The notes beneath the pieces are model-generated. The model did no database searches. It was not told where the DNA came from and saw only the letters and a program-made list of their open reading frames with translations. The position numbers and the translations under genes were made by a program. 64,000 nucleotides of DNA from Rhabdophis nuchalis (Eukaryota; Chordata; Lepidosauria; Squamata; Natricidae): positions 79,384,715-79,448,714 of the forward strand of contig CM077646.1 in assembly GCA_039707465.1 (NCBI GenBank). Reading direction: 5' to 3'. Positions 1 through 64,000 of this stretch are shown piece after piece (within the stretch, counting starts at the first letter, position 1; every line of letters begins with the position of its first letter).

Positions 1-289
1 GCTTTGTTGTAAAGATGGTTAGTCCACCAAGATTCCATTAGTGCCACATCTGGTCAGCACATTTTCATTCAGCGGTTAAACTGATGCAATTACTTCTGGT
101 GTATAAACATTATTGGCCTAACAGAAGAAATGAAAACAAAGTCTCCATTTTGGATAGGATATTTGGTTAACTTGGATTTCCTTCAAACTTTAATGTAATT
201 TAGAACCTGGGAAATACTGAATGTAAAAGAGAAGTGTCCCAACAAAGTAAAAATGAAGTATTAGGGATCATTGTTATAGAGAAAGCAGT

Positions 290-291
<2 letters not shown>

Positions 292-335
<44 letters not shown>
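292..335. repeat. (CA)n microsatellite
   Basis: About 22 perfect CA units. The short frame reading through it (His-Thr repeats) is not a gene. Confidence 0.97.
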
Positions 336-338
<3 letters not shown>

Positions 339-744
339 CCTTACTTAGCAACCACAATTGAAACCAACAATTCTGTTGCTAAATGCCTCAGTTGCAAAGT
401 AGAAACAGCACATGTCCATAACAGACTTGCAAAGTAACTTCCCATACGGTCATTAAGTGAGTTACCTCACTTGTAAAATGGAACATCACATGTCTCTGAC
501 TTGTTTTTAACGTCCACCTTGTCCATTAATCCTGCTTGTCACCAAGTGGTTGGAAAACCCTCAAATGATCAACATGGTCATAAATGGACATAGGTTGACA
601 AGTGCCCAAATCACATGGTAATGGAGCATGATCAAGGACCGTTTGCAAAGGTTTCTTTTACGCTGTTGTAACTTTAGATAGTTCCTAAACAAGGCAGTCA
701 GTAAGCAAAGACTACCTATAAAACACACACACATACACATCTAC

Positions 745-1075
745 ACATATAGAGGTAGTCTTAAACTTCATTCATTTAAGGACCACTTGAAGTTACAATG
801 CAACTAAAGCAGTGTTTCTCAACCTTGCCGAAGTTTAAGATGAGTGGACTTCAACTCCCAGAATTCCCCAGGCAGCCATGCTGTCTGGGGAATTCTGGGA
901 GTTGAAGTCCACTCATCTTAAAGTCGCCAATGTTGAGAAACACTGAACTAAAGAAAGTGACTTACAACCAATCCTAGTACTTGCACTTGTTTATGATCGG
1001 GTGCTTGGCAACCAGCTCACATTTATGATGGTTGCAGCATCACAGGGTCATAATGACCACCATTTACAATCTTTT
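745..1075. repeat. Snake dispersed repeat, interrupted by a hAT element
   Basis: Both flanks of the 810-945 element match a repeat seen elsewhere in this window (17.7-18.4, 21.0-21.35 and 57.85-59.09 kb). Shared phrases are 'cttggcaacc', 'tttatga..gttgcag' and 'gtcataa'. It is degenerate. I recognise it as a common snake interspersed sequence but cannot name its class. Confidence 0.4.
810..945. mobile_element. Palindromic hAT-type MITE with 8-bp TSD
   Basis: The two halves are almost exact reverse complements over the whole 136 bp. The ends are CAGTGTTTCTCAAC and GTTGAGAAACACTG. It is flanked by the 8-bp direct repeat AACTAAAG (802-809 and 946-953), the target-duplication length typical of hAT transposons. 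Related copies lie at 16497, 29837, 38689 and 59175. It encodes nothing, so it must have been moved in trans. Confidence 0.85.
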
Positions 1076-1112
1076 CATCCAGTTTCTGACAAGCAAAACC
1101 TATGAGAAAGCC

Positions 1113-1167
1113 TGTCTCTCTGTCTCTCCCTCCCTCCCTCCCTCTCTCCCTCTCTCTCTCTCTGTCT
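1113..1167. repeat. (TC)n / (TCCC)n pyrimidine tract
   Basis: Imperfect CT and CCCT repeats. The Arg-Glu-rich minus-strand frame over it is low complexity, not a gene. Confidence 0.9.
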
Positions 1168-1681
1168 CTCCATGTGCACAGACACTCATGTATTGGGGCA
1201 ATGTGCAGTAAAATTAATGTTTTTGCCCTTGTAATGAAAAATGGTCCTTTTTGTTTGTTTTTCTTTTTAAGCATGTAGTATTGTGATCCACTTACATATT
1301 TGTGACTATGAATAACGGTTTGTAAGAAACAGTTTAAAGTTTTTAAAATTCAGCAAAAAATATTTTTGGGAACAAAGATCACATTGCTCTCTATATTCTT
1401 TCTACTGAACTTTGCCTCATCCCAGGTTAATATGTGAGTAGTCTTATTCCACTATTTTCCCAGTTTAGGAGACCAGCCAGCAAAGCATAGAAGAGGCAGG
1501 AAAAAGCTTCCCTCTGCCAGTAGCTAAATCTGTGGCTGCTTCAGGTTCATAGCATGGAAAAACCAAAGTCTGTTATGCAGCCAAATTGTTTTATGGGAAT
1601 TGAGACATTGGTCCATTTTCTACAAGCATGATAATTTTATAATGCCGTAACAGACTCTTTTTTTTCTTTTTCGTGATTTAG

Positions 1682-1777
1682 TTTATCCCTCCCTTGAATC
1701 AGATGAAGATAATCCAGTGTTCAAATCGCGATCAAAAAAGAGGAAAAGTTCCGATGATGCACCATATAGTCCCACAG
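1682..1777 (+). CDS. PHF2: PHF2 coding exon (C-terminal region, exon 1 of 4 here)
   Basis: PHF2 is a PHD-finger/JmjC protein of the KDM7 family that binds H3K4me3 through its PHD finger. It acts in the nucleus as a chromatin regulator, with demethylase activity reported for H3K9me2 together with ARID5B. This exon lies in the disordered C-terminal tail. The frame reads [10 protein letters not shown], then [17 protein letters not shown], the acidic/basic segment I recognise from vertebrate PHF2. An AG acceptor (1680-1681) and GT donor (1778-1779) bracket it. The exon begins at codon position 2 and ends with one base of a split Ala codon that the next exon completes. The PHD and JmjC domains lie upstream, outside the window. 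The close paralogues PHF8 and KDM7A have different tails. Confidence 0.93.
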
Positions 1778-2431
1778 GTAATATTTGTGATATTAAATGC
1801 AAACTCATACAGGACAAAAACTCATGATAGATTTCAGTGACATGTGTACATGGAATACATGGCATACATTGAATTACAATTACATAAATTTTAATATGGA
1901 AAATATCTTGCTCCAAGTAGCTTGTCTGTATCCAGTTTGTTTTCTTGTAATATTACAATTTAATATTACAATTAAATTCATTTAAGATTACCTTTTAATA
2001 TTACAAAAGAGAAAGATAGAGAGAAGAGAACTGCACATCATGATTATTTTAAGGATTGGACTTTGGAGATCAGAACCATAATATTCTTGAAGAACTTCTA
2101 TAAAGTTTTCTGAACTAATTAAGATCTTCTCAAACCAATTTTGTATCTTGCGCACAAATCATACAATGGCACTTGCTTTTACTCTGAGATGTTTTGGAGA
2201 CAAATATTCCAAAATGCTTTGAAACACTTGGGACCCAACTACTTCCCTCACCCAGGGGGACAGAGGGTTGGATTGGGGGGGGGGGGGCAACATTGTGGGA
2301 ATCATGGTAAAGTTTGCTTGAATAAGAAGAAGTTAATAATAAAATCATAGAAATATGTTTACTTAATCTAGGTTTAATAATGTGTGGTAGTCCAACCTAT
2401 ATATTTAGGGGAATAGCACAAGCACTTAGAC

Positions 2432-2647
<216 letters not shown>

Positions 2648-2881
2648 GTAGGTTTTGGTTTATTCGGGTCTTTTCCCGTGTAAAATTAAAAGTGTTTTGG
2701 CAACGTTTCGACGGGATCACACCCATCATCAGGCTGGTGCCTTTGGTTTCTTTACTCTCAAGAAACCAAAGGCACCAGTCTGATGATGACGGGTGTGATC
2801 CCATCGAAACGTTGCCAAAACACTTTTAATTTTACATGGGAAAAGACCCGAATAAACCAAAACCTACATACCTACACACGT
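2648..2881. mobile_element. Foldback element B1 (family B, hammerhead-like core)
   Basis: Inverted repeat with arms 2648-2751 and 2761-2867 around a 9-nt spacer. The arms are nearly identical; the left lacks three bases (GTC) present in the right. The right arm carries CTGATGA (2780-2786) and GAAAC (2806-2810) separated by a partly self-complementary segment, which resembles a hammerhead core. It continues rightwards into 'cgtgaaaatctacgaaa', the shared end of family B (also at 44.6, 55.8 and 63.8 kb). Affinity to Penelope-like elements is possible but not shown. Confidence 0.6.
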
Positions 2882-2904
2882 GAAAATCTACGAAAACTCA
2901 CTGT

Positions 2905-3036
2905 TCCACAACACCCTGTTAGGGCCCCAGTTAAGAGAGGAGACATACTGTTTCTTTTTCTGCCTTTTGGCTCATCACCAAAGACCATCTAGACAGAAAG
3001 CCATGAATTCCGTTGTGTGAATTTTTTAATATATGT
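2905..3036 (+). repeat. Module X (recurrent about 120-bp unit beside family A)
   Basis: It shares 'ggctcatcacca', 'agaccat..agacagaa' and 'gccatga' with 62505-62655, and more weakly with 56030-56140. At two of the three loci it runs straight into a family A segment through 'tgtgttagttttat', which suggests it belongs to a larger composite element. Confidence 0.5.
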
Positions 3037-3073
3037 GTTAGTTTTATGAGCTGATCAATAAATAAATCAGAGA

Positions 3074-3120
3074 GACTAGGATAGATCTATTTCGAGCTTT
3101 TTAGCTCTCATCAGCTAGTC
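3074..3120 (-). ncRNA. Type I hammerhead ribozyme (mirror copy)
   Basis: Exact reverse complement of the ribozyme at 3155-3201, so the same fold forms in a minus-strand transcript. Confidence 0.8.
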
Positions 3121-3154
3121 ATACTCTTACTGGTTCAAATCCCAGTAAGAGTAT

Positions 3155-3201
3155 GACTAGCTGATGAGAGCTAAAAAGCTCGAAATAGATCTATCCTAGT
3201 C
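3155..3201 (+). ncRNA. Type I hammerhead self-cleaving ribozyme
   Basis: All conserved parts are in order. Stem I 5' strand is GACTAG (3155-3160). The core CTGATGA is 3161-3167. Stem II is GAGCT/AGCTC around an AAAA loop (3168-3181). GAAA is 3182-3185. Stem III is a short ATA/TAT pair around GATC. The cleavage triplet AUC ends at 3195, and the stem I 3' strand CTAGTC (3196-3201) is the perfect complement of GACTAG. Predicted cleavage is after C3195. The short stem III with an open stem I is the layout known from retroelement hammerheads. Activity and transcription are unproven. Confidence 0.85.
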
Positions 3202-3238
3202 TCTCTGATTTATTTATTGATCAGCTCATAAAACTAAC

Positions 3239-3327
3239 ACACACACACACACACACACATATATCTATATCTATATCTATAATTGTTTCACTCTGGTCTC
3301 TCTATTTATTGATCAGCTCATAAAAAC

Positions 3328-3369
<42 letters not shown>
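3239..3369. repeat. (CA)n tracts with a second family A tail
   Basis: A CA tract follows the A1 tail (3237-3260). A partial family A tail ('tattgatcagctcataaaaactaa', about 3304-3329) is then followed by a second CA tract (3330-3370). Both CA tracts start at the same tail position. Confidence 0.85.
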
Positions 3370-3376
<7 letters not shown>

Positions 3377-3572
3377 ACTTCACAGTGCTTTACAGCCCTC
3401 TCTAAGCGGTTTACAGAGTCAGCATATTGCCCCTAACAATCTGGGTCCTCATTTACTGACCTTGGAAAGATGGGAGGTTGAATCAACCTTGAGCCCCATC
3501 AAGATCAAACTCCAGACTGTGGACAGAGTTGGCTACTGCATTATAACCACTGTGCCGCCAGGATTCGGGCTT
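3370..3572 (-). mobile_element. tRNA-derived SINE (snake type)
   Basis: Read on the minus strand it has a tRNA-like head (A-box-like TGGCGGCACAGTGG, from 3548-3560), a body with 'ggttgattcaacc' and 'aatgaggaccca', and a tail with 'agggctgtaaagcactgtgaa'. The same tail occurs at 14160, 29740 and 41150. Its mobilising LINE is not identified here. Confidence 0.7.
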
Positions 3573-3699
3573 TATTTTTTATATTTGTTTCTTTGTAGTG
3601 CCCAAAATAGTTATATTCCTGTCATTAGCAATATATTTGGATTGTATACGCACTCCATTACCTGTTAGCTGTACTGTTTATTTTTTCTTCTGCATTTAG

Positions 3700-3809
3700 C
3701 AAGAGTTGGTCCATCAGTACCACGGCAAGACAGACCAGTCCGAGAAGGCACAAGAGTTGCTTCTATTGAAACTGGACTGGCAGCAGCTGCTGCCAAATTA
3801 TCTCAGCAG
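3700..3809 (+). CDS. PHF2: PHF2 coding exon (exon 2 of 4 here)
   Basis: Two bases complete the Ala codon split from the preceding exon. The frame then reads [16 protein letters not shown] and [17 protein letters not shown], a segment characteristic of vertebrate PHF2. The acceptor is TTTAG (ending 3699) and the donor is GTGAGC (from 3810). The exon ends exactly on a codon boundary, matching the phase of the next exon. This part of the protein is basic, alanine-rich and probably unstructured, and no catalytic residue lies here. Confidence 0.93.
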
Positions 3810-4984
3810 GTGAGCTCTCCAAACAGGGGCCAACCATCGCTTTCCCAAAATGTTGATTTCATGGAACATTGTTGTCCATGAACAAATTACTAATGAGAAG
3901 ATTTATCAAAGGAGGCCCTGCTTTTGATTTAAATAGTTATTCTATTTTACGGTCCTCAGAATTATATGGAAAACCAGCCAATGCTCAGTGTTGTCTCATT
4001 TTGAGAGCTGTGCTTGGAGTGCCATGTTAGTCTTTCAAATGGAAGGACTTTTTGGAATTGATATTGATTTCACCTTCTAAAGAATAGTGCAGATACCTGA
4101 AGGCAGCCCCTGATCTGCTGCTCCCCTTGCCACTCTGCCTCTGTTGCTATTTGGTTCTCCTTTTCTCCTCACAATCCCTCTACTCACTGCTTCTCCAATG
4201 AGGCAGCTCATTGCACACACTTACTCTCCAGGTGGCTACCCCAGAAATGTCCTTCTGGGTTGTTTTCAGCCCAGTTCAGGTAAACATGCTACAGCGCGTT
4301 GATCTAATGCACCTATTAGAGGACTACACATAGGGCTGCAAAGTAAACTTCAGATTGCTGCAAACCTTCATCCCAAAGGTATTTTTTTCCAAAAGGCAGC
4401 TGGATTATCTTGGTGTTTTTTCTGCTATCAGTTTTTGAAGTTGTATCAATTGATCTGCACTGAGGATTTTTGGACAATAAATGTGGTGTCATTTCAGAAA
4501 CCAGTTCTGCACTTATTTTGGGCTGATATCATTATTTCACATCACTTCTCGATGAAGTCCATAGCTTTCTGATTTTGATTTGTTTGTTTGTTTTTAAGTG
4601 TAGGGGCTGTCTAGCACGGTAGCATAATATGCATAACATCTAAAAGCTAAATACTGCATTTCGTTCCTTAATATTTTGTCAGTATTTTTTCCTGTATCAC
4701 AATGGAATCTCGTGATTTCTAAAAAGTATAAACCAGTCCTAATCATTAATATGTTTTCAGAAACCTTAAAATACTTACAGAGATACAACACACACCATTC
4801 ATGGAAAAACTTGCATAACAGGCAAATATCAGAGGAATATTTTTAGGATCAACACCCATGATAGGTTCTGGAAAATCAAATTATTGACAAATAATTTGGT
4901 GTGAGATTAGAAACGATCAGCTCTTTGTATATATATTTAAAAATCCTCAATTTTGCCACTTGGTCTGCATTTTTCCTAATGCTC

Positions 4985-6052
4985 ATCACTGATGATACTC
5001 AGCTGTACATCTCTACCCCAGACCACCCCAACAATGCCGTTGAAGTGATGCCTCGGTGTCTGGAGGCCGTGCGAGTCTGGAGGGGGAGAAACAAGCTCCG
5101 ACTCAATCCATCCAAGACCGAGTGGCTGTGGCTTCCGGCGTCATGATATAGCCAGTTGGTACCATCTCTGGCTATTGGGGGCGAGTCATTGGCCCCTGCA
5201 GAGAGGGCTCGCAACTTGGGTGTCGTCCTGGATTCTCGGCTGTCTCTAGAAGATCACATGACGGCCATGGCCAAGGGGGCTTTTTTTCAGGTCCGCCTGA
5301 TATGCCCTTTCTGGATCGTGACGCTTTATGCACGGTCACTCAAGCCCTCATCATCTCCCGCCTGGACTATTGTAATGCTCTCTACATGGGGCTTCCCTTG
5401 AGATGCACCCGGAGGCTCCAGCTAGTTCAGAATGCGGCTGCGTGGGGGATTCTGGGAGCGTCTAGATGCTCCCACGTGACACCTCTCCTGCGCGAGCTGC
5501 ACTGGCTGCCTGTGGCTTTCCGGGTGCGCTTCAAGGTATTAGTAACCACCTTTAAAGCGTTCCATGGCAAGGGACCTGGCTATCTGCAAGACCGCCTCCT
5601 GCTACCAAATGCCTCCCACTGTCCAGTTCGCTCCCACAGAGAGGGCCTCCTCAGGGTGCCGTCGGCCAGGCAATGTCGACTGGCAACCCCCAAGGGGAGA
5701 GCCTTCTCTGTGGCAGCCCCTGCCCTCTGGAATGACCTACCCCTTGACCTTCATATGATCACAGACCTGCGCCTTTTCCGTCTGGCTTTGAAGACCCATA
5801 TGTTTCGAGCAGCCGGCCTGGCATAGTTTCTAAACTGGCATACTTTTAAACGCTTTAGTTTTATATAGTTTTAGTAGGGATTTTAACAGGTTTCAGACAG
5901 ACTATTCATTATTTAATGTATTTTTAATAGGCTTTTAATTGCTTTCTATGTTTTTATTAGTGATTTTACTGCTGCCTGTACACCGCCCTGCGTTCCGGAA
6001 GGGAGAAGGGTGTTATAGAAATTTAAATATTAAATTATTAAATTAAATTAAA
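4985..6052 (+). pseudogene. L2-clade LINE copy A, decayed, 5'-truncated
   Basis: Begins inside the reverse transcriptase at the YADD region (here DDTQLYISTP) and runs to the 3' end. The frame is broken by a stop after LWLPAS (about 5144) and by a frameshift with a small deletion near 5300. From 5302 to 5826 the C-terminal region is open (LDYCNALYMGLPLRCTRR, ALWNDLP). The 3' UTR ends with 'caccgccctgcgttccgg' and an AT-rich tail. Older than copies B and E, judged by its breaks. Confidence 0.9.
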
Positions 6053-6099
6053 TTTACTTGCATACATTGTTTGCGTAGATGTCAGGTACAAAGAATCAG

Positions 6100-6320
6100 G
6101 GCCATATTTTACTTTGCAGTTTATTGCTTAAACCTTTACCCAAGAATCTAAGCCAATTAAAGTTCAGGGTTAAATTGGTGTCAGATAAGGTTCAACAGAA
6201 TTCAAGAGAGCCTGGACTTAGATAGTTTCTGGGAATGTAATGACTCTAGGCTAATGATTTGTTTAACTCTGATCCTCAGCTCTAGCTGCTCTTCTCCTAC
6301 CTCAGGACACTTTCCTTAAT
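6100..6320 (-). mobile_element. Solo-LTR-like repeat, copy 1
   Basis: Shares an ordered set of phrases with 7815-8070 and 42850-43055: 'ggttcaacagaattcaa', 'ctggacttag', 'gtaatgactctaggct' and 'gtttaactctg'. On the minus strand it has AATAAA near the far end, as in an LTR. No internal gag or pol is seen nearby. The class is inferred only. Confidence 0.4.
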
Positions 6321-6389
6321 GACTATCACTTTTGAAAGCTAACGATTGTTATTTCTCTCTCCCCCTCCCTTTCTCTCATCATGCGAAAG

Positions 6390-6651
6390 GAGGAGCAAAA
6401 GGGCAAGAAGAAAAAGAATACCAAAAAGAAACTATCTCCCAACAATGCCAATAAAATCCCTCAGGAAGGCAGCTCTCCTGAACCTCGGCTGGAGTGCCAT
6501 AGCAGTAGTTTAGCAGACCATGAGTACACAGCTGGTGCCAGCACACTTGGAGTGGCCCAAATGAACAGAGGCCCTCAGCCCATGGCCCCGGGAGTTTTCC
6601 TTACACAACGGAGAGCCTCATCATCATCACAGAATAATGCAGCTGCCAAAG
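6390..6651 (+). CDS. PHF2: PHF2 coding exon (exon 3 of 4 here)
   Basis: Starts on a codon boundary directly after an AG (6388-6389) and reads [14 protein letters not shown], a lysine-rich stretch. It then has [10 protein letters not shown] and [14 protein letters not shown], hallmarks of the PHF2 tail. It ends with one base of a Gly codon before the GT donor at 6652, and the next exon supplies GG. An in-frame ATG at 6381 lies in the intron and is not a start. The segment between the lysine run and LADHEYTA seems unlike the mammalian sequence as I remember it, while its two ends are conserved, so this exon probably evolves quickly. Confidence 0.92.
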
Positions 6652-6723
6652 GTACTTTCCATAGATTTGTCTCAAGAATGGTGTAAGATTTGGTCGGCCA
6701 ATCAAAGGGTTTTTTGGGGGTGA

Positions 6724-6845
6724 GGCTCAAAATTATTTATTTATTCATTTGTGTGTTTGTTTGTTTATTATTTACCTTTTTATAAAATTGATTGGCCACC
6801 CATCTTAACACAGGGTAACTCTGGGCGGCTGACGTACCTCAACAT
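6724..6845 (-). mobile_element. LINE 3'-end remnant
   Basis: On the minus strand it reads 'gccgcccagagttaccctg..aagatgggtggcc' into (AATA)-type repeats, like the L2-clade 3' ends elsewhere in the window. Only the terminal part remains. Confidence 0.5.
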
Positions 6846-7799
6846 GTCTTTCATTATTCTCCTATTTTATTTTACTTATTTTCTTTAACTTGAAAGCACA
6901 ATCAAGAAAAAAGAAAAAATGGAAGACATTTACAAGCAACATGAAATGGTATAACTTTCAAAGTTGCATTGGATTAATGCTGCATATAAATATGTTTTTC
7001 TATCAATGAAGCACTTAAAACCATTGTTAATATGAAATCCATATTCAGTAATTAACAGAGGCAAGCAATATAATAAGAGTCACCAGAATAAATAATTAAC
7101 AGTGCATTTCTATCTTATCCAAGATATCTATTATAAAATTTCATATAGAAAAAGCAGCTTTGAGACAACCATGAGCTGGATGACTGAGAATTTCCATAGA
7201 CATTTGTAATATTCATAGTAAATAATATTTATCTTTCATGAATATTCTCATTGTTACATATTGTCATGCTTAGCTTATGAATCCATTTAATTATACAAAC
7301 AATGACATGTTTAATTTTTGTGTCGTATTTCCATAATAATTTACTAAGTGTTCTGAATTTTGTCTTACAAGCTCTTCAAATTCAACTTTCTAAATGTTGT
7401 ACCTTAGTTTTGCAATTTGTTTTGAATTGCACTACTAATCTGAACATATTAAAACCAATGAGGCATTTCTGTCTAAGGGAGAATCTTGAAAGATTTCACC
7501 TTTCTTTAGTTAGACATTCATTCAATCAAATTTATATAATTTAGGTGCATAAAATTGATTAAAATTTCATCAATCGATGCTTTTTGTATTTTTAAAAATA
7601 AATTCCCATGTACTCAATCATTAAAACTCTGGTACTTGCTATAAATATTACTACTCCAATTCAGATACCTTCCAAGTACTAATTTGAATCTTAATAATCT
7701 GATATGTTCTTCACATTTGTCTGGGAATTAGTAATTATCTTCAGATATTTTGAGATTCACCTTCCCTAAGCGATGTCTCCATGCCATGCTGAGTGCTAC

Positions 7800-8075
7800 A
7801 TTCTTGAGGGCAACTCTCTTGCCGACTGTGTCTCAGTCACAAATAATCAGGAGCATTCATTGAGTTCAAAGCACAGAAGAGTTTATTATTGATACCTTTA
7901 ATACAAGAATCCAATCAATTAACAGTCAAATCTAAATTGTCAAAATGAGGCTCAACCTAATTCACAGGAGGCTGGACTTAAGTCTCTTGTGCCAATGCAG
8001 TGACTCCAAACTGATGACACGTTTAACTCTGTCTTCTAGTTTAGCCTGTGCTTCTTCTACACAATGACAGAGAAA
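7800..8075 (-). mobile_element. Solo-LTR-like repeat, copy 2
   Basis: The best preserved of three copies. The minus strand has an AATAAA close to 'actcttctgtgctttgaa' and then a short U5-like end. There is no protein-coding interior. Confirmation needs flanking 4-6 bp duplications, which I could not recognise. Confidence 0.42.
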
Positions 8076-8319
8076 TTAAAGGAGCATATAATACCAGAGA
8101 AACCACTAAGAGAGCTAAGATAATTGCATTATTTACACAGTTCATCCTCAGATATTCATTAAATAATATTTGAAGAGACGTTTAGCTTTTTTTATTTGTA
8201 ACTTTTTTCTAATTGAAAATTTTTTCATTCTTAGAAGTGGCAAAGCAAATTTCATTTAATCCCACCCAATGGAATTGGGAAAAATATGGATATCAAGAAA
8301 ATGTGAGGATCTTTCAAGG

Positions 8320-8604
8320 CAGCAGTCTCCAACTTTTGCGGCTTGGTGGAAAGTAGGGAACTGGATCACATGAGTGGCAAGTTGGTGCACATGCACGTAG
8401 CCTTTGTGTGAGCAGTGGCTTGGCGCATGAGCACGCAACTCAACTTGCATAGGTGGCAGACCGACACGCACATGCATGTGCACAAATGCTTGCTGGCCCA
8501 CTGCTTGTGCAAGTTGCACTTGCTGCACCAGCCACTCACGTGGCCCAATTCCAAATAGACCACGATCTGGTAATGGGCCGTGGGCCCAGGGTTGGGGACC
8601 CCTG
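8320..8604. mobile_element. hAT-type MITE, GGGGTCCCCAAC-end family
   Basis: The ends are CAGCAGTCTCCAAC and GTTGGGGACCCCTG. The flanking octamers TTTCAAGG and TTTTAAAG agree at 6 of 8 positions, consistent with an old hAT insertion. The interior is non-coding and rich in CA/TG. Confidence 0.65.
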
Positions 8605-9929
8605 TTTTAAAGTATAACCAAAATCAAAGTACATAAACTTTGAATATAGCTTTCCGATCATTTAGCTGCTATCTAAACTTACCATACATATACTGTAGTA
8701 TTTGGCAAATCTCAGCTTCTTGCAGTACTCTCAGTAAAGAAATTTACCAAAAAACCATACAGGTAGTACAAACTAGGAGCATCTAGTTCTTTGGAATCAT
8801 GTGGATATTTCAGCTGAAAAAAAGGTGAACAGATGGCTTCCACAAGATCCGTTTTGTTTTTCCTGGTGCTGTAAATATTCCCGACATTTGTTCATATATG
8901 TTTGGGAAGGTGAACAGATGTGGAACACTTCTGAAGAACTAGATGAGTAACAACTGGATTTTACATTTTTCAGAAATGGGGCTTCTCTTAATATTCAATT
9001 CTTTATCCTGGAAGCCTTTGAAAAAGTCCTGGGTTCAACCGGATACCACAATAGTACCTGAAAAAGCCTAGTTTGAAGCCATCTTTCACATTTATTCTTA
9101 ATGATCAAATGTTCCTTTTCTGATTTTTTTTTCTTCGACTAGGAATTCTGAGAACTGTTGTTCAAATATATTTGACAGCATTAGTTTGGAGAAGACTTTA
9201 GTGTATTTTCAATAGTATGATTGTATACATATGGATTTTGACTAACATAAAACCTGAATAATCAGTCTCTGTATTTCTTACTTGTCCTGAAAAATCTATG
9301 TGAAATAAATCTTTGGTTTTACAAGTCATTGAGAGTTTATTCACAAAACCCACAGAGATTTTGTTGTAGCTGTTCAGATAAAAAACTTGCGCTCATTTTT
9401 ATCTGAAAGTAATTGTTTTTATAACTTGAATTGACCATCCAGTATATTGCCACATATGGGGTATTTGTTTTATTGTGAGAGAGGCATGAATGGACAAAAC
9501 AGTGTATAACGGATTAAATTATCCACAGAAACACTTAGGAAATGGGTCCCAAGATAGATCAAATTTTAGCCTTTCCTAATTCAAGAAGCAGCAATGAAGG
9601 GACGAGACAGGAGATGTCATAAAAAGATGTCATAAAGAGAATATTTTTAAAACCTCAAATGAATTGAAGATGACACCATTTACTACTTGTCATAAAATTT
9701 GAATTTTATAACAAATTTTATAACTAAGAACTAATCTGAAAGTACCAGTTTCATAAATTAGTTTCATAAACTAATTTAGGAAAAAACTGAATAACTAAGC
9801 AGCTTTTTCTCAAAAGATGGAGACAATTGTACTATAACCTTAATGTAGAAGACGATACAATAATAGTTCCTTCTGTGGTGTGTCACTTCTGATAGATCAT
9901 TTGTACATTCAAAAATTAGAACTGCAATA

Positions 9930-11928
9930 ATTCATCATTGTGCCACTCTCATAGCATCCGCAGAAAACCGCCCTGCCGCCCTGTTTAGGGTGACCCGCTC
10001 CCTCCTTCAACAGAGGGAGCGGGAAGCCCCGCTACAGGGTAGAGCAGAGGAATTTGTGATTTTTCTGCAGGAGAAAACCGCCCAGATACAGAGTGAGCTA
10101 ACCCCCATTCATGGCCCAGTGGGATGCCACGGGGGAGATCTTGTTTGGGAGGAGTTTGACTCCGTTACTTCCGAGGATATGGACAGGCTACGTGGGCGAC
10201 TGCGAGCCACCACATGTTTATTGGATCCGTGCCCCTCCTGGCTTGTACTGGCATCCTGGGAGGTGACACGAGGCTGGCTCCAAGAGGTTGTCAACGCATC
10301 CTTGAGTGAGGGTTCCTTGCCTGCCTCCCTAAAAGAGGCCATGGTGAGGCCCCTCCTCAAGAAGCCCTCTTTGGACCCAGCTCTTTTGAACAACTACCGT
10401 CCAGTCTCCAACCTTCCCTTCTTGGCGAAGGTTGTTGAGAGTGTGGTGGCACAACAGTTTCCCCGTCACCTGGAGGAAGTTGACTATCTAGATCCGCGCC
10501 AGTCCGGCTTTCGGCCCGGGCATAGCACCGAGACGGCATTGGTCGCGTTGGTAGATGATCTCTGGAGGGCCAGAGATGGGGGATGTTCCTCCATCCTGGT
10601 CCTATTAGACCTCTCGGCGGCTTTCGATACCATCGACCATGGTATCCTATTGCATCGGCTGGGGGGGTTGGGGGTGGGAGGCACCGTTTTACGGTGGTTC
10701 TCCTCCTACCTCTCTGGCCGATCGCAATTTGTGCGGGCAGGGGAGCAGAGGTCGACCCCGAGACCCCTCACATGCGGGGTGCCTCAGGGGTCGGTCCTCT
10801 CGCCTCTCCTGTTTAACGCATACATGAAGCCGCTGGGCGAGATCATCCGTGGTTTTGGGGTAGAGTACCACCTGTACGCTGATGACACCCAGCTGTACAT
10901 ATCTACCCCAAACCACCCCAACGATGCCGTAGCGGTGATGTGCCAGTGCCTGGAAGCCGTGCGGATCTGGATGGGAAGTAACGGACTTAGGCTCAACCCG
11001 ACCAAGACCGAGTGGCTGTGGTTTCCGGCTGCCCGATTCAACCAGCTCTCTCCAACGCTGGCCATAGGGGGCGAACATCTTGCCCCTGTGGATGGGGCGC
11101 GCAACTTGGGTGTCCTCCTGGATACCCGGCTGTCCATGGAAGATCAAGTGACAGCCGTGGCCAGGAGGGCGTTTTACCAGGTTCGCCTGGTACGCCAGTT
11201 GCGCCCCCTATTGGATCGGGACGCCCTTCGCACAGTCACTCATGCTCTCGTGACATCCCGACTGGATTATTGCAACTCTCTCTACATGGGGCTCCCCTTG
11301 AGGTGTACCCGGAGGCTTCAGTTGGTCCAGAATGCAGCCGCGCGAGCAATTATGGGCACCTCTAGGTTTGCCCATGTAACACCGCTGTTGCGCGAGCTGC
11401 ACTGGCTACCTGTCGTCTTCCGGGTGCGCTTCAAGGTGTTAGTTACCATCTTCAAAGCGCTCCATGGCTCGGGACCTAGCTACCTGCGGGATCGGATCCT
11501 GCCCCATACATCCTCACGGCCGATTCGCTCCCACAGAGAGGGACTTCTCCGGGTGCCGTCCACTAGACTTTGTCAGCGGGCGACGCCCAGGGGAAGGGCC
11601 TTCTCTGTGGCGGGCCCAGCCCTCTGGAATGACCTTCCCCCCGATATCAGGACAACCACGGACCTCCGCTCCTTCCGCTTAAAATTAAAGACGCACTTTT
11701 TTCGTCTGGCCGGCCTTGGGTAGTCTCTTTTTAGGTCAGGGTTTTTTAGGGGTAATTTTTAGTTTAGTTATGGGTTTTAGCGCAGGATTTATTTAATTTA
11801 TTTTTAACTTTGTATTTTGTATTTGTTTGTGGTCTATTTGTATTTTTAATTGCCTGTGCCCCGCCTCGAGTCCCCTTGGGGAGAGAGAGCGGGATAGAAA
11901 TTAAAATTATTATTATTATTATTATTAA
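9930..11928 (+). mobile_element. L2-clade LINE copy B, 5'-truncated, intact RT
   Basis: The element starts inside ORF2, with homology-like frame from about 9930 (IASAENRPAALFR precedes the listed CDS). It ends with an L2-style 3' UTR ('gccccgcctcgag..gggatagaaatt') and a short (ATT)n tail at 11906-11927. The endonuclease region is missing, so the copy cannot be autonomous. It sits in the last PHF2 intron in the sense orientation. Confidence 0.9.
9990..11723 (+). CDS. L2-clade reverse transcriptase (ORF2 C-terminal two-thirds)
   Basis: Encodes the reverse transcriptase of a non-LTR retrotransposon, which copies its RNA at a nicked target. The frame is open for 577 codons. NNYRPVSNL is near residue 134 and QSGFRPGHSTE near 171. 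Motif A is LDLSAAFDTIDH (206-217), with the first catalytic Asp. Motif B is GVPQGSVLSPLLF (263-275). Motif C is YADD (296-299), with the catalytic Asp pair. LNPTKTEW follows, then the L2-typical C-terminal region with LDYCNSLYMGLPLR and ALWNDLPPD. All RT residues I can check are present. The GTG at 9990 is only where the frame was opened, as the reading frame continues upstream. The apurinic endonuclease domain is absent, so it is a recent but dead copy and not a host gene. Confidence 0.9.
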   Translation: MTRSLLQQREREAPLQGRAEEFVIFLQEKTAQIQSELTPIHGPVGCHGGDLVWEEFDSVTSEDMDRLRGRLRATTCLLDPCPSWLVLASWEVTRGWLQEVVNASLSEGSLPASLKEAMVRPLLKKPSLDPALLNNYRPVSNLPFLAKVVESVVAQQFPRHLEEVDYLDPRQSGFRPGHSTETALVALVDDLWRARDGGCSSILVLLDLSAAFDTIDHGILLHRLGGLGVGGTVLRWFSSYLSGRSQFVRAGEQRSTPRPLTCGVPQGSVLSPLLFNAYMKPLGEIIRGFGVEYHLYADDTQLYISTPNHPNDAVAVMCQCLEAVRIWMGSNGLRLNPTKTEWLWFPAARFNQLSPTLAIGGEHLAPVDGARNLGVLLDTRLSMEDQVTAVARRAFYQVRLVRQLRPLLDRDALRTVTHALVTSRLDYCNSLYMGLPLRCTRRLQLVQNAAARAIMGTSRFAHVTPLLRELHWLPVVFRVRFKVLVTIFKALHGSGPSYLRDRILPHTSSRPIRSHREGLLRVPSTRLCQRATPRGRAFSVAGPALWNDLPPDIRTTTDLRSFRLKLKTHFFRLAGLG

Positions 11929-12099
11929 TGATATATGTGCTTCTTAATCCAAGGCATAGAGTCATGAGTAATGTAGAAGATTCGGGAATTATCAGATTAA
12001 AATATCACTTCAATTTTGAATTGAATAGGTGGCTATAAGCAACTGTTCTCTTCATCCTCAGCCTTATGAGGCAGGTAGAGATGCTTAAAGCATTTAACT

Positions 12100-12271
12100 C
12101 AGGGGTGAACTTCAGCAGAAATTTTAAGTAGTTTGGAGAACCAGCAAATGCCACCTCTGGCTGACCCCAGAGTTTGGAAGGAATGGAGATTTTGCAGTAT
12201 CCTTCCCCTGCCACCCCCAGCAAGCCACGCCCACACAACCAGTAGTAAAAAAAAAATGAATTTCACCACTG
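12100..12271. mobile_element. hAT-type MITE with perfect 8-bp TSD
   Basis: The ends are CAGGGGTGAACTTCA and TGAATTTCACCACTG. It is flanked by ATTTAACT at 12092-12099 and 12272-12279. It is 172 bp and non-coding, and lies about 175 bp upstream of the last PHF2 exon. Confidence 0.85.
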
Positions 12272-12446
12272 ATTTAACTGGATGTTAACTGCTTTAGTGT
12301 TGAAGAGAAATGCAGTTGAATGTTTTATAAATCAATTTTCATTTGCATTTGTGTCATCCTTTTTGGTCTTTAACTTCTAGTTTCTTTTGGCTGCTGCTGC
12401 TGCTATTGTTTTTTGGCTTACAGTATCTGTCTTCTGTTACTTCCAG

Positions 12447-12535
12447 GGAAACGTACAAAAAAAGGCATGGCTACAGCTAAACAAAGGCTTGGGAAGATTT
12501 TGAAAATTCATCGGAATGGGAAACTTCTCCTTTAA
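12447..12535 (+). CDS. PHF2: PHF2 last coding exon and stop codon
   Basis: Two bases complete the Gly codon from the previous exon. The frame then reads [18 protein letters not shown] and [10 protein letters not shown] before TAA (12533-12535). This basic, strongly conserved C-terminus is diagnostic for PHF2. The acceptor is TTACTTCCAG. With the three upstream exons it gives 185 codons of uninterrupted, phase-consistent tail, so the locus is an intact gene and not a retrocopy. Confidence 0.95.
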
Positions 12536-14159
12536 AATCCGGTCATAATTGGGACTATCAAAGCTCAGCATATCCTGAGCTGTCACGCTAGCTCTTCAAC
12601 TCTTGAAGGACTCCAGTAGTGTTGTGCAACATCTTAGGGACAATACCAGTTAACTTTTTGCCACCACTTTAATAAATTCTTTTTAACTTTCGGCAGTTAA
12701 AACCTGTACAGATACTGCTATAAATATTTTTTAATATAGACGTCCTTTCTCAAATTGCTGAGAGTGACTAGTTAGCAAAAAGTTAATACTCCAAGACACT
12801 GAGGATCATTCCAGTTTTAGGAAAGTATCCCTTTAACTTGTTTATAAGTGAGGAAAAAGCTGTTGTTTTTAAGAGTATGCACATTCATTTCAGTTATGCT
12901 TCTTTTATCAATTTGAATCGTTTTTAAAGAGGTATCTGGTTACAAGGCAGAGTTTTTTAAAAAAAGTTTCTCAAATTGACTTATAGACAAGGGAAAGAAA
13001 TTTATGCCATGACTATTTGAGATAGAATACATGCATGAAACAATATGCATAAAGAAATAATCTAAGTTTCTTTATCTGGCTCATGATAAATATGTTTTAT
13101 TCAGAACCGAAGTTAAAATTGCACTTCAGCACTACTAAAACTTTCCCTATAACCAGACATTGGAGAACTATGGATGACTTAATTTATTTTATGTGCAATG
13201 CAAGATGATTTTCTAAAAACATTATGGATTACAAATCCAATTTAATTGGGTAATGATTTGGATATAGGTAATTAATGAACTGGTGCAGTTCTTTGGACAT
13301 CAAAAGGGTTTTTAATTAACTTTGGTTGGTGTTGGTTTGCATCTCTTTTCACTGATAAATTTTACCACTCCCACTGTTTCTTATATATACTGTATATTGT
13401 TTTAACTTTGGTCCCATGGTATGTTTTCCGCGCTGAATGCCTTTGTTCTCACAATTGAATATCAATGAGTGATAGGAATTAAAGATCAGCAAACAGAAAC
13501 AACCCTTCTCTCCCTGCTAAACTCTCACAATTATGTGTAATTGAGTAAAACATTACAAATCAAGTGGTACCTCAAAGTCAAACTCTGAGAACAATGACTC
13601 CTGACTGTACTTATGTAACATGGTTTACAACCTACAGAGGCTAAAGCAAAATCAAATCAATTGTACTATATCTTAGTATGTTGCGTGGGCCATCATTTTA
13701 AACTGTCATTGTTTGCTTTGGCTTCTCATGTTGTGTGAATAGGGCCACCGTGTTTTTGTAAACCATAGTTAATGGATTAATGTGTTTACATCCAGTTTGA
13801 ATTTGATTATTATTTTTTCTCTCTCTCACCTGTTCCAGCTAAATATTTGTTTACATGACCATGGAAACTGGAAGTATTTCTTCCCCCATGCCCATATATT
13901 TTTTATTCAGCATGGTTGCTTTGAAATTATATCCCCATTAATTTAATTTCATGGTAGGGTGGAATCCACCATTTAACTTGATGATAGCATTGTAGCTTCT
14001 GGCTGGGTGCTCATAATGCACTGATAACATATGACATTGGACAATATGTAGGAAAAGAGATGCCAAGCTCATCCCAGGCCAGGACTTTTGTTCTGCAAAG
14101 TGACAAAGTGTCAGTTTTCTTTGTGTGACCTGAATGGGTAGCAGGCATATCATCATCAT

Positions 14160-14214
14160 GAGAGAGGGCTGTAAAGCACTGTGAAGTGGTATATAAGTCT
14201 AAGTGCTATTAGTA
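14160..14214 (+). mobile_element. SINE tail fragment inside the PHF2 3' UTR
   Basis: 'agggctgtaaagcactgtga' followed by 'tataagtctaagtgctatta' is the tail of the same tRNA-SINE family as 3370-3572 and 41021-41201. No head remains. Confidence 0.7.
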
Positions 14215-15574
14215 TCTTATAAAACGGCATCCTTAGTCAAATCTCTCTCTCCTTATTTCTTTGAAGGGACTTTTAATCTCCCTCTATCAGTTCACACTTA
14301 AGTTCATGACTGATGATTTACCTCATAAATCACTTAAGTTATCTTGAGATGAAACAGATGAAGACAATGGTTCTTTTTTCACCTCCATTTCCCTGGATCA
14401 TGGATTAATCCCTTGATCGTGTAAACAAATCAAGCAAAGAAGCTCTTGTCCTGGGACCCCCCAAGCACTTATTTTCTGATTTTCTGACAACCAAACCCTT
14501 TCCTTGAGCTGCATATCAGGAGAAAAAATGCCCCAAACAATATTATTTTCTCCCCATAAAGGAATACACAGAAACTTTTTAGAGCTTATGAATCCATTTA
14601 GTAGTATAACAGATCAGCTGTTTATATATAAACCTCAGTTGCAAGACCTGTAATGAATTAGCAAGAATGTGCAGCCCTATCAGAGAGCTATTCTGACATT
14701 CATATCCATCCAAGCACTTCCTTTCAGATGTGCTTGCCTGAAGGAACAAGGGTGGTGCTCACCTAAGGGTCAGGCCAGATGAGAGCCAAACTTATGGACA
14801 GTTTAACTGGATACTTATTGCTTCTGAACTCTCTTAGTGTTTGGTGTAGAATGCATTATATTTTACATTAAACTAGCTTGTCTGCATATAAACACTTAGA
14901 GCACAATCCTATGCATGTTTACTCAGATATCAAACCTGTTGTGTTCCATGGAACTTACTCTCATGTGTAGAGTACTATGTACAGGATTGTAGCCTTAAGG
15001 CGTTGCATTTGTTTCTCAGGCAATTCCAGATTTTCATTTATAGATACGTGTCTGAAAGCATATTTTTTCATAGAATCTAGCCTGTAAATAGCTTTTTAAA
15101 GTACCTTCTTTTTTATAAGATCAAAGTATCTTTAGACATTTCTTTCTATAGAATAGTTCATTAACCTTTATACAAATTTTTTGCTGAGTATTTTGCCGAG
15201 TATTTTAGGTTCTTGACTCTGAAAGAGATACTCTGTTTTTGTCCTCGATTTAATTCCTTTTTCTCCCTTTCTTAATTTTGGCATTGCCTGAAAAACAAGT
15301 AAAACTTTGTGCAGCCTTATACAGAATCAAATAATAGTACAAAATTATCTATTTAAGATACAATATGAAGAAGAATCTTCGACTTTATAATACCAGCTCC
15401 TTGTCTCAATTCTTGTATTATGAGGGGATACAATTATTTTATTAGCACCTTGTGAAGTGTTTCTGTGTTTTGTGATGATGTAATTTATTAATGTTTGTAG
15501 CTTTTTATATTTGTACATTTCTTATGAGCTTTGTTTATATACACATTACCTGGATGTGATGTCCATGAGGAAAA

Positions 15575-15580
15575 AATAAA
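15575..15580 (+). terminator. PHF2 polyadenylation signal AATAAA
   Basis: A canonical hexamer inside an A-rich stretch. About 35-60 nt downstream is a GU-rich segment ('ggtgagggactgggtctg'). Cleavage is expected near 15595-15600. Confidence 0.65.
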
Positions 15581-15599
15581 ACAGCTATAGAAAACAACT

Positions 15600-16490
15600 G
15601 AGGCCTTATTAACTGACCTTTCTAGTTATGGTGAGGGACTGGGTCTGAATTCTTGGCGTCAAAAATGTTAGTTGAATAGGGCCCCAGAGTTAAGCAAGTT
15701 TTTTAAAGCTTCCCTAGTATACTGTTATTGTCAAGCATTTATATATTATAACGCAGACATCATGCTGGTTTTATTATTATTATTATGTTTATGTTTATGA
15801 TTATTATTTTCACAACATGTACATTTCTAACAAAGTTTATTGTGGCTATCTATTACAGTGTTTTATTTACCAATTCATATCAAATGCTCTTGTATCAAGT
15901 CCATGAAATCTAAGTAAACTTAGATCAAAATTTTAAAAGTAAAATATTTCAGGTTTTGTATAGAATTTGTGTTGGTGTGTTTATTTATATACTACATTTA
16001 AGTTGTTCTCCAACGTTGATTGAAGAGCATTTCATGCGTTATTGCTTTCAGAAATGGTTTCCTGCCAAAGTATGCCAGTTCTTAAAGACACATCTTCAGC
16101 TTCAAGTCAATATAATTCCATCAGTTGGAGTTCAGTATTGGAATCCTAATAAGATGGATGGTAATTCTTGGTCCCAGAAAATGAAAATGTTCCTGTCCTA
16201 GACATCCTCAATAAAGAACTATATCTATACAAGTTTTTCAATTCACGTATTTTAAAAGCCATTTCTCTTCCTGAACAAGGATAATCATAGTGACTTTTTG
16301 TTCTTATTGGTTTGTGTGACCTATTCACTTCAATTTCATACTGCAAGCACTCTTTGTGCTTATGTTAGTCTGCCCTTATGCTGGGTAACATCAGCAATGC
16401 AATGGAGAGGAGGGATTGCTGGCTGTTTGATATTTTCCAAGTTAATATATAGCTTGTCCTGCCAACTTTAACTGGGAAAATATCAAAATT
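15600..16490. other. Intergenic, nothing recognised
   Basis: AT-rich sequence downstream of PHF2. There are short ATT runs near 15772-15785 and no convincing frame or repeat family. Confidence 0.6.
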
Positions 16491-16496
16491 CTAGAG

Positions 16497-16590
16497 CGGT
16501 TTTTCTCAACCGTGGCAACTTTAAAATGTGTGGATTTCAACGCCCAGAATTCCTGAACCAGCATGTTGAGAACAAATCCTGGGAATTCCT
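16497..16590. mobile_element. Partial palindromic hAT MITE
   Basis: Begins 'ggtttttctcaacc', then 'ggcaactttaaaatgtgtgg' and 'cccagaattcc', and folds back as 'tcctgggaattcctgg'. It is a rearranged relative of 810-945 lacking the right terminus. Confidence 0.6.
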
Positions 16591-16987
16591 GGAAGCTTGA
16601 CATTCAGACAGATTGACCATTAACAGACACATAGAAACAAACCCTAACAATGTACCATTTAAGAAAAGATGTAACCAGAAGTCAGTGAAGGAAACAAATA
16701 ACCCATCTTCCTTAGCAGCCAACATCCAGATAAGCAGGAATAGCACCATGTAAACCTCAAAGAAGAAGCAATATCCTAATCTAGATACCATCAAGGAAAA
16801 AACTCCACCCCAACCAATACTGGTAAGGAAACCTTTATATTAACAGCCAGGAAACTCTAATGTGGAGTAGCAAAAAGAAATGCAGTGTTAATGACGCTGT
16901 GTTATAAATATACCAGTCAAAAAACAAGCATCTCACTCTCATGTAAAGCTTATTTAGGGATCACTAGATGCACATCAGCCTGTAGAG

Positions 16988-17121
16988 CAGGGGTGTCAAA
17001 CTCACGTCTTCACAGTGGCATCATGTGACGTATTAGGACTTCCCCCCCTTCGCTAAACCAGCTGTGGGCATGGTCAGAGAGTGACGCATCTGGCCCACAG
17101 GCCGACAGATTGACAGCCCTG
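16988..17121. mobile_element. hAT-type MITE, GGGGTGTCAAACTC family, TSD CTGTAGAG
   Basis: Left end CAGGGGTGTCAAACTC; the right end is degraded (GACAGCCCTG). The perfect octamer CTGTAGAG flanks it at 16980-16987 and 17122-17129. The interior has 'tctggcccacaggcc'. Confidence 0.82.
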
Positions 17122-17507
17122 CTGTAGAGTGTAGGGTGTTTAAACTATACAATAACAAGCCTAACAATTATCTATTAGTTTGGATCTAGATATCTATATG
17201 CACTGTATGTACTTTTATTTAAATTGTAAGAGTAAATAGTACAACAAAAAGTGATATTTAAGAGCTGACATCTTTATATCTCCCATGAGTAGAAGGAACC
17301 ATGCAATTAGCCTGAGCATTTCCTTGCCTTAGCAATATCAAAGCAAAGTTGTTCTTTCTGTTTGTAAAGAATTGTAAAATGGGGCTGGGGATTTATTTAC
17401 TATACAGCTTTTATATGGCTGCCCAATGTGCTGCCCAATGTGCGAGTAATGTGACTATTAAACCCTATACACACACACAAATCAGTAAACAAAGTTATTT
17501 CCTGATA

Positions 17508-17668
17508 GAACAATTAATCAGTGGAACGACTTGCTTCCAGAAGTTTTGAATGCCCCAACACTGGAAGTTTTTAAGAAGATGTTGGATAACTATTTGTCTG
17601 AAGTGGTGTAGGGTTTCCTGCCTAGGCAGGGGGTTGGACTAGAAGACCTCCAACGTCCCTTATGACCA
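17508..17668 (+). mobile_element. CR1 LINE 3' end
   Basis: Has 'cagtggaacgacttgc', 'aagatgttggataac' and 'ggggttggactagaagacc', the characteristic terminal region of amniote CR1 elements. Only the last about 160 bp is present. Confidence 0.8.
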
Positions 17669-17689
17669 TTTTTCATACATAGGATCATT

Positions 17690-18420
17690 GCTACATCCCC
17701 GTGGTCGCTTGATCATAATTCAGACACTTGCTAATCCATTCATATTTATGACTGTTGCAGTGTCATGGCTTCGTGTAAATCACCTTTTGCAACCTTCTGA
17801 CAAAGTCATTTAACAACGGTGCTACTAACTTAACTAGTGGGCCTAGTTACATGCGAGACCGTATCCTGCCCCATACATCCCTCTGACCGATCCGCTCCCA
17901 TACAGAGGGCCTTCTCCGGGTGCCGTCGGCCGGGCAATGCCGGTTGGCGACACCCAGGGGAAGGGCCTTCTCTGTGGCGGGCCCAATCCTCTGGAATGAC
18001 CTGCCCCCTGAACTCCGTACCACCACAGACCTCCGCCTTTTCCGCTGGCATCTGAAAATGCATTTATTCCAACAAGCCAGCCTAGGATAAACACCCGATC
18101 TGGACTTTATAGTTATAAATTTTAATTAGAGAATTTTAAAATGTTTTAGCACGGGGTAATTTAATTTAATTGGATTTTAATAATTGATCTATTTATGTAC
18201 GTTGTGTTTTAATTTACCTGTGCGCCGCCCTGGGTCCTTTTGTAGGAGAAGGGCGGGGTATAAATTTAATAAAATAATAAATAAATAAACTGTAGCGATT
18301 CACTTAACAACTGTGGCAAAAAAGGTGATAAAATGGAGCAAAATTCACTTGACAAATATTTCACTGAACAACAGAAATATTGGCCTCAATTGTGGTCATA
18401 ACAGGACTATTTGTATTATG
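17690..18420. repeat. Snake dispersed repeat split by an L2 insertion
   Basis: The left part ends 'gctactaacttaact'. The right part begins 'tgtagcgattcacttaacaa' and continues 'ctgtggcaaaaaaggtg'. Removing 17836-18295 rejoins a continuous repeat like those at 21.0 and 57.9 kb. A shared AACT on both sides could be a short target duplication. Confidence 0.55.
17836..18295 (+). pseudogene. L2-clade LINE copy C (3' end only)
   Basis: Begins in the C-terminal region of ORF2 (GPSYMRDR-like) and has one stop at the end of the PHTSL segment. It then reads through ALWNDLPP-like sequence, frameshifted, to a stop near 18090. The 3' UTR has 'gcgccgccctgggtcc' and an AATA-type tail. Confidence 0.88.
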
Positions 18421-18539
18421 TAATCAAGTAACACAATGTTATCAAGTACTGTATGTCTTGAATGGCCAAACAATCAAGAATTTTCATTGAGTATGCCATT
18501 ATTACAACAAATGTATTGATTTCCTGTGATGAAAAAAAA

Positions 18540-18950
18540 AGTGGATTTCTGGTTTGCAATATAGCATCAATGTGAATACCTGAAGTTGGCTGTTTCTGAA
18601 TCAGTCAATCTTTATTATGGTCACAGATCAGTAAATAAAAATATTAAAACATAGTAAAAAATAAAAGACAGACATAATAATTTATTGCGATTGGTGGTGG
18701 ATTAAGAGTGGGTAGTTAAAGTTTGCCTCATTTTACATACAACATACCAGCATTCGACCACCTTCAGAGAAACTACTTCTCTGAACATAGTAGTTGCATG
18801 CAAACTTTTCCTAAATATTTCTGTTGGATCTTTAATCTTACTCTATTATCAGTATTTATCTAAAGTGTTACCAGATGAAAATGTAAATGACAACATAAAA
18901 ATAGCAGAGCTGTAAAAGCAAAACATGGGATTTACAATAAAGGATAATAT
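18540..18950. other. Intergenic, AT-rich
   Basis: Begins after the split repeat. 'tctttattatggtcacagatc' at 18610 resembles the reversed 3' end of a LINE, but too little remains to classify it. Confidence 0.4.
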
Positions 18951-18954
18951 TTGT

Positions 18955-19215
18955 AGCTCTTGGTGCTGTCTGAGTTTGCTTGTTTTCTTGCATACATTTC
19001 ATTACCCTAACTAGGTAACATCATCGGTGCTAATAAGGAATGCTGTTTGCTGTCAGTTTATATTCTGGTGGCTTACCTGTCAGTGTTCTTGGGGGTGGTC
19101 TTGATTGAAATATTGTTTACTTGATTGTTGATCTGATGTTAACTTTGGTTGCAATCCTATTCCTACTCCTCTCATCACCTTTATCAACTAACCGGTTTTA
19201 TTAAAAAGCTTCAGC
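18955..19215 (-). mobile_element. Family C repeat with decayed hammerhead-like core (Penelope-like?)
   Basis: The minus strand reads CCGATGATG, then TTACC/GGTAA as a possible stem around TAGTTAG, then GAAATGTATGC and 'aagaaaacaagc'. I recall snake copies with an intact CTGATGATG..GAAACGTC, the arrangement seen in Penelope-like elements. Here the core has CC for CT and TGTA for CGTC, so the fold is probably inactive. Confidence 0.45.
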
Positions 19216-19239
19216 TTTCAAGAGCTGCAGGTCATTTCA

Positions 19240-19392
19240 TCCCCTCCAGAATTTGTTCGTGCTCAATCATTGGAGGTTTTAAGAAGAGATTGCACAACCA
19301 TCTGTCTGCAATAGTATAGGGTTTTCTGCCAGAGCAAGAGGTTGGACTAGAAGACCTCCAAGGTGCCTTCCAACTCTGTTATTCTGATCGAT
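19240..19392 (+). mobile_element. CR1 LINE 3' end
   Basis: 'ggaggttttaagaagagattg', 'gaggttggactagaagacct' and 'ccttccaactctgttattctg' are the CR1 terminus with its ATTCTG-type end. Confidence 0.82.
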
Positions 19393-19399
19393 TCTGTTA

Positions 19400-21005
19400 A
19401 GATATATGATGAATTTTGTTGCCACCAGAGACTGGCATCACTCTCATCAATGTGCCCAATAGTAGAGGAAAGCTTAGATCTAAGAGCCTGGCAGGATGCA
19501 TACTCAGAAACACAAGGATTTAGTCTGAAACCTGTACAGGGAGCATGTGGGACATGTGGGAAAGATAGGAAAGAACATGTTGCAAACCTGGAAGAATATT
19601 TTTCTTGGATATTGAAATGTTTATTCTTGAGCTTTCTGTAACATTTGAGAACCATAGTTTAGCACAAGAACTAGTACAGAGGTGAGATGCATTGAAACTA
19701 ATGGGGATTATTTTAATTTTACAAGCACAGGGTATATATCTAATCATTTGTATCCTTTTTTTTTTCAATTCTGAAAGCAGTGTCTTATAAAATGCAAAAT
19801 TATATGATAATCCATCTTACATCCTCCACCCTCGATTTAATTTCTTATAACAGTCTGGAAAGTCATTTTCTAAATTCATTGCCTGTGCCAACCAGAATGT
19901 TTTTTTTTAAATTATGATTATTGTCCACAAGATGGCGGTCTGCTTCTGCATCAGAGATACCATACCCTATAGTTATTTTTCATAAAATAAACAAAAAGGA
20001 TAGTTCTAAAATGAGAACACAACTTGTTTAATATTCAGTCTCCAGATTATTCCAGTAGTAGATATTCTCAAGCCGATGCCCATTTTGCAATGATTGTCAG
20101 AGAAGTTGTGCCTATCTTGACCTTAGGACTCCTCAGTCCAATGAACAAAAAATTATTCTGTATCATACCAACTTTAAAACAGTTGGAGCTATAAAAAAAT
20201 CAATTCCCAAATCCTGAATTTGGCTTGGAAATGGGCTGGCTTCCAATTCAGCTGATGGAAACTTTGGCAATATGATCCTATCAGTCAGAGCCAATTACTA
20301 ATTTTACAGCTGAACTACTTCAAGTTTCTGTATTGTCCTGAAAGGTAGTTCATCGTGTAACTCATTGTAACAATCCAGCCGAGAAGTTATCAAAGTACAA
20401 ACCAGTATAGCTTTCCCAGTCCAGAAAGTCACAGTTTGTGTATTAATCTAGAAGAATAATCTTTATTGTCATTGTAATAATATTGTAATAAAATTACAAT
20501 GAAATTGGTTAATTAATTAATTAATCTAGAATAATAAAAGAAGTCTCTTCCAGGGATTGTGGGGATCCCATGAGTACCCTCAAAAGAATGCCTAACACCT
20601 TCCAAAGTAGGCTGAAGGCCACTTATATGCACGCTCTTAAATAATACCTCCCTACATCTGTAATGTTGTTCAACCCATTGGCCTTCATTACTTTGATCTT
20701 GTACAGATTTAGAACACCAATGGCCTGAAAAGGAGGTAAAACTAGGTGGCATTTCCATACACAGGTCATTGCTTGCCATCTTACTGTTCTATGATTGCAG
20801 AAACAAATATGTGCATATACTGATGAGCATAACTGCTTGCATTTTACTACTAATTTCTATATTGTAGACTGCTCTGGGAATATAAGCGGAAGGTTGCGTA
20901 TCTAAATAAATAAGTACTGTTCTTCTCTAATGTGCTATCCTGCTAGATGCAAGGGACTATCTTAATTAAATGATGTGATTACTGTGCTAGTACATTAAGG
21001 CGATG
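19400..21005. other. Intergenic, mostly unclassified
   Basis: No supported gene. A local repeat of 'taatctagaagaataa' / 'taatctagaataataa' brackets 20450-20540. Between them 'tttattgtcattgtaa' resembles the reversed tail motif seen in the other orientation near 52160-52195. Confidence 0.5.
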
Positions 21006-21009
21006 CATA

Positions 21010-21360
21010 CAGGTGGTACTTGTTTAACAAATATTTGTTCACGAAATGTTCAAACTTACAATGGTGTTGAACAAGTGGTAGTTACTCTCAGTCTTCCGAG
21101 TTCCAGCATTCCCACAATCATGTGATCATGATTTCTGACATTGCCTGCTGACTTCCCAAAAGTAAAATCAAAGAGGAACCTGGTAAGAAGTCAGGAGTGA
21201 TGGTCATGTGAAGTCCTCACTTAATGACTCGTGCATTTCGCACTTAACAACTGCAACTGGGACCTTAGGAACTGCCAATGCTAAGAAGTACAGTCTCACA
21301 ATCTCATGATTTATAATGAAATGAAATTTCATTTACAAAGAAAATGAAATGTCACTTAAT
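21010..21360. repeat. Snake dispersed repeat
   Basis: 'acaggtggtacttgttt', 'cacttaatgactcg' and 'gcacttaacaactgcaa' match the repeat family at 17.7-18.4 and 57.85-59.09 kb. Confidence 0.5.
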
Positions 21361-22379
21361 GAAATTCCAGTCCCTCTTGCCATCCAAAACTAAGGACTTG
21401 AGTAGTATGGGATGTGCTTAGTATGAACACAAAGCTGTCCTCCTTTCTTTATCCTGTCGTCCCTCATTCTGCTCATTTACATACACCTTCCAATCTTCTC
21501 CCATATTTTCCATTGTCTAAACACACAAACCTTTTTTACTGTTCCTCATTGGACTTGCTTTCTAAACTCCTTCCCATTCTGTTCTCCTTCCTTTAAAACA
21601 TGTCAGTTTCACAGTGTCCTTTGGGGATAATCTAACCTTTTGGAGGCCCATCCCTTCATCATTAGTCTCAGCAGATCTTGACAAAACAACTTGCATCTGC
21701 AAGCTTGTTTAAAAGGGGATTAACTAATCTTCCAGATTGGTCTGCTGGAAAACATCCTTTATGTGAAGGGAACATTTATAAACATCCTTAGCAGATACTT
21801 GCATTTTTCTTCCTTTTGATTTGCCTAAAGAAGTAGTGACAAATAAAACAATGTCAACTTAATGGAAAATCATGTAGAAATGGAATGACCCCAATCCACT
21901 GAAATAGCTTGGTCTGTCTTTCAAGAAATGCTACCTCTATACCATGACCATGTCCTTTAATTTCTTTTTAGTTAGCAGTTCTTCTTGGTGAGTTAATTGC
22001 GAAGAAAAATCTGGTATCAATATGCTGGCTCTTCTCCATTTCCTGGACTGTCAGTTTCAAACCTCCAAGTAGACAGAACTGTCTGATATTGTGAAAGTAA
22101 GTAAATCCCAGATTGCCAGTTGCCAAAGTAGCAACAAGTTGGCCAAAGAAGCTACACACAGAAACAATTTTATCTTCTCTTTCCACTTCCGATGGCACAA
22201 ACTGCAACGAGTGTGAGAATGCAATCAGAAACATCCTTAGCTTGTCAAGAGTTATGTAAATTATTCCAAGCAGACAAACTTTAAATAAAAAAAAATGTAA
22301 TAGCTTCTATTTGCATTTCAAACGACACTGGGTAACTGCTGAGCCAAAGGAGTTCATGTAGACAAAAAGAGATGCCTGT
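21361..22379. other. Intergenic, nothing recognised
   Basis: An 88-codon minus-strand frame (21968-22234) was inspected and matches no family I know. No repeat end or splice-bounded exon was found. Confidence 0.5.
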
Positions 22380-22560
22380 CTTTATTATATTTATTTATTT
22401 AAAACATTTATTTATATAGCTGCCCATCTTATATTGAACTCTGGGCAGCTCCCAAACACAGTTAAAACATTATCAATAATAAAACAGCATAATGCATAGA
22501 AATTAAGACCATAAACATTAAAATCTTGGCACCAAAGTTCAACTTCTGACATACAGCCTC
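22380..22560 (-). mobile_element. LINE 3'-end remnant
   Basis: The minus strand has 'gagctgcccagagtt' and 'gatgggcagctatataaat' leading into AAAT repeats, an L2-like terminus of an older subfamily. Confidence 0.5.
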
Positions 22561-22826
22561 TCATGAAATCATCTCATTCACTTCAACTCATCCCAGCACT
22601 TGGAGATGTCAGCAGTTTAGCAAGAAAAAGAGAAGCAGAAAATAAATGTATTGCCCTGTACAATTTTTAAAGGATTAAAAGGCAACACAACTTTTTGTGT
22701 ATTCCTACCTCCTCGGCAGTGGTGGAATTCAATTGTTTTTACTACCAGTTCTGTGGACGTGGCTTGGTGGGCATGGCATGACTTGGTGGGTGTGGCTTGG
22801 TGGGCATGGCAGGAGAAGGATACTAT

Positions 22827-24492
22827 ACCTGGAGGAAATTGATTATCTAGACCCGCGCCAGTCCGGCTTCTGACCCGGTCACAGCACCGAGACGGCATTG
22901 GTTGCGTTGGTGGATGATCTTTGGAGGGCACAGGATAGAGGGTGCTCCTCTATCCTGGTCCTATTAGACCTCTCAGCGGCTTTTTATACCATCGACCATG
23001 GTATCCTATTGCACCGACTGGGGGGGTTGGGGTGGGAGGCACTGTGTTACGGTGGTTCTCGTCCTACCTCTCCGGTCGGTCACAATTTGTGTTGGCAGGA
23101 GGGCAGAGGTCGACCTCGAGACCCCTCATATGCGGGGTCCCTCAGGGGTCGGTCCTCTCGCCTCTCCTGTTCAACACCTATATGAAGCCGCTGGGCGAGA
23201 TCATCCGTGGTTTTGGGGGAGAATACCATCTGTACGCTGATGACACTCAGCTGTACATATCTACCCCAAACCACCCCAACGATGCTGCCGAGGTGATGTC
23301 CCGGTGTCTGGAGGCTGTTCGGGTCTGGAAGTAACAAACTCAAGCTCAACCTGTCCAAGACCGAGTGGCTGTGGTTTCCGGCACCCCGGTTTAGCCAGGT
23401 AAGTCCAACACTGGCCATTGGGGGCGAATTATTGGCCCTCGTGGAGAGGGCGTGCAATTTGGGTGTCCTCCTGGACTCCCGGCTGTCCATGGAAGATCAT
23501 GTGACAGCCGTGGCCAGGAGGGTGTTTTACCAGGTACGCCTGGTTCGCCAGTTGCGCCCCTTACTAGACCGGGACGCCCTTCACACAGTCACTCAAGCAC
23601 TGGTCACTTCCCGTCTGGACTACTGTAATGCTCTCTACATGGGGCTCCCCTTGAGGAGAGGGCGCGCAATTTGGATGTCCTCCTGGACTCCCGGCTGTCC
23701 ATGGAAGATCATGTGACAGCCGTGGCCAGGAAGGCATTTTACCAGGTACGCCTGGTTCGCCAGTTGCGCCCCTTACTAGACCGGGACGCCCTTTGCACAG
23801 TCACTCAAGCACTGGTCACTTCCCGTCTGGACTACTGTAATGCTCTCCCCATGGGGCTCCCCGAAGGTTACAGCTAGTTCAGAACGTGGCCGCGCGGGTG
23901 ATTATGGAAGCCTCAAGGCGTTCCCATATAACACCTGTACTGCGCGAGCTGCACTGGCTGCCTGTGGCCTTTCGGGTGCACTTCAAGGTGTTGATCACCA
24001 TCTTTAAAGCGCTCCATGGCTCGGGGCCTAGTTATATGCGAGACCGTCTCCTGCCTCATACATCCCTTCGACCGATCCGCTCCCATAGAGAGGGTCTTCT
24101 CCGGGTGCCGTCGGCCGGTCAATGCCGGTTGGCAACGCCCAGGGGAAAGGCCTTCTCTGTGGCGGGCCCTACCCTCTGGAATGACCTGCCTCCCGATCTC
24201 CGTACCACCTCGGACCTCCGCCTTTTCCACCAGCGTTTAAAAACGCACCTGTTTCAGCAAGCCGGCTTAAGGTAATCCACCCGATAAATGACTGTTAGTT
24301 GCACAAATTTTTAATTAGAGGGTTTTTAAACAATATTTTTAGCGCAGGAGTATTAGGTTTAATAGGGTTTTAGGATGTTATGTATTTTGTATTGTATATT
24401 GTGTTTTTAAATTTCCTGTGTGCTGCCCTGGGTCCTGTGTAGGAGATAGGTGCGGGATATAAATTTAATAAAATCTAAAATCTAAAATCTAA
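22827..24492 (+). pseudogene. L2-clade LINE copy D, with internal duplication
   Basis: Covers RT from just before QSGF through the end of ORF2, then a 3' UTR and an (AAAATCT)n tail. GVPQGSVLSPLLF and YADD are readable, but frameshifts separate the segments. The main ones are near 23000, 23330 and 23880. A 212-bp internal tandem duplication adds a further break. Confidence 0.92.
23444..23867 (+). repeat. 212-bp tandem duplication inside L2 copy D
   Basis: 23444-23655 and 23656-23867 are almost identical, each starting GAGAGGGCG and ending ATGGGGCTCCCC. They span the ORF2 segment from ERAxNL to MGLPL. The junction lies within 'ccttgaggagagggcg', where short GAGAGG/GAGG homology could have driven slippage or unequal exchange. 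Confidence 0.93.
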
Positions 24493-24699
24493 ACCTATAC
24501 ATCTCCATTCCCTCACCACTCCAGGGGAAGGTTACTGCAAAATCCCCATTTCCTCCCGATCAGCTGGGACTCAGGAGGCAGAGAATAGATGGGGGCGGGG
24601 CCAGTCAAAGGTGGTATTTAACGGTTCTCCGAACTACCCAAAATTTCTGCTACCAATTCTCCTGCTGAAGACCACCTCTGCTACTCAGCCTCCAGATGG

Positions 24700-24898
24700 A
24701 CTGATGTGCTTGCCCTAGTAAACCTTTTGATGGCAGAAATCAAAGAAAGGCAAAACCATGAAAGATCCCAATTTTAATGTTATATTTATTGTTTTAATGT
24801 TTTACACTACCGCTTTTATTGTATTGTAAACTGCACAGCATCATGTGGCAGAGAGATTGGCGGCATTCAAATTTAATAAATAAATAAAAACCACATTA
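24700..24898 (+). mobile_element. LINE 3'-end remnant
   Basis: Ends 'ggcggcattcaaatttaat' followed by (AAAT)n, like the L2-clade 3' UTRs in this window, but its upstream sequence is a different subfamily. Confidence 0.45.
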
Positions 24899-24899
24899 T

Positions 24900-25879
24900 T
24901 ATGGACAGTGACCTTTGCTAGTTTTCCTATATTGCAAGTGTGTTGGGGAAGAAGAAATTATCATTATGGGTTGTAAAGAGATTCAAGATAGATGTTTCAC
25001 AAAGACTGAGAGTTCTGCAATTGCTTTAAAGATGGTGTCTGGCTTTGTAGCCATATGCTCATCCACAGTCACATCGCTTTAGTGGAATTTTGAACAAAAG
25101 TATTATTTTCCTGGATATATTTCTTTTACTAAAAAAATATATATGCAACATTCAAATCAAATCTTCACATTTTGGTAGAGATGTCTGCACCTAAGAGCAC
25201 TCCCACTTGTTTAGCAGATGCCCTGAAACTGAAAGACACCTTGAACAGGATAGAGTTTTCCTCAGAACCGTCTGTTTCAAAGCTATAAAAGCTGCAGGGA
25301 TTAGGATAAGGATGAAAGAACAGACCAGATTCTTCCTAAATCTATTGGCAGTGTGAAGTCTTAAGCTATCTATTGGCCCTGAGCGTGGGTTACTTAGCCA
25401 GGAAGATAGGAGAAAACAGCAGGTTCATCCACAGGAATGGAAAGAAAAATCCAGATTCTGGCTATGATTACATTAACACTTTTTAATTTATGTATTGAAT
25501 ATGTATTCCAGGCTATCACACTTGTGTGCCTATTTTTAAAAAGAGCCACTTCTATTTTGAGGTGATTAATGCCATCTCTTGATTAGAGTCATCTTTTTGC
25601 CTTTTTCCTTTCAGAAATATTTCCCTGTTCGATTTCTATTTCACTTTCTCCGCAGCTCAAGGAGTTGTTGATAGTTCTCCTTGGTAGATAGCCTGGCTAA
25701 GAAGCCGCAGATGGCTCCCAGTCACCTGGTAGCTTCCAGAGGCAATATGGCCTTGAATCTGGATCCTCTGCTCCTAATTTAACATCTAAACCACTACTCT
25801 CCTTGTGTCAAAAAGGCTATCCTGAATCTAGGCAGAAATCTTAAAAACCTAAATGGCGTAGGGGACCTGCCAGAAAGTC
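24900..25879. other. Intergenic, nothing recognised
   Basis: Mostly unique sequence with no repeat end or coding signal. Confidence 0.5.
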
Positions 25880-26480
25880 TCAGATCATAGCAGCGGTCAG
25901 CGATACACTCATGATACACTTGTGTGTTGGCCAAACCAGGCAATTCAAAATGAAGGCTTAGTCCCTTGGCGCAACGAGGTGGGACGGCTCTGTTTGAAGC
26001 CTGCCTGTCAGCACGCCAAGCGTGAAGCCGAGGGCTGTCAGTGTGCCATCTTGTTCATTAAACGAGGGCTCTCCGTTCCCTTGCAGTGTGATTAAAGCAA
26101 ATAAACCAAAGCTCTTGATTGTGTGTATATATATTGAACATGGGTAAAAGAAGGAATATGGATGTAAACACAAATACTTGAAGTCAGGCTGTGTATATTA
26201 CAAAGATCCTGACCATTTGTTAGGCAGTGACTTGCTTGGCATCTATTCCTGAGGGCCTTGCTTTTCTTGGTGTGAGGAAGATTGACTCCCTGGGTTTAAT
26301 ATAGCTCATAGAGCTCCCATTGTCGAGCCTAGAAAGAGCTAACTGAGTATGCAATTTGCCTTCCAAGGTCTTCAGCCGTTTTATTGTAATTGACAGGTCA
26401 GGCAGCACTTTGAGGTAGAAAACCCACACATGTTTGGCACACGTTTTCTACCGGAGGTTCTTCCAAGTGATGACAGACGG
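25880..26480. other. Candidate conserved non-coding element
   Basis: Repeat-free, near-balanced base composition with CpGs kept ('aggcagcgac'-like stretches, 'gcacgccaagcgtgaagccgag', 'cattaaacgagggctc'). Such stretches in the gene-poor region beside a developmental gene are often enhancers. This is a judgement of texture; no motif proves it. Confidence 0.3.
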
Positions 26481-27319
26481 GCCTAAATAGCTTCATGCCC
26501 ATATACATCCCATTTCCTCTGCAAGACCCTCACCCCAAAAGTGCAGGGATGGGTAAATTAACAATTGCCTCAGGGAAATCTAATTATATAGCTTGCCCTA
26601 TCTGGGTGGCAAAAGCTCATCTGGAGGAAAATGAAATGAAATGATAAAATATGTGAAGCTTTGCTGCATGTGATTTGATCGCTCACTATATCCTTTATTA
26701 CGAATTGGCACTGTTACAGAATAAAGGCCCAAGCTCTGCCAAGGGTAGCAATTCATTTCTTTTGATCTTCCCCTAATCATTAGTTGTAATGTTGTATAAT
26801 ATTTGGACTCCCAGACAAAGCAGTTCATTATTATTTTATGCAAAACAACATGCATTTACTTGATATCTCAACTGTCTTTCAAGAAGTTCAGGGCAGCATA
26901 CATATACTCACCACATCTTATTTCTACAATGATTTTGTGAAGTAGGTTAGGTTGAGAACAATGATTCAAGCCCCATTGTCTCAGGAAGATGATGACAAAT
27001 GGGATACTATCTTTCTCTTCCCTGCATAAAACCACCCGAAGAGATATATAGTTATGAACTAATACTACTGCTAGTAAAAATAACAAATTTACTATGACCA
27101 AGGTGACAAAGGATTTTATCAGTGATTCTAAAATTGCTGAATGATTAAATATTTCTCATTAACAGCTCATGATGTCAATCTTAATCTAAGCAATTATATT
27201 GCTTTCTTAGCCAGCATCTCTCCCTTCCACTGACAAGCTCAACACATATGTATCTTCCTTCTTAGTTCTTTCCTGAATTCCTTAAATTCTTTTGAATTCA
27301 GTTAGCAGAATATTTTGCA

Positions 27320-27510
27320 TGGGTAAATTTGTAATAAAATATTAAAACCAAATTTTTTTATTATTTTATTTTAATTTACATTTTATTTTTATTTACTTTT
27401 ACTTTTAATTTATGTTTTATTTTAATTTATATTTTAATATTTTATATTATATAATGCTTATGTTTTATGTTTTATATTACATTTATATAGCTGCCCATCT
27501 GGGTGGTATG
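27320..27510. repeat. AT-rich (TTTTA)-type tract and LINE tail remnant
   Basis: A long run of 'attttaattta' variants ends at 'tatatagctgcccatctggg', the reversed 3' end of an L2-like element. Confidence 0.55.
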
Positions 27511-27689
27511 CAACAATGTCATGATTTAAATTCTGTGTCTTTACTCATACTGAATTATGATGACCACCAATGTTTAAGGTTAAAGGTAAAATACCTTTAA
27601 CAATATCGTAAAACCCACCTGGATCAATTTTGCAACATAATAGCTCTGCCATCTCATTTTTCTTGCATAATAACGGATATAGTAGAACC

Positions 27690-28150
27690 GACAAATTAAA
27701 GATAAACATTAATTGCTAAATAGATAGTGTTTCCTGGAGAGCCTTAATTGGTTGCCCGTCAAAGCAGATCAGTCTAAAGTGTCTCCTTCAAAGGTGTCCT
27801 TATCTTTTGTTGTCTGCTGTTTCAACTATGTTTTCAACACCGGCATTACAAATGTCCATTACAAGCTTTTGGTCAGGTAAATTACACAATGACATGGTTG
27901 GTTAAAGTAGGCAAGCTGCTTTGTCTGTTAAAGTAATGACGGGTGTTTGTATAAATCTTTCATCTAAAACCTTTCAGTCTTTCTAAGGATCTATTTATCT
28001 CGCTAAAAGAAAAGGTGGCTGCAGGGAGTCTCCTTTGTGACAATCATTTGATTAACCTCCTCCCCTTCCTGGTCTATTAATAGGAATCAGCTTTTTTAAT
28101 GGACAGGCTCATTGTTCAGCAAAATTCAGCTTTCAAGTCCACTAAGTATT
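27690..28150. other. Candidate conserved non-coding element
   Basis: Repeat-free and motif-dense, with CTTTG-, TAAT- and GTTAAAG-type phrases. It contains the first copy of a 50-bp segment repeated at 29608. It is not coding in any frame. Confidence 0.3.
28083..28132 (+). repeat. 50-bp local repeat, copy 1
   Basis: 'ggaatcag', a T run with 'ttaatg', then 'tcattgttcagcaaaattca' recur in the same order at 29608-29659. It matches no repeat family seen elsewhere in the window. Confidence 0.75.
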
Positions 28151-28329
28151 TGAGAGATACAAGCATTTACGTAAGAATATGTAGATATCTCAAGAATGTA
28201 TGCAAATGGACAGGCCTTGTTCGTTTTATTTGCTAAAACTACAAGGTAGGGAACAAATGGAGACCCCAATAATAAATGTTGATGTTTCAACGGCATTTGA
28301 TGTTTTGCAATGGCATTTATTTGTGGCAT

Positions 28330-29600
28330 GTTTTTCTCTTTCTTTATGATTTTCCTCCCTCGTTCTAAGCTTCAGTTCAGTGTAACACATTCCCCCAATT
28401 CCAGTTAATCTTTATTTGCACTGGAAAGGGCTTATATAGACATCCAAAGGAATTTAGGGTTAGCTGGATTTAAACCATTCAAGGTCTGCAATTTAGTCAA
28501 ATGGAATAATCACATTTACATTTTTTTTCTAGTTTGACCTGCTTGTTTGCCTTTGATCAGTAGGAGACAGCATAAAACTCAACTCAAATATACCCAACTG
28601 TCTTCTAGGTCTCTTCTGCATAGTGAAATCTTTAAAAACTGCACACTTCCATGTTTGGCATGGATTAAATGTTGTTCTGTTCAGACAACAGAACAGAACT
28701 TAAGCCTGCAATTAAAAAAACATAGGAGGTAAAACAAAGAGGTGTGTGTGTGTCCGTTAACTACTCAGCATTTATCTGATCTTGTCCTAGAAGTGACAGC
28801 AATACCAACCAATCCTAAACTAGCTATCCTGATTCTCATCTTACCCACCTGTATGTGGACAAAGTCAAAGGAAGCTGATTTTAAAATACGGAGAACATAA
28901 AACATTATTTTATTTCTGTTCTGTTGTTTCACTAAGTTTCTCAGGAGGATAGCATCTATTCAAAGATTGTGCCAAGGTGCATGCTTGCTAAAATTGGCCA
29001 AAAAATATATCTAAGAGAAGGGCTCACAGGTAAAAAGTTAGAAATGAGGTTTCTTCATTTTCATCCTTTTGCTGGCTATATCCCAGCTCACTGTGTGAAA
29101 TAGCTGAAGATTGTACTTTAAAATCAGTGATCTGAAATACCGTGATAGCACATGTCCCTTTAAATAATTCACTAGGCTAAAAGGGCAGCATATGTCAGAC
29201 AGGAGGGCATCACTGGCCAGATTTCTACAGAGCAACGGAAGGACACCTTATCTGCTGCTAGCAAACATGTCACCAAGCATCTTATCACTGGAGGTACTGA
29301 AGTGAATGCTTTCCAAGTTGCAGCAGAATACTCTATATTTAACAGAATACAAATCAATCAATTTATGGACTATCATTTGAACAGGGCAATTAGGAAGTAG
29401 GGATTGCCATATATGTTTGTTTCTGTGTGTGGTCCTAAACTAGGTAAAGTTGGAGAAGTCGTTGTAAAGTTGGTATTTTTGGAACTTAAATATATAGAGT
29501 TATTTTGTTTCAACAGGGTTTAGTTAAAATTAATCTAATCTATACTGGGAAGGTATGACCCCATTTCTCATATGTGTTATTTTTTTTAAAAAAAGAAAAA
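28330..29600. other. Intergenic, nothing recognised
   Basis: AT-rich unique-looking sequence without a supported gene or element. Confidence 0.5.
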
Positions 29601-29607
29601 GATATAT

Positions 29608-29659
29608 GGAATCAGTTTTTTTTTAATGAAGAAGTTCATTGTTCAGCAAAATTCAGCTT
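29608..29659 (+). repeat. 50-bp local repeat, copy 2
   Basis: Partner of 28083-28132 at about 1.5 kb. The T run is longer and 'ggacaggc' is replaced by 'aagaagt'. Confidence 0.75.
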
Positions 29660-29670
29660 AGTGTTCAAAT

Positions 29671-29808
29671 TTGACTTTTATCCTTCCAAGGTGGATAAAA
29701 TGAGGACTCAAATTGTTTGGGGCAATATAATGACTCTGTAAACCACTTAGAGAGGGATATAAAACACTGTGAAGTGATATATAAATCTAAGTGCTATTGC
29801 TGTTGCTT
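29671..29808 (+). mobile_element. tRNA-SINE 3' part
   Basis: 'ggtggataaaatgaggac', 'ctgtaaaccacttagagagg' and 'gatatataaatctaagtgct' match the body and tail of the 3370-3572 family. The head is missing. Confidence 0.7.
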
Positions 29809-29818
29809 GCTAGTGTAG

Positions 29819-30142
29819 TGCCAGTTTGGTCTAGTGCAGGGGTCTGCAAAGTCGGCTCTTTTAAGACTGGTGGACTTCAACTCCCAGAGTTCCCCAGCCA
29901 GCATAGCTGGTCTAGTGGTTAAGGCACCAAAATAGAAAGCAATAGACCATGATTTCTAGTCCTGCATTAGCCATGGAGGCCAGCTAGATGACTTTGGGCC
30001 TGTCATACACTCTCTCTCAGCCGAACTTCCCTTACAAAACTGTTGTAGGGAGAATAGGAGGAAAAAGGTGTGTGGAATATATTTACCACCTTGAGTTATT
30101 TGTAGACATAATAAAGGAGGAGTAAAAATTAAATAAATAAAA
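29819..30142 (+). mobile_element. Sauria-type tRNA SINE, interrupted by a MITE
   Basis: The head 'ccagtttggtctagtg' continues after the insertion as 'gttaaggcacc'. 'gactttgggcctgtca' and 'ctctctctcagcc' follow, and it ends 'taataaaggaggagtaaaaa' plus AAAT repeats. This is the layout of the squamate Sauria SINE. Confidence 0.8.
29837..29909. mobile_element. Internally deleted palindromic hAT MITE in a SINE A box
   Basis: Starts CAGGGGTCTGCAAAG and contains 'ggacttcaactcccagag' and 'tccccagccagcat'. It is flanked by GTCTAGTG on both sides (29829-29836 and 29910-29917). Removing it and one octamer restores the SINE head exactly. Confidence 0.88.
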
Positions 30143-30149
30143 TTGAAGA

Positions 30150-31495
30150 AAGACACACGACACAGTATGATATAGCAAACTGAGGATTTGATTCAAAGGT
30201 GTGATTCAATCCAGCTGTCTTCAGTCTCAAGTTTAATGATTTCTACTTACAGACTCCTAAAACCCAGCATTCTTTCAAAGGGAATAATAGCTGGTAGGCA
30301 GTCACTGGGCCCTCCCAGGCCATGCCACAGAATGTCCGGGGGTTGATTGCTGAAAACTGGTGCAATTTTCAGCTTTCTTTTAAAAGCATAACAGACTTCA
30401 CATACTAAAAAGAAAAACCTCAATAAAACATCATAGAAAATGAGATCACCTATTAAATACGGTATTAAATACGGAGATCAAATATTAAATGCAGATAAAA
30501 AATCTTTAGCATATATTTTAACATTTAAAAATGTTAAAGTACTTTAAGAGCACTCAACTTGAATAGAAGAGAGAAAAAGAATATTGATGTTATTTTTATT
30601 TGCTTTAGATGGGTCAACATTCACACTGCCTAATACTTGTATGGTGCAAAATTGCAATGTTCTAAGGTTGAATCACCAGTAATTCAGTGCCAACGTTAAG
30701 AAACAAGTAAAATATTCTTGCCATAAGCTAAGGGACATTTTAGGGAAACTGCTAATTCAAGTAATTGCATGTGTTAAAGCAATAGCACCTTTTCTTCAGA
30801 TTCTCATGAAAATGAAAATAAGCAGGTGGTGTACTCATGCATCACTTCTTCAAAATTATTTGTGGACATTACATGTACAGCCCTATGATCTTTATTTAGA
30901 TGTAAGACATTTCCAACATCCTCTAATCACTAACTACCTTTAGTGTTCAACATCTGGAAAACAGACGAATATATGCCAGATTGAAACTCATGTCATAGGA
31001 TTGCAAGAAATTGCTTGTTTAAGTTTTAGTGGGATCAAGCAAAAAGCATTTTTATCTTCATTAAATGTATGAATCATTCATCCATTAATTTTCACGTCTG
31101 AGTAAGAAATTGAGTAATTAAACTGTATCAAGGAGAAATAATTATGGCTCTTGTAGAATGGTCAGAAATATAGACATAGGAATATAATATTCTTCTAGAT
31201 CTTGAAAAAAACACTGTGCTTTAACAATTTTTTTAGTGAAGCATCTCTTCAAAGCACCTCTCCCAAGCAAAGTGGTGACAACACTTTTTAAAGGACTGAA
31301 ATGGATTAGCTGCACTGCTTCACTGTGCTCATCTGTAGTCCTTTCCTTTAGCAAAAATGACATCTCTTCAAAGCACTTTGTTACAGCCAGGCAATATATA
31401 TTCTGCCTACAGATAACATTCATCATTCTTTAAGTTTTCAAAAGAAGTGGGACATGTTAGAGTCAAGTTTTCTTTCCATTTGATAAACCATATTT
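30150..31495. other. Intergenic, nothing recognised
   Basis: AT-rich, with no coding frame or repeat end that I can support. Confidence 0.55.
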
Positions 31496-31502
31496 TCTAC
31501 AC

Positions 31503-31871
31503 CAGCTTTTCTCAACCTTTTCATCTTGGAAAAAGTTCTTAAATGATTTTTAGGTGTCAAGGAATCCTTGCATCCTTCTATCTCCCTCTCTCTCTCCCCA
31601 CCCTCTCTATCTCTTTCCCTCCCTATCTCTCCCTCTCCCCCACACACAAACACACTGAAAATTTCACGATACAATTTATTTCTAACCTATGCAATCTACA
31701 TTTTATATTTGCAGTAGTAAAGTAACAGGCCTGCAGGATTCCAATTAGCTCAAGAGCTAAAATAATGCAGCACACAAACAGTTCAAGAAACTGTTTAACT
31801 TTTTTTTTAAATCACTATATCTCAGGAAATTCATAGCAATCCTCTAGCAGAATCCCAGTTGAGAAAGGCTG
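31503..31871. mobile_element. hAT-like MITE containing a (TC)n tract
   Basis: The terminal inverted repeats CAGCTTTTCTCAAC and GTTGAGAAAGGCTG differ at one position. No matching target octamer is visible. A pyrimidine tract occupies about 31575-31645. Confidence 0.55.
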
Positions 31872-31957
31872 TGATAGATATCCCCAAAACAAACAAGCGC
31901 CTACCTAAATCCACATCACAGGCTGATTTTCTATAGCCCAGCTGCATGCTGGACAGG

Positions 31958-33438
31958 TATTTATTTATTTATTTATTTATTTAATTACATTTATATCCAG
32001 CCCTTCTCCGCAGAGGACCCAGGGCGGCGCACAGGAGATTTAAAAAACGTACAAAATAGAACATAGATAAATAATTTAAAATATATATTAAATCCCAAAC
32101 CTGTGCTAAAACCAATTATTAATTAAAAACCCAATTAAAAACTTTTCTAAAAGTCCCCATGGGAGGTTAGGCTAGGGCGGCTTGATGAAAAAAGTATGTC
32201 TTTAGACATTGGCGGAAGAGGCGGAGGTCGGTGATGGTCCGGAGTTCAGGGGGTAGGTCGTTCCAAAGGGCAGGGCCCGCCACAGAGAAGGCTCTTCTCC
32301 TGGGTGTCGCCAGTCGGCATTGTCTGGCCGACGGCACCCTGAGAAGGCCCTCTCTGTGGGAGCGTATCGGTCTAAGGGATGTATGGGGCACGAGACGGTC
32401 TCGCATATAACTAGGCCTCGAGCCATGGAGCGCTTTAAAGATGATCGTCAAAACCTTGAAGCGCACCCGAAAGACCACAGGAAGCCAATGCAGCTCGCAC
32501 AGGATTGGTGTTATATAGGAGCTTCTGGTAGCTCCCGTAATTACCCACGCGGCTGCGTTTTGGACTAGCTGTAGCTTTCGAGTGCACCTCAAGGGAAGCC
32601 CCATGTAGAGAGCATTACAGTAGTCGAGACGGGACGTCACGAGAGCTTGAGTGACTGTGCGAAGGGCAGCCCGGTCCAGTAAGGGGCGCAATTGGCGCAT
32701 CAGGCGTACCTGATGAAATGCCCCCCTGGCCACGGCTGCCACATGGTCCTCCAAGGACAGCCGGGAATCCAGGAGGACACCCAAATTGCGCGCCCTCTCC
32801 ACGGGGGCCAGTGTTTCGTCCCCAATGGCCAGAGTTGGAGTAATCTGGCTGAACCGGGGTGCCGGAAACCACAGCCACTCAGTCTTGGCAGGGTTGAGCT
32901 TGAGTTTGTTACCACCCATCCAGATCCGTACGGCCTCCAAACACCGGGACAGCACTTCGACGGCATCGTTGGGGTGGTCTGGGGTGGATATGTACAACTG
33001 AGTGTCATCAGCGTATAGATGGTACTCCACCCCAAAACCACGGATGATCTCACCCAGCGGCTTCATATATGTGTTGAAAAGGAGGGGCGAGAGGACCGAC
33101 CCCTGAGGAACCCCACATAGGAGGGGCCTCGAGGTCGACCTCTGCCCTCCCGTCAACACATATTGCGACCGACCAGAGAGGTAGGACGAGAACCACCGCA
33201 AAACGGTGCCTCCCAGCCCCAACCCCCCCAGTCGGTGCAATAGGATACCATGGTCGATGGTATCAAAAGCCGCTGAGAGGTCTAACAGGACTAGGATAGA
33301 GGAATAACCTCTATCCCGCGCCCTCCAGAGATCATCAACCAACGTTACCAATGCCATCTCGGTACTGTGACCGGGTCGGAAGCCGGACTGGCGCGGGTCT
33401 AGATAATCAACTTCCTCCAGGTGTCGCGGAAACTGGGT
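31958..33438 (-). mobile_element. L2-clade LINE copy E, 5'-truncated
   Basis: On the minus strand it starts at QFPRHLEEVDYLDPR (about 33438), contains an unbroken RT frame, and ends in the 3' UTR ('gcgccgccctgggtcc') with a (TAAA)n tail, seen as (TTTA)n at 31958-31982. Together with copy B it is the least decayed L2 here. Confidence 0.92.
32167..33357 (-). CDS. L2-clade reverse transcriptase fragment, intact frame
   Basis: A 396-codon uninterrupted frame that continues upstream to the element's truncation point. It begins within the conserved VDDLWRARD segment. It then has motif A LDLSAAFDTIDH, motif B GVPQGSVLSPLLF, motif C YADD, LNPAKTEWLWF, and the C-terminal LDYCNALYMGLPLRCT and ALWNDLPPELR segments. 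The fingers part of RT before QSGF and the endonuclease are absent, so the protein would not be active alone. The ATG used as start is fortuitous. It is a mobile-element relic. Confidence 0.88.
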   Translation of the reverse strand: MALVTLVDDLWRARDRGYSSILVLLDLSAAFDTIDHGILLHRLGGLGLGGTVLRWFSSYLSGRSQYVLTGGQRSTSRPLLCGVPQGSVLSPLLFNTYMKPLGEIIRGFGVEYHLYADDTQLYISTPDHPNDAVEVLSRCLEAVRIWMGGNKLKLNPAKTEWLWFPAPRFSQITPTLAIGDETLAPVERARNLGVLLDSRLSLEDHVAAVARGAFHQVRLMRQLRPLLDRAALRTVTQALVTSRLDYCNALYMGLPLRCTRKLQLVQNAAAWVITGATRSSYITPILCELHWLPVVFRVRFKVLTIIFKALHGSRPSYMRDRLVPHTSLRPIRSHREGLLRVPSARQCRLATPRRRAFSVAGPALWNDLPPELRTITDLRLFRQCLKTYFFHQAALA

Positions 33439-33439
33439 A

Positions 33440-34045
33440 GAATGGGAATTGCCTCACTGGATCCTTCAAGGTGTTTGAAGTGAAGATACTTCCATCCTTC
33501 TGAAATACCTTCTCTGGATCAATTTGCTTTGAGTTCCAATGGCTGTTTCCGTTATGAGGTCGCTGAGAATCTTCCTGTAACTTTTTTTTTAAAGATTAAG
33601 GTTGCCAATATATTTAGATAAATATATCCAATAGTAGAAACGTGTATATTTTGTTTTCTTTTAATTCTCAGGTGACTGTCTTGACATCTTTCAGTTGCAT
33701 TCTTTAATTGGTCATATGCTGCCAAGGGGGAGCTGAAGTGGATTTTGCCTTCTTCTTTTTTTGTCCCATGGGGGGAAGTGGTCTTCCCTTGTGTTAGACT
33801 TCTGGGGGCAAACATTTATTTGACTTTCATGGAGAGAAATGGAAAATGCTGGAGAAGAAGCTTAGCTATTTTCAGAAGTGAAACCCTTAGCCCTGGGTCC
33901 TTGTGTTTTGGTTGTGGCTTAGCTGTTGTTATGTACCTAATGAGTCTGGCAATATATCCACCAGAAATAAACAGTATAAAAGGGTTTTGCTACCCTGTTA
34001 AACAGGGATATAGCGGGTGAGAACTCTGGTTTTTAGAGTTTTGAA
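33440..34045. other. Intergenic, nothing recognised
   Basis: No repeat end or supported frame. Confidence 0.5.
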
Positions 34046-34055
34046 TGCTATAGGG

Positions 34056-34401
34056 CCATGATGGCAAACCTATGGCATATATGCTAGAGGTGGTACATAG
34101 AGCTCTCTCTGTAGGTGCACACACCATCGTCAGCTGCTCTTCTGGTTTTCAGCTGGTCTTCATGGGTCCCAGGACATCAGAAAGAAGCCTGAAAACAGCC
34201 TGAAAAATGGCCAAAAAACCCACCCTGTTTTTCAAGCCATTTTCAGGCCATTCTTGCCTAAAAAAAAATTGAAAAACAGCCCAGAACAGCCAAAAAACAG
34301 GCACGCACATACCGGCCAGCTGGTCTTCGGTTTTACGGCACGCATGCATGGACGCACATTCCAGTTTGGGCACTCGGTGCCAAAAAGGTTCACCATCACT
34401 G
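34056..34401. mobile_element. hAT-type element, CCGTGATGGCGAACC family
   Basis: Left end CCATGATGGCAAACCTATGG, right end GGTTCACCATCACTG. The flanking octamers CTATAGGG and CTATAAGG agree at 7 of 8 positions. Relatives lie at 38225 and 43056. Confidence 0.78.
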
Positions 34402-34648
34402 CTATAAGGACATCTTAATTTTCAGGAAAAGGTTTAGAAGTTTGGGGATTTTTGAGGGTTCAGACTTGGAACTTGACTGGAACTCAAATTGTAGGCATCC
34501 TCAGTTTTCTTAAAATTCAGAAGATGAAGTACATTTAATTACTAAACATTTTTATTCAATTTTAATTGTATCTCAATTGTTTCATACAAAGGATAATGGT
34601 ATTACAGACCCCCAATATTTTTTTTTACAGAACTGTATATATTGTGAG

Positions 34649-34939
34649 CAGTGGTGGGTTGCAGGCGGTACGCCCGGTATGGGCATACCGGAGCCTGCCC
34701 AGAGTACCAGATACCATTCCAGTATGGTGCTGTGCTTTATGCTTTTGGCGCTTCTGCGCATATGCATGGCAGGTACAGCACCTGCGTGACACTCCGCCAA
34801 GCAGCTGGAGCGTCAAGGAGGCTTGCGGAAGCATCGCAGGTAATTATAACACATGCATGCGCTGTGTGTGTGTACGCACGCATGTGGGGGGGGGCGCCAG
34901 GCCCGTACAGCTTGGAACAGGATCCGGAACCCACCACTG
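34649..34939. mobile_element. hAT-type element with perfect TSD ATTGTGAG
   Basis: Left end CAGTGGTGGGTTGCAGGC, right end CGGAACCCACCACTG. ATTGTGAG flanks both sides (34641-34648 and 34940-34947). It is GC-richer than its surroundings; overlapping frames in it are not genes. Confidence 0.9.
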
Positions 34940-35004
34940 ATTGTGAGAGATAATAGTATGAGAAGCTGTACTGATCTTATGAAATTTGGCTTTTTCTCTG
35001 CTTT

Positions 35005-35470
35005 AAATACCATCTTCAAAGTGCTCCATGGCATGGGTCCTGGTTATTTGCAGAACCGCCTCCTGCCACATACCTCCATCTGACCTGTCCGCTCCGAGAG
35101 GGAGGGCCTCCTCAGGATGCCGTCCGCTGGACAATGCCGGCTGGCGGCTCCCAGGGGAAGGGCCTTATCTGTGATGGGCCCAGCCCTCTGGAACGACCTG
35201 CCCCCTGACCATTGTACCATCACGGACCTTCGCCTCTTCCGGCGAACATTAAAGACTTATTTTTTTCATGCGGCCGGCTTGGCATAGTGTGTTTTTACTA
35301 TCATTTTAATAGGGTTTCTTATTATTTTAACACAGGTTAAATTTATTTAATTTTAAATTTATCTATTGACTGTATTTATATGTATTTTATCCTTTATTAT
35401 TCCTGTGTACCGCCCTGAGTCCCTACGAGAGAGAGGGCAGTATACAAATCAAATTAATAATAATAATAAA
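35005..35470 (+). pseudogene. L2-clade LINE copy F (3' end)
   Basis: Starts at the IFKVLHGMGPGYLQNRLLPH segment of ORF2. A stop follows PHTSI (near 35083), and the frame then continues to ALWNDLPPD-like sequence. The 3' UTR is 'gtaccgccctgagtcc' and the tail (AAT)n. Confidence 0.88.
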
Positions 35471-35474
35471 TATG

Positions 35475-36475
35475 TCTTGTGCAAGGCCATATAGAATCTT
35501 ACATTTGCATTATATTAAATATACTGGAAATATAGTTACAGTAGAGCTACCTGAGAAGCCTGGAGAATAGCTTTGGCACATTTCATCCTGGGCACTTCTT
35601 ATATCCCCTTATTTCAATCTTACTTTACCCAAGGGTAAGAATAAAGTATGTAGGTCCCTTTTAAAAGCTTTTTATTTGGTATTTGGTTTTTATTTCAAGT
35701 TGGCTGTTCCAGCAAGTGGTTTCCCTTCAGGTGTATGCTTTTAGCCTGTGTGCCTTGCTTTCATTTGTCTATTTCTTCACGTAGGACGTAGGATTTAGTC
35801 ACCTTAACCCTCTGCTATAGCATGGAACACATTGGCATCTACTTTAACCAAAGACAGCTTTTGACCTAAAGGTTTTCTGCATATAAGACATCTTCTGGTT
35901 CTGCTTATCTATTTCAAAACATTATCTTAAATTTTACATTGCAACTAAAGTTATCAAAGACTGATAAATTTAGGATTCCCTACTTGTGTGGAATTGCTAA
36001 AGAGATGTGCTTTCTTGGTCACTTCAGTTGAGGGTGCAGCTATGTGTTCACAAAGGCTATGAGAATATCCTTTCCTGGGGCGGGGGGAGGCCACAGAATC
36101 CATAAATATGGTGCATTCTAGACCAAATTTTGGATTAAAGATGCTAGTTCCTAATATATTCATGTATGCAAGAGAAACCAAGCCAGTGGTATAATGTTAA
36201 AGAGAAAATAGACTGATTTTCATGATTCTATCTTCATTTTACATCAGGACTTTGTCTATTATAGCATAACATTTTCATTTGCTTCCATTGTTTGTAGTAG
36301 TTAACTCCAGATGAGTTTCATTAACAAAGCAAATAAGTTTGATTAATTGTTGGACAACGCTAAAGGTTGTTGGGGGTTTTTTTGTCTGTTGACTAAATTG
36401 TCCCAGTTTAAGCAGTGAAAAACTAACAAGGCAAAATAAAAACAGGAGAATAGTTAAACATTTTTTTTTCCAGAA
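35475..36475. other. Intergenic, nothing recognised
   Basis: Unique-looking AT-rich sequence. Confidence 0.5.
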
Positions 36476-36479
36476 AAAA

Positions 36480-37280
36480 TATCCTTTCTTTCATTTACAT
36501 GAAAGTTCAACTGAACTAGCGGGTTACACCCACATCAGGGAAAGAATTTGGTTTTAAACTTTCAGAGACAAAATTATTTATTAAATGTAGAAAATATAGA
36601 AAACCTGTAAGAATTATTAGTATACAATTTTTTTTTTTTTTGGTGAGAGGAAGAAGTAAGTATACTTTATGATTGACTTTTATGGTGACCAGCAACTGGA
36701 AACACTTCATAAATCTACTACTTTCCAAACAAAGGATGCCATTAGCGAAGAGGTAATTTCTGCACGGATTATATGTGATGGAGCTGTCCGTCGCTGCAGA
36801 TAAATTATCACTAATAAAAATTTTGTTTCTACTGTTTCTCTGCTCAGACCAATGAGCGTCTTTCTGAAACTGACACTTGGCACCATCCCACATCAATCTT
36901 GCAAAGGTTGCATTCATCTTGGCAGTCCAGCTAAATTAGAGAAAAGCATGCGTGTTATTTTAAACAATGGCAGCTTGCCATCTCCCCATAAAAAGGATGA
37001 GATTTCCATTAGCATCTGACATCAGTTTGGACCCAGAAACAGTGGATTTCACAGCAGTTCAGTAAACAGTTTAAATTTGTTCCCCACAGATGATGTGAAA
37101 TCCTGCTTCTTCTCTGCTCATCGACGTATAATAATGATAATGAATTAGAAGGCTTTTCTGCTTTTCAGATGCTGCAGATATCTGAAGGCTTGGGGCCTAT
37201 TGCAGCTTATGTTATTTCAAACTTGAAATAATTCTGACCTTACTTTCCTGCGTTTGCTAAATATTTATCTCAATTGGGGT
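36480..37280. other. Candidate conserved non-coding element
   Basis: The most enhancer-like block in the window. It is repeat-free and has alternating AT- and GC-rich words such as 'gataatgaattag', 'gatgctgcagatatctg', 'ggcagcttgccatc' and 'cagcagttcag'. TAAT cores typical of homeodomain sites recur. No frame is supported. Confidence 0.35.
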
Positions 37281-37784
37281 TTTTTTTCTGATTAGAGACA
37301 GAAAAAAATAAAGACAGTTTAAGATTAGCTATAATTTCCTTTATGTCACTCTGTTTGTGACATAAACATACACATTAGAAAGAAGGAGGCTTGTATATTT
37401 TCTTAAGAAGAATTGTGGGCACTCTGTTCCCCTACTAAATTTCACAGATATACTATCCAACTCTCTCTGATCAGTCTAAGAGTATTATTTGTGGGACGTT
37501 GCATTAATTTTAATACAGATAGCAATGCTTCCTACTAGCTGCAATCAGAAATCAAAAAACGGCACTATGTATAATCACAGAAATAATGGTTGAGAATAAA
37601 GAAAGGGAAGCTAGTTTTAAAATATTTCTTTTTCAGAGATTTTGTTTATTATTAGATAAATTGTAAATGCTGAAAAATGTTTCTACTTCCCTAAGCCCAG
37701 ATATAGTACTCGGCATTTATGAATCTGATAGCACAGGGACTTAGGATACGTTTCTAATTTTTTTTCATTTATAGATATTCAATA

Positions 37785-37925
37785 TGCTGCTGTGGCCTAG
37801 AGGTGGAGCTCTCGTCTCCCAATCAGGAGGTTGTGAGTTCAATCCTAGGTAGAGGCAGATGTAGGGTCTCCTGCTTGGGCAGAGGGTTGGACTAGATGAC
37901 CTGCAAGGTACCTTCCAACTCTGTT
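37785..37925 (+). mobile_element. tRNA-derived SINE with a CR1-like tail
   Basis: The head has A box TGGCCTAGAGG (37793-37803) and B box AGTTCAATCC (about 37837). The second half, 'gtctcctgcttgggcag', 'ggttggactagatgacct' and 'ccttccaactctgtt', is the CR1 3' end. This suggests mobilisation by CR1. Confidence 0.72.
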
Positions 37926-37954
37926 AAAATGTAAACAAACCTTATTGAAAGTAA

Positions 37955-37972
37955 ACACACACACACACACAG
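37955..37972. repeat. (CA)n microsatellite
   Basis: Nine CA units. Confidence 0.9.
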
Positions 37973-38224
37973 CAACCAATATATCTGTCAAGCCTACTTC
38001 AGGTTCCCCAAGTGAGCAACAGTTATCCTTCAATATCTGAACAGCAGTTTTTACTCCAACTGAAGATAATATTCTGAGCTTTATTTAATGTATCCTGTTC
38101 TCAAATGCTAAAAACTATTTCTACCCAGACATTAATGCTCTTTTTTCTAGTCTCTAGCTACCCATAATCTACTACCTAAATCACAGCAAATGATTCATAT
38201 GCATTCCATTTATGACCTCTAGGT

Positions 38225-38540
38225 CCGTGATGGCAAACCCATGGCATGCATGCCACAGCTGGCATGCAGAGTCCTCTCTGCAGGCATGCGAGCGGTCGCC
38301 CCAGCTCAGCTCTGCTGTGCATGTGCACACATACCTTCCACCAACCAGCTGGTTTTCGGATTTCTGCCACACATGGGCAGGGGGGAGACATGCAAGAGTT
38401 GTGCATGGATGTGTGGGGGCAGGACACACATGGGGCCACATGCACATGTGCAGGGGGAGGGGCATGGGGGCGCATGTGTGTTATGGGTGTGTGTGCACAC
38501 ACACTTTCGGTACTCGCCACCGAAAAAGCTAGCCTCATTG
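38225..38540. mobile_element. hAT-type element, CCGTGATGGCGAACC family, TSD CTCTAGGT
   Basis: Left end CCGTGATGGCAAACCCATGG, right end AGCTAGCCTCATTG. The perfect octamer CTCTAGGT lies at 38217-38224 and 38541-38548. The interior is rich in alternating CA/TG, producing several spurious frames on both strands. Confidence 0.85.
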
Positions 38541-38688
38541 CTCTAGGTAATATCCACACTATATAATGTTTGGGGTATTGATTTTCCCCAACATATTTGT
38601 GGATAACAAGCCATTTAAAAACATTTTGTATCTATAAAATAACACTAGGAATAATTTCTAGAGATACCTAATCTCTGTTCGTCTAGAG

Positions 38689-38806
38689 CTGTGTTTCTCA
38701 GCCTCGGCATCTTTAAGATGGGTCAACATCAATTGCTCCTGCTGGCTGAGGAATTCTGGGAATTGAAATCCACCCATTTTAAAGCTGCTGAAGTTGAGAA
38801 ATCCTG
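38689..38806. mobile_element. Palindromic hAT MITE
   Basis: Left 'ctgtgtttctcagcctcggc', right 'gctgaagttgagaaatcctg', with 'gaggaattctgggaattgaa' in the middle. The flanking octamers GTCTAGAG and GCCTAGAG differ at one base. Same family as 810-945. Confidence 0.78.
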
Positions 38807-39171
38807 GCCTAGAGTAAGAATGACAAAGAGCACCTTCAATTTTGATAGTTTGTTACTGAGCCAGTTTCCATGTAACAAAATAAGCCAGCTGGTGGTACCA
38901 GCTTCAATCCAGTGACCGGATTGTGCAGTGCTGGCAGATAAAGCTGAGCAAATTGATGGGACGAAGGTTATGGCTTTCTGTTTGGTTGTGTCCTGTTAAC
39001 AGGACCCTTTTGTTCCTTTTCTTTATATAATATAGAACACTGTAAAGGTGAATTACAGAAGATAAAATTGTGGCTGAAATCTAAACATCAGGGTTCTTTC
39101 TCGACCTTTGGCAGCATAGAGTCTTGTTTGGAAGCCAGGTTTTTTTTTGCTGGTTCTGTTGCACCGAGAGA

Positions 39172-39587
39172 TGTGCAACAGAATTGCAGCAAGAGATATG
39201 TTGCTAGATATTTACAATATTAGTCACAGACACCAATGGTAGAAACAAATAGACTTTTACTTGTGGTGGAAAAATAAAGTAAACTACTTCTTCACAAACA
39301 AATGATAGTCTTGAATCAAAATACAGTCTATAACTCAAACAGTTGGCTTACAGTTGCTCAATCCACAATTCTTCTTGCTTCTTCACTTTTCACTGATCTA
39401 ACCCTGACATACAGAGACTCCATTCAAAAGATCAGCAATCTAACAATGATTCTGGCTTCCTCTTATGGCTGATTGAGGAAGCAGCAGCCAATCACATTCC
39501 ACTGTATTAGTTAAAGTTACAGATACTAAATTCAATCATGGCTTATATATATATTGCCAACCAAACACTAGAATTATATTCCTAACA
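39172..39587. mobile_element. LTR-like repeat (putative solo LTR)
   Basis: Bounded by TG..CA-type ends (TGTGCAACAG and CCTAACA). On the minus strand it has CCAAT-like 'gattggctgc' and a TATATATATAAGCC box. I find no flanking duplication and no internal genes, so the call is tentative. Confidence 0.35.
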
Positions 39588-39867
39588 CCAGTGACAGGAG
39601 GCAATCAGCAGCTTCAACTGGGATCACTAAGGGGGCAGGAGAGGAAGCTTTCCCAGCCCGGCAACCATATTTCACTGAACTCGCCTAGCTTTTGCCCTGC
39701 TGTTGGCAAAGTTGCTGAAAGAAGCCAAAGTGGTTGGTGGATAAATGTGTAAAGTAGGTACATGGATTGTGGCTTGTGTGTGAGCATGCAACTCCTATTT
39801 CTGCTTTTGATGCAGCTCTAGAGGTGAAACATTGCTTAAGGATCTCACTGAAAGAAAATCAAGTGTT

Positions 39868-40125
39868 CTATGCTAAAAAGAGACTGGACAGCCATTTTGT
39901 CTGAAAAGGTACAGGGTCTCCTGCTTGAGCAGGGGGACTAGAACAGGGGTGTCAAACTAGTGGCCCATGGCTGGATGCATCATGCACAGGCCATGTCCAC
40001 CCCAGCTGTGCGAAGGGGGAAAATGTTGTGAAACGTCACAGGACAGCAACGTGATGTGGCGAGTTTGACATCCATGGACTAGAAGATTTCCAAGGTCATT
40101 TCTGACTCTGTTATTCAGATTAGTC
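39868..40125 (+). mobile_element. CR1 LINE 3' end interrupted by a hAT element
   Basis: The left part 'aaagagactggacagccat..gtctcctgcttgag' ends at 'gggggactagaa'. The right part resumes 'gactagaagatttccaaggt' and 'ctctgttattcag'. Confidence 0.85.
39944..40076. mobile_element. hAT-type MITE inside CR1, TSD GACTAGAA
   Basis: Left end CAGGGGTGTCAAACTAGTGG, right end GCGAGTTTGACATCCATG. GACTAGAA flanks both sides (39936-39943 and 40077-40084), and is the native CR1 sequence. Same family as 16988 and 46338-48217. Confidence 0.9.
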
Positions 40126-40129
40126 TGAA

Positions 40130-41018
40130 ATAAATGCTTTAATGAAGAAGGACTGTTGGAGCAGACGGGCATTCTCAGCAACATTGAAAGTTCAGGCAAT
40201 AGCCATTTGTGAAGCCAAAAGAAATAACAGCAAGAAATGCACATTTCCCTTTCCCTTGGCTCCACTAACCCCCATCTTTGAGGTCTTTGCTTCCCAAATG
40301 ACTTTACTCTTGAAATAACTTATTGTTTGAAAAACGTTTGTGAAAAGCTGAAATCTCCTTTGCAAGCTCATATTAGGATTTTCTTTTGAGTTCCTTTATG
40401 AATACTAGGAAGATTAAAAAATGGACTGGGGATATTTTATTGAAGGCAGTCCAAGTACCAGATATTCAAAGTACATGAATGGATTACCTATTCTTTGTTT
40501 CTTATAATTTTCCTTTTCTCTCTTACTCTCTAACTCCCTGAGGCTTTTTCACTTATTACATGAATCATAATTCATATAATTATATGAATAAAGAGTTTTG
40601 AATTGTAATGTATCATTGATTCCTCTTGTGGGGAGTGAAGGAATCACTGCTATTGAATTACTGATGACTGGACCAATTTTAAATCTAGAAAATAAAGGTG
40701 TAAAATAAATGGAAAGGATTTTCAAATACATCATTCCTATTCGATTTACAGCAACAGCTAGATGGCCTTGTATTTCCTCTGTATTATTATGTGTTTGGAC
40801 ATAAATGAGAAAAAAATGAATACTTGTATGATCTCTTTATGGATGAATCAAAAATATGCCTAATTCATTTGGCCACTTGATCTCTCATTGTGCCAGTGTT
40901 GCAGTTACAGGTCTGCAGCCAAATTCAATTGATCTGGTGTGGTTCCTTTGCTTTTTTCAGAAAAACCAGGAACACGAATTGCTTAGTTATTTCTTTACAA
41001 TTAAGAGAATTATCCATG
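40130..41018. other. Intergenic, nothing recognised
   Basis: AT-rich unique-looking DNA. Confidence 0.5.
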
Positions 41019-41020
41019 AT

Positions 41021-41201
41021 AAAGCCTGGTGGCGCAAGTGGTTAGAATACAGTCTTATAGGCTAACTCTGTTCACAGCCAGGAGTTCGATCCTGATGAAC
41101 ATAAGGTTGATTCATCCTTCCACCGTTGTACATTGTAAATCTCCCAGAGAGTGCTGTAAAGCACTATGGAACAGTATATAAATCTAAGTGCTATTGCTAT
41201 A
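41021..41201 (+). mobile_element. tRNA-derived SINE, full length
   Basis: A box TGGCGCAAGTGG (41030-41041) and B box AGTTCGATCC (41083-41092). The body is 'ggttgattcatcctt' and the tail 'gagtgctgtaaagcac', 'tatataaatctaagtgct'. It is the plus-strand reference for this family in the window. Confidence 0.85.
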
Positions 41202-41285
41202 AATTGAAAGATAATTTACTTGGAAACTAAAAATACAAAATCATGTCTTGCCTTTTTTCAAATTATTCTTTAAACTTTGTTTTGG

Positions 41286-41459
41286 TGTCCTTGAATAAGT
41301 CTTGACAGCTGCCTGGACTGGACCCTGCAGTTTTCTTGGCAAGGAAATGGTTAGCCATTGCGTTCATCCTAGGGCTGAGACAGAGTGATTGGCCCAAGGA
41401 CACCCAATATAGCTTCCTGGCTTTTAGCCTGATGTCTTAACTACTACACCAAGCTGGTG
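41286..41459 (-). mobile_element. Sauria-type tRNA SINE
   Basis: The minus strand reads 'caccagcttggtgtagtagtt' (A box), 'ccttgggccaatcactctgt', 'atttccttgccaagaaaact' and a tail 'gtcaagacttattcaagga'. Confidence 0.75.
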
Positions 41460-41461
41460 TT

Positions 41462-42840
41462 TTTTTTAATACTTTCAGAAATAATTTGTCAGAACTGATC
41501 ACAGATGAATATTATTGAGAATCAACTGAATATTTATAAAATAAACTTAAGATTATAGTATAAGCAATAGTTTCCCAAAAATATACCGACAATAATGGTA
41601 TTCTCAATTAATTTGCATTTTTAATGTGACAAAATGTTTGCTTATTTGAAAATTACTTGGACATTTCAGTGATGGATGGGAATTATGGAAGCAGAGATCC
41701 TCCTTCATTATGGCATCAATGAATAATGAGAGATAACATTAAATCATAGTGAGAATCCATGCATGCTATATAATTTTGTAGTAAGTCATAGCTTGTTTCA
41801 ATCAGAGTTTCTGGGGCAATGACGTGGTTCTCACATCAAGGTAAACTGTATGTCACAGTTTGTCTTAATATAATTTGCCAGACCAATTTGTGACTCTATG
41901 TGCAAATGAGCCGCTTAAAACCATGCAAGTACAAATCAGTGGACAGAGAGACCTTTCTATGGGAACAACACCTTTCCCAACTTGTAGTGTGTGTATGTGT
42001 GTGTGTATGTGTGTGTGTCTATGTATGTTAAATGTGTGATGGACATTGGACCTGGACAGTGATGATACTGGTCATCTATTGACATCTATGGTAAAAGAAA
42101 TATAAAAGTTTATTAAAGAACCCTTTTCTTAATTTTCAGCTTTAATCCACCTCCTTGACCACCTACTCAGTTTGTTTTATGACAATATAAGTGTAAAATA
42201 TTTTTCAGTGGCTTTGGGTGAAAAATTAATACCTCAGCAGAATACAAAATATGACTGACTCTGGGAAAGAAAGGAGGGAATTTGTGGGTGGGATAGCAAA
42301 AAGGAGAATGCTGGAGTTTTCTCAACAAAGTTGCAGATAAACATTTCAGCTAAGCCATAAAACAAGACATGGGATAGTGTGCGAATTGCATACTATATGC
42401 GTAGCTTTTTGCCTCATAAAAGCAAAAGCTATAATTTCATTTTTTAGCATTTATATGAATACCCCAAAGCTAACGGGGCAGCTTCTTTTATTTCATGCCT
42501 GCAAACTTTTCTCAAGAGGTGTTTTTTAAAAAAACTGACTATGGAATGAAATATTAATTGAGTTCAAAATGTAATGTAATCTTTGCCTGTTTGTGTGGCC
42601 TCTTCTGAGACTATACCAAATTTGGGCTCTTTTCATCATACTTGACCTTCTGAAGCCCCGAAACAGCTCTATTTGTCATGCTTTTCTTCACCCAATTCAA
42701 CAGGAACATCTCCTCCCCCCTCCCCATCAGCTTAATAGGAATACTAACTCTAAACAGGCCATGATTCTCTACAAGGGGTGAGTTGAATTCAGGCTGTGGA
42801 GTGAATACTTTTCAATGGAAGCTGGATGTAGCCCATTGGC
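41462..42840. other. Intergenic with a (GT)n tract
   Basis: Contains an imperfect (GT)n tract near 41990-42025. Otherwise no recognised element. Confidence 0.55.
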
Positions 42841-42844
42841 AAAC

Positions 42845-43365
42845 TCCGTGTCAGCAGTGAAGAATCAAGATCACACTAAAGCTCCAGTTAGAATATAGTC
42901 AATTAAAGTTCAATACTAAATTAGCACTAAATAAGGGTCAACAGAATTCAAGGAGGGCTGAACTTAGAACATTTGTGGACATGTAATGATTCTAGGCTGA
43001 GTCCTCTCTTGATTCCACCTCTAGGCTCTGCCTGCTCTCCTCTGACATGCTAGGCCCGTGATGGCGAACCTATGGCACATGTGCCAGAGATGGCACACAG
43101 CACCCTCTCTGTGGGCATGCGAGGTGGAACGTGCATGCATGCCTTCCATCGGCCAGCTGATCTTCAGATCACTGCCACTCATGCACAGTGGGGCAGGGTG
43201 CATGTAGGGGGGCGAGCATGTTGCATTTTGGGGGCTCAGGTGCGCTTTGGGCACTTGGTCTGGAAAAGGTTAGCCATCCCTGTGCTAGGCAGTCCTGGAA
43301 ACAAAAATTCACATGCAAATTACACTGAACACCATGCAGGCTAAACCAATATTTTGTTCCAATTA
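42845..43365 (-). mobile_element. Solo-LTR-like repeat, copy 3, split by a hAT element
   Basis: 'gggtcaacagaattcaagg', 'gctgaacttaga' and 'gtaatgattctaggctg' match copies at 6100 and 7800. The right remnant after 43290 is short. Confidence 0.38.
43056..43282. mobile_element. hAT-type element, CCGTGATGGCGAACC family, TSD TGCTAGGC
   Basis: Left end CCGTGATGGCGAACCTATGG, right end GGTTAGCCATCCCTG. TGCTAGGC lies at 43048-43055 and 43283-43290. Confidence 0.87.
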
Positions 43366-43529
43366 TTTTCATCATTCCCGTATTCCTTGAACTGCTTAAG
43401 ATTAATTAGTCAGGAATTAATTCCTGAGTAATCTTAAAGAAGAAAGACAATCTAGGTAAAACAATTCAAGCTTTTTCAGAAAGTAGAATCAGATTTGTAT
43501 GTTGCCACTGAATAGTACATTCTTTATAT

Positions 43530-43690
<161 letters not shown>

Positions 43691-44195
43691 TTTTAGTCAA
43701 ATATAAACACAAAAAAAGAATCATCCTTCATTACATCTTGTAGAAAGCATGTCAATTGGTTGCAGATAGCTTTCGTACATTATTACACCCATTACTTATA
43801 GTTCATATTAGATTGTATATTTTAAATCAAAAATCTTTATGTATTTTGCCATCAATATACCACTATTCTAATTTGACTACAATTATTTAAACATCCTTTT
43901 GCCTAAAATAATTCATACATAGAAACACAACCACATATTGGCATTCATTAGCTATTTCAAAAGTTCTCCAATAACATTACCAACTTGCTGTTTAGAGTTT
44001 GTATCCAAATTTATTTTACCAAAAACCATTGCATATATGTATTATTAAACAATATCCATTATCATTTCATTATTTTTGTTATAGTTACTTGTTAAAAAGA
44101 AATCGTTTACTATTTATATCCAACTTCCACTTATCAAACCCAATAACAGACACCTTTATAGCGAGTTCTAAATAAGAAATTAATTAATAAAATTT
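43691..44195. other. Intergenic, nothing recognised
   Basis: AT-rich. Confidence 0.5.
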
Positions 44196-44199
44196 CTAG

Positions 44200-44700
44200 A
44201 TCTTTTCCCCAATTGAACGTTTCGACAAGATCTCACTTGCCATCTTCAGGCTTCGGTCTGTGGCTGCATAGATGCCTCCCTTCCTTAAATCTTGGGGGGT
44301 GGAGGGGTGGAGTTCTGACTCTGTTGCTGTGAGTGGGTTGATTGGCTGTGCAGCTGCATCATGAATGGTAGATTGATGCTGATTGGTCCTATCTGTGTGT
44401 TTCTCCACAGATAGGACCAATCAGCAACAATCTACCAATCTTGATGCAGCTGCACAGCCAATCAACCCACTCACAGCAACAGAGTCAGCACTCTACCACC
44501 ACCACCCGCCCACCAAGATTTAAGTAAGGGCAGCATCTACGCAGCCACAGACCGAAGTCTGAAGAAGGCAAGTGAGATCCTGCCAAATCGTTCAATCTCA
44601 TTCTTACATGGGAAAACACCCATATACAACAAGACCAGCATACCTACATCCGTGAAAATCTACGAATATATACATATATTTGTAGATTTTCAAATATATA
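44200..44700. mobile_element. Foldback element B2 (family B, about 190-bp arms)
   Basis: Imperfect inverted repeat, arms about 44205-44397 and 44406-44600, with an 8-nt spacer. The left arm holds the reversed 'gaagatggcaagtgagatct' and 'gtcgaaacgtt'. The right arm has CTGAAGA and a mutated CAAAT in place of GAAAC. The right side continues to 'ccgtgaaaatctacgaa', the family end. It carries an extra roughly 150-bp segment per arm not seen in B1 or B5. Confidence 0.7.
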
Positions 44701-44897
44701 TATATTTGAAGTATATCCATTGTCATAAGTGAATATATATCATCTGTGAAGGAGATCATAAATTGGGGCAAACTCTTTTAACACTACATGATTTAAGAAT
44801 GGAGAAATCTTAACAATAATATCAGCAGAAAACAGAGCTTGTCCAGAGGATGTTTGAAGGCTATGCCAGATATCTGGGATAGATGTTCTTGTATTTT

Positions 44898-44984
44898 TGA
44901 CCAGCAGGCCACGCCCACCCCAAATGGGAGAAACATCGTGAAATGTCAAGTGACAGTAATGTGACATGGTGAATTTGACCCCTG
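44898..44984. mobile_element. hAT MITE right-end fragment
   Basis: 'caggccacgcccacccc', 'gtgacatggtgaatttgacc' and 'cctgtgg' match the right half of the 39944-40076 element. Confidence 0.6.
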
Positions 44985-45179
44985 TGGACTAGAGACTTTT
45001 TTTTTATATTGGTAATCTCTCAATGTCTCTCTCTTTTATGTTTTAAGCTGACGAGAGTCTGCACACAACTATAATAAATAAATATTTGCCACTGAAACTA
45101 TAAACACATATTATTTTGCCATAATAAATTAGCATGGTGTCATGATAATAAAAATGTTTGAATACAACAGACTTTTATC

Positions 45180-46190
45180 AACTAGTTCTCTGTAAACTTT
45201 TGACTCCAAAGAAACATTTGGCATTCTGCTGTCTTCCGACTAAAGCATTTTCTACCTTGGCTGATGATTTTTTTAATGTTATTGTAACAACAAGGTCTTT
45301 ATTCCTTAAGCAAAGTTAGGCATGAAAGGGTTTCTCCCCCCCCCCCCCATGGTTTTTAAAAACATCTCGACCTGCTGAATGACAATGATGAGAGCAGTAA
45401 TAAATCTGTCATAAAAAAGCATGCAAAGCAAAAAAAATTTTTTTGTTTAAAAGTCATGGTTAACTAGCAATGAAAAAGAGCTTATGGACTGTATTACTGC
45501 GGGAATGGCAGTTCTTTTCTTTCTTTTTTCCTGTTTGTTCAAATGGATATCCTCAGGCATGTCACCTCTGACTGGAAGCCAAAATCGTTCGCTTGAAAAC
45601 TGTTTATGGGAAGGCTTATTATGCCTGAAATGAAAAGAAAGGATGATAATAAAGCTTTTACCTTTTCACCTTACCTGAGAGTGGAAATACAGTTGGAGGA
45701 AACGACAAGCAATTTAGTCCAAGGGCCCAGCCCTCTCTGCACCCTGTTTGAGGAACTTCACGATTAAACACACAGCCGTAATGTGATTTAGAAAACACCT
45801 ACAAGTACACACCTCGGCTCAACAGACCATGCAAAATGTTGGCTTTGGCACATTCCTAGAAGTTCTAGCAAACAAGGCACCAGTAGACCATTCCCGGCCC
45901 TCATTCTGAAAACATCAATTTATTAGACTTAAATGCTGATGTGTTACCAACAGATGCATCCAGGGAAACATTTCTATTTTGAGCTGAAATTTAAATCTTG
46001 GGTGAAAGATAAGCCTCTTGTCAGATATTAAATCCTGACTGTTTTTCCCTCCCTTACTATATTATAAACAATTATTTCTCATTTAAAAGCAAGACAATTC
46101 ATAAGCTCTTAAAAGTTTCCTGTTTGTCTTGTTCACAACATTTATCATAATAATGAAATATCCTGAGTTCATTGTAATTCATTATCTTTC
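45180..46190. other. Candidate conserved non-coding element
   Basis: Apart from a C run (45338-45348) it is repeat-free, with long mixed-composition words such as 'ggatatcctcaggcatgtca', 'ccaaaatcgttcgcttgaaa' and 'caagcaatttagtccaagg'. It is non-coding. Confidence 0.33.
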
Positions 46191-46337
46191 TTTCTCCCTG
46201 TGCCCCCAATCCCACTGTAGGAAACAAAGAAAAATATTCAACCGACTATAGTGAATCATTCAGACTTGGCAATAGGATATTCTTATAGTAATTTATTTGT
46301 GAGAAGAAGGAAGAGTCTCACTAGCTATTCTCTAGAA

Positions 46338-46534
46338 CAGAGGTCTCATTCTCGCAGCCCGCAGGCCAATTGCGGCCTGCAGGACGGTATCTTGTGGCCC
46401 CCACCGTGATATGAAAGTATAATATTAGTATTAATATTAGTATTAATATTAATATAAGGAATCCCTTATGTGGCCCAGCCTCACCCAGCCTCTGCCTCCA
46501 GCGGCCCCCAGTTAAATTGAGTTTGAGACCCCTG
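46338..46534. mobile_element. hAT-type MITE (first of a tandem pair), TSD CTCTAGAA
   Basis: Left end CAGAGGTCTCATTCTCGC, right end GAGTTTGAGACCCCTG. Flanked by CTCTAGAA at 46330-46337 and 46535-46542. The interior has a short (TTAATATTAG)-type run. Confidence 0.88.
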
Positions 46535-46542
46535 CTCTAGAA

Positions 46543-46867
46543 CAAGGGTATCAAACTAAAGGCCCGAAAGCCAGATCCATCCCAGGGTAGTGGTGCTTAG
46601 ATCTGACCCACAGGGTGTCCTGGCAACAGTGGTGCCTCTGCCAGCGAGACTGGAGCTCAGGAGGGTTGTGGACAGCCCTCCCGAGGGTTGCAGGAGGCTT
46701 TCACAGCTGGAAACGGAGCTTGGGAGCCCATTTTTGCTGGCAGAGGACTCGGGCCGCCACAGGTGGCCCCAACAGTAGCAATTTTGAGCTGGCCAAACCC
46801 CTCTTCCCCCATGCGGTCAAACACAACTCTGATGAAGCCCTCAATGAAATTGAGTTTGACACCCCTG
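46543..46867. mobile_element. hAT-type MITE (second of a tandem pair), TSD CTCTAGAA
   Basis: Left end CAAGGGTATCAAACT, right end TTGAGTTTGACACCCCTG. It shares the middle CTCTAGAA (46535-46542) with its neighbour and has a third copy at 46868-46875. Confidence 0.9.
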
Positions 46868-46875
46868 CTCTAGAA

Positions 46876-47660
46876 TAACAGCACCATAGAGTGACCTTCT
46901 ATAGGTTGAGTGTTGTAGTAAGTTTACCATGCCAAGTAGTAGAAAAATGGACATGGATAGAATATTTTTGGGAGGTGGAATCCAGAACTTGAAGCAGTGA
47001 AATGAGTGCCTTTGGCATCTGTTTATGGCTGCTTAAGACAGTGGTTTTCCTTACAATCTCCCAGTGCTAAAAAGATTCCCTTTAAAAAGATATCCACTCT
47101 GTGGGAATGAACTGTGAGACTACCAAAGGGCTGTTGCTGAGTTCATAGACCTTAGGGATTGCCCTGAGTCCAGTCCTCTACTCAAAGAGGACTGGACTCT
47201 ACTCTTTGGTTCAAAGATCCAAATTGAAGCATCCCTGACATGGCTGCCAATGGCTAGGTTTTAAATGAAACCCACATAGCAAAGCTGGGGTAGTGTGAGG
47301 GATGTGGTTTGCATATGATGCAGGTTGCCACACAAATCAACATTGAAACCTGGAGTAGATCAATAGCTGTTTGGGGCAAAAAGGTACGCAGACTTCATTG
47401 CTGGTCGAAGACTTTCTCTGTTAGAGTATAACTTTTAAAAAATTGTCACGTTTCAAAAATTCTTTTACTTCCAATTCTTTGTTGCAATTTTGGAGAGTTG
47501 ATTTTTTATAAAAAGCAAACACACAAAATAACATTAGTTTTTAAGTCTAATGTGAGTTTAACTCACCTATTTTTCTTTTCTTTTTCTAGGAAATATGAAA
47601 AAATATTAGGTTTCTGCCACAGAACTTCCCTTTTTCCCAGTTTGCAAAAAAAACCAAAAA
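46876..47660. other. Intergenic with a small perfect hairpin
   Basis: GAGTCCAGTCCTCT at 47166-47179 is exactly complementary to 47185-47198 across a 5-nt loop. Otherwise nothing is recognised. Confidence 0.7.
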
Positions 47661-47674
47661 ACCATGCTCTAAAA

Positions 47675-48217
47675 TAGGGGTGTCAAACTCAATTTCATTG
47701 AGAGCCGCATCAGGGTTGTGTTTGACCTTGGGGGACTGGGGTGGGTGTGGCCAAAGTGGGCGAGGCCATCTTGACATCACTCATGTCAGGGGTGCCTGTG
47801 GTGACCCGAGCACTCTACCAATGGGCTCCTGAGCTCTGTTTTCAGCTGCAATGGACTTCTGCAACCCTCTGCTAGCAAAAATGGAGTTTGGAACTGCTGC
47901 CCAAAGCTCTCAGGAGCTCTGTTTTCAGAGGCTGCCTCCTGCGATGGCCTCCTGCATTTTTCTGCCAGCAAAAATGGAGCTTGGAAGGGACATCTGCAGC
48001 CCGCATAAGCTCCATTTTTGGCTGCAATAGCCTCCTGAAACCCTCTGCCAATGAAAATGGAGCTCAGAAGGGCCACACACAGCTCTCCCAACCTCCATTT
48101 TTCACTGGCAGAGGCACCGGAGCCAGTTCTTTGTTGTTTCCAGGCCAGCCCCATGAGCCAGGTCTAAGCATCCCATGGGTTGGATCCAGTCGTCAGGCCT
48201 TGAGTTTGACACCCCTG
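47675..48217. mobile_element. hAT-type element, long form, TSD CTCTAAAA
   Basis: Left end AGGGGTGTCAAACTCAATTT, right end CCTTGAGTTTGACACCCCTG. CTCTAAAA lies at 47667-47674 and 48218-48225. The interior has several diverged repeats of 'agctccatttttg', about 60-80 bp apart. Confidence 0.9.
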
Positions 48218-48225
48218 CTCTAAAA

Positions 48226-49060
48226 CATTAAAGACTCAGAATCTTTACCTCAGCTTCTCTAAGTCCATGTCAATGTAGATATTAAGGATTTGAGGTGATG
48301 TATTCAAATAAAAATGCTGTAGCAAAATTTCTAAATATGCAGATTGTGATATATTTTCTATCACAATTTATATGACAACAGATGTGCTATATCTAGCAAA
48401 TACACTTTGGTGTCCCAATTGGAGTTGGTGTTACAAGTCCTCTAGCTGAACTACCATGGATAATTTGTTATCTTAATATAAAGCAACTCAGAGTTTTTAA
48501 AGCAATATGTGGATCTTCCCTAATTTACTGCCTTTCTAAATGGATACTTCATTAGTCTGGCTTAAAGCTGTTCCAAGAATTATATCAATCTGTCTAAAAC
48601 TAGTTAAAGCTAACAACCTGTACAGCAAATCACACATAAATTAGTACTGTACTTTATTTTGTCAGTCCTGAATCTACTCCTAAGAATTTTTCTTAAGTGA
48701 ACCAAAATTAGAAGACTTAAAATACAAAATTCTTATAATATTTATAAAAGAGAATTTTATACACATGTAACTAAAAATAATTGGGACCTCCTGAGACTTT
48801 AGTTTTGAATTAGCCCATTTCATTTTTCCAGATATCCAGATATGTGCAATATTTTAACTACGTTTTAATATATGTTTTAAATTTTTGGTGGGTTCTTTTG
48901 TACTTCCTGTTGCTGTTTTGTGGCTGTTAATTGTAGTTTCTAAGCTGATATTACAAACGATATCAGCATTTTCTTAAATTAATTGATATAAATATTTAAT
49001 ATCAAATTGAGATAATTCCATTCTTCTCCATTGAGTTAAAATACGTGGGATTTAGTTTTT
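48226..49060. other. Intergenic, nothing recognised
   Basis: AT-rich. A (GT)n tract follows at about 49070-49094. Confidence 0.55.
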
Positions 49061-49260
49061 GAAAAGGTGGTGTGTGTGTGTGTGTGTGTGTGTGTAATTG
49101 TGAGGAAGTCATTGCAATCTGTTCAGTAGGGAGCAAATGGAAATCTGTAACTTTAACCACTTTATTTGCAATTCTCCGATTGATTTAAAAAATGCTCTGC
49201 ATTTGAAAGAAAAAGAAATTCCAGTTATAGAAAGAGATACTAAGAGTAATCACATCTGTA

Positions 49261-49430
49261 TCTTCTTCTTCTTCTTCTTCTTCTTCTTCTTCTTCTTCTT
49301 CTTCTTCTTCTTCTTCTTCTTCTTCTTCTTCTTCTTCTTCTTCTTCCTCCTCCTCCTCCTTCTCCTCCTCCTCTTCCTCCTCTTCCTCCTCTTCCTCTTC
49401 CTCTCATCTCCTCCTCCTCCTCCTCCCATC
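49261..49430. repeat. (TTC)n then (TCC)n pyrimidine tract
   Basis: About 85 bp of pure TTC (GAA on the other strand), then about 85 bp of mixed TCC/TTCC. The long poly-Phe and poly-Lys frames are artefacts. GAA/TTC tracts of this kind can form triplex DNA. Confidence 0.96.
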
Positions 49431-50059
49431 ATTCTTGTCAGTAGAAGATTTTAGAAAAGATCAATCCTCATCAGAAAATCAATTCTATATGAGAGAACAT
49501 ATGGATGGAACTTATCCTGTTGCCATAGGATTGTATCATCTTTTCTTCCAGAGGAATTCAGCAGAATATAATTGTAACCACTTATTATTTTGGGAGCAGG
49601 CTCCAATTCTGGATAATCACCACCATCTTTAATTCTTTGCCATTTGTGTTGAAATGGATAGAAAGATTGCACAGAACTATTCTACATGTTAGGAAGAGAG
49701 ACCACTTTTTCTATATGTTAATAGAAATAATGGTCTAAAAGGAAGATATTAGCAAGCAAGCAAGCAATTTTCACACTGGCTCCCTAATAGCCTGACCAAT
49801 GGTTTGGGAAGATCAATTCATTTATGAGGAAAAGATAAGAAAAGTCTTCTTCTAGCATTAAAAAAACCTCCTTTATTGGATTGAATTTGAGACATTCCAA
49901 ACTAAATGTAATTGGGATTATTTACAAACCCTTTTGCCAATTGATACAGTCATGAGAGAATTCACGTTTCTCTTATTTCTATACGAGCTTCAACTGGGAT
50001 AGATGCAAACAATTTGGGCTATGGATGTGGAATGAAATCAAATTTACTGTGGTCTAGAA

Positions 50060-50503
50060 CAGGGGTCCCCAACCCCCGGGCCCTGGACCGGTGCCAGTCC
50101 ATGGCTTGATAGTAACCGGGCCGGAGTGAGCGGCAGAGGGAGTAGCACAACTCTTAGGAAAGTGTAGCAAATGTTCAGCTATCCTGGCGGCTGGCTGGGG
50201 TGCTCCCCTGGGGCAGGACGGGGGCACCACCTGGCCTTGCGCGGGGGGAAGGGGCTGCCAAGCCCTCCTGCCCGGAATGCAGCCATCCTTCCCTGCCCCA
50301 GCCGAGGATCCTCAGCTGCGCACAAGGCGCCCTCCCTGGGTTGCGTTCCCATGAGACGCGGCTTCCCGCCTCGGGTTCCACATGACCACCGAATATGTGT
50401 GTGGACCAAATGTCTCGACTCACCCGCTGGAGGCTCCCACTGGTCCGTGGAATTTTTTTTACATGAAACCGGTCCCTGGTGCCAAAAAGGTTGGGGACCT
50501 CTG
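50060..50503. mobile_element. hAT-type element, GGGGTCCCCAACC family, TSD GTCTAGAA
   Basis: Left end CAGGGGTCCCCAACCCCC, right end GGTTGGGGACCTCTG. GTCTAGAA lies at 50052-50059 and 50504-50511. The interior is GC-rich with many CpGs. Several frames of 60-112 codons here overlap on both strands and are not genes. Confidence 0.9.
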
Positions 50504-50511
50504 GTCTAGAA

Positions 50512-51185
50512 AATTGTAATTCTGCTTTGTTTGGGGTGCAGGTTTGTCTGAAACCTTAAACAGATCAAATTTGGAATAAAAAAAACTAACTTGGAAATCT
50601 TGCATGTAAATCTATGAAGCTGCCTTTCCTAGGAACATAGGAAGTAGCCTACATTTGAACAAGTTAAGAGGATTGGCCTAATTCATATTTGCTACCTTGT
50701 CTGGGAATGTCTCACTTTGCCAGAAAATAGTAATGGCTGAACCTGAAGGGGCTCTACTATTAAGAGAAAGTTCTTTACTCAATGACAGCAAATGACTGCC
50801 TCTTGGTGTCCAAATATATAATTCACACAAAAGGGAAGGTGCAGTTATTGTTCCCGGTGCCCCTAACGAATTATTTGTATTTGTAGATCAGCTACCCTAA
50901 AGCAACTTATTTCAGCCACACGGGCCGTAAATAAATAAATAAATCCTACTTTCAAGACAGGTTATGGCTGTAATGGAGAAAACGTCTGGCATATCCATGG
51001 TGGAAAAAATGCATTTAGGAAAATGGTCCTGCAATGCACAATGTTTGGAAATGTGAGTCCAACTGATCTGGTAGGTTTTTAAAAGTCTGTGCTTAGACTT
51101 TTATTATTTAAAAGGTTTTATAAATATGTTCTAAATAGACCATAGAATTAGTCTAGCAATTTTAGGGGTTGGAAATTACTCAGCC
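50512..51185. other. Intergenic, nothing recognised
   Basis: AT-rich with a short (AAAT)n at 50927-50945. Confidence 0.5.
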
Positions 51186-51189
51186 ATTT

Positions 51190-51890
51190 GGTTCTTATTT
51201 TATGAAATGAACAAGCATTTGAACACTCATTTGATATGCTTGTTGATGCATCACGAAAAGGAGATATGCTTTGAATTCTCCTTAAAAACCCCATGTAAAC
51301 ATACAGCTTATGGATAATTGCAACAAAATACCATCTCCTTAGAAAGTGCTTTCACATGCAATTTCCTCTTTGACTACTGCATGTAAACATAGTTATTGAA
51401 TTTGGGGAAACTTGTGGGCTTTAAGTGGTGCAACTGGGATCAATATCTTAACAAATGCAAATTATATTTTACAGCGTCCTTGCTCTGGAGCAAAATACCT
51501 GCCTCATAAAAGGAACAGAAAAAAATAACAGGTACATTTCATCAAGCAGAAGAAATTAATCTGGATAACGATTCAGTTCCCCAATTTGGTTATTCCATCC
51601 TTCTGAAGCTTTCGGTCTGGGCATTACTTGCAAGGGGGTGGGGGGCGCTGAACAATCTGCTGCCGTCCGGTTGTTTTTGAATGTAATTCTTACAAACCCA
51701 CATTTGTTGGGCTCATAGGAGCTGTATGCTAAAACATTTGTGGGTTTTACCCCTGTACTCCTTTCAATGAGCAAATCAGAATTTCATTTTGACATCGGTC
51801 ACCTCTGCCTGGAATTGCTGGAGTTTGAATTTGCTTTTTTGGGGATACAAAGCATGTGTTATATTACAGTTCAACTAATTCCTTTTCTCA
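51190..51890. other. Candidate conserved non-coding element
   Basis: Repeat-free stretch with words such as 'gggttttacccctgtactcc', 'tgacatcggtcacctctgcc' and 'gtaaacatacagcttatgg'. A weak call. Confidence 0.25.
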
Positions 51891-53455
51891 TTAACATGGC
51901 ATAGATTTTAGTCACTGGGAAATGCAGCTGTGTACCACTGACCTGGACCAAAATCAGATTCATACTGATCACATATTTTGCCCCAGGGAGAGGGAGAGTT
52001 AGACACACACAGAGAGAAAGTAGACATGAAGGCAGTGATTTGCAGCAGCTGATCAATTGATAGCAAGAGGATATTTACCTTTTCCTCAGTTATATCTCTG
52101 CTAAAAATAAACATCAGTATTCTATAATGAAAAAACAACTTGTGTGTGAAAACAATCAATTTCATTGTATTTAAGTACAATGACAATAAAGATTATACTT
52201 ACTTATACATGCTGACATGTGTATGCCCAAATACATACAGATGGACTAAAATACCTTGGACATATCACAGAGATTTTATTGGGGATATCTTTTACAGAAG
52301 GGAGGGAGGGAGAGATGGAAGAAGGAAGAAAGGAAGAAAGGAAGGCTACATCAGAATAAAAATGTGTTAAATGCAGCAGTTGCTTATAAGAGATGTATGG
52401 TGGAGATTCCAACCATCCTGAAAGAAAGAGTATATTGCTATTATTGCCATTACACAATAATTTATCTTCTTCCTTCTCCAAGTCATTAGCAGATAGATAA
52501 CAAATTCTATCATCTTATTACATTTTTAAGGACAGCTGCATATTATTTTTGTCATCGTGACAATTACTTTGTAAAGGAAATCTAATAATATTACCAATAT
52601 GGAGGAGACTAAAAATACTGCTGAATTCAATTCAGCATTACTAGAACAATGTAACAAGACTCCAAATTTAGTCTTCCAAATTTGTATATACAGAACTGTC
52701 CATTTTTGTGTAAATATGACAAATTCCATTTTACTTTACTTTTCTTCTTTCAAAGAGACTGTGTGGCATTTTTGCTTTCTTATGTTCAATATTTCTTGGA
52801 ATATCTTCAAGGAATCCCCAAGTTATTACCTCAAGCCTATTCTAAACACTCAAGGAACAAGGTCCTTTTTTTCAAACATATTACACATTTTGAAATTTAC
52901 TTCTTTTTTATTTGCCCCTCCTCTTCCCTCTTCAAGTGACTTTTGTGGGCAAACAAAACTCACCGATGTATACTAGTAGGATGTACCTGATTTAATTTTA
53001 CCTTTTCAAGATGACTAGGTTCCATTAGTCTTCCAAGGAAGTTCCATGCAGAACGCGTTGCAATTCTTTCAGTTTTGTAATAAAGACATTAAAACACTCA
53101 TACCTTTAATGTAGAGGAATCTTGTTGCAACAAGATGGGTGGCAAACCGATTTAATGAGAGTAAGTTGGATATAGGACTTTTTTATTTTGCATTTTTACC
53201 AGAAGAATAAGTTCCAGTCCTATTTGCAAAAAAAGATAATATGGTCACCTTATATATATTTCATCATTTCCCAATTGGCTGTATTTCTTTTTGGCATCTA
53301 TTCTTACAGCACCCTTTTTAAATAGATCAAAAAAATCCATATCACACAGAAGGCAACGTTCTACTGCAGGAGAAGACTTCCCATAAGAATCCAATGCAGA
53401 ATTGTTGAACTTTTTTTTTTTGTTTATCTTGGGAGAACCTCTCTCCCTTTCCCTT
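51891..53455. other. Intergenic with a purine tract
   Basis: GGGA/GAAA purine tract at about 52298-52345. 'tttcattgtatttaagtaca' and 'atgacaataaag' at about 52160-52192 look like a retroelement 3' tail motif. No gene is supported. Confidence 0.5.
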
Positions 53456-53459
53456 TTAG

Positions 53460-53900
53460 GTGACATTTAATTGCAACAATAATATTTGTCGTGTCACAGC
53501 CTGATAATGAGTTCTCTCATTTCTTTCAGGTAATTACATATTAGTGGAAACAAACAAACAAACAAAAAGATGTAATGTCCCATTCCCTCCCCCTCCCCAC
53601 CCCGCCCCAAGGTCATTCAGGGCATAAAACGAAAGGAAATAGGCATTTTAGGTAACTGTGGGCATGGTTTTTATTTTCACTAATTTTCAGATTACCTTCA
53701 ATGAGGTCTCCTCAGAGTCCAAGCGTCTTGATGTGAAAAAGATACATGCTCTAAATCATTAGAGATCATTCACTAACATGTGTCACCTTTTAGGGCAATT
53801 AAACCTGACCTTGGGGGTTACCTAGCTGAACACTCTCTGACCTGGGGCACTTCCTCTGAATATGAATAAAGCTGTAATACAAATACAGTCAGGAAAACCA
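53460..53900. other. Candidate conserved non-coding element
   Basis: 'tttcaggtaattacatatta', 'catggtttttattttcacta' and 'cagattaccttcaatgaggt' have the texture of ancient non-coding constraint, with TAATTA and TTTTATT Hox/CDX-like words. Not coding. Confidence 0.3.
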
Positions 53901-55440
53901 GCGTCCCAGCTCCTGGCACAGAGATTAGATGGTTAAATGGATCTGAAAGGTTGAAGTACGGCTCATATGGCCCTGGAATACGTAGGTTATTGATTAAGAA
54001 CATTCTCAGTTGGGATTAACCTGGATTGTTGTTGTTTTTTAAAGATGACATCTGGAGTCTACTCTTTCAAAAACCCCTTGATATGCAACCCTGTTAACCC
54101 TAGGCTCAAAATAAAAGAGAGAATTGAACCTGGACCAAATTTCATCATCACTTTTATGCCAGAAAAGTTTATATTCATATTTTTGTCAGTTTCTGATATA
54201 TATTAAGCCAAGCCCTTATATTTCCATCACAATTTCTCTCTAGGCAGACCCACATATTCCTCTTCAGCTATTTCTTTGCACTCACAAGTTTTAGGTAGTT
54301 TTTCCTGAGGTTTAAATGGATAGCACCTGTGCACCAGATTTATAGCCTTTTGATCTCCATGTATTTATTAGACAATTTGCTGCCATGTGTCCTGTGGATG
54401 AAAAATCTCCTCAGACACTCAGGCTCAGGAAACCTTTCCAACTTGCTATCATGGTTTCAGCTTCTTGATCTGGCAGCGTAAATAAAAGTTCACTATTTAA
54501 AAAGAAGAAGATAACGGAAGCTAGAAAAAGGAAGCCAGGACCCTGCAATTATATAACTAAATATAAAACAATAATAATTACCAGGATTGGTTAAAATAAT
54601 GGAACAACTTTCCCTATCTGATATTGTCCAGATGTGTTGGATTTGCAGCTATCAGAAGCCAACTAGCACGGGGAATGTCTATGATGGTTGGGTATTCTGG
54701 GAGTTGTAGTCAACCACATCTGGAAGCCTGCATAACATTAGAAAACCATTATATACTGGTTGCAACAAACAACAACATTTACCTGCAAGATGAATGGTTC
54801 ATTTATGTTTTCCAGCTATGGTTAATACTTAACAGTCCAGAGAAAGGCCCCAATAAGCTTACTTCACTCTTCATGCAAGCTTTAAAGGAAGGGGAAGTAA
54901 GAACACATGGAATTCTTTAGCATGGCAGTGTGTCTTATCTTAATAGACGCTGCCCAGAAATCTTATCCCCTCAGGGACCTTCTTGGGAAAGCCTGGGTCC
55001 CACCTGTTCCCTAAAAATGGTGTTCTGGGAAAACATTCATGGATTACTAATAGCGGGCAATTTGCAACTGCTTTTTTCTTGGGACATATGGGAAACAACC
55101 ATCTAGCTGTGTTTGTCTGGAAATAAAAGGCTCCCCAGATCCAAAAGGCAACAAAGGTCCAACAAACTGACAGATGGATTTTGTTTAGTAGGGCAATCAC
55201 TGCCATGCATGAGGTACTCAGTCATCTAGTAACAGATAAAATTACAGCCTGATTTAGAACGATTTCTTGCATAGTGACATAATTCTATGTGGCCCACTAC
55301 AATTCATCCATAGAGCATATGTATGTTCTGCTGCTCACAATTTGCACAGACTTTGGACTATATTTTATATGTCAGTTATTTATATCTGACAGCAGAAATA
55401 ACTTTAAAGGATCTAAAGTTTGTGAACATAATATTTATAA
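53901..55440. other. Intergenic, nothing firmly recognised
   Basis: 'gtattctgggagttgtagtc' near 54690 is reminiscent of the palindromic MITE centre but lacks ends. Confidence 0.5.
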
Positions 55441-55479
55441 ATAAATAACATGAAGGAACAGGCCATTTATTGAACAATG

Positions 55480-55800
55480 CTTTTATTAAATATAGCATAA
55501 CTGGCAATATACATAGAACGAGGTGTACAACAAGATGATATAATATCACCTATCCTTTTCTCAGCCTGCCTTGAAAAAGCATTTGTCAAACTACATTGTG
55601 TAGAAGATGGGGAGGGGGGGGGAATGGCACCTGGTTAAACCACTTAAGATTTGTAGATGATGTTATTCTCTTCTCAAAAGACCCAAAAGAACTACAAAGA
55701 CAAATACAAGAGCTGCACAAAGCAGGAGAACCATTTAGCTTAAAAATAAACCTGATAAAGAGCCAGGTTATGTTTAATAAATTCACCAAAAGAATGAATA
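55480..55800 (+). pseudogene. RTE-clade LINE reverse transcriptase fragment, part 1
   Basis: The frame reads ERGVQQDDIISPILFSACLE, the RT motif B region. After a short shifted stretch it reads NHLRFVDDVILFSKDPKELQ, where motif C is VDD in place of ADD. 'LKINLIKSQVMFNKF' follows. This organisation is RTE-type and distinct from the L2 copies. Broken by foldback element B3 and other repeats. Confidence 0.75.
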
Positions 55801-55816
55801 CACACACACATTTGTT

Positions 55817-55891
55817 TTCGTAGATTTTCACGGGTGTAGGTATGCTGGTCTTGTTGTATTAGGAAAACACCCGAATACAATAAGACCAGCA

Positions 55892-55920
<29 letters not shown>
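55817..55920. mobile_element. Foldback element B3 (terminal part of family B) with (CATA)n
   Basis: 'ttttcgtagattttcacggg' plus 'gtaggtatgctggtcttg' is followed by a reversed 'aataagaccagcatac'. It runs into about seven CATA units. Confidence 0.7.
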
Positions 55921-55922
<2 letters not shown>

Positions 55923-55924
55923 TC

Positions 55925-56005
55925 GAACCTAGGAAGTATTCCATGTGAGGCAGTTGTAATTGCCACTAGGCCACAGGTTCTCCTCCTTGATCAGCTGAGC
56001 CAGGG
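55925..56005 (-). mobile_element. tRNA-like SINE head fragment
   Basis: The minus strand has A box TGGCCTAGTGGC and B box AGGTTCGAAT. It ends near 56005, next to a module X relative. Confidence 0.6.
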
Positions 56006-56029
56006 GAATAAGTATATATTGTGTCACAG

Positions 56030-56140
56030 CACCCTGGTATGCCCCAAATATGGGAGGGAGCAGAACTGCTTCCCTTTTCCGTTTATCGGCTCACCCTAGG
56101 AGCCATCCAGGCAGAAAGCAATTTTTTCATTGTTATATTT
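56030..56140 (+). repeat. Module X relative
   Basis: 'ggctcaccctaggagccatc' and 'caggcagaaagc' align with the module at 2905-3036 and 62505-62655. Confidence 0.4.
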
Positions 56141-56199
56141 GTGCTACATTTTTGTGTAAATATATATAGCGAGTGCTACCAGCAAAACATGGGCATTAA

Positions 56200-56580
56200 C
56201 CTCACAATCCATATAAAAGCTATGAGTGGTGTAAAGAGGCATGAAAAGATACATGCTCAGCACCACAAGACAAGATAGAAAAACCTGTATGTGGATAAAA
56301 GAACAAGCCAAAATATATGATGCCATCAAAAGAGTAAAAGAATGGAAATGGAAATGAGCTGGCCACATGCTGAAGAACTGATGCCAGATGGATTAATGCA
56401 GTCATAGAATGGATCCCACTTGATAAAAAGCATCCACAAGAGAGACCTAAAACAAGATGAATGACAAGATCGGCAAGTATTGTGGGTCCAACTGGCAAAG
56501 GAAAGCTCAAGACCATAATGGTTGGAAACTTGCGGAAGAGGCCTTCACTCTGCAGTGGATAGACAATGGTGAATTGGGAG
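56200..56580 (+). pseudogene. RTE-clade LINE fragment, part 2 (C-terminal)
   Basis: Broken frames give an 'AGHM' motif, 'VIEWIPLDKK', RPKTR-like and 'GSNWQRKAQDHNGWK', the C-terminal end of RTE-type ORF2. Probably the same insertion as 55480-55800, opened by later elements. Confidence 0.75.
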
Positions 56581-56589
56581 TATATATTA

Positions 56590-57265
56590 TACAATTATTT
56601 TAAGCCCTAAGTCACACGGCTCTTTTAACCCAGGATGATTTGCATTGGCTGTTTTAAGATGAAAATGTTTTCTTTGCTTTCTAATACGTTTGGCTACACT
56701 TCTAAAGATTTTGAAGAAGAAAGAAACATAAGGAAGTGTGTAGGCAGTAGACATGGAGTAAGAGACCTAGGAATTGCTGTACAGGTGAAGCTGACTATCC
56801 AGTTCCAGGCCTGATCCATGCAGAGTATCAATATGCATTACCTGGAAGTAATGTAGTTGGAGACAGAAACTGAAAGGTTCAGCTGAACTCTGTGCAAACT
56901 GTGGCTTCTTATGTCCACTGTTCTGTGGCTTCAGCATTGAAAGGAGATCGCTCTTTGATTGATTTTATTCATTTTTTCATGATTGGAACAGATTGATACT
57001 AATTCCATTCCTTTCGTGTCTCCCCTCTGCCCCTATGACACTGCATTATCTATATTGCAGAGATATATTTACAGTTAAGGTGGCTTAGTCCTGTTCATTG
57101 CTAAATGGGCCTCTTTGTAGCCTGACACCCCTCCAGTCCAAGGACCTAGGAAAACGAACATTGGAACATTGTGATCATTTTATCAGACCTAAACCTCAGG
57201 GAGGAGCTAGCTGATCACCAAGCCCTGTCTAGGTGATATTCTTGACTGCATCTTGCACCAACAAT
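56590..57265. other. Intergenic, nothing recognised
   Basis: A (TG)n(G)n run follows at 57267-57292. Confidence 0.5.
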
Positions 57266-57584
57266 TTGTGTGTGTGTGTGGGGGGGGGGGGGAGTCAACT
57301 GCTCCTCTGAGGATCATGCCCTCTTTGCAAGGTGCCTCAATCAGAGGAGCCAGGCTTTTGACCTTTGAACTCACTGAGCATAATTAATTGGGACCAGTTT
57401 AGAGAAAATAATTGCCTTCAGCAAGAACCTGCTATCAGCATTCAGTTCTGCACATCAAACTTCACTGTTAGAATAATCACTGACATGCCAGGCAATGAAA
57501 GAAACCTGTTGTTAAGAAGCTGTCACATGGTTCCCAATGGAGATATATTCTAATTCCATACATCTTGCAGAAAGAGAGAGGTGG

Positions 57585-57605
57585 GGAAGGAGGGAGGGAG
57601 GGAGG

Positions 57606-57685
<80 letters not shown>

Positions 57686-57687
57686 AA
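57585..57687. repeat. (GGGA)n then (AAAG)n purine tract
   Basis: About eight GGGA/GGAG units followed by about 18 AAAG units. Lys-Glu-Arg and Phe-Leu-Ser frames here are spurious. Confidence 0.96.
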
Positions 57688-57849
57688 AGAGCCAGCATGT
57701 TCACCATCTTATATTTTTCAACAAAGGGTTGACTGAAATCTCCAGAATGGCATTCGGGAACAGTTGTAAGAATAATAATGTTACTAACTAAAAATAACCG
57801 CCTATCATATACGAATGTGTGAATGGCCGCTAAGAGATGGGAAGATGGT

Positions 57850-58135
57850 ACATACAGGTGGTCCTGGATTTATGGCTGTTTAATGTTCAGGCTACAGTGG
57901 CCATGGCCTGTACTCACATTCATGATCCTTGCACCACTTCCCTCAGTTGCGCCATTGCAATTTGAGTGCTTGGCAACCAGGTTTGCATTTACAATCAGTT
58001 GCAGTGTCTTACAGTCATGTGATTATGATTTGTGACTAGTTTCACAAATCATAATCTGGCAACATTTTTTGCCAGTTTCTTGCAAAAAATGTTGGATTTC
58101 CTTAACAACCATGTGACTTAATGAATGACCACAGT
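57850..58135. repeat. Snake dispersed repeat, left part
   Basis: 'acaggtggtcctggattta', 'gtgcttggcaaccagg' and 'cagtcatgtgattatgattt' match the repeat at 745 and 21010. It continues beyond the hAT element at 58933-59090 ('ccaattgtagtcatacatca', 'aggactattcgtac'). Confidence 0.6.
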
Positions 58136-58140
58136 GTTAA

Positions 58141-58325
58141 TCAGGGAGTGTGGTGGCTCGCATGTTAGGATGCTGGATTGGAGATTAGCGAGCCTGCCTT
58201 CGAGACCTGAGCGCTGCCGTGTGGAGAGGTCATTTGCTTTAGCTCTTTGATGAGAACATGAAAAAAGTCCTCACAGGTATCTTCCCAAGTAACATGTCAC
58301 TGGCTAATCCTTTCAACCTGGAAGC
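58141..58325 (+). mobile_element. tRNA-like SINE, diverged
   Basis: 'gtggtggctcgcatgttagg' resembles an A-box head and 'gccttcgagacctg' a B box. The body and tail match none of the other SINEs in the window. Confidence 0.5.
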
Positions 58326-58342
58326 CCCTTAACTGGTGACTG

Positions 58343-58924
58343 CAGTGGCATAGCGTGGGTTGTCAGCACCCGGGGCAAGGCAAGTAATTTGCGCCCCCTA
58401 ACCCGGCGACCCAGAGGGGAGAGGTGGAGGAGGGGCGCCCTTCGCTGGGGAGTTAAGTAATCACTAGGGGGAGCCCTCCATTCATTAACAGGCAGGAGCA
58501 GGCTAGGAGCCCCCCCCCTTCCAAAGGGCAGGGAAAGCAGGAAAGCGAAAGTGAAAGTCTGCGGGCGGCAGCGCTGCTTGGAAACCACGTGATTGAAGGG
58601 AAGAGCCCCAAATGACCCCCACCCGCAGGAAAAGGGCGAGGCGCTTTGTATCCGCGTCTCTTTAGGGCCCTTCCCCCCCTTCCAGCGCTTCCTTTGCCCG
58701 AGGTGGGGAGGGAGGAGCGGGGGCGGGCGGGTCTTTGGCTCTGCTTGCAGAGAGGCTTCGTGCGATCGACGCGTTTGCTGTCCGTCCGCGGGGAAGGCAG
58801 TGCTGAGGGGTCCTGCCTGAGCAGAGGGCTGGACTAGAAGACCTCCGCCGCGGGCGAGCGCGCCCCCCCAGATGTTGCGCCCGGTGCGGCCGGCACCCCC
58901 TGCACCCCCCACGCTACGCCTCTG
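58343..58924. mobile_element. hAT-type element with GC-rich, CpG-dense cargo
   Basis: Left end CAGTGGCATAGCGTGGG, right end CCCACGCTACGCCTCTG. The flanking octamers GGTGACTG and GGTGACTC differ at one base. The 580-bp interior is far more GC- and CpG-rich than its surroundings and contains a piece of CR1 3' end ('gctggactagaagacctcc'). A 199-codon minus-strand frame covers it but looks like low-complexity GC sequence. Confidence 0.85.
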
Positions 58925-59174
58925 GGTGACTCCGACATGAACTGGATGGGGCCATAGTGATTAATTTTACGACCATGTAAAAACAGTAATACAATCAGGT
59001 CCAGTAATGTGATCACTCAAATTCTGACTGCCTTAATTTATGATGGACATTCTGGTCCCAATTGTAGTCATACATCAAGGACTATTCGTACGCCATCCAG
59101 ATGCAGCTTGGGCTGTTTCTCAAGGACCCATCATTCTTTCTCTTGGAGACAGCATTATCTCTAAGTTCATCCAA

Positions 59175-59309
59175 CAGGGGTCTCCAACCTTTGCAACTTT
59201 AAGTCTGAAGGACTTCAGCTCCCAGACTTCTCCAGCCATCTTTGCTGGCTGGAGAATTCTGGGAGCTGAAGTCCTTCACACTTAAAGTTGCAAAGGTTGG
59301 AGATCCCTG
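59175..59309. mobile_element. Palindromic hAT MITE
   Basis: Left CAGGGGTCTCCAACCTTTGC, right GCAAAGGTTGGAGATCCCTG, with 'ctccagccat..gctggctggag' at the centre. Full-length, but no clear target octamer. Confidence 0.78.
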
Positions 59310-59714
59310 CAATAGAAGACTTCCTGCCAGAGACTGTCTGTAGAATAATGTCAGTGTCATGCAGCACTTTGCACACTGGTCTTCTTGCATCATTCCATCT
59401 ATTGTCGTTCCCTAATTCTCAGAAATGAGGAGACAGCCATGAAATCCACTCTGAATCTTTCTCTAAATCTAGTAATTAAAATTACTGAAAAAAGGAGAAT
59501 CAGATTCTTCCCAAGACTATCCCTTTTTATATACCACATTTCTCTGTACACAAATGCTACAATACCCTGTTTTTGAATATTTACTCTAAATACAACTTTC
59601 TCTTCTTTAGTTAAAGTAACAACTTCAAGATTTTGTGTTCATTCATATATTTATATTTATATAGTGATTAAAGTGCTTGATTAGGAGTGATGGGACCCAG
59701 CTAGGTATTTTTGG

Positions 59715-60197
59715 GTTATTTATTTTATTTTATTTTTCAAATTTATATACCGCCCTATTCTCCGGGGTGGGACTCAGGGCGGTGCACAGAAGACATAAAA
59801 ACCCACAACAAGTCAACACAATATAAAATGGAATTAAATAATTAAATCTGTGCTAAAATAGTTAAAATTATTAAAATTAAATTTAAAATTAGTCGTTAAT
59901 CTATGCCAGGCCAGCCAGATGGAAAAAGTGTGTTTTAAGCACCCGGCGGAAGAGGCGTAGGTCCGTGATGGTACGAATGTCAGGGGGCAGGTCGTTCCAG
60001 GGGGCCGGACCCACCACAGAGAAGGCCCTTCCCCTTGGGGTCGCCAGCCGGCATTGACCTGCAGACGGCACCCTGAGGAGACCCTCTCTGTGGGAGCGGA
60101 CAGGTTGAAGGGAGGTGTGTGGCAGGAGGCAGTCTCGCAAATAGCCAGGACTCGTGCCATGGAGCACTTTGAAGATGGTCACTAACACCTTGAAGGG
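59715..60197 (-). pseudogene. L2-clade LINE copy G (3' end)
   Basis: On the minus strand it starts at FKVLVTIFKVLHG (about 60197). The frame is open to a stop at 59901 (LLRVPSAGQCRLATPRGR, PWNDLPPDIR). The 3' UTR contains the reversed 'accgccctgagtccc', and the tail is (TAAA)n-like. This segment has no internal break. Confidence 0.88.
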
Positions 60198-60880
60198 TTG
60201 GTATTCAACTTTCTGAGCCCTAGACTGGGAAGTTAAAAAAACCATTTGTACTGAACTAATATGGTAAATAAAGGTCCTCATCATTCAATGAAAAAGACAT
60301 TGTACTGCATTGGATTGACTTAGGGTGAATTAAGATTGATTAACAACAGCACTTTTCAGACTGAGATGGGATGGATTTGATAGATAAATAAACAGATAAA
60401 TAAATACATTATTATTGATTGTGGGACATGCATAAGAAATAGTTATGAGAGGCACCTTCTTATTTTCATTTAATCATCGTTTATCATGCTCTCAGCATGA
60501 TTGTGCTTATTCTGACTCTTCCTCACCCTATTTAACTTCCTATAAAGTAGTAGAGGTTGACTTGACTCAATTCAGTTTATTCCAGTCATGTACCAGTGCA
60601 GATTAATTGACTGGAGGTGAACTTCATTATTGGACCATGATCTGAAGATGAAGCTTCTATAGTCTTAATTCACCACTGCCTTAGTCTCACAACAGTTTTG
60701 GTGTAGAAAAACAATTAAGTTTTTATGCTTTTATCAAAAGCTACCTTAAATTTCCTCTTTAATGTTATAGAAGTGTAAAATCGGAGAAAATACATTATGG
60801 TAAATAAAGGGAGGGGGCAAAATATTTGCATAAAGTAGCATGTTTATTAAATATTGAAGATCTTACAGAGTAGGGAAGTC
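60198..60880. other. Intergenic, nothing recognised
   Basis: AT-rich. Confidence 0.5.
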
Positions 60881-60885
60881 CATGT

Positions 60886-61165
60886 CTAGGTTTGAGTTTG
60901 AGTTTGAGTTTATTGGTTTTTTTATACCGCCCTACTCCCGAGGGACTCAGGGCGGTGTGCAGCCAAAATAAAAACAAATATAAAAATATATAAAAACACA
61001 TATATAAAAGTTATATATTTTAAAAAGCTTAAAAAAAACATAATTAAAATATTGGCCGAAATGTGTAAAAAAAACCAAACTAACCCTAATTAAAATAATA
61101 GAAATTTAAATTTATAAATTTAAATTTATAAATTTAAAAATCATACTTTATGCCAGCCCGGCATA
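60886..61165 (-). mobile_element. L2-clade LINE copy H (3' UTR only)
   Basis: The minus strand ends 'caccgccctgagtccctcgg', 'gcggtataaaaaaaccaata' and a (CTCAAA)n tail, seen as (TTTGAG)n at 60886-60912. The left boundary is near 'tgccagcccggcataaa', the ORF2 stop region. Confidence 0.75.
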
Positions 61166-61169
61166 AAGG

Positions 61170-62500
61170 TAATGTGCATGTCTGTAAAGTTGTGCCAATT
61201 CCTATCAGACATATATCTAAATTCTCTTCTGATAGAGATTAAATAGAACAGGGATCAGTAGAACAGAAAATACACTGGGGTTTACTATAAATCATCAGTG
61301 ATTTCTGAATCTTTAAAAAAAAGAATAATGCCACAAATTAAAATAGCTATGAGAAAATTCTAAATGAAGTTTTGCAAAAGCAGAACATCTATTCTTCTTT
61401 ATAAACCAGTGTTATGCATTTAAGTTTAGTTTCTGATCTTCTTCCTAAACAGAAAACTCTCTTTTGCAAAGAAAAAACCCATATGCTTACAGAGTCTTTT
61501 AATAAGTGAATAGTATCTAATGAAGTAAAATCTAGGAAAACTGTATTCATTGAGAATGAAAGTAGTTTCAATAGATACAGTCATGTTTAAATAGGAATGT
61601 ATATTGAACAAATGTTTTGGAACACTACAACACTTTAAAAATCATTATCCCCCACCCCCCAGTTTTCAGAGTTAGAATTACTGGATCTTGGAGACCAGCC
61701 CCACTGAAGTCATTCTATCATTTTATTGCTTTCCTGGTGAGTTCAGAAACAATTCTAGAAGAATAACAACCAAGCATTTCCTCATAAGCACCATCATTAT
61801 CTAAACATTTTAAATAGGGCATACTGAAAGCATTATTTAATCTATTGTGAGTCTAAACGAAATTCCCTTTCAGTATTAGGCATAGCACAATAAATAACAG
61901 ATACTTAAATGGTTGCAGAAAGACTGGTAATAACTCAGAAGATACCCAGCACCAAGTGGTTAAAAGTTCAGAAGAATCTTTACAACAGTATTGTGTCCTG
62001 TCGTTATTAATGGTTTAAAAGATTGTTTCACCAGCCTGCAAATTAAGAGATTCCTTATTGTTGGAAACCTATATGATACTATGAATTAAACTTTTCCAGT
62101 TGAGGCTATAATTTAAAAATGATTTAAACCCTTTGTTCCAAGTTTGAAACCTTCTTTAGTGAGTGAAATATCATTGAGAAAGACAGATTAAAAAAGGGAA
62201 TAATTTACTGTTCCTTTTATGAACAGCATACTGTGATTCTATCCATCTTTCAATCCGGGGTTCAACAACTTCCTGTTAGTGACTTATTAGCAGGTATTTT
62301 AAAGATTGACTTGCTCGATGTTATCGCACTATGAAGCAGAGCTGTGCGTGTTGTAACCGATCTGATTTACTGAAGTGCCATATTGTGGCTGCAGTGGTGA
62401 GAGAAATAATCTTTGCTTTGCAGACAACAAACTGAAAGAGTTGTCAGGTCAGAATCAATGGTGAAAAAAGATATTGTGCAAGTGAAATGTTAAGTTTTCA
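61170..62500. other. Intergenic, possible conserved segment at 62200-62400
   Basis: Mostly AT-rich with no element recognised. 'gatgttatcgcactatgaag' and 'gcgtgttgtaaccgatctg' near 62320-62370 stand out as mixed-composition unique sequence. Confidence 0.4.
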
Positions 62501-62504
62501 CCCA

Positions 62505-62655
62505 CTGTTTTGTCTGGCAGGACTGATGTTTTGTCTAAAGCATTTAAGGGAGGAAGCATACTGCTTTCCCCTTCTCCCTTTCGGCTCATCACCAGAGACC
62601 ATCCAGACAGAAGGCCATGAGTTCCATTGTGTGATTTTTTTAAATATGTGTGTTA
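62505..62655 (+). repeat. Module X
   Basis: 'tttcggctcatcaccagaga', 'ccatccagacagaaggccat' and 'ccattgtgtgattttttt' match 2905-3036 and lead into 'tgtgttagttttat', as at the first locus. Confidence 0.6.
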
Positions 62656-62659
62656 GTTT

Positions 62660-62893
62660 TATTGTATTGTTTTTTATATTTATATATATTTATATTGATT
62701 TTTATTTTTTAATATTGTATTATTTATTGTATGATTGTATTGTATTTATTGTATTGCCTGATATGCAATACAGCCCCGGTTCGAGTCCCAGTAGAGGGTA
62801 TGGCCAGCTGATGACAGCTAATAAACTCGAAATAGATCTATCCTGGTCTAATTTATTTATTGATCAGCTCATAAAACTAACACACACACACAC
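62660..62893 (+). mobile_element. Family A element, copy A3
   Basis: AT-rich lead-in, then part of a tRNA-like head ('gcctgatatgcaatacag', B box GGTTCGAGTCC), the ribozyme at 62802-62848, the tail 'tgatcagctcataaaactaa' and (CA)n. The lead-in and head recur at 63364-63480, giving a local duplication 687 bp apart. Confidence 0.8.
62802..62848 (+). ncRNA. Hammerhead ribozyme, stem II weakened
   Basis: Stem I GGCCAG/CTGGTC (one G-U), core CTGATGA, GAAA, stem III ATA/TAT and triplet AUC ending at 62842. Stem II is CAGCT..AACTC with two mismatches, so activity is doubtful. Confidence 0.65.
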
Positions 62894-62897
62894 ATGT

Positions 62898-62985
62898 ATA
62901 TAGCATGGAGATGTTATTGCAACGTTTTGACACGATCTCACTTGTCATCATCAGGCAGGCTTCTGTCTGTGACAGTGTGTATATA
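62898..62985 (-). mobile_element. Family B fragment B4
   Basis: The minus strand reads CCTGATGATGACAAGTGAGA, then 'tcgtgtcaaaacgttgcaat'. The hammerhead-like core has AAAA in place of GAAA. Followed by (TA)n/(GT)n to 63023. Confidence 0.6.
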
Positions 62986-63049
62986 TATATATACGTGTGT
63001 GTGTGTGTGTGTGTGTGTGTGTTAGATTTTTAAGGGCTGAAAATAAAGA

Positions 63050-63096
63050 GACCAGGATGGATCCATTTCAGGCTTATTAGCCTTCTTCAGCTGGCC
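63050..63096 (-). ncRNA. Type I hammerhead ribozyme (mirror copy)
   Basis: Exact reverse complement of 63294-63340. Confidence 0.8.
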
Positions 63097-63293
63097 ATAC
63101 TCCTTCTACTGGGATTTGAACCGGTGCCCTCCAGCATATGAGGCAAGCCTCTCTATGCCTTGAGCTATCCGGTATCCCTGATACATGTCCTGTAAATTGG
63201 CTGATGTATCAGGGATACCGGATAGCTCAAGGCATAGAGAGGCTTGCCTCATATGCTGGAGGGCACCGGTTCAAATCCCAGTAGAAGGAGTAT

Positions 63294-63340
63294 GGCCAGC
63301 TGAAGAAGGCTAATAAGCCTGAAATGGATCCATCCTGGTC
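63294..63340 (+). ncRNA. Type I hammerhead ribozyme
   Basis: Stem I GGCCAG (63294-63299) with CTGGTC (63335-63340), one G-U pair. Core CTGAAGA (63300-63306). Stem II AGGCT/AGCCT around AATA. GAAA (63321-63324). Stem III ATG/CAT around GATC. Triplet AUC, with cleavage after 63334. Stems I, II and III all differ from the 3155-3201 copy yet stay paired. Confidence 0.87.
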
Positions 63341-63363
63341 TCTTTATTTTCAGCCCTTAAAAA

Positions 63364-63563
63364 TATTTATATATATTTATATTGATTTTTATTTTTTAAT
63401 ATTGTATTATTTATTGTATTATTGTATTGTATTTATTGTATTGCCTGATATGCAATACAGCCCCGGTTCGAATCCCAGTAAGGTTTTGGCTAGCTGATGA
63501 GAGCTAAAAATCTCGAAATAGATCTATACTAGTCTCCCTGATTTATTGATCAGCTCATAAAAC

Positions 63564-63605
<42 letters not shown>
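63364..63605 (+). mobile_element. Family A element, copy A4
   Basis: Same lead-in and partial tRNA-like head as A3 (B box GGTTCGAATCC), the ribozyme at 63488-63534, the tail 'tgatcagctcataaaactaa' and a (CA)n of about 36 bp. Confidence 0.8.
63488..63534 (+). ncRNA. Hammerhead ribozyme, one stem II mismatch
   Basis: Stem I GGCTAG/CTAGTC (one G-U), core CTGATGA, stem II GAGCT/ATCTC (one mismatch), GAAA, stem III ATA/TAT, and triplet AUA, a permitted NUH. Confidence 0.72.
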
Positions 63606-63607
<2 letters not shown>

Positions 63608-63862
63608 GCTTTCGTAGATTTTCACGGGTGTAGGTATGCTGGTGTTGCCATCCTCGGGTGTTTTCCCGTGTATATAGCATGGAATCTTTTTTGCAACATT
63701 TCGACAAGATCTCACTTGTCATCCAACAGTCATAGACCGAAGCCTGAGGATGACAAGTGAGATCTTGTCGAAACGTTGCAAAAAAAATCCATGCTATATA
63801 CACGGGAAAATCCCCGAAGCCAGCAATGCCAGCATACCTACATCCGTGAAAATCTACGAAAA
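63606..63862. mobile_element. Foldback element B5 (family B)
   Basis: Inverted repeat of about 115-bp arms. The right arm reads CTGAGGA, T, GACAAG/CTTGTC as a 6-bp stem around TGAGAT, then GAAACGTT. The end 'cgtgaaaatctacgaaa' runs into (TA)n. Stem I is not convincing, so this is a hammerhead-like core only. Confidence 0.7.
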
Positions 63863-63863
63863 C

Positions 63864-63935
<72 letters not shown>
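63863..63935. repeat. (TA)n microsatellite
   Basis: About 36 TA units with one TG interruption, between family B and an L2 start. Confidence 0.95.
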
Positions 63936-63939
<4 letters not shown>

Positions 63940-64000
63940 CCGCGCAGGCAGTTTCGGGAGTCTCTAGATACTCCCACGTAACACCTCTCCTGCGCGGGCT
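63936..64000 (+). pseudogene. L2-clade LINE copy I, cut by the window end
   Basis: 'gcggccgcgcagg' then 'cgggagtctctagatactcc' and 'cacctctcctgcgcg' align with the AAARAI..SRxSHVTPLLREL region of ORF2 in copies A and B. It continues past the window. Confidence 0.85.

Follow-up and report, generated by a model that had tools for sequence, protein, structure and literature searches.

A putative Penelope-dependent retrozyme with a tRNA-like head in the genome of the snake Rhabdophis nuchalis

The window analysed here is a 64,000-nucleotide stretch of Rhabdophis nuchalis DNA (assembly GCA_039707465.1, contig CM077646.1, positions 79,384,715 to 79,448,714, forward strand), and coordinates are counted from its first letter unless another locus is named. 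Near its right end lies a perfect 161-bp inverted repeat, with arms at 63026-63186 and 63204-63364 separated by a 17-nt spacer. The right arm belongs to a young retrozyme copy (63187..63364, plus strand) that is 100% identical to the repeating unit described below and consists of the end of one unit followed by unit positions 1 to 152, unit 1 being 63213. This copy carries word matches to an A box (TAGCTCAAGG, 63223..63232, plus strand) and a B box (GGTTCAAATCC, 63268..63278, plus strand), then a type I hammerhead at 63294..63340 on the same strand (core at 63300, predicted cut after C63334), identified by structure scan and covariation. The left arm belongs to a young copy on the minus strand (63018..63186, hammerhead core 63090 to 63056), whose outer end is site A, one of two sites at which 3' ends cluster, followed by (CA)n; a repeat scan of the window sequence places a (TG)n/(CA)n microsatellite at 62995..63022. 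An earlier note on this DNA had described each arm as a 160-bp succession of tRNA-like head, linker, ribozyme, tail and (CA)n. A- and B-box words do lie upstream of a complete hammerhead in both 161-bp arms, but the right arm has no (CA)n, stopping in 'TTAAAAAT' and continuing into AT-rich DNA. Nor is (CA)n a fixed tail: it comes after the outer end of the left arm and after each of the copies at 3142, 62760 and 63445, and in other loci the same retrozyme ends abut TA, CA or CATA repeats. Matches to miRNA families at 63130-63260 score below gathering and were set aside as an artefact of the hairpin.

The three further copies in which the same head-ribozyme order had been reported, at 3142, 62760 and 63445, do have a B box and a hammerhead; they lack an A box, retain just the 3' part of the head and represent a different subfamily, subfamily 2. 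One forms a fold-back with a left arm at 2902..3133 (minus strand, hammerhead core 3114) and a right arm at 3132..3245 (plus strand, B box 3132, hammerhead core 3161); a second perfect fold-back of the window, with 100-bp arms, spans 3034-3241. Another occupies 62754..62888 (plus strand) and includes a B box at 62778, the 3' part of the head and the tail up to (CA)n; stem II of its hammerhead is damaged, and a subfamily-2 body lies in the opposite arm (62541..62662, minus strand). The third (63446..63574, plus strand, B box 63465, hammerhead core 63494) has a mismatch in stem II and an A at the cleavage position. Similarity also revealed a tail fragment preceding (CA)n (3303..3338, plus strand), a 79% fragment (43519..43594, minus strand) and an old 68% fragment (55921..56161, minus strand).

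Penelope-like elements (PLEs) occur in the same window. Fold-backs lie at 2647..2897, with a minimal hammerhead motif (arms 2647-2752 minus, 2759-2897 plus), at 55814..55902 (55814-55853 minus, 55862-55902 plus) and at 63610..63863, with its right end in (TA)n (63610-63724 minus, 63726-63863 plus). A PLE fragment with a minimal hammerhead motif was found by similarity at 62895..62977 (minus strand), and PLE pieces at 44216..44666 (44216-44286 minus, 44522-44666 plus). The window is richer in retrozymes than a 60-kb sample taken at round-number positions (7.6 kb N, 52.4 kb not N), which held one retrozyme place with two blocks and, within its 52.4 kb of known sequence, no PLE end. Two other features of the window are a 212-bp tandem duplication within a CR1 reverse transcriptase copy (23436-23862) and a pair of near-perfect inverted repeats, each 83 bp long and of the same family (837-919 and 59201-59283), which match miRNA models below threshold and are probably a MITE-like element. 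For one CR1 reverse transcriptase of the window, among 120 relatives listed out of 7783 matches, snakes have the highest identities (Pituophis and Ahaetulla up to 82%, Naja up to 79%, Erythrolamprus 72%), over parts of the query; ranked by score, Pituophis comes before the lizards Varanus and Salvator.

The repeating unit is about 338 bp long rather than the 160 bp first proposed, and comprises, in order, the tRNA-like head with its A and B boxes, the complete type I hammerhead, a linker and a body. It is arranged both in tandem arrays and in head-to-head fold-backs. The array at locus L009 is a single run of 2619 nt (about 7.8 units) with eight head-ribozyme copies and a period of 337-338 bp, within the 150-450 bp that characterise the tandem units of retrozymes. 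The unit is too short for an open reading frame with reverse transcriptase (RT) and GIY-YIG domains and encodes no RT; its circular fold is not special (z -1.06). When the 1.92-Gb genome was searched with a 148-bp query, 40 of 1446 first-look candidates were scored and gave 45 matches; 10 of these matches are full-length and 100% identical, on seven contigs, two of the 10 being the window's own arms. The copies surveyed come from loci L009-L041, chosen by similarity to the young unit, and from the window. The unit can be aligned over its length in three subfamilies, with a second alignment for the ribozyme of subfamily 2; head and ribozyme are for this reason one element, not neighbours by chance, an outcome that the earlier note had named as refuting its claim of a tRNA-like head fused to a hammerhead. 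Judged from sequence, head and ribozyme are one real, dispersed and young repeat. By eye, units 5-7 of the L009 array (minus strand, 1902-4524) are identical to units 1-3, and unit 8 is nearly identical to unit 4; either a tetramer was duplicated at the DNA level or a four-unit template was copied twice.

The head is defined by its boxes. The A- and B-box words are separated by 34-35 nt in nearly all listed copies (exceptions 27, 32 and 36), and the same spacing is seen in the divergent heads of subfamily 2. The window holds two A- plus B-box pairs, versus none in 200 shuffles, and five words of the B-box pattern, all from the retrozyme family (shuffles: mean 0.4, maximum 2). The Rfam tRNA model RF00005 gave no match to the heads of the young copy, L025 and L034 even at E<=10, and ARAGORN called 0 tRNAs in the window; the term tRNA-like therefore rests on the boxes and their spacing. 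The boxes were judged against the Pol III box consensus, and the head may act as a Pol III promoter.

Applying the hammerhead core rules, the structural scan found five hammerheads in the window, versus a mean of 0.025 and a maximum of 1 in 40 dinucleotide shuffles. Among the ribozyme-spanning matches in L009-L041 and the window, the core is kept in 81 of 85, and core and stems together in 71 of 85. Covariation was tested on 27 of the 32 distinct ribozyme rows, five being omitted, with 459 cells and 500 shuffles. Paired cells amount to 96.7% of the 459, compared with 35-55% when the alignment is slid, figures that are favoured because the structure was drawn from those same related rows. Double-change cells number 44 versus 16.4 in shuffles, none of the 500 reaching that value, although the relatedness of the rows may inflate such measures as do stand out; neither the pairs with double changes (6 versus 4.7, reached in 49 of 500 shuffles) nor the further pair types (15 versus 15.0) stand out. 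Stem III has 3 bp, with one covarying pair. Structure scan and covariation thus support a complete type I hammerhead in the unit, and self-cleavage is its predicted function. Rfam returned no match to the young hammerhead (the copy at 63204) at E<=10, also when it was searched alone, and at gathering scores it returned nothing in the window or in four other loci. A scan of viral contigs for the hammerhead and the PLE motif gave no matches. That the ribozyme might come from a PLE had been considered, yet it does not look PLE-derived: it need not be, because it has all the parts of a type I hammerhead, stem III included, whereas the PLE motif is minimal. Since the PLE motifs examined have no real stem III, we regard a derivation from them as unneeded.

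Retrozyme 3' ends cluster at site A (unit about 158) and site B (unit about 306), the two site windows having been defined after the ends had been seen. When the subfamilies are pooled, 57 of the 100 free 3' ends fall at A or B, and many of the other 43 appear by eye to be alignment stops in divergent copies. By a strict measure, a microsatellite adjoins 16 of 29 free A ends and 12 of 28 free B ends; for the remaining 3' ends the figure is 1 of 43, and for free 5' ends 1 of 50. Forty young insertions were compared, of which L021 and L022 seem to be a single insertion that was duplicated; 3' ends lie on both outer sides in 24, on one side in 15 and on neither in 1, this kind of counting having been applied to retrozyme and PLE copies only. 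The 24 two-ended fold-backs are classed by their ends as AB (9), A-other (7), B-other (4), BB (3) and AA (1), so that 37 of 48 fold-back ends lie at A or B and 11 at neither; for one-sided insertions the figure is 13 of 15. In some fold-backs the arms differ (11 mismatches in 173 at L020, 5 in 116 at L035), which suggests separate templates. In others they are identical or nearly so (161 and 100 bp in the window, 66 bp at L029, 1 mismatch in 192 at L032), and these could also be produced by snap-back. As a general origin of the fold-backs, a snap-back hairpin is disfavoured by the combination of A and B ends in 9 of 24 and by the differing arms of some, the identical arms of others notwithstanding. 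At L041:953-1793, the 3' end of a young copy falls at unit 121, next to where the hammerhead is predicted to cut, and (TA)n comes after it.

The PLEs of the same loci insert in a similar form. Of 27 PLE places in retrozyme loci, 18 have two outward 3' ends and 9 have one; the chaining rule, which allowed minus-plus pairs to be linked across as much as 70 nt but linked no plus-minus pairs, favours the two-ended class. Twenty-two of 45 PLE 3' ends lie within 3 nt of '...CTACGAAAAC', 14 lie 27-35 nt upstream, and 28 of the 45 adjoin microsatellites. The two sites are mixed in 10 of the 18 two-ended places, and both ends are at the first site in 4. In the window copy, counting from the ATG in hammerhead stem II, the first site corresponds to ORF+114, which falls within the positions 111-118 nt into the ORF at which the RT of the Anolis PLE PAc starts (Frangieh et al. 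2024, PMC11167929). In PAc, moreover, the sequence between the two RT starts is a 30-40-bp tail, both target strands are cut and extended, AT-rich DNA is preferred, and hammerhead cleavage is unnecessary for insertion in vitro (PMC11167929). The retrozyme matches this PLE insertion form in its internal 3' ends, its inverted or tandem copies and its TA/CA-rich target; as far as its sequence tells, it shares with PAc the AT-rich targets, the two internal starts and the extension of both strands (PMC11167929). PAc differs in being autonomous and in having a hammerhead with stems I and II, whereas the retrozyme encodes no RT and its hammerhead includes a stem III (PMC11167929).

A PLE with an RT domain (52.8 bits) and a GIY-YIG domain (22.2 bits, cut-off 22.6) is present in this genome, its domains lying in L027 and L093, which share the positions C3:38788300-38788400. 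This ORF-bearing PLE is an element separate from the retrozyme. The earlier note had proposed to look for PLEs with the same 3' end. The last approximately 20 nt at retrozyme site A bear a weak likeness to PLE end 1, in a post hoc comparison in which 15 of 4000 window 30-mers score as well; the likeness is absent at site B and in subfamily 2.

Direct joints connect the two families. We searched for PLE 3' ends with GG in the next 9 nt and read all 43 resulting rows, which represent 38 distinct places. The PLE end is followed by a retrozyme in the same orientation in 10 (9 within 15 nt), an inverted retrozyme in 5 (4 within 15 nt), a PLE in the same orientation in 5, an inverted PLE in 3 and neither family in 15. 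By eye, 7 of the 10 same-orientation joints have no clear TA spacer (L054, L062, L065, L066, L068, L088 and L091), a few bases being ambiguous at L065 and L091, where the unit itself starts ATA; TA lies between the elements at L076 and L090, and at L089 the retrozyme starts at 32 nt. Retrozyme site A (29 rows, 27 distinct places) is followed by a retrozyme in the same orientation in 6, an inverted retrozyme in 4, an inverted PLE in 3, a PLE in the same orientation in 3 (one of them, L100, within 15 nt) and neither family in 11. Because the joint patterns pass over ends leading into pure repeats, the counts do not represent rates. At L010, a same-orientation switch from PLE to retrozyme occurs inside the hammerhead, and L014 is a very short PLE/retrozyme fold-back. 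Same-orientation PLE-retrozyme joints are predicted by template jumping. At L059 and L084, a PLE 3' end is joined to the same GC-rich repeat (CTTCCGG.TCCGGCTCCAGCGGCGA...), which is perhaps another passenger.

The lengths of the copied runs bear on the template. We examined 54 runs that end at A or B. The hammerhead cut lies inside 43 of them, 22 are longer than one unit and a single one stops at the cut, suggesting that most templates were uncut multimers or closed circles. Cut linear monomers are accordingly disfavoured as the main template, and the run ends lend no support to a role of cleavage in copying. Only 5 of the 54 have 5' ends near the head start, about chance level, and in the young unit TTTT begins 13 nt past the predicted cut; together these leave Pol III transcripts unsupported as templates. 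Twenty-two of the 54 cDNA 5' ends or head-to-head joints fall at unit 225-280, near the palindromic TCCCCTTAAAGGGA, a clustering that perhaps reflects RT pausing.

Taken together, we think it probable, with a good margin of confidence, that the element is a metazoan-type retrozyme with a tRNA-like head, non-autonomous and copied by the reverse transcriptase of a PLE. The earlier suggestion that it is mobilised by a PLE and not by a LINE fares well in this respect: two-ended fold-backs, two 3' sites and PLE joints make the PLE machinery the likely mobiliser. We lean, by less, towards a fuller picture of a PLE-dependent retrozyme-SINE in an amniote, with a self-cleaving circular or multimeric RNA that the PLE RT would copy from both cut strands. 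The proposed pathway would include binding of the multimeric or circular unit RNA by the PLE reverse transcriptase-endonuclease, which would cut both strands of a TA- or CA-rich target. Both cut strands would then prime cDNA at the internal start sites A and B, and the two cDNAs would be joined head to head to give a fold-back. Tandem or circular RNA that is copied through would yield multi-unit cDNA, and the RT could also jump from retrozyme RNA to PLE RNA. If the element behaves like other animal retrozymes, its hammerhead presumably cleaves multimers into units of 338 nt, which a host ligase would close.

The alternatives differ in the machinery that they invoke. One is a SINE of tRNA origin that a LINE such as CR1 or Bov-B mobilises and whose fold-backs are chance neighbouring insertions. 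This would account for the A and B boxes, and the window does contain several stretches of CR1 reverse transcriptase. It does not account for two outward 3' ends in 24 of 40 insertions, two preferred 3' sites, multi-unit copies and direct joins to PLE ends, and we consider it highly improbable. The copies do not have the monomeric, 5'-truncated form of a SINE whose 3' tail is of LINE type; they occur as tandem units and as two-ended fold-backs, and the monomeric Pol III-type SINE with a CA tail first envisaged thus gives way to a tandem unit of retrozyme type. The insertion form and ends are PLE-like and the two families are often joined, as would also be expected if the unit had arisen by deletion from an autonomous PLE family with the tRNA-like head and the complete hammerhead in its own pLTR. 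The PLE ends examined, however, have a minimal hammerhead motif and no head. Homology among the three subfamilies extends over the whole unit, and none of the copies examined passed into a PLE ORF at a constant position, few flanks being long enough to tell; such a derivation appears very unlikely.

A satellite-like repeat could instead have been spread by DNA processes such as replication template switching and microsatellite recombination, the palindromes being made at the DNA level. The repetition of L009 units 1-4 as units 5-8, the many insertions inside microsatellites and the identical arms of certain fold-backs would fit. We nevertheless hold this to be unlikely in view of the two preferred end points over many loci in a PLE-like arrangement, the different variants and different ends combined in some fold-backs, and the dispersal of copies that are 99-100% identical. 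A non-autonomous retrozyme copied by PLE machinery remains our preferred reading. If it is correct, PLE-type insertion would have its hallmark in the two-ended fold-back, and the enzyme that spreads animal retrozymes would have been identified. The element would moreover provide a substrate, itself non-autonomous, on which the mechanism of PLE insertion could be tested, with checkable marks in one genome: two start sites, two-ended fold-backs and PLE-retrozyme joints.

Related elements are known. In the part of PMC7229834 covered here, animal retrozymes are described as units of 150-450 bp that carry type I hammerheads, lie in tandem and are expressed as circles, and metazoan non-LTR retrozymes are reported in newts, axolotl, mussel and coral; PLEs are put forward as a strong candidate mobiliser (Cervera and de la Pena 2020, PMC7229834). 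A 2020 review states, in the part considered, that no conserved motif reveals the retrozyme partner (PMC7761336). In the covered parts of both papers the enzyme that spreads animal retrozymes is left open (PMC7229834, PMC7761336), and the marks described here bear on that question. With the metazoan retrozymes, so far as that part of PMC7229834 describes them, the snake element shares the type I hammerhead, a non-coding unit (330 and 350 bp in axolotl), tandem copies, coexistence with PLEs and a short stem III closed by a tetraloop. The same part mentions no tRNA-like head and only proposes PLEs (PMC7229834), whereas the snake element has a head, and its insertion ends and joints point to a PLE. 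The Schistosoma repeat Sm-alpha is presented in the portion of PMC2770079 consulted as a SINE-like repeat with a hammerhead, derived from tRNA-Gln-TTG. By its description there, Sm-alpha/Sj-alpha shares with our element the pairing of a tRNA-type head with a hammerhead in a SINE-like repeat; it belongs to a different phylum, and that portion does not mention two-ended fold-backs or PLE joints (PMC2770079). Since Sm-alpha and tandem animal retrozymes had already been described, the element is not the wholly new type that had been suggested. What would be new is the combination of a tRNA-like head, a complete hammerhead and a PLE-type insertion in one amniote element. In the literature searched, which left most subscription papers outside its coverage, we found no report of a tandem retrozyme in a squamate or another amniote.

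The subfamily-2 ribozyme also resembles a hammerhead of the amniote Hammerhead_HH9 model (RF02275), which we take to be one of the conserved intronic amniote hammerheads. In a relaxed Rfam search, this model matches window positions 3147-3215 and their twin with 33.2 bits (E 1.7e-4, window), L025 with 23.1 bits and L034 with 18.2 bits, the gathering score of 52 never being reached. The two share a layout of a stem I with an internal loop, an A-rich loop II and a short stem III. Amniote hammerheads of the HH9-like kind are described as conserved intronic motifs in the part of PMC6155905 covered here, whereas the snake element is a dispersed repeat that scores at most 33.2 bits, below the gathering score. 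HH9 might be descended from such an element.
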